Below, in pieces: positions 1 to 30,908 of a stretch of DNA of 30,908 bases (position 1 is its first letter; every line of letters starts with the position of its first letter). Origin of the DNA: a virus; IMG/VR virus record IMGVR_UViG_3300043427_001768, positions 1-30,908 of that record; one strand, 5' to 3'. A program made the position numbers and the translations under genes. The notes below the pieces were generated by a model. The model had not been told where the DNA came from, did no database searches, and was given only the letters and a program-made list of their open reading frames with translations.

Positions 1-570
1 GCCGGTGTTCTCACGAATGCGACTGGTTTGCCGCTGACGACTGGTGTTACTGGCACATTGCCGGTCGCTAACGGCGGTACAGGCGCTGCATCTCTCACGG
101 CGAACAATGTTCTTCTTGGTAACGGCACGAGCGCCGTGCAGGCCGTAGCTCCAGGCTCCAACGGCAATGTCCTAACCAGCAATGGCACGACGTGGACGAG
201 TGCGGCGGCTCCGACCGGCATCACCGCAACGACTGGTTCTGCCCCTTACTATGGCGCTCGTGCTTGGGTTAACTTTGATGGCACGACATCCCCGCCGACC
301 GTCAGGGCGAGCGGAAATGTGTCGAGCGTAACCAGAAACAGCACCGGCAACTACACCATCAATTTCAATACAGCAATGCCTGACACAAATTATGCAGTTA
401 TGCTTACAGGCGGCATGTTCCAGACTAACAATGGCACTTTAATTTACAACGTCTACGGTAGCACTGGCGGCGCTGTAGATAAAAACACAGGCAGCGTTCG
501 CGTTACATGTAGCGCGACGACTGGCGCTTTTTACGATCACGCAGAATTCAATGTGATGATCTTCCGTTAA
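1..570 (+). CDS. Tail fibre protein, C-terminal part (5' truncated)
   Basis: The frame is open from the first base, so the true start lies before the window. The first residues read AGVLTNATGLPLTTGVTGTL, followed by VANGGTG and a LLGNGTSAV stretch, a Gly/Thr/Asn-rich pattern typical of phage tail fibre shafts. The last 90 residues (NYTINFNTAMPDTNYAV onward) look like the small beta-rich C-terminal repeat of receptor-binding fibres. It would act at the virion tip in host recognition. The lysis genes follow directly, 10 bp after the stop. The family is inferred from composition and motif style only. Confidence 0.75.
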   Translation, partial: AGVLTNATGLPLTTGVTGTLPVANGGTGAASLTANNVLLGNGTSAVQAVAPGSNGNVLTSNGTTWTSAAAPTGITATTGSAPYYGARAWVNFDGTTSPPTVRASGNVSSVTRNSTGNYTINFNTAMPDTNYAVMLTGGMFQTNNGTLIYNVYGSTGGAVDKNTGSVRVTCSATTGAFYDHAEFNVMIFR

Positions 571-579
571 GGCAAAGTG

Positions 580-1020
580 ATGGACGCTCGTAAATCAACC
601 AACTGGATCGCCATTCATTGCTCGGCTACTCGCCCGTCGCAGGATGTAGGCGCTGCTGATATTCGCAAGTGGCACAAGGCGCAGGGCTGGAGCGACATCG
701 GCTATCATTTCGTTATCCGTCGCAATGGCAAGATCGAAAAGGGGCGATCTGTAGATGCTGTTGGCGCTCATGTCGCAGGGTTTAATGCGAGCAGCGTCGG
801 CATCTGCATGGTTGGCGGCGTGAAGCAGAGCGACTTCACGAAGGCTGAAAACAACTTCACGAAAGAGCAGTTTGCCGCCCTTCGCTCTCTCCTGACGTGG
901 GTTTCTGCGCGTTACCCGAAGGCAAAGGTTCGCGGGCATCGAGACTTTCCGAAGGTCAACAAAGCCTGCCCTTCGTTCGGTGCGATTGCTTGGGCGAAGA
1001 AGGAGGGCTTCCCGACATGA
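580..1020 (+). CDS. N-acetylmuramoyl-L-alanine amidase (T7 lysozyme type endolysin)
   Basis: This 146-residue protein is close to T7 lysozyme over its full length. It has IHCSATRPSQ near the N-terminus, RKWHKAQGW, GYHF, then GHRDF and ACPSF near the C-terminus. The zinc ligands are seen as H13, H120 and C130, with Y42 and K128 at the catalytic positions. It should cleave the amide bond between MurNAc and L-Ala of peptidoglycan at lysis. No signal peptide is visible, so it needs the holin to reach the wall. A GTG three bases upstream (577) is an alternative start. T7 lysozyme also inhibits T7 RNA polymerase, but no phage RNA polymerase is seen here. Confidence 0.93.
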   Translation: MDARKSTNWIAIHCSATRPSQDVGAADIRKWHKAQGWSDIGYHFVIRRNGKIEKGRSVDAVGAHVAGFNASSVGICMVGGVKQSDFTKAENNFTKEQFAALRSLLTWVSARYPKAKVRGHRDFPKVNKACPSFGAIAWAKKEGFPT

Positions 1021-1094
1021 AGCTCCTCATCCTGCTGCTTCCGCTTGCTCTCACAGGTTGCGGCGTCATCCGCGACTTCCCGAAATACTGGTAG
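1017..1094 (+). CDS. Micro-lipoprotein (25 aa) in lysis cassette
   Basis: The ATG overlaps the amidase stop (ATGA). The product starts MKLLILLLPLALTGCGVIRD: one Lys, a Leu-rich hydrophobic core and a perfect lipobox LTGC. After signal peptidase II cleavage only an 11-residue lipidated peptide would remain (CGVIRDFPKYW). Its place between endolysin and holin fits a lysis-associated role, for example a minimal outer-membrane spanin or an entericidin-like peptide, but no family is recognised. The TAG of this gene is part of the ribosome binding site (TAGGAG) of the holin gene. Confidence 0.6.
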   Translation: MKLLILLLPLALTGCGVIRDFPKYW

Positions 1095-1104
1095 GAGAAA
1101 GACG

Positions 1105-1275
1105 ATGGACAAGGACATGTTTGAACGCCTGTTCCGCACCGCGTTGCAGGTTGTGGGCGCAGTTGTCGCCACTCGCTATGTTGGCGAAGAGAACTGGGCC
1201 GCGATCTCCGGCGCGCTGTTGACCATCGGCACGACCGGCTGGACGATCTATGCAGCAAGGAAGGCTGTGAAATGA
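1105..1275 (+). CDS. Putative holin
   Basis: The start ATG at 1105 follows GTAGGAGAAAGACG, a good ribosome binding site, and is preferred over an in-frame upstream ATG inside the preceding gene. The 56-residue product has two hydrophobic segments (about residues 12-24, LQVVGAVVATRYV, and 31-50, AISGALLTIGTTGWTIYAA), a charged N-terminus and a basic C-terminus (ARKAVK), the plan of a class II holin. It resembles the small Pam3-gp28-type holins. It would form the membrane lesion that releases the amidase. Confidence 0.7.
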   Translation: MDKDMFERLFRTALQVVGAVVATRYVGEENWAAISGALLTIGTTGWTIYAARKAVK

Positions 1276-1493
1276 TCGAGTTCTTCGCCATCATTTCGGC
1301 GTTGGCAGCGATTGCTGGCGTATTCGTCGGCGTCGTGTGGCTGGCTGAACGGAAGGCTAAGGCTGAACTTCTGGAGGAGCAACGCCGTGAGGATGACGAA
1401 CGCCTACGCGAAGCTATCGAAGCTGACGCTCGTTTTCGCGAGCGGATTGCTCGTGGCGAATTGCTCGCAAACGACGGTTTCAAACGGGACTGA
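1272..1493 (+). CDS. Inner-membrane spanin-like protein (Rz-like)
   Basis: The ATG overlaps the holin stop. The 73-residue product has one N-terminal membrane segment (FFAIISALAAIAGVFVGVVW) followed by a highly charged helix (AERKAKAELLEEQ, REDDERLREAIEADARF) predicted to be coiled coil in the periplasm. This is the arrangement of i-spanins, which fuse inner and outer membranes at the end of lysis. A second reading frame with a signal peptide begins inside it, the classic Rz/Rz1 nested pattern. It is shorter than lambda Rz (153 aa). Confidence 0.6.
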   Translation: MIEFFAIISALAAIAGVFVGVVWLAERKAKAELLEEQRREDDERLREAIEADARFRERIARGELLANDGFKRD

Positions 1494-1611
1494 ATGTCTC
1501 GTTTGGAGGCCGATTTCCTGGTCTGGGAAGGACACGCCGCAGACCATCGAAGAGGTGAAACTCAACAACGCTAGACGAATTGCATGGTGTGGGAATGGCC
1601 GACAACAATGA
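1393..1611 (+). CDS. Outer-membrane spanin-like protein nested in another frame (Rz1-like)
   Basis: The start lies inside the i-spanin-like gene in a different frame and the gene runs 118 bp past its stop. The 72-residue product has an N-terminal hydrophobic segment (LTLVFASGLLVANC) with Cys at a lipobox-like site, although Asn at -1 is atypical. A conserved-looking tail follows: TECLVWRPI, DTPQTIEEV, NNARRIAWCG. Similar C...WRPI...D...T...N...WCG proteins are frequent at this place in alphaproteobacterial phages (from memory). It is inferred to be the o-spanin or a soluble periplasmic partner. Confidence 0.6.
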   Translation: MTNAYAKLSKLTLVFASGLLVANCSQTTVSNGTECLVWRPISWSGKDTPQTIEEVKLNNARRIAWCGNGRQQ

Positions 1612-1810
1612 TATACATCGTGAGCTTGGTTCACTTCTCGCACAGGTCGAGACGCTTAACCGCGAGATGAAGGAGCTGAAGGCCGACGTGAAGGAAATTC
1701 GCGACGACTTCAATGCTGTTAAGGGCGGCTCTCGTGTTATGATGGGCATCGCAGCCGTCTTGGGCGGCGGCGTTACGTGGACGCTTAATCACTTCTTCGG
1801 GAAAGCCTGA
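1595..1810 (+). CDS. Coiled-coil protein with C-terminal membrane segment
   Basis: The 71-residue product starts MADNNDIHRELGSLLAQVET. A heptad-rich amphipathic helix (residues about 10-45, including EMKELKADVKEIRDDF) is followed by one hydrophobic segment (MMGIAAVLGGGVTWTLNHFF). This is the layout of XhlA-like holin-accessory proteins, and its place at the end of the lysis cassette agrees. It overlaps the o-spanin gene by 17 bp and its stop overlaps the next ATG (TGATG). A small virion-assembly role is also possible. Confidence 0.6.
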   Translation: MADNNDIHRELGSLLAQVETLNREMKELKADVKEIRDDFNAVKGGSRVMMGIAAVLGGGVTWTLNHFFGKA

Positions 1811-3765
1811 TGCCTCTCGCGCCCCTCAATATCCCTCCCGGTGTCGTCAAGGCTGCTACGCCTCTCCAGATCAAGGGGCGCTGGTTTGACGCGAACCTGA
1901 TCCGCTGGCAGGCAGGCAAGCTGATGCCGGTCGGGGGATGGGAGCGCATCACATCGACGCCTTTCTCCAGCACCGTTCGCGGGCTGTTTACATGGACGAC
2001 GCCAACTAACATACCCCTTGCCGCAGTTGGCCTGAGCGGAGGTCTCTACGCTCTGGAAGGCGCGACTTTCGACGACATCACGCCTTCTAATTTCGTCGGA
2101 GAGACAAGCGGGCTATCTGGCGCTTACGGGGCCAGCGATTACGGCGATCTGTACTATGGCCTTGATGATCCGGTTTACACGATCTCGACGGCTGTCAGAT
2201 CCAGCAACACCGTTACGATCACGACCTCGACCAATCACCAGTTTCAGACCGGAACTTCGGTTGTGATTGCGGGCGTCACTGACTCTGCGTTCAACGGCAC
2301 GTTCACGATCACGCGAACCGGCAACACGACGTTTACCTACGCGCAGACGGCTGGCAACGCCTCGTCATCTGGCGGTACGGCGTCCCTTGACCCTGCGGAT
2401 GTGCGTCCTGCGTCTTCCGCCTTCATCCCCTCTTTCTCGTGGACGTTCGATAACTGGGGTGGCGACATCCTGGCCGTTGCGTCCAGCGATGGCAGGCTTC
2501 TGCACTACGAGGAGGGGGAAGCAGCAGCAAATCTCGCTGGCATCGACGCGATTTCGTCTGCAACTCGGCTCTCGAACGTCATCACGTTCACGACCGCGAA
2601 CAATCATGGTTTCGGCATTGGCGACACGGTTATTGTGACGGGCAACACTGTCGGATCATTCAACGACACGTTTACGATTGCAACAGTCCCAACTGCAAAC
2701 ACGTTCACGGTCAGCGACTCTGGCACAGACACAACTGGCACTGGCGGGACGGTTGCGATTGATCCTCCTGTGCCGACCAACAACCGCGCTGTGATCGTGA
2801 CGCCGGAGCGTCATGCGGTCTTGATCGGAGCTGGCGGCAACAATCGTCGTGTCGCGTGGTCATCGCGTGAGGATTACGCGGATTGGAACTTCGCCAGCGT
2901 CACGAACACGGCTGGCTTCCTCGATCTCGACACATCAAGCCAGCTCGTCATGTGCGCGCCCGTTCGCGAGGGCACGCTGATCTGGACGCAGGATGAAGCA
3001 TGGCTGATGCGCTACATCGGGCTTCCTTACGTGTACGGCATCGACCGTATCGGATTTGGCTGCGGCCTTCGCGCCCCCAAGGCGTTCGTGACTTATGCTG
3101 GTCGCTGCGTCTGGATGGGCGAGGAAAGCTTCTGGGTCTATGATGGCGGCGTCGTGAAGCCGCTCGCTTGCGATGTCGGATCGTTCGTCTTTGAAGGCAT
3201 AGATCCTGACTATGGCAAGCGCTACACGCATGGCTCAGAGAACAACATCTTCCCTGAAGCGTGGTTCTGGTATCCGTCCGTTGGGTCTTCTGTTCCTGAT
3301 CGGTATGTCGTTTACAACTACGCAGAGGGCTGGTGGTCAGTAGGCGAGATGACGCGCACGGCTGGTTATGGCGCTGGCGTCTTGCCCTATCCTCTCGCCG
3401 CTGACGAGAACAACGATCTTTTTTATCAGGAGTCGGGCTGGACGGCTGCTGGCGTTCCGATTGAGACGGATCGCTATGCAGAGACGGGCTCGATCAATCT
3501 CCAGAACGGCGGTCTGATTACGTTTGTGCGCCAGGCGATGACGGACAGCGGATATGGCTATGACAGCACGCAGCTTACGTTCCTATCATCGTTCACGCCG
3601 GAAGGCGCTGAGACGACATCTGGACCCTATCATCCGCGTTCTGACGGGTACACGGATGTTCGCGTGACTGGCCGGGACTATCGGATCAAGGTCGCTGCGA
3701 CGCAGGACGCGCCGTGGAGCATAGGCGAGATGCGGATTGACTTCACAGCGAGGGGCGGACGATGA
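1810..3765 (+). CDS. P22 gp10-like tail/packaged-DNA stabilisation protein
   Basis: This 651-residue protein starts MPLAPLNIPPGVVKAATPLQ and has repeated aromatic/Gly beta motifs expected of a propeller-like virion protein: ADWNFASVTNTAGF, LIWTQDEAWLMRY, CVWMGEESFWVYDGG, AWFWYPS, DRYVVYNYAEGWWSVG. Such proteins in P22-like podoviruses close the portal channel and attach the tail needle or spikes. About residues 125-195 and 245-320 are two related beta modules (TNHQFQTGTSVVIAG and NNHGFGIGDTVIVTG) that look inserted into the propeller. Function is inferred from this pattern and from the ejection genes that follow. Confidence 0.55.
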   Translation: MPLAPLNIPPGVVKAATPLQIKGRWFDANLIRWQAGKLMPVGGWERITSTPFSSTVRGLFTWTTPTNIPLAAVGLSGGLYALEGATFDDITPSNFVGETSGLSGAYGASDYGDLYYGLDDPVYTISTAVRSSNTVTITTSTNHQFQTGTSVVIAGVTDSAFNGTFTITRTGNTTFTYAQTAGNASSSGGTASLDPADVRPASSAFIPSFSWTFDNWGGDILAVASSDGRLLHYEEGEAAANLAGIDAISSATRLSNVITFTTANNHGFGIGDTVIVTGNTVGSFNDTFTIATVPTANTFTVSDSGTDTTGTGGTVAIDPPVPTNNRAVIVTPERHAVLIGAGGNNRRVAWSSREDYADWNFASVTNTAGFLDLDTSSQLVMCAPVREGTLIWTQDEAWLMRYIGLPYVYGIDRIGFGCGLRAPKAFVTYAGRCVWMGEESFWVYDGGVVKPLACDVGSFVFEGIDPDYGKRYTHGSENNIFPEAWFWYPSVGSSVPDRYVVYNYAEGWWSVGEMTRTAGYGAGVLPYPLAADENNDLFYQESGWTAAGVPIETDRYAETGSINLQNGGLITFVRQAMTDSGYGYDSTQLTFLSSFTPEGAETTSGPYHPRSDGYTDVRVTGRDYRIKVAATQDAPWSIGEMRIDFTARGGR

Positions 3766-3992
3766 GGATCTTAATTCCGCCTCCTCCGGCTCAGTACGAT
3801 CCTGGCTATCTGACGCGGGCTTTTGCGTCGATTGAGCAGATGGCTGCGTTCACTGTGACGCGGTTGGAGGCCATCGACGGCATATTGCTGCAAGCGCCGG
3901 ATGGCGGTGTGTGGAAGGTCAGCGTCGATAATTCTGGAAACGTCGTAACAACATCGGTGCCTCTTGGACAATCAGGCTCGCCTCCTTACTAG
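3762..3992 (+). CDS. Small virion-associated protein, unknown function
   Basis: The ATG overlaps the preceding stop (ATGA), showing translational coupling. The 76-residue product starts MRILIPPPPAQYDPGYLTRA and contains RAFASIEQMAAF. Its C-terminal half (GGVWKVSVDNSGNVVTTSV) looks like a short beta hairpin. Similar small proteins commonly follow the gp10/tail-hub gene in podovirus-like genomes, but no biochemical role is known to me. Confidence 0.7.
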   Translation: MRILIPPPPAQYDPGYLTRAFASIEQMAAFTVTRLEAIDGILLQAPDGGVWKVSVDNSGNVVTTSVPLGQSGSPPY

Positions 3993-3993
3993 G

Positions 3994-4326
3994 ATGGAGA
4001 AGGCTTTGCGTTTGGCTGGTGGAACGCACACGGTCGCAGATGTGGTCGAGGCGCTGAACGCTGGGCGGATGCAGGGCTTCTGGTCCGAGAATGCTGGCGT
4101 CGTGACCCAGGTTGTGCAGCATCCTCGAAAGAAGGAGCTGAACGTGTTTCTGGCGTTTGGCGATCTGGGCGAGGTGATGGCTATGCAGCCGCAGATTGCC
4201 GATTTTGGCCGTCAACATGGCTGCTCGTTTATGGTAATGTCGGGACGAACAGGTTGGAAGAAAGTCCTTCCAGAACACGGTTGGTCGCAGGTTGGCGTGA
4301 CATACGCCCTGCCTCTGGAGAATTGA
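3994..4326 (+). CDS. Phage protein of unknown function (possible GNAT-like fold)
   Basis: The 110-residue product contains HPRKKELNVFLAFGDLGEV, then QIADFGRQHGCSFMVMSGR and TGWKKVLPEHGWSQVGVTY. The order strand, helix, C..F.V.GR.GW, then GW, recalls degenerate GNAT-type folds found beside ejection genes of other podoviruses, but no acetyl-CoA loop can be claimed. ATG 3994 starts just after the previous stop. TTG 3964 in the same frame is an alternative giving 120 residues. Role unknown; structural or assembly context. Confidence 0.6.
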   Translation: MEKALRLAGGTHTVADVVEALNAGRMQGFWSENAGVVTQVVQHPRKKELNVFLAFGDLGEVMAMQPQIADFGRQHGCSFMVMSGRTGWKKVLPEHGWSQVGVTYALPLEN

Positions 4327-4327
4327 G

Positions 4328-5266
4328 ATGGGAAAAAGCGCCCCTTCAGCACAAACCGTCGTCAACAAGACGGAACTTCCTCCGTTCGTTACTGAGGCGG
4401 CTCAGAAGAACCTTGCGATTGCGGATGAGCTGGCGCAGCGCCCGTACCAGCCTTACGGCGGGTCTGTGGTTGCCGGGTTTAGCCCGGAGCAGCAGCAGGC
4501 GTTCCAGATGGCGCAGCAGAACGTCGGCTCCTACCAGCCTGCGTTGACTGCGGCTATGGGCGCTGCTGCTGGCGGGGCTTACTACAATCCGCAGATGGTG
4601 ACGGCACCGAGCTTTCTCGAAGGCAACATCCAGCAGTACATGAACCCGTACCTTTCTGAGGTTGAGCAGCGCGCGACCAGCAATGCTGAACGCGCCTTGC
4701 AGCAGCAGATGAACCAGATTTCGTCTCAGGCGATCCAGTCCCGCGCTTTCGGCGGCTCTCGTCAAGGGATTGCAGAAGGGGTCGCAGCCGCAGAAGGCGC
4801 TCGCGGGATCGGTGATCTTTCCGCACAGCTCCGCGCGCAGGGCTTCCAGCAGGCGGCGGCTCTTCAGCAGGCCGATCAGGCTCGCATGATGCAGGCTGCT
4901 CTGGCTAACCAGCAGGCGGGGCTGGCGGGTGCGGGACTTGGGCTTCAAGGGGCTGGCGTTCTCAGCAATTTGGCGCAGCAGCGTCAGTCGCTTGGTCTGG
5001 CAGATGTTGGCGCAGTCGGGGCTGTGGGCGAGCAGCAACAGGCGCTTCAGCAGCGGCAGCTTGAGGAAGCCTATGCACGCTTCATCGAGCAGCGCGATTT
5101 CCCGACGCAACAGCTCAACCTTCGTCTTGCAGCTCTTGGCGCTACGCCTTATGGGCAGACGACGACGCAGACCAAAACGGGCGGCGAGTCGGGCAGCAGC
5201 TTGGCTGCTGGCCTTGGTGGCGCTGGCAGCTTCCTCGCTGGCCTCGCTGCTATTGGTTCGTTCTGA
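4328..5266 (+). CDS. Gln/Ala-rich virion protein, probable DNA ejection protein
   Basis: The 312-residue product is rich in Gln and Ala and mostly helical. It has NIQQYMNPYLSEVEQRA at about residues 98-114, a motif typical of internal virion proteins, then long Q/A helices (LRAQGFQQAAALQQADQAR; ERDFPTQQLNLRLAALGA-like region). The tail is Gly/Ala/Ser rich and hydrophobic (GLGGAGSFLAGLAAIGSF). It starts two bases after the preceding stop and its own stop overlaps the next ATG. It probably leaves the capsid with the DNA, as P22 gp7/gp16/gp20 do. The long antisense frame opposite it is a composition shadow. Confidence 0.65.
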   Translation: MGKSAPSAQTVVNKTELPPFVTEAAQKNLAIADELAQRPYQPYGGSVVAGFSPEQQQAFQMAQQNVGSYQPALTAAMGAAAGGAYYNPQMVTAPSFLEGNIQQYMNPYLSEVEQRATSNAERALQQQMNQISSQAIQSRAFGGSRQGIAEGVAAAEGARGIGDLSAQLRAQGFQQAAALQQADQARMMQAALANQQAGLAGAGLGLQGAGVLSNLAQQRQSLGLADVGAVGAVGEQQQALQQRQLEEAYARFIEQRDFPTQQLNLRLAALGATPYGQTTTQTKTGGESGSSLAAGLGGAGSFLAGLAAIGSF

Positions 5267-5952
5267 TGGACACGGCGCTCCTGTTCTCGGGCGGCAAGGA
5301 TAGCCTTGCCTGCCTGTACCTTTACCGAGATGTCTGGGACCGTCTCCCCGTCATCTGGGTGAACACGGGCGCTGTTTATCCTGAGATGATCGAGTACATG
5401 GAGGGCTGGAAGAAGCGCCTTCCGAACTTCATTGAAGTGAAGACCGATCAGCCGTCGAATGTCGCGCATCATGGCTGGCCGGTTGATGTTCTGCCTGTCC
5501 AGAACTCCAGCCTTGGACGGGCGCTCTACGGCAGCAATCTTCCGTTGATGCAGTCCTATCTGAACTGCTGCGCTGAGAACATCTGGTTCCCGCTGCATCG
5601 GGCTATTCTGGCGGCTGGCGCGACGAAGGCGATCAAGGGGCAGAGAAAGTCCGACGATCACAAATCGACCGCCACGGATGGCACGACGATCTACGGCGTC
5701 ACCTACCTGATGCCGATCTACGATTGGACGACGCAGCGCGTGTTTTCGTATCTGAACGAGGTCGGTGCGAAGCTGGCCCCTGGCTATGCCGCAGGCGAGA
5801 AGACGGGCCGGGATTGCTGGGATTGCACGGCGTATCTGTCCGACAATCGGAAGCGGATCGAGAACCTGCCTGAAGATAAGAAATTGGAGATTAAGCGGCG
5901 TCTTGGTATTATAGATCAGGCCGTGCGCACGCAGTGGAGTCCGTCAACATGA
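5266..5952 (+). CDS. PP-loop ATPase / APS reductase-like enzyme with Fe-S cysteine pattern
   Basis: This 228-residue adenine nucleotide alpha-hydrolase carries the PP-loop SGGKDS at residues 8-13, WVNTGAVYPE after strand 2 and KGQRKSDDHKS at 124-134. It has adjacent cysteines at 101-102 and CWDC at 184-187. A CC-(about 80)-CxxC pattern is the [4Fe-4S] ligand set of assimilatory APS reductases. The C-terminal catalytic cysteine tail of CysH enzymes is not visible, so reductase activity is doubtful and a thio-transfer role is possible. It lies between two virion genes with ATGA-type overlaps on both sides. Similar genes occur at this place in Bcep22-like podoviruses (from memory). Confidence 0.8.
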   Translation: MDTALLFSGGKDSLACLYLYRDVWDRLPVIWVNTGAVYPEMIEYMEGWKKRLPNFIEVKTDQPSNVAHHGWPVDVLPVQNSSLGRALYGSNLPLMQSYLNCCAENIWFPLHRAILAAGATKAIKGQRKSDDHKSTATDGTTIYGVTYLMPIYDWTTQRVFSYLNEVGAKLAPGYAAGEKTGRDCWDCTAYLSDNRKRIENLPEDKKLEIKRRLGIIDQAVRTQWSPST

Positions 5953-6770
5953 CGCCGCAAGAAATCCGGCAGAGGTTCCTGAATGCGATTGCGGGGCCTG
6001 AGAGCGCTGGCCGCTACGACGTTCGCTACACGCCGCGCGGTGGGACACAGTTCACCGGTTATGATACGCATCCGCGCATCTTTGAGCCTGGGCCGAAGGG
6101 GCCGTCCAGCGCTGCGGGCCGCTATCAGATCACCTACTCGACGTACCGGGATCTGGGCGGTGGACCGTTCACGCCAGAGGCTCAGGATCAGATGGCGTGG
6201 CGTCTTGGTACGCAGAGATATCGAGCTGCGACCGGACGTGATCTTGAGGCTGACTTGCGAGATCAGGGCTTCACGCCGCAGATGATGCAGGCGCTCGGTC
6301 CGACATGGGAAGGTCTGCAAAAGAACCCGCAGAAGGCTGCTGAATGGTTCAAGCGCCCCATTAGCGAAGGCGGTGGAGAGTTCCGCGCGCAGGCTGCTGA
6401 CACCGCGCAGATCGGCTCTCCTGCTGCTCAGGCTCCTATTGGTCAGGCTGCTCCTGCTGCGCAGCAGCAAGCCCCTGTGTACGCGAACGACTGGTCAACT
6501 GCGGCTCGCAGGTTCGGCAACTTCCTTGCGCCTAGCATGGTAGAAGCGCCTCAGCCTCTCGCGCCGGATCAGGCGCAGGCGCAGATCGCGCAGCAACGGC
6601 AGATGCAGACGGAGCTTTCGCAGGCGAATGACGCGATGCGAGCATTCTCTGCGCTGTCGTCTTATGGCGCTGCGCAGAGAGCGCGCGAGGATCAGCCGAT
6701 GTCATTGCTTCAGCCTTCGATTGTTCGCGGGCGTGTGGTGCCAATACAGTTTCAAAGAGGATTGCTCTGA
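5949..6770 (+). CDS. Virion lysozyme / lytic transglycosylase (lambda R type, GH104-like) with ejection-protein tail
   Basis: Residues 1-125 match the lambda endolysin R plan: AGPESAGRYD with E18 where the catalytic Glu is expected, then GGTQFTGYDTHPRI, SSAAGRYQITYSTYRDLG, FTPEAQDQMAW and a GPTWEGL end. The remaining 150 residues are Gln/Ala/Pro rich, unlike a free endolysin. With an amidase already in the lysis cassette, this is more likely a virion-borne enzyme that opens peptidoglycan during DNA entry. ATG 5949 is preferred over GTG 5934 because it overlaps the preceding stop. Confidence 0.8.
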   Translation: MTPQEIRQRFLNAIAGPESAGRYDVRYTPRGGTQFTGYDTHPRIFEPGPKGPSSAAGRYQITYSTYRDLGGGPFTPEAQDQMAWRLGTQRYRAATGRDLEADLRDQGFTPQMMQALGPTWEGLQKNPQKAAEWFKRPISEGGGEFRAQAADTAQIGSPAAQAPIGQAAPAAQQQAPVYANDWSTAARRFGNFLAPSMVEAPQPLAPDQAQAQIAQQRQMQTELSQANDAMRAFSALSSYGAAQRAREDQPMSLLQPSIVRGRVVPIQFQRGLL

Positions 6771-7327
6771 TGGCGACGATGTGGGATGAGTTCATGCGCA
6801 CGGTCCCTGGCGCTTCCAGGTCTCGTGTTCTTCCTCCTGGTGTTGCTGGCGGCTCTATGCCGATGATGCCCATGATGCCGCAATCACCAGTTCCTTCGAT
6901 GGTGTCTGCGCCTCCGATGGTTGCGGCAACTGACATCTTCCCGTCTATTCCTCCTTCCGGCATCCAGCCTCTCGCACCCGTTCGTGAAATTGGCGCTGCT
7001 CCAGGCATGAGCGCGCCACTTCCTCCTGTGCGCCCTTCTGCTCCCGGCGCTCCGATGCAGCTTGCTTCTGCGGCTCCATCCGTTCGCGAGAGCTTCATGC
7101 AGCGACTGCTTGGTGGTCCTGTCTATCAATCAAACGGTATGCCGTTGCTTGCACAGCCGCAGGGGCCGACGCCTTCTGGCGCGACGCTGCCTCCCGCCAT
7201 GCAGGCGACAACGCCCCAGCAGATCAACTTTGGCAACCCGGATAATCCTGCGGACTTTGTTCGCGCTGATCGCGCCCTCATGGGCCTGCCAGAAGACGCT
7301 CTGCGTATCGCAGGGCTTCTGGGCTAA
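6770..7327 (+). CDS. Pro/Met-rich virion-associated protein, unknown
   Basis: The 185-residue product begins MATMWDEFMRTVPGASRS and continues with low-complexity Pro/Met/Ala segments (GGSMPMMPMMPQSPVPSMV, PLPPVRPSAPGAPM). Its C-terminus is more ordered (NPDNPADFVRADRALMGLPE). The start overlaps the lysozyme stop (TGATG). It sits between ejection-type genes, so it is probably a disordered structural or ejection component. No domain is recognised. Confidence 0.6.
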   Translation: MATMWDEFMRTVPGASRSRVLPPGVAGGSMPMMPMMPQSPVPSMVSAPPMVAATDIFPSIPPSGIQPLAPVREIGAAPGMSAPLPPVRPSAPGAPMQLASAAPSVRESFMQRLLGGPVYQSNGMPLLAQPQGPTPSGATLPPAMQATTPQQINFGNPDNPADFVRADRALMGLPEDALRIAGLLG

Positions 7328-7339
7328 GGAGTTTTAGAG

Positions 7340-8818
7340 ATGGCTGACGGCATCCTCGACGGTATCAGCAACGCAGTTGGCGGCGTTGGCGACTTCTTTC
7401 TGAACAGAGGTCGCTACGCCGATCCGAACGCCATCAATCCTCAGTTCGGCGTTCCAGAGGCCGATGTTCGTCAGGCTGGGATCAACACGCTGGCGAACGT
7501 ATCTGCGCTGCTTCTCGCTGCTGGGCAGCCGATGAGCGGATCTGAACGCGCAAAGCTGTTGGCCGGTATTGGTCCTGCTCTCGGCGGGATGCAGACCGAC
7601 ATCTACAAGGCTTCGCAGGCTCGCCTGATGACGGCGCAGCAGCGCACCGCGATGGAAGAGGCTCGTGGCCTTGCGTCCCTTGGCGAGAGGATGAAGACAG
7701 ATCCCGAAGGTGTTGGGAGACTTATCGGCAGGGATGCTGATTTCGTTCGCGCTAATACGCCGACCAACATCATGAAGATCATGCAAAGCATCGGAACTCG
7801 TGATCCGTTGCAAAGGGAGTTGCAGCAGGCTCAGCTTGGCGAACTCAAGACGAAGCAGCAGATTGCTCAGGAAGAGGCTGCGTCTCTGGCTTCTCTAAGC
7901 GAGCAAATGAAGACAGACCCTGAAGGCGTTGGACGTATGATTGGTCAGGACGCTGATTTTGTCCGCCGCTCTTCGCCAAGAACAATTATGGAAATTTCTA
8001 AGCAGCGTGCGACAGCGCGGTCAAGCGGTCAGTTCCGTGAAGAAACGCGCATTGGCCCCGAAGGGAAACCTATTCTTGGTCAGGTCAACACTGCAACAAA
8101 TGAGTTCAAGCCTTACGTTCAGCCGCCTACCACTCAGATAACCGGTGAGAAGGCTGAGGAGGCCACAGTCGGCAAATCGCTGGGTGAAAGGCAAATCGAG
8201 ACGCTAACAGCAGCCGCAAAAGTGCCTATAGAAATAGCAAAACTTAATCTTACGGAAAGGATTGCTGGGAACATAGCAACAGGTAAATGGGCTGACGTTA
8301 AGGGTAGCATTGTGGCAGGAGCTAAGGCGCTTGGTATATCTGATGACGCGATTAGAAGCATCTCTGGATTGGACCCAAATCTCCCCGCAGCACAGCAGCA
8401 ATTAACATCTATTTTCAGCAGCCTTACTATCGGTTTGCTCGGGCCAGGTGGCTTTCCTACCAACAACTTTTCTAACAAAGATTTGGAATTTTTGAATAAC
8501 ATTTATCCCAGAATTACCGACGAGCCAGAAGCGATTAAATTGAAAATTGAGGTTATGCGAAGGATAGAAAGGCAGAAGGCTGACAAAGCGTCGGAATGGA
8601 GAACGTATCAAAAAAGAGAAAGAGATGCTGGAAGGAAGCCGAGCTTCTATGATTTTGAGCAAGACTATCTTTCTAAGCTGAATGATCTTGCAAAGGATGG
8701 GAAGGACGTCTTCTCGGATCTAATTCCGAGAATACCTGCTGCTGCAACTGGGGGCGCTCGCCCTGCTGCACCTCTTAGCGGAACCGCTGGTGGCCTGAAT
8801 TGGAGAGTTGAGCAATGA
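7340..8818 (+). CDS. Internal virion (ejection-type) protein with an internal duplication
   Basis: The 492-residue product is helical and polar and follows an AAGGAG ribosome binding site. Residues about 105-149 and 177-221 are two copies of one module: LASLGERMKTDPEGVGRLIG / DADFVR and LASLSEQMKTDPEGVGRMIG / DADFVR, about 72 residues apart. The C-terminal half contains YPRITDEPEAIKLKIEVMRR and a KASEWRTYQKRERDAGRKPS charged helix typical of ejection or tail-internal proteins. The position before the 760-residue protein supports a DNA ejection role. No enzyme motif is seen. Confidence 0.6.
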   Translation: MADGILDGISNAVGGVGDFFLNRGRYADPNAINPQFGVPEADVRQAGINTLANVSALLLAAGQPMSGSERAKLLAGIGPALGGMQTDIYKASQARLMTAQQRTAMEEARGLASLGERMKTDPEGVGRLIGRDADFVRANTPTNIMKIMQSIGTRDPLQRELQQAQLGELKTKQQIAQEEAASLASLSEQMKTDPEGVGRMIGQDADFVRRSSPRTIMEISKQRATARSSGQFREETRIGPEGKPILGQVNTATNEFKPYVQPPTTQITGEKAEEATVGKSLGERQIETLTAAAKVPIEIAKLNLTERIAGNIATGKWADVKGSIVAGAKALGISDDAIRSISGLDPNLPAAQQQLTSIFSSLTIGLLGPGGFPTNNFSNKDLEFLNNIYPRITDEPEAIKLKIEVMRRIERQKADKASEWRTYQKRERDAGRKPSFYDFEQDYLSKLNDLAKDGKDVFSDLIPRIPAAATGGARPAAPLSGTAGGLNWRVEQ

Positions 8819-11097
8819 CCACGCTTAACATCGAAGGCCGCCGTGTAAAGGTGGATGACGCCTTTCTCTCGATGTCGCCAGAAGAGCAGACGCGCGTCGT
8901 GTCTGAGATCGCTCGCTCTCTGAATTTGCAGCCGTCAGCTCCTGCTGCGGCGCAGGCTCCCGCTGCTGAATTTGTTCCGCCACCTCCCGGTATGGGCGAG
9001 TTTATGCCGCTTGCGACGACGCAGGCAGAAGCCGGTCAGATCCGTTCTGCGCAGCAGGAGGCTTTGAAAGGTGTGGCTTCTGGCGTAGGTCAGATCGCTA
9101 CAGGGACCGCAGAGCTTGTCCCAGGTCAGCTTGGTCAGCGCGCTGCTGAAGCAACGCAATACCTGAAAGAAGTCGGCTCGCCTGAAGGCCAGATGATAGG
9201 CCGTGCGGGTGCCAGCATCGCCCCCTTCGCTGCTGGCGCTCGCGCAGTTGGCGGCATCGGGCAGGCGATTACCGCCATACCTGGCGTTGCAAATGTCGCT
9301 GGCCGTCTTCCTGCTTTCGTGCAGGGCGCTGGCCGCATTCTTGGTGGCGCTACATCTGGCGCTGCTGGCGGCGCTGCTGTAGGCGCGACAGCCCCGACTG
9401 GAATAGTTTCGGAGCCGGAACGATTTGCTGCGAAGCGCGGCGAGGCTGGCAAAGAGGCTGCTATCGGCGGCGCTATCGGCGGCGGCTTCGGGCTTCTCGG
9501 AGAAGGCGTCCGCGCTGCTCGCGGGACTATGCTTCCTGAGATTGTAGGCGCGCGTGTTGAAGGCGTTGGCGGTCAGCAGTTCGATGATGCAGCCCGACTT
9601 ATCTCTGACGCCAAGAGCAGGTTTGGCATCGACATCACGCCCGCAGAAGCGCTTCAGGCTGTTACAGGCGGTCGCACTGGAATGGGAAATCTTCAGGGAT
9701 ACCTTGAGCAATCTCGTGGCGGCGCGCAAGCGTTCGCGCAAAGGATGGGAGATAGGCCTGAGCAAGTAGCTACGGCTGTGCAAAGACAATTAGACGAGAT
9801 AGCTCCGGCCTTGCGCAATCCTTCGCTTCTGGAGTTTGAAGCTCGCAAGATAGCAGATCAATACAAGCAACAAATTGATAGAATGCGAACGCAGGCCACT
9901 CAGCAGTTCTATCAGCCTGCTAGGGGAAAAGAAGTTAATCCAAACGCGGTTGGAGCTGTCGTTAAAGAAATTCGGTCTCTAGCTGCGGAAGATAAATCAG
10001 GTAAGATTATTGCTCCAGTTCTTCAGCGACTTGAAAATCTCTTGATTGCAAAACCTGCGCAGCCAGCAGTCGGACCTGGCCCGCGCGAGGTGCCGACTGG
10101 AATGCGCGCAATGCGCGTTTCAGAACCTCCGAAGGCGGCTGTTCCTGAAGAATATATTACAGATGTGAACACGCTTGAGATGGCTCGCCAGCTACTTAAG
10201 TACAGCGCTGATGCTCCACTGTATACCGCTGAAGGCATCTCTAAGGTGCAGAGCAAGAAGCTTCTGGATGGGCTTAAGTCCCTAGGAGATATGCTTGAGA
10301 GAAATGTCCCTCAATTAAAGCAAGGTAGGGCTGAATACGAGAAATTTTCCCGCCGATTGGACAAACAAAATTTAACGGTAACTGGTCAGTTTGCTGACGC
10401 TCCCACCTTGCGACAACAGCAACAAGTTTTGTTTCCATCTGGAGAGCGGCTGGTTCCTGGGCAAGAAGGCGAAATTGAGCGTGCCTTTAGATCAATAGCT
10501 ACAAGGCAGGAGCGTTTACGGCCAGAGCAGATGCCGCTTCCTGATTTTGAAGCGCCACGCGCCGCTGCCCCTCAGATCGCGCGCCAGCTTCTGCGGCAAG
10601 AGCTTGCAGGCACATCAGCACGCACTGCTGAAGCCCTTACCTCCCGTGGTCTTCCGAACCAATATGCAGGCGCTGCATTCCAAGCAGCTCTACAAAGAAA
10701 CCCGCAGCAGTACGCCAACCTTCAAGCTGCATTTAGGGGAGCTGGCGTTCCGTTTGAGCCAACATCTCGCTTGCTCGAAGTGCTGCAAGCTACCGGATAT
10801 CGTCAGGGGGCAGGTTCACAAACAGAACCGTTTAGACAGTTCAACGAACTTATCGGATCTGGCGGGTTGAGCGGCGCAGTGCGAGGAATAGCTTCTCCGT
10901 CTACAACAACTCGACAGGCTTTGACCCAAGGCGCTATCGAAACGAGGACAGCCGAACTGAGCCGCATCCTTCTCAGCGGCGAAGAAGGGCTGCGCACGAT
11001 CCAGCGTCTTGCTCGCCGAAACGACACGGACGGCGAGATAGCGCGCAATCTTCTGAGCCTCAGAGATGTGACCGCTGGAGGGCTGTTAAGCCAATAA
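8815..11097 (+). CDS. Large internal virion / DNA ejection protein
   Basis: The start overlaps the preceding stop (ATGA). The 760-residue product opens MTTLNIEGRRVKVDDAFLSM and SPEEQTRVVSEIARSL, an N-terminal signature common to large internal virion proteins. Residues about 85-235 are Gly/Ala rich and hydrophobic (GRAGASIAPFAAGARAVGG, GGATSGAAGGAAVGA) and could cross membranes during ejection. The rest is helical with coiled-coil potential. It ends the virion operon and its last 12 bp overlap, tail to tail, the integrase gene on the other strand. Confidence 0.65.
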   Translation: MTTLNIEGRRVKVDDAFLSMSPEEQTRVVSEIARSLNLQPSAPAAAQAPAAEFVPPPPGMGEFMPLATTQAEAGQIRSAQQEALKGVASGVGQIATGTAELVPGQLGQRAAEATQYLKEVGSPEGQMIGRAGASIAPFAAGARAVGGIGQAITAIPGVANVAGRLPAFVQGAGRILGGATSGAAGGAAVGATAPTGIVSEPERFAAKRGEAGKEAAIGGAIGGGFGLLGEGVRAARGTMLPEIVGARVEGVGGQQFDDAARLISDAKSRFGIDITPAEALQAVTGGRTGMGNLQGYLEQSRGGAQAFAQRMGDRPEQVATAVQRQLDEIAPALRNPSLLEFEARKIADQYKQQIDRMRTQATQQFYQPARGKEVNPNAVGAVVKEIRSLAAEDKSGKIIAPVLQRLENLLIAKPAQPAVGPGPREVPTGMRAMRVSEPPKAAVPEEYITDVNTLEMARQLLKYSADAPLYTAEGISKVQSKKLLDGLKSLGDMLERNVPQLKQGRAEYEKFSRRLDKQNLTVTGQFADAPTLRQQQQVLFPSGERLVPGQEGEIERAFRSIATRQERLRPEQMPLPDFEAPRAAAPQIARQLLRQELAGTSARTAEALTSRGLPNQYAGAAFQAALQRNPQQYANLQAAFRGAGVPFEPTSRLLEVLQATGYRQGAGSQTEPFRQFNELIGSGGLSGAVRGIASPSTTTRQALTQGAIETRTAELSRILLSGEEGLRTIQRLARRNDTDGEIARNLLSLRDVTAGGLLSQ

Positions 11098-11976
11098 CCC
11101 TTCCATCGCCTCCGCCAGCTCCGCGTCGTCTGCTTCAAAGACGTGGGCATAGGTCCGCAGCGTCGTGGTCACGTCGGAATGGCCGAGGCGCTGCGAGACT
11201 GCTTTCACCGGCATCTTCTTCCGCAGCAGCGTTGTTGCGTGCGCATGTCGGGCTGAGTGTAAGCAATACCCGTCACCCAGCCCGACCGCTGCCATCGCAG
11301 CACCTACGGAGCGAGAAAGGTGCGCGAGAGAGGGACGCCCGCCCTGTGCCGAGAGGAGGATGGTCTCAGACGGGCCTCGTGATATTGCACGAAGCTCCCC
11401 CAAAAGACTAGCGGGCAGAGAGACGACACGCACAGCCGACGCTGTTTTCGGTTTGGAAACACGCTCCACGCCGCCAATCCGCACAATTCCCTTGGTCACG
11501 AAAAGTTTACCTGTGGATAAGTCCACGTCTCCCCAAGTCAGCGCAGCGATCTCTCCACGGCGCAGGCCGGTCGCAATCGCGATCCTGACGGCCAGCCCTA
11601 CCAGCGGCTTGTGCTCGACGTAATCCAGAAGCGCCCGGATCTGGTCATCCGTCAGCGCCTTCCTATCCGTCTTTTCCTTGCGGGGCGGTTTGACTTTGAG
11701 CATGGGCGATGCAGGAATATCGCCCTGTTCCACGACCCAGGAGAAGAAGCCGCAGAGGATCTGGTGAGCGACCCGAACCGTGGACGCCGAACACGTCCGC
11801 AGGCGGGCAATGTACCACGACGTAATGTGTTGAGGCTTAACATCGCAGATGGGCAAGTTCCCATGCAGGCCGAGGAAGCCGCAGCAAAAATCCCTGTAGT
11901 TTCTGGCCGTTGTCTCTGAGATCAGGCCGAGCCCGCGACGTTCCTCGATCCAGTCCGCAAATCGCTCCTGCAACAT
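11086..11976 (-). CDS. int: Tyrosine recombinase (integrase)
   Basis: The 296-residue enzyme has an N-terminal SAM-like core-binding domain (about residues 1-85) and a catalytic domain with all expected residues: R139 in ATGLRRGEIAAL, a lysine in SKPKTAS (about 177), H240 and R243 in HSARHAHATTLL, H266 in LGHSDVTTTL and nucleophile Y276 in RTYAHVF. It integrates and excises the phage chromosome. It has no extra N-terminal arm-binding domain, and no excisionase was recognised. It converges with the virion operon and diverges from the early operon. attP was not identified. Confidence 0.95.
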   Translation of the reverse strand: MLQERFADWIEERRGLGLISETTARNYRDFCCGFLGLHGNLPICDVKPQHITSWYIARLRTCSASTVRVAHQILCGFFSWVVEQGDIPASPMLKVKPPRKEKTDRKALTDDQIRALLDYVEHKPLVGLAVRIAIATGLRRGEIAALTWGDVDLSTGKLFVTKGIVRIGGVERVSKPKTASAVRVVSLPASLLGELRAISRGPSETILLSAQGGRPSLAHLSRSVGAAMAAVGLGDGYCLHSARHAHATTLLRKKMPVKAVSQRLGHSDVTTTLRTYAHVFEADDAELAEAMEGLLA

Positions 11977-11995
11977 TTTTCTCGCTCCGTCGCTT

Positions 11996-12076
11996 TTCTC
12001 TATTGACGGAATTAAAATTGACGATCATTCTCTCCTCGTCAAGTCGGCTGATGCGCCGCACATTCAGGAGCGAGGG
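11996..12076. promoter_or_regulatory. Divergent control region between integrase and early operon
   Basis: The roughly 100-bp gap contains two direct copies of TTGACG (12003-12008 and 12018-12023) and one inverted copy (CGTCAA, 12037-12042). The inverted copy could be a -35 box for the integrase strand, followed after 17 bp by an AT-rich AATTTT stretch. Plus-strand -10 boxes are not convincing. The array could equally be an operator. A ribosome binding site (CAGGAGCGAGGG) precedes ATG 12077. Confidence 0.35.
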
Positions 12077-12274
12077 ATGACGGAAAAATACGAAGTTGAT
12101 GGAGTGAGACTCCACGATCTGCTGGCCGAAGCGTCTTTCGTCATCGGCTCCCTGGGAGGCCAGCCAAACGTCCCGCTGACAGACGCTGCACGACATGAAA
12201 TGGTTTTGATCGCAGCGCGCTTGCGCAAGGCGCGGGATGCAGTGATCGCAGATCAGAAGCAGGTGCAATCATGA
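12077..12274 (+). CDS. Small early protein, unknown function
   Basis: This is the first gene of the early operon, with a strong ribosome binding site. The 65-residue product (MTEKYEVDGVRLHDLLAEAS...) is helical and charged, with an acidic N-terminus and basic central helix (ARLRKARDAVIADQ). No motif is recognised. Its stop overlaps the next ATG (ATGA). First early genes of phages are often host-takeover factors, but nothing here shows that. Confidence 0.6.
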   Translation: MTEKYEVDGVRLHDLLAEASFVIGSLGGQPNVPLTDAARHEMVLIAARLRKARDAVIADQKQVQS

Positions 12275-12462
12275 CGTACATGACACACGAAGATGTGATG
12301 CAGCACATGACGAAGATTGTTCTTCCAGCCTTCACGCGCTGGCAGGCTATCGAGCTGCTGCTTGCTGCTGGGTATTCATTGGAAGAAGTAGCCACGTTCG
12401 TTGACGAAGCCATGCGTCGTGCATGGCGCATGATGAGGAAGAGGAGCTATAGAAATGGGTAA
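12271..12462 (+). CDS. Small early protein, unknown function
   Basis: The 63-residue helical product is coupled to the previous gene by ATGA and overlaps the next gene by 8 bp. It contains RWQAIELLLAAGYSLEEVAT and ends with a strongly basic segment (RRAWRMMRKRSYRNG). The central AIELLLAAGYSLEEVATFV could be a small helix-turn-helix-like unit, but it is too short to assign. Confidence 0.55.
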   Translation: MTYMTHEDVMQHMTKIVLPAFTRWQAIELLLAAGYSLEEVATFVDEAMRRAWRMMRKRSYRNG

Positions 12463-12750
12463 TGTTATTATAAACGGAGTTGAGTACGCGCCTGTTAAGA
12501 AAGCAGCGGGATCTCGCGCTGTTGTCGTTGTTGATCGCGGCTGGATTTTTGCCGGAGATGTGACGCGCGCCGATGGGCGAATTTATCTTTCTAATGCGCT
12601 GCACGTTTTTAAATGGGAGTCGCTAGGCTTTAGCGGAATGATTGCAGATCCTAAAAAGGCAAAAGCAGACTTACGCAAAATCGCTGACGTTGACATTCCA
12701 GAAGGTGCTGAAGTGTTTTGCGTACCTATTCCTGATGGCTGGGGGCTCTG

Positions 12751-12751
<1 letters not shown>
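12455..12751 (+). CDS. Conserved-looking small protein (possible DUF6948-like)
   Basis: The 98-residue product begins MGNVIINGVEYAPVKKA, then AVVVVDRGWIFAGDVTRADG, NALHVFKWESLGFSGMI and a C-terminus ending PIPDGWGL. The combination of a VDRGW strand and an aromatic K/R-W-ES-G segment recalls small phage proteins assigned to DUF6948; this comparison is from memory and tentative. It immediately precedes, with a TGATG overlap, the Gly-rich repeat protein. I recall a similar pairing in other phages. Function unknown. Confidence 0.55.
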
Positions 12752-12998
<247 letters not shown>

Positions 12999-13002
<4 letters not shown>

Positions 13003-13277
13003 CCAACAATCAGCTTGTTTCAATCGTAGAACGCATTGAGAAGATCGAGGATGATCGGGCGCTGCTCGCTGCGGATGTGAAGGAGATTTACTCCGAAGCG
13101 AAAAGCAACGGGTTCGATCCGAAGATAATCAAAAAGATTATCGCCATGCGAAAGAAGGATGCCGAAGAGCGCGAACGCGAGGAGGATCTGCTTCAGAGTT
13201 ACATGGCTGCGCTCGGGATGCTCGCAGACACGCCGCTCGGAGAAGCCGCCATGGCTCGCGCCAAGGAGCAGTTCTGA
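12999..13277 (+). CDS. GapR-like nucleoid-associated protein (DUF2312)
   Basis: The 92-residue product starts MTNNQLVSIVERIEKIEDDR and continues ALLAADVKEIYSEAKSNGFD, PKIIKKIIAMRKKDAEERER, matching the GapR/DUF2312 core, in which the long N-terminal helix and the basic second helix clamp overtwisted DNA. Alphaproteobacterial GapR follows positive supercoils at replication forks. Here it is coupled by ATGA to the Gly-rich gene and by TGATG to the methyltransferase gene, inside the phage early operon. It may help phage replication or compete with host GapR. The start is fixed by the ATGA overlap; the gene could have been read with an upstream fusion frame. Confidence 0.9.
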
Positions 13278-14035
13278 TGCAATGGCTGAAGACAAAAACG
13301 CATTTTGGCCCGCACATCTGGGTCTGCCTTGAGGATCAAGGCGTGTCCCGCTCAATCCTGCACACAGGACGGTGGGAGCCTCATGTTGAGAAGCTGCTGC
13401 ACGACTACACATATAGGGACATCACGTTTCTCGATGTCGGGGCGAACGTCGGCTACTTCTCTCTTTCAGTGGCGAGCAAGCTGCGCGCTCTTGGGTCTGG
13501 TCGCGTAATCGCTGTTGAGGCTAACCCGCTCGTCACGCCCTATCTGATGGCGTCCGTCGTTGAATCCGGTCTGGACGACATCATTGATGTTCTGCCTTAT
13601 GCCGTCTCCGAAGAGAACGGTTTGGTCGAAATGCTGGCTGAATTTGGCGACAACCTTGGGGGATCTACGATCAGGAAAGTGTCGCGCCAGGATGTGAGCA
13701 AGAACGTGGTTCCGTGCGTGAAGCTGGATGACGTGCTGGATGATGTTCCGCATATCGACTTAATGAAGATGGACATAGAAGGCGCGGAGCTTTTGGCGCT
13801 TCATGGGATGAAGGCGCTGCTCATTCGGCACAAGCCTGACATCATCATGGAGATCAACAAGGATTGCCTACAAGGCGTCTCTGGCGTCTCTGTGGCGACG
13901 CTCTCCAATCACATGAAGCTGATCGGCTACGAAGCGTTCGACTTCTTTGGTGAGCTGCGGAAGGTGAGCGTCGAGGAAATCGTAGAGATCGTTGACGCCA
14001 ACAATTACTACGACTTTTTGTTCCGTCCGAAGTGA
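13277..14035 (+). CDS. FkbM family SAM-dependent methyltransferase
   Basis: The 252-residue product has the SAM-binding motif FLDVGANVGYFSLSVAS at about residues 51-67, VIAVEANPLVTPYLMASVVE (motif II), and VKLDDVLDDVPHIDLMKMDI followed by EGAELLALHGM, the typical FkbM core. FkbM enzymes O-methylate sugars or small molecules. A phage copy could modify a host surface glycan or a nucleotide-related metabolite, but the substrate cannot be read from sequence. It sits in the early operon between GapR and the DnaA-like gene, coupled to both. Confidence 0.88.
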   Translation: MQWLKTKTHFGPHIWVCLEDQGVSRSILHTGRWEPHVEKLLHDYTYRDITFLDVGANVGYFSLSVASKLRALGSGRVIAVEANPLVTPYLMASVVESGLDDIIDVLPYAVSEENGLVEMLAEFGDNLGGSTIRKVSRQDVSKNVVPCVKLDDVLDDVPHIDLMKMDIEGAELLALHGMKALLIRHKPDIIMEINKDCLQGVSGVSVATLSNHMKLIGYEAFDFFGELRKVSVEEIVEIVDANNYYDFLFRPK

Positions 14036-14043
14036 GGCGTTCG

Positions 14044-14433
14044 ATGAACCTGGAGCAGCAGATCGCACATTACAAGTCGGTTCGCAACAGGATCATGAAC
14101 GCGAAACGTGCTTCGCTGGTGATGAAGAAGGAGCCTGATCCGGAGGACGTGTACGTGGCTCCAAAGCCGCCGAAGAAGAGGAGAGAGCATAACGTCAAGG
14201 TGACGAAGGAGACGCAGGAAAGCATCGCGTACATATTGGATGCTTACGGAGTGACGTGGAACGAGGTTATCGGTCCATGCCGAAAGATTAAATACACAAT
14301 GCCAAGGCGCGCGATTTGGTGGATGCTGCGGTGCAAAGGATTAAGCACCGCGCATATAGGCACTCTGACTAATCGCGATCACACAACCATTCTCAACGGA
14401 CTGAAAAAGGTGAGCTCATGGGACCGAAACTGA
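14044..14433 (+). CDS. DnaA domain-IV-like DNA-binding protein
   Basis: The 129-residue protein has a basic, disordered N-terminus. Its C-terminal domain matches the DnaA box-binding domain: YGVTWNEVIGPCRK, MPRRAIWWMLRCKGLSTAHI, then NRDHTTILNGLKKV, where DHTT is the signature of DnaA domain IV. There is no AAA+ ATPase, so it cannot be an initiator alone; it may mark a phage origin or occupy host DnaA boxes. ATG 14044 has GAGG six bases upstream. GTG 14032, overlapping the previous stop, is the alternative start. Confidence 0.82.
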   Translation: MNLEQQIAHYKSVRNRIMNAKRASLVMKKEPDPEDVYVAPKPPKKRREHNVKVTKETQESIAYILDAYGVTWNEVIGPCRKIKYTMPRRAIWWMLRCKGLSTAHIGTLTNRDHTTILNGLKKVSSWDRN

Positions 14434-14741
14434 TTTTGAACGAAGCAAGCAATCTGATCGATGATCGTGGCGTTAACTATGGCGGCATCGAGCAGAATTT
14501 TGACCGCGCTGCGAAGATCGCCAGCCTGAAGCTGGACAAGCACATCTCGCCATACGAAGTCGCGATCATTCTTGAGAGTGTCAAAGATGCGCGCCGCGCT
14601 GTAGCGCCTGAGCATTACGACAGCCACATCGACGGGATTAATTACCGGGCATTTGCGCTGCTGCTGTCCGGCGCTCAGAGGGGCATCCCGACGACGCAGG
14701 AGATGGCCGGGATGATTAACAAGCTGAACGATGAGGCGTAA
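14418..14741 (+). CDS. Phage early protein (DUF6378-like)
   Basis: The 107-residue helical product starts MGPKLILNEASNLIDDRGVN and contains YGGIEQNFDRAAKIASLKL, SPYEVAIILESVKDARRA, and HYDSHIDGINYRAFALLL. The plan leader helix, R.(V)NYG..E.NF...A, K..R and D..IDG..Y matches small phage proteins listed as DUF6378, which look like MazG/dUTPase-type helical bundles. Metal-binding acidic residues are visible but activity is unproven. It overlaps the DnaA-like gene by 16 bp. Confidence 0.65.
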   Translation: MGPKLILNEASNLIDDRGVNYGGIEQNFDRAAKIASLKLDKHISPYEVAIILESVKDARRAVAPEHYDSHIDGINYRAFALLLSGAQRGIPTTQEMAGMINKLNDEA

Positions 14742-14742
14742 T

Positions 14743-16221
14743 ATGAGCAAGATCATTAGAACGCCACAAAAGGCAACGGGTGGCATTACTGCCGAAGAGA
14801 AGGCGCGCATGGAAGAACATGCGAAGCTTTGGATTAAACGCGCCATGCGCACAGACCCCATTGAGCCGGAGAAGATCGTCCCAGCTATTGAAGGATTGTA
14901 TGAAGCGGCTGGTTTGAAAAAGCCACGCGTGGTGATTGCACCTTCTCCTCTCGTCATGGCGTTCGCATATGGTGCGTCGGCTACAATCTGGTACTCTCGA
15001 AAGAATGTTAAAGCTGCGACCTACGCTGCGACCTACGCTGCGACCCACGCTGCGACCGACGTTGCGACCTGCGCTGCAACCCAAGCTGCGACCCACGATG
15101 CAACCGACGATGCGACCTACGCTGCCACCGACGATGCAACCGACGCTGCAACCGACGCTGCGACCCAAGCTGCGACCCACGCTGCAACCCACGCTGCGAC
15201 CCACGCTGCGACCAGAGATGCAACCGACGCTGCAACCGACGCTGCAACCCACGCTGCAACCCACGCTGCAACCTACACTGCGACCCAAGCTGCGACCAGA
15301 GATGCGACCCACGCTGCGACCAGAGATGCGACCTACGCTGCGACCTACGCTGCGACCCACGGTGCGACCGACGCTGCGACCGACGCTGCGGCCGACGCTG
15401 CGACCCACGCTGCGACCCACGCTGCAACCCACGCTGCGACCGACGTTGCGATCCGCGCTGCGATCCGCGCTGCGACCAACGATGCGACCGAAGCTGCGAC
15501 CTACGCTGCGACCGACGCTTGTTTTGAGTTGGCCGGTAATTTTGGCATTGAGTGTGCAAAATTATGGTTTAGATCATATCAAGGCGGAAATATGTGGGCG
15601 TCTTACGATTGTTATTTGACAGCGTTCCGAGACATCTTAGGTCTTGATCTGCCAGCACATGCAAAATACCGTTTTTGGGAACAAGCAGCCATTCACGGCG
15701 GGTTTCGCGTGATGCACGAAGATTTCTGCATCGTCAGTGATTTCCCGGAACGCATTCTGGTTGACGAGCAAAACCGACCGCATTGCGAAAATGGGCCATC
15801 TCATCGTTGGAGAGACGGTTGGTCACTATACCATTGGCACGGCGTAAAAGTGCCTGCGCACTGGATCGAGGATCGCGCCAACTTAGACCCAAACGAAGTC
15901 ATCAAGTGCGACAACGTCGAGCAGCGCGCGGCAGGGGCAGAGATTGTTGGCTGGCCGAAGATGCTTGATGTTCTCAAGGTCAAAGTGATTAACGACAGCG
16001 GCAACGAAGACATAGGGCAACTGATTGAACTGAAGCTGCCGGGTCTAAATAAGCCGGGTCGTTTCCTAAAGGCTCGATGCCCGAGAAACGGCATCATCGT
16101 TGAAGGCGTTCCGCACGAAAGCGACATCGACGGATTGCCGATTAACACTGCCCTGGCTGCACAGGCGTGGAGAATTGGCGACGCGCAGTCGGAATATATC
16201 CACCCCGAAAAGCGTACTTAA
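14743..16221 (+). CDS. Tetrapeptide-repeat protein with C-terminal DUF6745-like domain
   Basis: The 492-residue product has three parts. Residues 1-90 form a helical N-terminus. Residues 91-259 are about 42 tandem units of A-A-T-x, where x is mostly Tyr, His, Asp, Gln or Arg and the first Ala is sometimes Asp, Val or Gly. Residues 260-492 are globular, with GGNMWASYDCYLTAFRDI, GFRVMHEDFCIVSDFPERI, GPSHRWRDGWSLYHWHGVKV and PAHWIEDRANLD, which I recognise as DUF6745-like (from memory). No catalytic motif is evident. ATG 14743 is chosen over 14731 because it lies just after the preceding stop. Function is unknown; see findings. Confidence 0.75.
   Translation: MSKIIRTPQKATGGITAEEKARMEEHAKLWIKRAMRTDPIEPEKIVPAIEGLYEAAGLKKPRVVIAPSPLVMAFAYGASATIWYSRKNVKAATYAATYAATHAATDVATCAATQAATHDATDDATYAATDDATDAATDAATQAATHAATHAATHAATRDATDAATDAATHAATHAATYTATQAATRDATHAATRDATYAATYAATHGATDAATDAAADAATHAATHAATHAATDVAIRAAIRAATNDATEAATYAATDACFELAGNFGIECAKLWFRSYQGGNMWASYDCYLTAFRDILGLDLPAHAKYRFWEQAAIHGGFRVMHEDFCIVSDFPERILVDEQNRPHCENGPSHRWRDGWSLYHWHGVKVPAHWIEDRANLDPNEVIKCDNVEQRAAGAEIVGWPKMLDVLKVKVINDSGNEDIGQLIELKLPGLNKPGRFLKARCPRNGIIVEGVPHESDIDGLPINTALAAQAWRIGDAQSEYIHPEKRT
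15013..15519 (+). repeat. 12-bp in-frame tandem array (about 42 units)
   Basis: The consensus unit is GCTGCGACCNAC. Most variation is in the fourth codon (TAC, CAC, GAC, CAA, AGA, and rarely TGC, AAC, GAA, CGC) and in the first codon (GCT, GAT, GTT, GGT), plus a silent GCG/GCA change. Because the unit is a multiple of 3 and has no stops, several other frames are also open across it; these are shadows. Units are intermixed rather than blocked, suggesting repeated unequal exchange. Confidence 0.95.
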
Positions 16222-16235
16222 AAAGGAGAAAGCAT

Positions 16236-16583
16236 ATGGCTAAGCAGATCATCGGCGCACAAGGCGAAATCACCATCATCAAGATCGACGGCATTCCTAA
16301 TGCTCAAACGAAGAGGGCTGAGCGTAGCGCGAAGGGCTTCATCATCTCGCACAGCGAGAGCGGGCATCATCACATCCTGACCGGAGGTGACGTGCTGGAA
16401 CGGACTGATAAGGTTCCGGCAGGGATGCAAATCCTGTACGCCATTCTTGATGAACCGGCGTCACTCATTCAGGACGCGCAGGTGCCGCACGGTGGGTACG
16501 ATCTCGCCCCCGGCTTCTACGAGTTTCGCATTGCGCGCGAGTACAACCCGTTCCTCGAAGAAGCACGGCGCGTGGCTGATTGA
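16236..16583 (+). CDS. Conserved-looking small protein paired with the DUF6745-like gene
   Basis: ATG 16236 has an AAGGAGAA site six bases upstream; longer in-frame starts lie inside the preceding gene. The 115-residue product has SHSESGHHHILTGGDVLE in the middle and GYDLAPGFYEFRIAREYN at the end, followed by EEARRVAD. The APGFYE-R-REY-P-E-RRVAD ending resembles small proteins that I recall next to DUF6745-like genes in other genomes. The HHH cluster could bind metal. Function unknown, but pairing with the repeat protein suggests a two-gene unit. Confidence 0.65.
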   Translation: MAKQIIGAQGEITIIKIDGIPNAQTKRAERSAKGFIISHSESGHHHILTGGDVLERTDKVPAGMQILYAILDEPASLIQDAQVPHGGYDLAPGFYEFRIAREYNPFLEEARRVAD

Positions 16584-16602
16584 TCTACAGCGCGGGAGTG
16601 CG

Positions 16603-16621
16603 ACCCGCGCCGCCCTTGAGG
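16603..16621 (+). repeat. 19-bp direct repeat, copy 1
   Basis: ACCCGCGCCGCCCTTGAGG occurs here, between two genes, and again at 16902-16920, where it forms the end of the next gene plus the ribosome binding site of the following one. The intergenic copy looks like the leftover 3' end of a duplicated or swapped cassette. Confidence 0.85.
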
Positions 16622-16666
16622 GGAAAAGGTAAACTTTGATAGGTGTCCAACTGAGGGATGATGAAG

Positions 16667-16918
16667 ATGACCGAATGGCAACCGATTGAGACAGCGCCGA
16701 AGGATGGAAGAATTATTGAGCTGACGGCCCTTGAGGATGACGGATCAACTTTTGAAATCCACCCGATGCAGTGGGTGCACATCCAACAGAACGCGCTGTT
16801 CCCTGGCGTCACTGGCATGTGGACCGCACCGGGCGGTGAATACACTTGGAACGGAACGCCAGACAACGGCGGCCCTACGCACTGGCGCGAACTTACGCTT
16901 CACCCGCGCCGCCCTTGA
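16667..16918 (+). CDS. Small phage protein starting MTEWQPIETAPKDG
   Basis: The 83-residue product begins MTEWQPIETAPKDGRIIELT, a start shared by many small phage and prophage proteins (DUF551-like in style). It continues with IHPMQWVHIQQNALFPG and the conserved-looking TPDNGGPTHWREL. ATG 16667 is chosen for this canonical start and lies ten bases after GAGG; ATG 16658 and 16661 are alternatives in frame. Function unknown. Confidence 0.65.
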   Translation: MTEWQPIETAPKDGRIIELTALEDDGSTFEIHPMQWVHIQQNALFPGVTGMWTAPGGEYTWNGTPDNGGPTHWRELTLHPRRP

Positions 16919-16920
16919 GG
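16902..16920 (+). repeat. 19-bp direct repeat, copy 2
   Basis: Perfect second copy of the repeat at 16603-16621. It contains the last codons and TGA stop of the preceding gene and the GAGG part of the next gene's ribosome binding site. Confidence 0.85.
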
Positions 16921-16930
16921 AGAAGAAGTG

Positions 16931-17158
16931 ATGAACGGATACACGGCATATAGGCTATGGTGGTATAGAAATCAGGCGCAGCACAGTCTTTCTAATGAGA
17001 GAAGTGTCGATTTGCAGTTTGAGGATCACATCAATTCAATGCCGATGTCTGAGCTATTTTTCTTATTTGAAAGAATAGCAGATGGAGAATACGACGGCTT
17101 CCTTGCTGCCTATAAAAGAGAAACTGAACGTTTAAAAGAATTGGCAAAAGAGCCTTAG
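16931..17158 (+). CDS. Small early protein, unknown function
   Basis: ATG 16931 follows GAGGAGAAGAAG. The 75-residue product starts MNGYTAYRLWWYRNQAQHSL and ends with a charged helix (YKRETERLKELAKEP). Its base composition is more AT rich than its neighbours. It is the last gene before the structured intergenic segment and its TAG lies two bases before the first hairpin. Confidence 0.6.
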   Translation: MNGYTAYRLWWYRNQAQHSLSNERSVDLQFEDHINSMPMSELFFLFERIADGEYDGFLAAYKRETERLKELAKEP

Positions 17159-17160
17159 AG

Positions 17161-17300
17161 CTTCGCCCATGTCGGGCGAAGGATCGTGAATGTTCGCGAT
17201 CTAATTGAAACAGGTCTGGTTGGTCTTCTCCAGTCTTGTTTCGGTCTGCCCTGAACTGACTTGCCCCCTGGCGTATCGGAAACCCGTCAGGGGGCTTTTT
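17161..17300 (+). ncRNA. Candidate structured RNA: four consecutive hairpins ending in an intrinsic terminator
   Basis: Hairpin 1 is 17161-17168 paired with 17174-17181 (8 Watson-Crick pairs). Hairpin 2 starts at the next base, 17182-17189 with 17194-17201 (8 pairs including one G-U, 4-nt loop). Hairpin 3 is 17207-17219 with 17230-17242 (13 positions: 11 Watson-Crick, one G-U, one mismatch). Hairpin 4 is the terminator at 17263-17295 plus T5. About 80 of 140 nt are paired with almost no spacer. It could be a 3'-UTR small RNA, an attenuator or riboswitch-like leader for the zinc-protein gene, or a put/nut-like antitermination site. No known RNA family is recognised and no promoter is obvious. 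Confidence 0.55.
17263..17300 (+). terminator. Rho-independent terminator inside the early operon
   Basis: GCCCCCTGGCG (17263-17273) pairs with CGTCAGGGGGC (17285-17295), 11 pairs including one G-U, 11-nt loop, then TTTTT. The ribosome binding site AAGGAG of the next gene starts at 17301, directly after the T run. Confidence 0.85.
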
Positions 17301-17311
17301 AAGGAGCGATC

Positions 17312-17485
17312 ATGGATACATGCGTTAGTTGCAAGTTCACGGCTGTGAAGGATGGCGGATCTTTGCTGTGCCATCGCTTTCCGAAAGCGCAGCGTGTAGC
17401 GAGAGATTATCTCTGCGGCGAATGGCGACCTGATGTGAAAAAGGAACAGAAAAATGGAAATGATAAAAAATCTTCCGGCAAGTGA
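17312..17485 (+). CDS. Small cysteine-rich (zinc-binding type) protein, 57 aa
   Basis: AAGGAG lies six bases before the ATG. The product starts MDTCVSCKFTAVKDGGSLLC and contains C4-x2-C7, C20 and C35, a CxxC...C...C pattern of a single small zinc site, followed by a charged tail. It overlaps the nuclease gene start by 32 bp in another frame. Its first half resembles the cysteine pattern of the 18988-19296 product. Such small phage proteins are common and mostly uncharacterised. Confidence 0.65.
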   Translation: MDTCVSCKFTAVKDGGSLLCHRFPKAQRVARDYLCGEWRPDVKKEQKNGNDKKSSGK

Positions 17486-18257
17486 GTATCACGCGATCAA
17501 GGCTCTCAGCGCCTCGACGGCCAAGCAGCTTCTAAAGTCACCAGCGCATTATCTCGCCAGCCTCGCTAATCCGCGTGAACCTACTGCTGCTATGCGGCTC
17601 GGAACGCTCTGCCACACGCTCGTATTCGAGCCGCAGGAGTTTGAGAAAGAGTTCGCGATCATGCCAAAGGTGGACAAGCGCACGAAGTTCGGCAAGGAAG
17701 CCGCCGCCAGCTTCGAGGAAGCGAACGAAGGCAAGATCATTCTGGACGAGTACCAGTATGAGAAGGCTCGCGCGATTGCCGACAGCGCGCTCGATCACCC
17801 GCTCGTGCAGGAATATATGAAGGGCGGGGATGCCGAAGTCACGATGCTGTGGGAGCAGTACGGCCTGCCCTGCAAAGCGCGCGTGGACTATCTCGTGGGT
17901 GACGTCATCTTCGATCTCAAGACATGCCAGGATGCAAGCCCGGAAGGGTTTGCGCGACAGATCGGGGCGTTCCAATATCACCTGCAAGCATCTCACTACG
18001 CAGAGGGATATGAAGCGATAAACGGCAAGCCGCTGGATCGGTTTTGTTTCATCGCGGTTGAGAGCGAGCCGCCTTATGCGACCGGCGTCTATGTAATCGA
18101 CAGCGTTGGGCTGCAATCAGGGCGCGCGTTCATGGCGAAGGCGGCGAAAGCGTTCAAGCAAGCGCAGCAGCCGGAGAAAGTCAAAGCAATGTACGCAGAT
18201 CATCTGGTTGAGCTGACATTGCCGAATTGGTCCCTTGCGCAACCTTTCTCGGCATAA
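17454..18257 (+). CDS. RecE-like exonuclease (exodeoxyribonuclease VIII family, PD-(D/E)XK)
   Basis: The 267-residue product matches the C-terminal nuclease domain of RecE: SEYHAIKALSASTAKQLLKS, MRLGTLCHTLVFEPQ with H54, then GLPCKARVDYL with D145, DVIFDLKTCQDASP with D154 and K156 (the DxK core), and GAFQYHLQASHYAEGY with the conserved Q/Y pair. It should degrade one strand of double-stranded DNA to leave 3' tails for annealing. No RecT/Beta annealing partner is evident; the SSB-like protein downstream may serve. Confidence 0.88.
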   Translation: MEMIKNLPASEYHAIKALSASTAKQLLKSPAHYLASLANPREPTAAMRLGTLCHTLVFEPQEFEKEFAIMPKVDKRTKFGKEAAASFEEANEGKIILDEYQYEKARAIADSALDHPLVQEYMKGGDAEVTMLWEQYGLPCKARVDYLVGDVIFDLKTCQDASPEGFARQIGAFQYHLQASHYAEGYEAINGKPLDRFCFIAVESEPPYATGVYVIDSVGLQSGRAFMAKAAKAFKQAQQPEKVKAMYADHLVELTLPNWSLAQPFSA

Positions 18258-18263
18258 GTAGCA

Positions 18264-18273
18264 AACTATAGTT
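18264..18273. promoter_or_regulatory. Perfect 10-bp palindrome before the XRE gene
   Basis: AACTATAGTT lies 50 bp upstream of the XRE-type regulator and overlaps a TTGACG (18272-18277) that could be a -35 box; no good -10 follows at 16-18 bp. It is a candidate operator for autoregulation, weakly supported. Confidence 0.3.
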
Positions 18274-18323
18274 GACGAGATGGATTAAGATTATGCAGGG
18301 TGAGCGAGAAGGAGTTCAAGGCC

Positions 18324-18530
18324 ATGCAGGTTCGTTCGTCCCGTCAACTGCTTGACGTGTTTGAGAAAGAGATGAAGCGCGAAGGTTTCTCCGAGCGCGG
18401 GTTAGCAGCGAAGGCGCAACTGTCGTCCAACACCATCCACGCGTTGCGTCAGCGCGGTGGAAATATGACAACGGACACGATGCTGCGGCTTGCGAAGGAA
18501 TTGGGCGTGAAGGTGAGGGTGGAGAAATGA
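18324..18530 (+). CDS. XRE-family helix-turn-helix regulator
   Basis: The 68-residue product is a compact HTH domain: RQLLDVFEKEMKREGFSERG, LAAKAQLSSNTIHALRQRG (the two HTH helices), then TTDTMLRLAKELGVKVRV. It is Cro/anti-repressor sized and lacks an oligomerisation domain. ATG 18324 has AAGGAG nine bases upstream; GTG 18300 is an in-frame alternative adding eight residues. It sits between nuclease and resolvase genes and probably tunes the early operon. Confidence 0.8.
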   Translation: MQVRSSRQLLDVFEKEMKREGFSERGLAAKAQLSSNTIHALRQRGGNMTTDTMLRLAKELGVKVRVEK

Positions 18531-18991
18531 TCCTCGGTATCGACTGCGGCCAGAACGGCGCGCTCGCGTTCTTCGACTTCGAGAAAGGTGAGCTAACGAT
18601 CTTCGACATGCCGGTTGCAACGGTTGAGCGCAACGGAAAGACGAAGAAGGAGGTGAGCCCTGCAATGCTGGCGATGCTATGTCGCGGCATTGAGGTGCGT
18701 CGCGCGATTGTGGAGCGGGTTAACGCGATGCCAGGGCAAGGCGTAACAAGCATGTTCGCCTTCGGGCGTTCGTTCGGCATCGTGGAGGGCGTTCTTGGCG
18801 GATTGAACATCCCAACTAGCTACGTCACACCGCAAGCATGGCGCAAGGCGATGCAGGTGCGCGAAGGCAAGGACGGCAGCAGGCAGAGAGCTGCGGAGCT
18901 GTTCCCAAAGTACGCGGATCAGTTCGCGTTGAAGAAGCACGACGGCAGAGCGGAAGCGGCATTGATCGCATATTACGGAGCGTTGAAATGA
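18527..18991 (+). CDS. RuvC-like Holliday junction resolvase
   Basis: The 154-residue RNase H-fold protein has ILGIDCGQNGALAFFD with D6, IVERVNAMPGQGVTSMFAFG with E63, TPQAWRKAM, and KKHDGRAEAALIAYYG with D139 and E143, the four acidic positions of RuvC-type enzymes. It probably cuts branched DNA before packaging. The start overlaps the XRE stop (ATGA). Confidence 0.85.
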   Translation: MILGIDCGQNGALAFFDFEKGELTIFDMPVATVERNGKTKKEVSPAMLAMLCRGIEVRRAIVERVNAMPGQGVTSMFAFGRSFGIVEGVLGGLNIPTSYVTPQAWRKAMQVREGKDGSRQRAAELFPKYADQFALKKHDGRAEAALIAYYGALK

Positions 18992-19296
18992 TACCTTTGA
19001 CAAAACCGCAAGGCGAGGAGCTTGCGAAGATGCAGGCGGATACTGCTCGCGGAATGGCTTTTTGGTCTGGTAGTGGACCGCCTTGGGCAACGTGTCGTGA
19101 GTGTATCGCGTGGGGTGTCGGCAGAAAGTTCAAGCGAGATAGATGGGGCGAGCTGCTGCCGCGCCGCTGCACGACATATTCGCGCATGGCTGGAAGATCA
19201 GGCCCAGGAGTTCCGCATCATAAAGCGGCTTGCAAATACTTTGAGGCAAGACCAAAAGCGCCAGTTGGCATGACGTCCAAGAAGGACGAGACGTAG
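18988..19296 (+). CDS. Small cysteine-containing phage protein
   Basis: ATG 18988 overlaps the resolvase stop; a longer in-frame start lies inside the resolvase gene and is rejected. The 102-residue product has CRECIAWG, RRCTTYSRM and HHKAACKYFEARP, a CxxC...C...C layout that could hold one zinc. The same layout is seen in many small phage proteins placed next to resolvases. Function unknown. Confidence 0.65.
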   Translation: MIPLTKPQGEELAKMQADTARGMAFWSGSGPPWATCRECIAWGVGRKFKRDRWGELLPRRCTTYSRMAGRSGPGVPHHKAACKYFEARPKAPVGMTSKKDET

Positions 19297-19345
19297 GTGA
19301 TCGATAAGTCCGCATTATGATCGCGGCAATTTGAGAGGAGAAAAA

Positions 19346-19747
19346 ATGGGTTACATGCTAAGGAGCCGCAGGGCTACAAGTCGATCAATCGTGAAGCAGT
19401 TCGCGGTCATTGAAAATGATCCTAAAAAGATTAAGGCGATAGAGAACAAGCTTCGCGCAATCTTTTGCACTACTGATGCTTTCACCGCGTTGAATATTTT
19501 GTCTCAATTCTCTGTTGAGACAGTTTGCGCCATCACGCCAGTTCTGCAAGAGCGCAGGAAGCTATATCGCTATTTCTTAAAGCACATTAGAAATGCAGCC
19601 ATCATGAACCAGCTAGAGATTTCCATAGAGCAGCAAATTTTTGTTGAGAGGGCTGAACGCTCGGCAGCAGAATACGAGGCGCATATAAAACGAGCGCGTG
19701 AGGAGTCAGAGCGAGCAACTTTGGCAGATCAAGCGAAGAACATTTAA
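19346..19747 (+). CDS. Helical early protein, unknown function
   Basis: ATG 19346 follows GAGAGGAGAAAAA. The 133-residue product starts MGYMLRSRRATSRSIVKQFA, has a central helical region (FTALNILSQFSVETVCAITP) and a long charged C-terminal helix (ERAERSAAEYEAHIKRARE) that should form a coiled coil. No family is recognised. It lies between the cysteine protein and the SSB-like gene, so a replication or recombination accessory role is plausible. Confidence 0.6.
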   Translation: MGYMLRSRRATSRSIVKQFAVIENDPKKIKAIENKLRAIFCTTDAFTALNILSQFSVETVCAITPVLQERRKLYRYFLKHIRNAAIMNQLEISIEQQIFVERAERSAAEYEAHIKRAREESERATLADQAKNI

Positions 19748-19757
19748 CTAATCCCTT

Positions 19758-19774
19758 CCGGTGGGGTTCACCGG
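19758..19774 (+). promoter_or_regulatory. Short hairpin before the SSB-like gene
   Basis: CCGGTG pairs with CACCGG across a 5-nt loop (GGGTT), ending 13 bases before an AAGGAAA ribosome binding site. There is no T run, so it is not a terminator; it may affect translation or mRNA stability. Confidence 0.4.
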
Positions 19775-19796
19775 GTAATCCAAAAGGAAAAGTGAA

Positions 19797-20420
19797 ATGG
19801 CTATTGGTATAAATTTGGAAGAGAAGAAGGGCGGCAGCTCGTTCTTGCCGGTGCTGAAGTTCGACGCGAAGGCGGGGGACTTCATCATCGTCAACAGGGA
19901 GCCCATGAGCGATGGAACGTGGGAGAAGACGGAGCTGGAGCTGAAGACGCCGGTTAAGTTCGTCGCGGACTTTGCAAACCTTGAAGTCGGCTGGATGTCC
20001 TTCAAGCCCGGCGCGGTGGACTTTAAGCTGGCGAAGATCGGCGAGAAGATGCCGGATCGCCCGACTGCGGATCACAAGCAAGGCGTCCGGCTGAGGATCT
20101 TCCTGAAGGAACACGGTCTGCGGGAGTTTGCGCACACGTCGAAGAACGTCCTGAGAGCGTTCGACAGCTTGCATGACGAGTACGCGAGCGCAGCGGACGC
20201 GAACTCTGGCAAGATGCCGGTGATCGAGGTGAGCGGCACCGAGACAGTGAAGATGCAGACGAAGGAAGGCGAGCTGCGTTTCAAGGTTCCTAAGTGGAGC
20301 ATCTCCGGCTGGGTTGCGCCGCCTGCGGAGTTTGCGGCGGCTGCTGCTCCCGAGCCGGAGAAGCCAGCGCCAAAGGCGATGCCAAAGGCAAAGCCAGCGG
20401 AAGAGCCAGAGGAATTTTGA
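19797..20420 (+). CDS. ssDNA-binding-like replication protein with acidic tail
   Basis: The 207-residue product has an OB-like N-terminal region (FLPVLKFDAKAGDFIIVNRE, then ELELKTPVKFVADFANLEVG), a central HKQGVRLRIFLKEHGLREFA segment, and a disordered Ala/Pro/Lys linker ending in EEPEEF, similar to the acidic, Phe-ended tips with which SSB proteins recruit partners. It is followed by a terminator and the primase-helicase. The SSB role is inferred from layout and the tail, not from a clear motif. Confidence 0.5.
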   Translation: MAIGINLEEKKGGSSFLPVLKFDAKAGDFIIVNREPMSDGTWEKTELELKTPVKFVADFANLEVGWMSFKPGAVDFKLAKIGEKMPDRPTADHKQGVRLRIFLKEHGLREFAHTSKNVLRAFDSLHDEYASAADANSGKMPVIEVSGTETVKMQTKEGELRFKVPKWSISGWVAPPAEFAAAAAPEPEKPAPKAMPKAKPAEEPEEF

Positions 20421-20431
20421 TCTAACGACAG

Positions 20432-20458
20432 CCCCCGCCCTAAAAAGCGGGGGTTTTT
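20432..20458 (+). terminator. Rho-independent terminator between SSB-like and primase genes
   Basis: CCCCCGC (20432-20438) pairs with GCGGGGG (20447-20453), 8-nt loop, then TTTTT. It stands just 11 bases after the SSB-like stop and before the primase-helicase gene. Confidence 0.88.
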
Positions 20459-20492
20459 GCTAAGGGTAGGGACACCAACAAAAGGCGCGGCA

Positions 20493-22790
20493 ATGCAATT
20501 ATCGGCAACGCATGAGACAGAGGACGCGACGATGCTGCTGGCCTACGCGACAGGGGGCGCTACCGACACAACGCTGATCCCCAAAAGCTACACGTGGGAG
20601 GGCTTGTGCGACCGGCTCATGTCCCCGCGCGTCGGGAACAAAGACGGCAGCTACTACATCCGGGGCGGGAAGCTGAAGGCCAACAAGCGCGCGGACGAGA
20701 ATCTGCTGGAAGCGGAGCTTCTCATCTTGGACGTTGACAGCACGTTCGACCCGGTGACGGGCGAGATCAGCGCTGGAGGCCCGCCAATCGACGACGTAGC
20801 GCGCGTCCTCTCGCAGCTAGGCTACACGTTCGTGGGTCACACGTCCCACAGCGCGGCGCCGGAGCAGAATTTCTGGAAATACAGGATCGTCTTTCCTGCG
20901 AAAATGCGCAGCCAAGAGGAGCTTTGCGACTGCCTGGAATATATCATCGCCCAGTTGCACGGCGAGGGCGTCTACATCGCGGACGTTGCGGAGGCGCGTA
21001 GGTGGTCGCAGCCTTGGTTCCTGCCACGGGTGCGAACGGAGGAGGACAAGGCGCACTTCCGCGCGGTGCGATATGACGGTCTCCCGTTCGACGTCGTGGC
21101 GGCCTTGGAATGGGCGCAGGAACGAAAGAAAGCAGACGCAGCGATACACGCCGCCAAGCAGACGGCGCAGGCGCAGCAAGCTCACAGCATCGCCCAGAGC
21201 GCCACAGAAGGCGCAGGAACGGGGTCGGCATCTTTCGCTGCGTTTAACGACAGCGTAGGGCTGGAGGGCGTCAGGAGCGCGCTGGAGGCGGCTGGATATA
21301 GGTTCGGGTATTTCGACAGGCGGCAGCAATGCTACCGCTACATGCGGCCAGGATCTGAGTCGCGAACCTGCGGCGTTGTCGTGTTCAAGGGATCGCAGGG
21401 GCATTGGTGTACGTACTCGCATCACGGCAGCGCGGACCCGCTCAGTGGCCGCGTCTGCGACCCGTTCGATCTCATAACGACGCTGCAATATGGCGGAGAC
21501 AGGAAATCGGCGGCTCGCGCGCTGATCCCGCGCGTGGAGGAGCCGTCTATTGTGGAGCAAATCGCGGCGCGCCAGGCTGCGGGCGAGGCGCGGCCCATGA
21601 CCGACAGCGCCAACGCCGAACCGTTCAATCTACAGCCTGCGGGCGTGGGAACAAGTGAACAGAAAGCAAACGATTTCCAGCTTGAGCATTGGTCGGCAAT
21701 GCAGGACCAGAAGGTGCGCTGGCTCGTACGGGATCTGATCCCTGCTGGCGGTTTCTGCGCGCTGTTTGGCAAGCCCGGCACGTTTAAGAGCTTCGTGGCG
21801 CTTTACCTAAGCGCCAGCATCGCCTGCGGGCGGGAAGCGTTCGGGAACGAGACGGAACAAGCGGCGGTCGTGTACGTGGCCGGAGAAGGCGGCTTTGGCA
21901 TGGGCTCTCGCATGAGGGCGCTACGCAAACTGCACGAGATACCGGAGGACGCGCCCCTCTTTTTCCTGCGCAGGCAGATCAATCTCAGATCGACGCTTGA
22001 TGACGCCACGAAGCTCGTGGACGCCATCAAGGCGCTTAACGTGCCCGTGGGGCTGGTCGTGATCGACACCCTTGCCAGAGCCTTCGCAGGCGGCGATGAG
22101 AACGCCAGCGAGGATATGGGCGCGTTTATGGCTATCGTGGCCGAGATCCAGCGGCTGCTTTCCTGCGCGGCCCTGGTCGTACACCATAGCGGTAAAGATG
22201 AAGCTCGCGGAATGCGCGGCCATAGCTCCCTGTTCGGCGCGATAGATGCGGAACTGGAAGTCACGCGGCTGTCAGCGGACGGGGCCGAGGACCGGATCGG
22301 GCAGCTTCGAACCAGCAAGCAGAAAGACGGTGAGGATAACAAGACGTTCGTCTACCGGCTGCCGCTTGTCTCGGTTTCCGACATTGATCCTGATGCGGCA
22401 TCTCTCGCCGTTCAACCCATGACTAAAGATGAAGCTCAAGCTGTAAGGCCAGCGAAAAAAGGTAAGGCAGGACGCGGAGACGGGACCGGGCAGACACGGA
22501 ACAGGGAGTCGATCAACGAAGGGCTGGCTGTCGCAGCCCTGCAACTTGCGCTCAAGCACAAGCCTTATGAGCCCATGTTCGAGCAGATGAAGGACGCCAA
22601 AAAGGTGGCCCATGAGGACGACTGGTTGTCCTTTTTTCGGACGCTTTACGATCCGGATGGCAAGAAAAAGCCGGAAAGCGCCACTAGGACGTTCAGGGAG
22701 GCCAAAAATGGCCTTTATCCATCCGGAAGGATAAGGTCCCTTAACAAATATGTTTGGATTTCAGAGGCTTATGACGAGGCGGATGGATAA
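20493..22790 (+). CDS. Primase-helicase (AEP-like primase plus RepA-type ATPase)
   Basis: From ATG 20493 the product has 765 residues. The N-terminal part has LLILDVDST with D80 and D82, HTSHS and FWKYRIVFPA, an archaeo-eukaryotic primase-like core. Residues about 255-345 (CYRYMRPG, CGVVVFKGSQGHWCTYSHHG) form a Cys/His-containing linker. Residues about 415-590 are a RecA-fold RepA/AAA_25 ATPase: FGKPGTFKSF (426-433 P-loop), LVVIDTLARAFAGG (Walker B), LVVHHSGKDEARGMRGHSS. It probably primes and unwinds phage DNA. Upstream in-frame TTG starts fall in the terminator and are rejected. Its TAA is part of a 13-bp repeat. Confidence 0.85.
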   Translation: MQLSATHETEDATMLLAYATGGATDTTLIPKSYTWEGLCDRLMSPRVGNKDGSYYIRGGKLKANKRADENLLEAELLILDVDSTFDPVTGEISAGGPPIDDVARVLSQLGYTFVGHTSHSAAPEQNFWKYRIVFPAKMRSQEELCDCLEYIIAQLHGEGVYIADVAEARRWSQPWFLPRVRTEEDKAHFRAVRYDGLPFDVVAALEWAQERKKADAAIHAAKQTAQAQQAHSIAQSATEGAGTGSASFAAFNDSVGLEGVRSALEAAGYRFGYFDRRQQCYRYMRPGSESRTCGVVVFKGSQGHWCTYSHHGSADPLSGRVCDPFDLITTLQYGGDRKSAARALIPRVEEPSIVEQIAARQAAGEARPMTDSANAEPFNLQPAGVGTSEQKANDFQLEHWSAMQDQKVRWLVRDLIPAGGFCALFGKPGTFKSFVALYLSASIACGREAFGNETEQAAVVYVAGEGGFGMGSRMRALRKLHEIPEDAPLFFLRRQINLRSTLDDATKLVDAIKALNVPVGLVVIDTLARAFAGGDENASEDMGAFMAIVAEIQRLLSCAALVVHHSGKDEARGMRGHSSLFGAIDAELEVTRLSADGAEDRIGQLRTSKQKDGEDNKTFVYRLPLVSVSDIDPDAASLAVQPMTKDEAQAVRPAKKGKAGRGDGTGQTRNRESINEGLAVAALQLALKHKPYEPMFEQMKDAKKVAHEDDWLSFFRTLYDPDGKKKPESATRTFREAKNGLYPSGRIRSLNKYVWISEAYDEADG

Positions 22791-22807
22791 GGATGCGGAT
22801 GGATAAG
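22715..22807. repeat. Iteron-like cluster at the end of the primase gene
   Basis: A 20-bp near-palindrome (22715-22734, TTATCC...GGATAA around CCGG, one mismatch in ten pairs) is followed by two 13-bp direct copies of GCGGATGGATAAG (22779-22791 and 22795-22807), 16 bp apart. A shortened GCGGATGGA occurs at 22834. GGATAA/TTATCC occurs four times in 92 bp. This could be an origin, an operator, or sites for the DnaA-like protein. Confidence 0.6.
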
Positions 22808-22834
22808 AGGTCCGACAGCTTATCTCTCCGGAGG

Positions 22835-22868
22835 CGGATGGAGCGCAACCCTTTAGGGTGCGCATCCG
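22835..22868. terminator. Imperfect hairpin between convergent genes
   Basis: CGGAT (22835-22839), GCGC (22843-22846) and ACCC (22848-22851) pair with GGGT, GCGC and ATCCG (22856-22868) around a TTTA loop: 13 pairs with two small bulges. It lies between the primase gene and the convergent HTH gene but has no T run on either strand, so terminator function is only suggested. Confidence 0.4.
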
Positions 22869-22952
22869 CATCCGGAAAGTGTCCGGGGTCTAGAAAGGGC
22901 GTCCGGAGATGCCGATAGACGGAGGCAGCAGACGATTGGATGCCGCCGGTCC

Positions 22953-23348
22953 CTAGCCCGGTTTGTAGATCGGTTTGATCGGACCGGAGGGGATATAGCG
23001 GCGCTTACGGTTGCGAGGGGGAGGAGGAGCCGCAGGGACCGGAGGAGCCGCAGGGATGGTTGCGAGGTCGGCGGATGGCGAGGGAGGGCAGGGAGATGCA
23101 GGATCATCGGGCGCGGTCGGTTCCGGTTCGGGGCGCGGCATGGCGTCGAACGATTGCAAGCCCATTGCGACCAGGGCGCGCCATGTTGGACGCAGCGGGC
23201 GATCTCCGGCCCGGCAATCGCACCAGCGGCGAATCGTGCGCTCGCTGATTCCGATGACGGCGGCAAGTTGTTGCTGCTCCATGCCGCGCGCTTCTAACGC
23301 CGCGCGCAATTCAGACGGGGTTCGCGGGGATTGGTCAAGGCACAGCAT
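22953..23348 (-). CDS. HTH regulator with Pro-rich tail (repressor candidate)
   Basis: The 131-residue product has an HTH near the N-terminus: ELRAALEARGMEQQQLAAVI, GISERTIRRWCDCRAG, then RPTWRALVAMGLQSF. The second half is Pro/Ala-rich and ends with a basic stretch (PRNRKRRYIPSGPIKPIYK). A GGAG stands about nine bases upstream of the ATG. It is the only clear DNA-binding regulator transcribed against the early operon, so a lysogeny repressor role is the best guess, but it lacks a LexA-like peptidase domain. Confidence 0.75.
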   Translation of the reverse strand: MLCLDQSPRTPSELRAALEARGMEQQQLAAVIGISERTIRRWCDCRAGDRPLRPTWRALVAMGLQSFDAMPRPEPEPTAPDDPASPCPPSPSADLATIPAAPPVPAAPPPPRNRKRRYIPSGPIKPIYKPG

Positions 23349-23351
23349 GGT

Positions 23352-23444
23352 TCAGGCTCCGAAAGCAATGGCGAGGATGATGCAAAAGGCGACGAATATG
23401 GCGGCGCCGAGTAGATCGGTTATAGCGCGAATGACAGTGAACAT
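23352..23444 (-). CDS. Micro membrane protein (30 aa) ahead of the HTH gene
   Basis: Read on the minus strand: MFTVIRAITDLLGAAIFVAF followed by CIILAIAFGA and TGA, a single transmembrane helix. GAAAGGGA stands seven bases before the ATG, and the stop is three bases before the HTH start, so the two are coupled. It may be a lysogeny-expressed membrane peptide, for example superinfection exclusion, or an upstream ORF that controls the HTH gene. It is too short for routine calling. Confidence 0.5.
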   Translation of the reverse strand: MFTVIRAITDLLGAAIFVAFCIILAIAFGA

Positions 23445-23488
23445 TTTTGGTCCCTTTCAGGTTGGAACAGTGAGGAGGAGGATAGGAT

Positions 23489-24055
23489 ATGGCTAGGAAG
23501 CTCTCAGATGGCGCAGGAAGGCAGGGGAATGGGTTTGTGGCCGGTCCGGTATGGGTGGAGCAATCGCAGGCCGTCACGGAGGCTCTAAGGCCATTGGATA
23601 GGGTGGCCGTAGAATTTGAGGCCAAATGGGGCGTGGGTCGTCTCCCGCGTTTGGTGGCGCCGGATATGGCGGCGCGCTTTGGTTCGGCGCGAGACAAGTT
23701 GAATGAAGCCATTCGCGAGAATGACGGGGACGCCGTGGCGAAGCGTGCGGCGGTCCTGATCCGGGGCTGGCAAGCGTTGGACAAGGCGGCGCGTGACGCC
23801 GGTTGCGAGGCGTTGCCATTGCGAACAGTGGGCGTGCGGCATGAAGGGCGTTCCTATGTTGTGGCGTGGGATCGCGCGGATGTTCATCACGCGGCGATGC
23901 TTTCTGATGCGCCGGAGAACGTGCTGACGGTTCATGAGCTATTGGTGGCCTATGAAGCGTTGCGGGCGCGTATTGATGGAGTGAAGCAGGCGTTTCCGGG
24001 GGCGGAAGTGGTCCGGGCAGCATTGCCTCCCGGAGGGGATAGCGTTCCGTTTTAG
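23489..24055 (+). CDS. Phage protein of unknown function, 188 aa
   Basis: A very strong ribosome binding site (GAGGAGGAGGATA) precedes the ATG. The product has PVWVEQSQAVTEALRPLDRV, AVEFEAKWGVGRLPRLV, AARFGSARDKLNEAIREN and RHEGRSYVVAWDRADVHHAA. It looks globular and helical with an Arg/Asp-rich surface. No family is recognised. It is divergent from the micro membrane protein, with only 44 bp between starts, and its stop touches the next minus-strand gene. Confidence 0.65.
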   Translation: MARKLSDGAGRQGNGFVAGPVWVEQSQAVTEALRPLDRVAVEFEAKWGVGRLPRLVAPDMAARFGSARDKLNEAIRENDGDAVAKRAAVLIRGWQALDKAARDAGCEALPLRTVGVRHEGRSYVVAWDRADVHHAAMLSDAPENVLTVHELLVAYEALRARIDGVKQAFPGAEVVRAALPPGGDSVPF

Positions 24056-24297
24056 GCAGATTGTCCCGCTATCCGTTCGGCGCGTTCATAGGCTAGTGCG
24101 CTTGACGGATAGCTGTTGCCTATCGCGTCCCATAGCGATGCTGATATCTGCCAAATATCAGAGTGATTTAAATCAAGCGCGCTGAATTTATCGTTCCATA
24201 TTTCAACGTATAGCGAGTTAAGGCGCGACATTTCCTCTGGCGTAAATCCCTCTGTATTTAATTCAGTCATGGGATTGTGCGGCTGGATGATCATCAT
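24052..24297 (-). CDS. Small phage protein, unknown function
   Basis: The 81-residue product contains MTELNTEGFTPEEMSRLNSL, YVEIWNDKFSALDLNHSDIW and a C-terminal SSALAYERAERIAGQ. It is acidic and helical. The start could be 24297, 24294 or 24270; none has a strong ribosome binding site. A 25-bp repeated element lies 16 bases upstream. It overlaps the end of the convergent gene by 4 bp. Confidence 0.55.
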   Translation of the reverse strand: MMIIQPHNPMTELNTEGFTPEEMSRLNSLYVEIWNDKFSALDLNHSDIWQISASLWDAIGNSYPSSALAYERAERIAGQSA

Positions 24298-24312
24298 GGC
24301 TGTGACTTTCTG

Positions 24313-24337
24313 AATTTGCGCGCTTGTGTGCGCGACT
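24313..24337 (-). repeat. 25-bp leader element, copy 1
   Basis: Plus-strand AATTTGCGCGCTTGTGTGCG followed by CGACT; an identical copy is at 25009-25033 and a degenerate one at 24566-24600. Each lies just upstream of a minus-strand start. It can form a 5-bp CGCGC/GCGCG hairpin. Confidence 0.85.
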
Positions 24338-24356
24338 AGGTGAAGGTGGATAGGCG

Positions 24357-24557
24357 TTAGGCTAGATTTTCTTTTACGATTTCTGAGAAAATATCTTCTA
24401 AATCATCGATGCTGACGTTAATGCCTGTATCCGTATGAAACTCATCGGCTAGGTCGTAAGCAGTCAGAACATGAATGAAGTCGGCATCATCCTGCTGCTT
24501 TTCATTAAGCCAGCGTTCGGCAATTCGTGTTGCTGCGGCTTTTACGTGTTTATCCAT
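24357..24557 (-). CDS. Small acidic phage protein, unknown function
   Basis: The 66-residue product starts MDKHVKAAATRIAERWLNEK and continues with ADFIHVLTAYDLADEFHTDT, DDLEDIFSEIVKENLA. It is acidic and helical in its C-terminal half. The degenerate leader element precedes it; no Shine-Dalgarno is strong (AGAAAG about 10 bases upstream). No family is recognised. Confidence 0.6.
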   Translation of the reverse strand: MDKHVKAAATRIAERWLNEKQQDDADFIHVLTAYDLADEFHTDTGINVSIDDLEDIFSEIVKENLA

Positions 24558-24565
24558 CTGGTTTT

Positions 24566-24600
24566 CTTTCTGCGATTGGCGTGATTGCGTGCGCGACTAG
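24566..24600 (-). repeat. Leader element, degenerate copy 2
   Basis: It shares CTTTCTG (24566-24572) and TTGCGTGCGCGACTAG (24585-24600, 15 of 16 bases) with the region of copy 1. It lies directly upstream of the start of the 24357-24557 gene. Confidence 0.6.
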
Positions 24601-24610
24601 GGGGGATGGT

Positions 24611-24994
24611 TTAGTAAACCGGAATACCGCGCGAATAATATGCGTCGGCGTCCTTACCTGCCGGCACATCGCCGGGGCGAAGGATGTGCAACGCGCATCC
24701 GCGCGGATCGCCTTGCACATATGTCGTCAGATTAGGATACCGCGACATAATCACAGCAAGGCGCTTAAGCGCGCCGCGTTCGCGGTCAGGTGCGCGGCAT
24801 ATCTTGCGACCATCGAACGTTGAGTGCCAGAACGGAGCGCCGTCGCCGCGTTCGCCGTCGCGTTGAATAGCGCCGTCGCATTCATGTTCGAACCAGCGTC
24901 GAAGCGTCATGCTAATGCGGCGCAAAGCCTTGGCGTCTTCATAGGCAATGCCGCACGAAATGATTTGAGGGAGATTGTCGCGATTGCGTGCCAT
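24611..24994 (-). CDS. Conserved-looking phage protein, 127 aa
   Basis: The product contains KALRRISMTLRRWFEHECDG, AIQRDGERGDGAPFW, APDRERGALKRLAVIMSRYP and YVQGDPRGCALHILRPGDV, a pattern I recall from many phage genomes as an uncharacterised protein (R.WFE.EC.G.IQRD ... DRE.GAL.RL ... DPRGCAL). Aromatic and Arg/Asp motifs suggest nucleic acid contact, but no function is known to me. ATG 24994 has AGGACAGGAAC upstream, a good ribosome binding site. Confidence 0.72.
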   Translation of the reverse strand: MARNRDNLPQIISCGIAYEDAKALRRISMTLRRWFEHECDGAIQRDGERGDGAPFWHSTFDGRKICRAPDRERGALKRLAVIMSRYPNLTTYVQGDPRGCALHILRPGDVPAGKDADAYYSRGIPVY

Positions 24995-25008
24995 GTTCCT
25001 GTCCTTTT

Positions 25009-25033
25009 AATTTGCGCGCTTGTGTGCGCGACT
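25009..25033 (-). repeat. 25-bp leader element, copy 3
   Basis: Identical to 24313-24337 over 25 bp, lying 14 bases upstream of ATG 24994 on the minus strand, immediately before its ribosome binding site. Confidence 0.85.
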
Positions 25034-25044
25034 TGCGAGGGATT

Positions 25045-25066
25045 GCGCCGCACTAATGCGCGGCGC
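25045..25066. terminator. GC-rich hairpin between minus-strand genes
   Basis: GCGCCGC (25045-25051) pairs with GCGGCGC (25060-25066) across an 8-nt loop. It follows the stop of the 25081-25254 gene on the minus strand. There is no T run, so termination is uncertain. Confidence 0.35.
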
Positions 25067-25080
25067 GGGGAGTGTGGGGG

Positions 25081-25254
25081 TTAGGACAAGTTTTCTCTAC
25101 CATCGTAGCATTCAATTACGTTCCCGCTACGTAGTGACGGTTTCCTATCGGATACGTACCAATCGTTAAGAGCTTTTCTTTCGATTGCGTAATACGGGCA
25201 GTCGTTTTTTTTGCTTTGTGCGTGCGCTTCAAGGATTGCGTCAATCTTTGTCAT
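25081..25254 (-). CDS. Small phage protein, 57 aa
   Basis: ATG 25254 is chosen because GGAGAACGAAA stands just upstream; an in-frame start at 25308 would add 18 basic residues. The product starts MTKIDAILEAHAQSKKNDCP and contains YYAIERKALNDWYVSDRKPS. It is the first of four small minus-strand genes. Function unknown. Confidence 0.55.
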   Translation of the reverse strand: MTKIDAILEAHAQSKKNDCPYYAIERKALNDWYVSDRKPSLRSGNVIECYDGRENLS

Positions 25255-25431
25255 TTTCGTTCTCCGTTGTGCGCCGTTCCGTCTGGCGTGCTTATAGGTA
25301 TAGGTCAATTCGTCCGGTTCGTCTAATCGTTTGTTTCGATTGTTTGGGCGGAATTGATAGGGAGTAAGGGGATTAACCGGATTTAGGTTTATTGGTACGT
25401 TGGCCTTGCGAGTAACTGAATTGAGGTTAAT

Positions 25432-25449
25432 CGTTACGGGCCCGAAACG
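25432..25449. promoter_or_regulatory. 18-bp near-perfect palindrome before the packaging genes
   Basis: CGTTACGGGCCCGAAACG is self-complementary except for one A/A position (8 of 9 pairs). With no loop it is a DNA dyad rather than an RNA hairpin. It lies 35 bp upstream of the TerS start, in the gap between the divergent minus-strand genes and the late genes, where an operator or late promoter control would be expected. The rest of the 25309-25484 gap shows no convincing gene. Confidence 0.4.
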
Positions 25450-25484
25450 TGTGAGTGTTCACTAACTTATGAGCGAGGTTTTTA

Positions 25485-26021
25485 GTGAGCGAATTAGCGC
25501 AGGATAAACCGTTGCGAGACGAGCGAGGGAGGCTGTTGCCGGGACAGCGTTCGCTCAACCGTTCTGGCGTTGCGCCGCGACAGGCGCGGATGCTGCGGGA
25601 CCTGCAATCGCTCACGCCGAAAGCGATTAAAACGCTAGAGCGTTTATTGGATGATCCTAATCCGTCAGCGGCCCTGGGCGCGGCGAAAGAGGTTCTGGAC
25701 AGGAATTTGGGCAAGGTTCGCCAGAACGTACAGGTCGATGTGACCTCTACGCACGTGCTCCACCTCGAAGCATTGCAGCTGCTATCGGAGCGTAAGCGCC
25801 AGCAGCAATCGCAAGCCATTGATATTACTCCACAAGTCACACTAGATAGAAAAGGATTGCATGAGGATCGGAGCGCAATAGACGCGAGCGTGACCATTCT
25901 GGACGTGAGCGCGACCGTGGAAGCCCCCCGGCCCCCCGAAGCCCCGGGGGCGGCTGCATATGCACCCACCCCACCCGCTACCCACGAAAATCCGACAACC
26001 GAACCGGACAAAACGCCCTAG
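25485..26021 (+). CDS. Terminase small subunit-like protein
   Basis: GTG 25485 follows GAGG by six bases. The 178-residue product has a basic N-terminus (RLLPGQRSLNRSGVAPRQAR), a helical SLTPKAIKTLERLLDDPNPS, then AALGAAKEVLDRNLGKVRQ, as in small DNA-binding proteins before TerL, and a disordered Pro-rich acidic tail (PPEAPGAAAYAPTPPATHE). It is expected to recognise the pac or cos site and pass DNA to TerL. Identification rests on the position before TerL and the helical repeat. Confidence 0.65.
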   Translation: MSELAQDKPLRDERGRLLPGQRSLNRSGVAPRQARMLRDLQSLTPKAIKTLERLLDDPNPSAALGAAKEVLDRNLGKVRQNVQVDVTSTHVLHLEALQLLSERKRQQQSQAIDITPQVTLDRKGLHEDRSAIDASVTILDVSATVEAPRPPEAPGAAAYAPTPPATHENPTTEPDKTP

Positions 26022-26069
26022 CCTCGCGACACCCCCACCCCCTCCCCCGGCACGAAAGCCGCCGTTCCC

Positions 26070-27461
26070 ATGACCCAAAAAAATACATTTATTGAGTTCA
26101 TCGAGCTGTACGGCGACGACCCTGTTGGCTTCGTTCGGAACGTTCTGGGAGCGCAGCCGCAGCCGTGGCAGGAGGAGTTCCTAAAGAAGCTGGCGAGGGG
26201 TGCGAGACGCATTAGCGTCAGGGCCGGGAACGGTGCCGGGAAGACGACAACTTGTTCTTGGGCGCTGATTTGGCACATGAGCTGCCGTTATCCACAGAAA
26301 TCTATTCTGACCGCGCCCACCTCCGGGCAGCTTTTCGACGCCCTTTTTGCCGAGCTTAAGTCGTGGTTAAACCGCCTTCCTCCGGTTCTCAAGGATAGCT
26401 TTGAGCTGTTCAGCGACCGCGTTGCGTTCAAGGCCGCGCCGGAGAGCAGCTTCATCAGTGCCAGGACGAGCAGCAGCGAGAGGCCTGAGGCGTTGGCGGG
26501 CGTTCACTCCGAGCATGTTCTGCTTGTCGTAGATGAGGCGAGCGGTGTGCCTGAGGCTGTGTTCGAGGCAGCGACTGGTTCGATGTCGGGCCATTCTGCG
26601 ACGACGATCTTGATCGGCAACCCGACCAGGAACAGCGGGCTTTTTTATAAAACGCATCATGAGTTAGCGAGCGACTGGGACACGATGCACGTCAGTTGCT
26701 TGGAAAATCCTTTTGTTAGTTTGGACTTTGTGAAGCAGATCCGCGCGACGTATGGCGAGGATAGCAATGCTTATCGGATTAAGGTTCTTGGCGAGTTCGC
26801 GCTTGCAGATGACGACACGCTAATCCCGGCTGATTTGGTGGACAGCGCGATGACGCGAGATGTGGTTCCGAACATGACGGACGCTCTTGTTTACGGTTTG
26901 GACGTCGCGCGTTTTGGGACTGATAGGACGGCGCTGTGCAAGAGGAAGGGCAACACGGTTCTGGAGGTGAAGTCCTGGGGCGGTTTGGACCTGATGCAGA
27001 CGGTTGGCGTTGTCGTGCATGAAGCAAAGCTGGACGGTCCTGAAGAGATCTGCGTTGACGCGATTGGTCTTGGATCTGGCGTTGCGGATCGTTTGAGGGA
27101 GCTGGGACTGAATGTTCGCGATGTGAATGTCAGCGAAAGTTCGTCTATGAACCCGAACGCGAACAAGCTGCGGGATGACCTGTGGCTTCAGATGAAGGAC
27201 TGGCTGGCGACTAGGGCGGTAAAGCTGCCGAAGGACGAAACTCTGCGGCAAGAGATTGTCGCTCCAAGGTATAACTTTACGAGCAACGGAAAGATCGTTG
27301 TCGAGTCGAAGGATGGGATCAGGAAGCGTCTTCGGCGTTCCTGCGACTTATCCGACGCAGTGTGCCTGACCTTCGCTGGCAATGCTGCTATGGTAGGTGG
27401 GCGTGGTTCGCATTGGCGTCCTGGCAAACCATTGAGCCGTGGTATTCGGGGAGTTGTGTGA
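26070..27461 (+). CDS. terL: Terminase large subunit
   Basis: The 463-residue packaging motor has Walker A AGNGAGKTTT at 52-61, Walker B LLVVDEAS at 151-158, the coupling segment ILIGNPTR, and an RNase H-fold nuclease with D278 in YGLDVARFGTD, D330 in EICVDAIGLGSG and D429 in CDLSDAVCL. It translocates DNA into the procapsid and cuts it. There is no clear ribosome binding site before ATG 26070; the 48-bp gap is C-rich. The stop overlaps the next ATG. Confidence 0.95.
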   Translation: MTQKNTFIEFIELYGDDPVGFVRNVLGAQPQPWQEEFLKKLARGARRISVRAGNGAGKTTTCSWALIWHMSCRYPQKSILTAPTSGQLFDALFAELKSWLNRLPPVLKDSFELFSDRVAFKAAPESSFISARTSSSERPEALAGVHSEHVLLVVDEASGVPEAVFEAATGSMSGHSATTILIGNPTRNSGLFYKTHHELASDWDTMHVSCLENPFVSLDFVKQIRATYGEDSNAYRIKVLGEFALADDDTLIPADLVDSAMTRDVVPNMTDALVYGLDVARFGTDRTALCKRKGNTVLEVKSWGGLDLMQTVGVVVHEAKLDGPEEICVDAIGLGSGVADRLRELGLNVRDVNVSESSSMNPNANKLRDDLWLQMKDWLATRAVKLPKDETLRQEIVAPRYNFTSNGKIVVESKDGIRKRLRRSCDLSDAVCLTFAGNAAMVGGRGSHWRPGKPLSRGIRGVV

Positions 27462-27763
27462 TGAAGACACCAGCTTGGACGCGCGCTGCCGGAAAGAACC
27501 CCAAGGGTGGGTTGAACGCCAAAGGTCGCGCCTCCTACAAGGCTGCGACGGGCGGGACGCTGAAGCCTCCAGTTAAGTCCGGCGACAATCCGAGAAGGGC
27601 GAGCTTTCTGGCTCGGATGGGCGGGATGCCTGGTCCTGAGCGCGACGAGAAGGGAAAGCCGACAAGACTTCTGCTGTCGTTGCAGGCGTGGGGCGCGAGT
27701 TCCAAGGCTGATGCGAAGAGGAAGGCTGCGGCTATTTCTGCGCGCAACAAGGGGAAGTCCTAA
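27461..27763 (+). CDS. DUF6321-like small phage protein
   Basis: The ATG overlaps the TerL stop (TGATG). The 100-residue basic product starts MKTPAWTRAAGKNPKGGLNA and contains KGRASYKAATGGTLKPPV, KSGDNPRRASFLARMGG, MPGPERDEKGKPTRLLLSLQ and AWGASSKADAKRKAAAISAR, a pattern I recognise as DUF6321 (from memory). It often lies next to TerL and may be a packaging or head accessory, but no role is established. Confidence 0.8.
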   Translation: MKTPAWTRAAGKNPKGGLNAKGRASYKAATGGTLKPPVKSGDNPRRASFLARMGGMPGPERDEKGKPTRLLLSLQAWGASSKADAKRKAAAISARNKGKS

Positions 27764-27915
27764 TGAAGAAGCCGGTCTGGAAGACGAAAGATCCGACGAA
27801 GATGGACAAGAAGCTGTCGCCCGGTCAGAAGGCTTCCGCGAAAGCGGCGGCGAAGAAGGCGGGCAGACCATACCCGAACGCCATCGACAATATTCGAGCT
27901 TCTATGAAAAAGTAG
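27763..27915 (+). CDS. Lys-rich small protein, 50 aa
   Basis: The start overlaps the previous stop (TAATG). The product contains MKKPVWKTKDPTKMDKKLSP, GQKASAKAAAKKAGRPYPNA and IDNIRASMKK; the final PYPNAIDN motif is typical of small proteins found with DUF6321 genes. It is very basic and may bind DNA or the capsid interior. Confidence 0.7.
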   Translation: MKKPVWKTKDPTKMDKKLSPGQKASAKAAAKKAGRPYPNAIDNIRASMKK

Positions 27916-27921
27916 CTTACT

Positions 27922-27949
27922 TTGCTAGTTTTGCGTCCTGTGCTAGATT
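27922..27949 (+). promoter_or_regulatory. Possible sigma-70-like promoter
   Basis: TTGCTA (27922-27927) and TAGATT (27944-27949) are separated by 16 bp, each matching four of six consensus bases. They lie in the 61-bp gap before the spike-base gene, which breaks an otherwise coupled string of genes and has its own CAGGAG ribosome binding site. Weak. Confidence 0.3.
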
Positions 27950-27976
27950 GTCTCTGGTTTTTGCAGGAGTTTCGCC

Positions 27977-28216
27977 ATGTCCGGTCCTGGGGTTCAGGCA
28001 AGCATCCCGACGTATGCTGAGGCAATTACGAAGTCGGATACGGCTTCCAACGCGTTTTCTTACATTTACGTTGGGACGACGGGGAATGTTGCGATTGTGA
28101 CCGAGGATGGTCAGACGGTGACGTTTAATTCCGTTCCGGCTGGTCAGTACATCTGGGTCAGGACGCAGAAGGTGCTGGACGCGACGACGGCTTCTAATCT
28201 TGTGGGCCTGCGCTGA
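27977..28216 (+). CDS. Spike base-like protein (RCAP_Rcc01079 family style)
   Basis: The 79-residue beta-rich product contains SNAFSYIYVGTTGNVAIVTE, DGQTVTFNSVPAGQYIWVR and LDATTASNLVGL. The YVGT.GNV-G-TVTF.-VPAG-VR-TTA-L pattern matches the small spike-base proteins of Rhodobacter gene transfer agent and related phages. It would anchor head or tail spikes. CAGGAG precedes the ATG at a suitable distance. Confidence 0.7.
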   Translation: MSGPGVQASIPTYAEAITKSDTASNAFSYIYVGTTGNVAIVTEDGQTVTFNSVPAGQYIWVRTQKVLDATTASNLVGLR

Positions 28217-28335
28217 TGCTTCTCGGGTTTCGTTCCCTTGTTCCTGGCGGTGCTCCCTCGGTTGGTAACAACCTAGCGTGGGGCGCTGGCAATTACCTTG
28301 TCTGGGGCGCGGGCAACTATCTAGTTTGGGGTTAA
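28216..28335 (+). CDS. 39-residue repeat micro-protein (WGAGNYLV repeats)
   Basis: The start overlaps the spike-base stop (TGATG). The product is MLLGFRSLVPGGAPSVGNNL followed by AWGAGNYLVWGAGNYLVWG, i.e. two and a half copies of WGAGNYLV coded by imperfect 24-bp tandem units. The third gene of the run begins three bases after its TAA. No family is known to me; the aromatic repeat may form a beta hairpin and pack against a structural protein. Confidence 0.6.
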   Translation: MLLGFRSLVPGGAPSVGNNLAWGAGNYLVWGAGNYLVWG

Positions 28336-28338
28336 GAC

Positions 28339-30051
28339 ATGGCCGACATTGATCTGAAGACAGAAACGCCTGATGCTTCTCTCCCCGCAACTGGTTTTCT
28401 TTTTGGCGCGGATAGTCAGGCTGCGGCTTCTCCGAGCGTTTATACTACTCAGTCCGTAGCTACCAGGTTGCTGGGTTCTACGACACTTTCCGGTACGACG
28501 ATCACGGCGAACGCGCCTGTCCTTGATCTTGCGCAGACGTGGAACAACGCGGCTGTGACGTTTACGGGCGCGAAGCTCAACGTCACCGACACCGCGAGCA
28601 ACGCGGCCTCGCTGCTGATGGATTTGCAGGTTGGTGGGACGAGTAGGTTTAATATTGCTAAGACCGGGTCTGTCTCTCTGGGCGCAGGAGCCTCGGCTTC
28701 AGTCTCTATATCGGCAGGCGACACTATTATTTTTCAAGGCTTTGGGTCCGGTTTCGGGTCGCAGCCGGTTCGTGTGCCTTCCGCCTCGGGAATATCAATC
28801 GGTCCGCTTCAAGAAGTAAACATTCGCCGCCGAGCAGTTGCCAATCTTCTGTTCGGTGGGGCAGACACCGGAGCTGTAAATGCAACTGTTACCATAACCA
28901 TTGCAACTCCCGGTGTTGTGACATGGACTAATCACAGCCTTTCCACCGGGACGCCTGTCGTCTTTACGACAACTGGCGCGCTGCCGACTGGCATCACGGC
29001 TGGAACGACGTATTACGTAATAGCTGTTGACGCCAGCACATTCCAGATTGCGACGACGCTCGCCAATGCTCTCGCTGGAACGGCTGTCAACACCAGCGGT
29101 TCGCAGTCTGGAACGCACACGGGCACCCGTTATGCAGTTGCGCAGCGTCTCAGCGTTCAGGGCGTTACGGGCGTCAGCAACATTGCTGGTTCTGACACGT
29201 TTATTCAGGGCTCGCAGGGCACCGGCACCGGGGCTGGCGGCTCCATCGTGTTCCAAGTTGCGCCCGCTGGTAGCTCCGGCACGGCGCAGAATGCGTTGGC
29301 GACGGCGCTGACGATTGTTTCGGCACCCCCTTCAGGTTCAGTCACGTCTGCTAGTGTTGCGCTACAGATTGGCGCACACGGTTATATTAGCGCGCCGTTT
29401 GGAAATGGGATTGAACTAAATTGCGCAAACGCTAACGGTTATTGGGTTGCATTGAACGGCCACACGGGCACATTTATCGGAAACAATGTTCCACTTGGTT
29501 GGTCTTCTACAAAATCGCAAACCGGAGTTGACCTAACGCTCTACCGCGACGCCGCCGACACCCTCGCGCTGCGGAGAGGCACGAATGCGCAGACGTTCAA
29601 CGTGTACAACACGTTTACGGACGCGAGCAATTATGAGCGTCTGAGCTTTAATTGGTCTTCCAACATAGTCCGCATAGGTACTCAACAAGCTGGAACTGGC
29701 TCGCAAAGGGCACTTTATTTTATTGTTGGCAATGCGGATAGAGTGGGTATAGGGGCGGCAGGAAGTAGCAACGGGCTTAATCTGACAAGCAACGGTTTTC
29801 TGCTTTTTTCTTCCACCACTTCTCTTTCGGCTTCCCCCGATCTTGGGATTGGAAGATCGGCTGCAAGTGTCTTGTCGATTGTTGCTGGCACGAGTGGTGG
29901 GGCCGCTTTTGAAATGGCTGAAATGACCGCCCCTGCCGCGCCAGCTGCCAACGGCGTCCGCATCTACGCAGTCGACAACGGCTCTGGCAAGACGCAACTG
30001 ATGGCGCTCTTTGCGACGGGCGCAGCGCAGCAAATCGCGATTGAGCCGTAG
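28339..30051 (+). CDS. Tail fibre/spike or virion decoration protein
   Basis: The 570-residue product is rich in Gly, Ala, Ser and Thr. It has an N-terminal anchor-like part (ADIDLKTETPDASLPATGFL), repeated beta segments (VLDLAQTWNNAAVTFTGAKL), an inserted beta module at about 173-265 (TWTNHSLSTGTPVVF, GTTYYVIAVDASTFQIAT), and a tail APAAPAANGVRIYAVDNGSG then KTQLMALFATGAAQQIAIEP seen on many phage tail and capsid decoration proteins. Trimeric fibre is the best guess. Confidence 0.65.
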   Translation: MADIDLKTETPDASLPATGFLFGADSQAAASPSVYTTQSVATRLLGSTTLSGTTITANAPVLDLAQTWNNAAVTFTGAKLNVTDTASNAASLLMDLQVGGTSRFNIAKTGSVSLGAGASASVSISAGDTIIFQGFGSGFGSQPVRVPSASGISIGPLQEVNIRRRAVANLLFGGADTGAVNATVTITIATPGVVTWTNHSLSTGTPVVFTTTGALPTGITAGTTYYVIAVDASTFQIATTLANALAGTAVNTSGSQSGTHTGTRYAVAQRLSVQGVTGVSNIAGSDTFIQGSQGTGTGAGGSIVFQVAPAGSSGTAQNALATALTIVSAPPSGSVTSASVALQIGAHGYISAPFGNGIELNCANANGYWVALNGHTGTFIGNNVPLGWSSTKSQTGVDLTLYRDAADTLALRRGTNAQTFNVYNTFTDASNYERLSFNWSSNIVRIGTQQAGTGSQRALYFIVGNADRVGIGAAGSSNGLNLTSNGFLLFSSTTSLSASPDLGIGRSAASVLSIVAGTSGGAAFEMAEMTAPAAPAANGVRIYAVDNGSGKTQLMALFATGAAQQIAIEP

Positions 30052-30056
30052 CCGTG

Positions 30057-30284
30057 ATGAGACACATCGCAACAATTCCAGTCCAACGAGCGAGCAACAT
30101 GAACCCGACGATTAACATCCAACTCACGAGCGAAGAGCTTCAAGCGCTTGGCGCGCTGCTCGACGCAGCGGTCAAGGCGACCGGCATTCAGGGCGCGAAG
30201 GCTGCTGTGCCGCTCTACGTGAAACTCGAAGCAGCCGTGGCTGACTTCAACAAGCAGGCTGATGAACAGAAGGAAGCTGCGTAA
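30057..30284 (+). CDS. Small structural-region protein, unknown function
   Basis: The product (75 residues from ATG 30057) contains MNPTINIQLTSEELQALGAL and LDAAVKATGIQGAKAAVPLY, ending in an acidic helix. ATG 30099, giving 61 residues starting MNPTINIQ, may be the true start because the family-like part begins there; neither start has a clear ribosome binding site. Function unknown. Confidence 0.55.
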   Translation: MRHIATIPVQRASNMNPTINIQLTSEELQALGALLDAAVKATGIQGAKAAVPLYVKLEAAVADFNKQADEQKEAA

Positions 30285-30679
30285 TGGCTCTCGTTACCTA
30301 TGGCGTCACGTCGCCCGACCTCACCCTCAACGTGCAGATGGAGCTGTCCGACGCTGACAGCGCCCGCGTCGTTGAATATCTCATGGCCGCTACGCCGTTC
30401 GGCACGGTCACCGAGAACGTGGTGCAGAAGGTTCCGAACCCTGCGTGGAGCCCGGATCAGGAAGACCCGAACGACCCGCCTGAGTTTATCGAGCAGCAGT
30501 CGTGGGTCACGCGCCCGGCAACGCCGACAGAGGCGCTGACGGCCTATGCCGAAAGCCTCATGAACGCGGTGCTTCAGGAGGCGTTCCAGTGGGATCAGGC
30601 CCGCGCCGCGCAGGCGGCTGCCGAGAAGGTTCCGCCGATCACGCCTGTTGCACCCCCGCATCCGGTGCCGGGCGAATAA
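30284..30679 (+). CDS. Structural-region protein, unknown function
   Basis: The start overlaps the previous stop (TAATG). The 131-residue product starts MALVTYGVTSPDLTLNVQME, has LSDADSARVVEYLMAATPFG, a polar middle (NPAWSPDQEDPNDPPEFIEQ), a helix ALTAYAESLMNAVLQEAF and a Pro-rich end. No domain is recognised. It precedes a further gene that leaves the window. Confidence 0.6.
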   Translation: MALVTYGVTSPDLTLNVQMELSDADSARVVEYLMAATPFGTVTENVVQKVPNPAWSPDQEDPNDPPEFIEQQSWVTRPATPTEALTAYAESLMNAVLQEAFQWDQARAAQAAAEKVPPITPVAPPHPVPGE

Positions 30680-30684
30680 CACGC

Positions 30685-30908
30685 ATGATCCTGACGCAGG
30701 CTGATATTGCATTTTCGCGGGTGGAGATACCTCCGCTGACGCAATATCGCCCCTGCAATCCGTCCGTTGTTGTGCGGGACGGGTTCTATTACGCGACGGT
30801 CAGGGGCTGCAATTACGATCTGAGGCGCGGGTATCACTTTACGATTGGTTCCGCGCCTTCTGTGACGCCGGACAGCCAGAATTATCTGGCGATCATCAAC
30901 AAGAACCT
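30685..30908 (+). CDS. Partial gene, possible beta-propeller protein (3' truncated)
   Basis: ATG 30685 opens a frame that runs without a stop to the end of the window. The first 74 residues include MILTQADIAFSRVEIPPLTQ, YRPCNPSVVVRDGFYYATVR and GCNYDLRRGYHFTIGSAPSV. The NPSVV-G-Y-A-VR-NY pattern recalls the first blade of glycosidase-like five-bladed propellers fused to glycosyltransferases (from memory), which would be unusual here. Too short to settle. Confidence 0.5.
   Translation, partial: MILTQADIAFSRVEIPPLTQYRPCNPSVVVRDGFYYATVRGCNYDLRRGYHFTIGSAPSVTPDSQNYLAIINKN

Follow-up and report, generated by a model that had tools for sequence, protein, structure and literature searches.

A conserved three-hairpin RNA and terminator at the end of phage early operons: a candidate 3'-end small RNA of temperate alphaproteobacterial phages

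Introduction

Regulatory RNAs described from alphaproteobacterial phages are, to our knowledge, few. The closest described RNAs are SorX and SorY, small RNAs (sRNAs) of Rhodobacter sphaeroides. SorX makes up the 3' end of an mRNA, being 3'-UTR-derived and Hfq-dependent (PMC9438474, PMC8625941, PMC6238624). In Sinorhizobium, the sRNA EcpR1 represses dnaA and gcrA (PMC4414408). Among phage RNAs, put of HK022 is a two-stem RNA located 3' of early promoters, where it makes terminators leak (PMC9378689).

The DNA analysed here, referred to as the window, comprises the 30,908 bases of one IMG/VR record. An element between two of its genes has the order of parts seen in SorX and SorY, a hairpin, then an unpaired linker (with CCCUG..GACUUG, partly alike in the window) and a GC-rich terminator with a U tail, but it is phage-borne and has three tandem hairpins where they have one 5' hairpin; SorX is a 75-nt mature RNA with that single hairpin, whereas three precede the linker in the window. 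Like put, the element places two stem-loops side by side in the early transcript of a phage. However, put lies just behind early promoters, while the phage element lies at the end of a unit and contains a terminator, and the two are compared by layout, not by sequence. EcpR1 is likewise a structured alphaproteobacterial RNA with a terminator, and the DnaA-C- and GcrA-like genes of the phages provide a thematic link only; the window element does not contain the EcpR1 loop UCCGCCGCAUCU, and gave no Rfam match to the EcpR1 family. Ordinary intrinsic terminators share the GC stem and T run, but are not preceded by three further hairpins that are conserved and covary, nor by a conserved linker.

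Layout and fold of the element

From the sequence comparisons below, we regard the segment as a real and conserved three-hairpin RNA with a transcription terminator between two phage genes. Its parts are the following.

17156-17158, + strand: TAG, the stop codon that ends the 76-aa upstream gene; the first bases of the conserved element are TAGAGCTTCG
17161-17181, + strand: stem 1, a hairpin of 8 bp (C17161-G17181)
17182-17201, + strand: stem 2, a hairpin of 9 bp (G17182-C17201), directly abutting stem 1
17207-17242, + strand: stem 3, a hairpin of 8 bp, a U.U mismatch and 4 bp (G17207-C17242)
17243-17262, + strand: mostly unpaired linker of 20 nt, with CCCUGAACUGACUUG at 17249-17263
17263-17300, + strand: intrinsic terminator with an 11-bp stem (G17263-C17295), an 11-nt loop and T5 (17296-17300)
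17301-17306, + strand: AAGGAG, the ribosome binding site for the gene that follows, immediately 3' of the T run

The original prediction had described four hairpins at these coordinates, beginning two bases after a stop codon (TAG at 17156-17158, stem 1 from 17161) and ending in T5 followed by a ribosome binding site (AAGGAG from 17301), all of which was borne out on the sequence. It had also spoken of almost no unpaired spacer, which holds for stems 1-3 (gaps of 0 nt between stems 1 and 2 and 5 nt between stems 2 and 3) but not for the 20 nt between stem 3 and the terminator. The T run lies 11 nt 5' of the start codon of the downstream gene (ATG at 17312).

The whole element folds at -68.3 kcal/mol, against a dinucleotide-shuffle mean of -46.2 (z -5.4; 0/200 shuffles equal). 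Taken singly, stems 1, 2 and 3 were each better than 300/300 shuffles and the terminator better than 299/300, and the coding DNA just 5' and just 3' of the element had no folding excess (z 0.2 and 0.5). Ranked by raw energy, the element comes only about 11th from the lowest among 1539 folding windows because GC-rich coding DNA folds too, and the argument is therefore carried by the shuffles and the relatives.

Conservation and covariation in close relatives

The element is present in eleven close relatives on other IMG/VR contigs; the relatives are metagenome contigs, many of them incomplete. Searches with the exonuclease and with DNA patterns gave the first four (L002, L003, L004 and L010), and a second pattern together with a search for the neighbouring SLT protein added L085, L086, L087, L089, L090, L091 (in which the element is cut off at the 3' end) and L096. 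All match a covariance model of the first five sequences, with E values of about 1e-20 to 1e-43. In the close homologues the element begins at the upstream stop codon or adjacent to it, as TAG or TAA followed by AGAGCTTC(G/A), while the gene 5' of it varies: the window has a 76-aa gene there, L002 one of 106 aa, and the remaining relatives an SLT transglycosylase-like gene.

Across 11 aligned sequences, every one of the 245 pair cells tested (stem 1, stem 2 and terminator) holds a standard pair. Both sides have changed in 10 of 24 pairs, and 0/500 shuffles equalled the alignment on any of five measures. This alignment was fitted to the model, which favours structure; MAFFT alone, applied to the first five sequences, yields 6 pairs with both-side change. 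The covariation signal was lost when partners were slid by one to three columns. Both-side changes fall on one pair of stem 1 and on 5/8 pairs of stem 2 (each 100% paired among the 11 homologues) and on four pairs of the terminator stem. Stem 3 is too variable to be aligned throughout and was assessed in subsets: three outer and two inner pairs have changed on both sides between the window and L002 (hand alignment), and three pairs have done so among six L010-type sequences, while in the L003 subtype the stem was no better than shuffles (z -0.5). The original prediction was of an undescribed phage RNA, to be abandoned if covariation was absent or stems 1-3 were not conserved. Compensatory changes were found in stems 1, 2 and 3 and in the terminator, the stems are conserved, and no Rfam 15 family matches the element at its gathering threshold.

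On the + strand there are 37 G-U pairs and 0 A-C pairs, and the functional form is therefore an RNA read rightward. A feature acting as DNA, such as a cruciform or a recombination or packaging site, might be suggested by the exchange of gene cassettes 5' of the element, but is made very improbable by this pair bias and by the U-tract terminator. The chance that these are fortuitous hairpins in GC-rich DNA, for which the unremarkable raw energy could be cited, is practically nil: z scores of -5.4 to -6.2 and the compensatory changes across relatives rule it out, the covariation refuting it outright. A short open reading frame across the element (34 aa in L003, with related frames in L004 and L010) was read as non-coding because most terminator changes are non-synonymous when read in it, and in the window the frame is interrupted by a stop.

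All close homologues keep the UGACUUG linker, as do most of the distant forms. Its conservation in the close set partly reflects how that set was chosen, since the first homologues were sought in part by the motif TGACTTG; the loci found through the SLT protein are free of this bias.

Genome neighbourhood

In the window, the element stands within a rightward run of genes, 5' of those for a small Cys4 protein, an exonuclease, an HTH protein, a RuvC-like protein and a helicase-primase.

11086-11976, - strand: integrase
12077-17158, + strand, opposite to the integrase: early-type operon 5' of the element, with GapR-like, FkbM, DnaA-C, DUF6378 and DUF6745 genes
16928-17158, + strand: 76-aa upstream gene, differing from the gene 5' of the element in relatives
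17312-17485, + strand: small protein of about 57 aa with four conserved cysteines (51 aa used in searches)
17454-18257, + strand: exonuclease VIII-like gene, after the Cys4 gene

GapR, GcrA and a terminase 68% identical to that of Sinorhizobium phage phiM5 lead us to infer that the hosts belong to the Alphaproteobacteria. A consensus scan found promoter-like sites at chance level only; the genes downstream in the window clade must depend on read-through or on a promoter that such a scan does not see.

The 3' neighbour of the element is on the opposite strand in L086, L087, L107, L115, L136, L148, L152 and L166, and the downstream sequence of L086 is common to L089 and L096. This convergent gene is primase-like in L086 and L087, and tail-fibre-like in L107 and L136. 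A co-directional gene follows closely in L003, L004, L010, L085 and L090.

Homologues of host cell-cycle regulators (GapR, the DnaA C-terminal domain and GcrA) occur in the early operons, at 12819-13277 and 14032-14433 of the window, 4559-5053 of L136 and 4606-5109 of L166. At 14731-16221 the window encodes a 496-aa protein with a DUF6745 match that is highly repetitive at about 15013-15519; the repeat in its L002 counterpart reads like ATYDATRDAT. The sequence CCCGCGCCGCCCTTGAGGAGAAGAAG is repeated at small-gene junctions 5' of the element (16603-16625 and 16902-16933 in the window, 4360-4391 in L002) and looks like a site of gene-cassette exchange. A block of SLT gene plus element is common to L003 and L010 and to L086, L087, L089 and L096, with SLT proteins about 88-91% identical. 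The backbone of the latter four differs from that of the window-like phages (a convergent primase-like gene), and the block's presence across different backbones suggests module exchange.

Comparison with SorX and SorY

When nine loci (59 kb) were compared with all 4227 Rfam families, three matches had E<=1; all were to SorX or SorY and all fell on the element. The best SorX match (RF02784) was in L107, at 30.3 bits (E 4e-6) against a gathering cut-off of 46.6, and SorY (RF02651) matched L086 at 32.1 bits (E 3e-5) against a cut-off of 111 bits; both E values come from shorter stretches, which also gave weaker matches to other sRNA families. The matches in relatives lie in the linker and terminator, and the tail of some of them, CCCUG-N-GACUUG followed by the terminator, resembles that of SorX and SorY. 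The window element itself matches neither model and is therefore not filed as a member. Its linker, CCCUGAACUGACUUG, is partly like that of SorX (CCUCCCUGUUGGAC.U), the host copies reading CCUCCCUGUUGGACUUG. In the closest cases among SorX homologues in the sampled bacterial genomes, CCUCCCUGUUGGACUUGCCCGG precedes the terminator, where the window has CCCUGAACUGACUUGCCCC. It is tempting, though distinctly doubtful, to suppose that unrelated alphaproteobacterial phages share a new family of 3'-end RNAs (with SLT, DnaA-C and GcrA genes) carrying the terminator-proximal module of SorX/SorY, which might act as a mimic or competitor in the sRNA network of the host while infection proceeds.

Distant forms and extent of the family

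In phages gathered by SLT similarity, the corresponding position behind a DnaA-C or GcrA gene is occupied by forms whose stems are very different. These more distant forms end phage operons carrying SLT, DnaA-C or GcrA genes. Five compensatory pairs occur in stems 1-2 of the distant set L107, L115, L130, L131, L188 and L176. In a search that used neither motif nor model, TGACTTGCCCC preceded 6/10 strict terminators 3' of an SLT gene. Against the model, the distant forms have E values from 1e-6 to 0.3, and L143 and L166 are without the exact motif. These forms are likely true homologues of the window element.

A general phage class defined by TGACTTG before a terminator was considered and rejected. 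There were 69 such viral stretches, but also 3/398 bacterial genomes, a comparable rate by a rough estimate of the size of the viral collection, and most of the 69 are therefore not counted as members; TGACTTG plus a terminator is not in itself specific to phages. Pattern matches in genome contigs were put down to chance, none being supported by the model. The model search of bacterial genomes matched 5/398 Pseudomonadota at E<=0.01, about chance level, and 0/372 genomes in the order of one SorX-positive genome carried a match. No homologue was found in the named phages or plasmids searched.

Possible functions

The comparisons establish a conserved RNA structure, its strand, its place behind the last gene of a run and its terminator. 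We hold, with confidence about evenly divided, that the element is the conserved 3' end of the rightward early transcript in temperate alphaproteobacterial phages and is probably released as a small RNA. Of the three options raised in the original prediction, a 3'-UTR small RNA fits best. Like 3'-UTR-derived sRNAs, the element follows a coding gene immediately and has an intrinsic terminator at its end. Since SorX arises by cleavage from a 3' UTR and depends on Hfq, such an origin is by analogy the leading mechanism. The early rightward transcript would end as a chain of hairpins, a short unpaired linker and the intrinsic terminator. The RNA might be released by RNase E cleavage, or be kept where decay is stopped by the hairpins, with Hfq presumably on the U tail, and it could then act in trans through the linker, like host 3'-UTR-derived sRNAs such as SorX. 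In the window clade the terminator would also separate early cargo genes from the exonuclease and replication genes. The same layout is found after different upstream genes, mid-operon or facing a convergent gene, which we count in favour of the sRNA.

A serious rival, although we judge it somewhat unlikely, is that the element does no more than end the operon, as a strong terminator whose hairpins shield the 3' end of the mRNA or insulate neighbouring units, with no effect in trans. It lies directly behind the last gene with its terminator, often between convergent genes, and stem and loop sequences drift freely without loss of pairing; such fast variation fits a structural role as well as it fits an sRNA. 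The phage scan gave no target signal, the window loops and linker pairing with phage translation starts no better than shuffles. However, a single hairpin suffices for a terminator, and a structural role does not predict that UGACUUG, which resembles the linker of the host sRNAs, should be the most conserved unpaired part in distant forms. Less likely again, and in our view improbable, is a regulated attenuator or put-like element, kinds of role that the original prediction had also offered, here setting read-through into the exonuclease and replication genes. The 11 nt between the window T run and the start codon leave no room for a promoter, promoter-like sites being at chance level, stems 1 and 2 abut in a way that recalls the two stems of HK022 put (PMC9378689), and five relatives have a co-directional gene close behind. 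As a general role this fits poorly: a co-directional downstream gene is present in the window, but in many relatives the gene that follows is on the opposite strand, and there is therefore none to switch. The element ends its unit, whereas put, 3' of early promoters, makes terminators leak; placement after early promoters and before overridden terminators was not seen. Nor, judged by the one alternative pairing proposed, was a conserved pairing that breaks the terminator. The switch that had been proposed between CCCTGA (17249-17254) and TCAGGG of the terminator stem (17287-17292) has a pairing probability of 3e-6, costs about 8 kcal/mol and is absent in most relatives, and we dropped it; CCCTGA more plausibly belongs to the linker 5' of the terminator, which is mostly unpaired.

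The favoured small RNA and its main rival differ in what they would mean. The element has a conserved structure, no Rfam family matches it at threshold, and it stands at the close of early operons in several types of phage, which also carry GapR, DnaA C-terminal domain and GcrA homologues of host cell-cycle regulators. If it is a true sRNA with a host-like 3' module, it would offer a direct handle on the way these phages communicate with the post-transcriptional control of the host. If it is an end-of-operon structure only, it would still be a new RNA family with clear covariation for the libraries.

Further observations

Within the structural module of the window, a PAPS reductase-like gene lies at 5266-5952. 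In phage MW202496 (L053:20929-21050), there is a weak model match (E 0.003) with the motif UUUGACUUGCCCC and a terminator; the annotated genes lie on the other strand. At L195 5122-5275, L183 4099-4252 (- strand) and similar loci, an intergenic stretch of about 250 nt has hairpins 5' of a TGACTTG terminator and is possibly another structured RNA of other phages.
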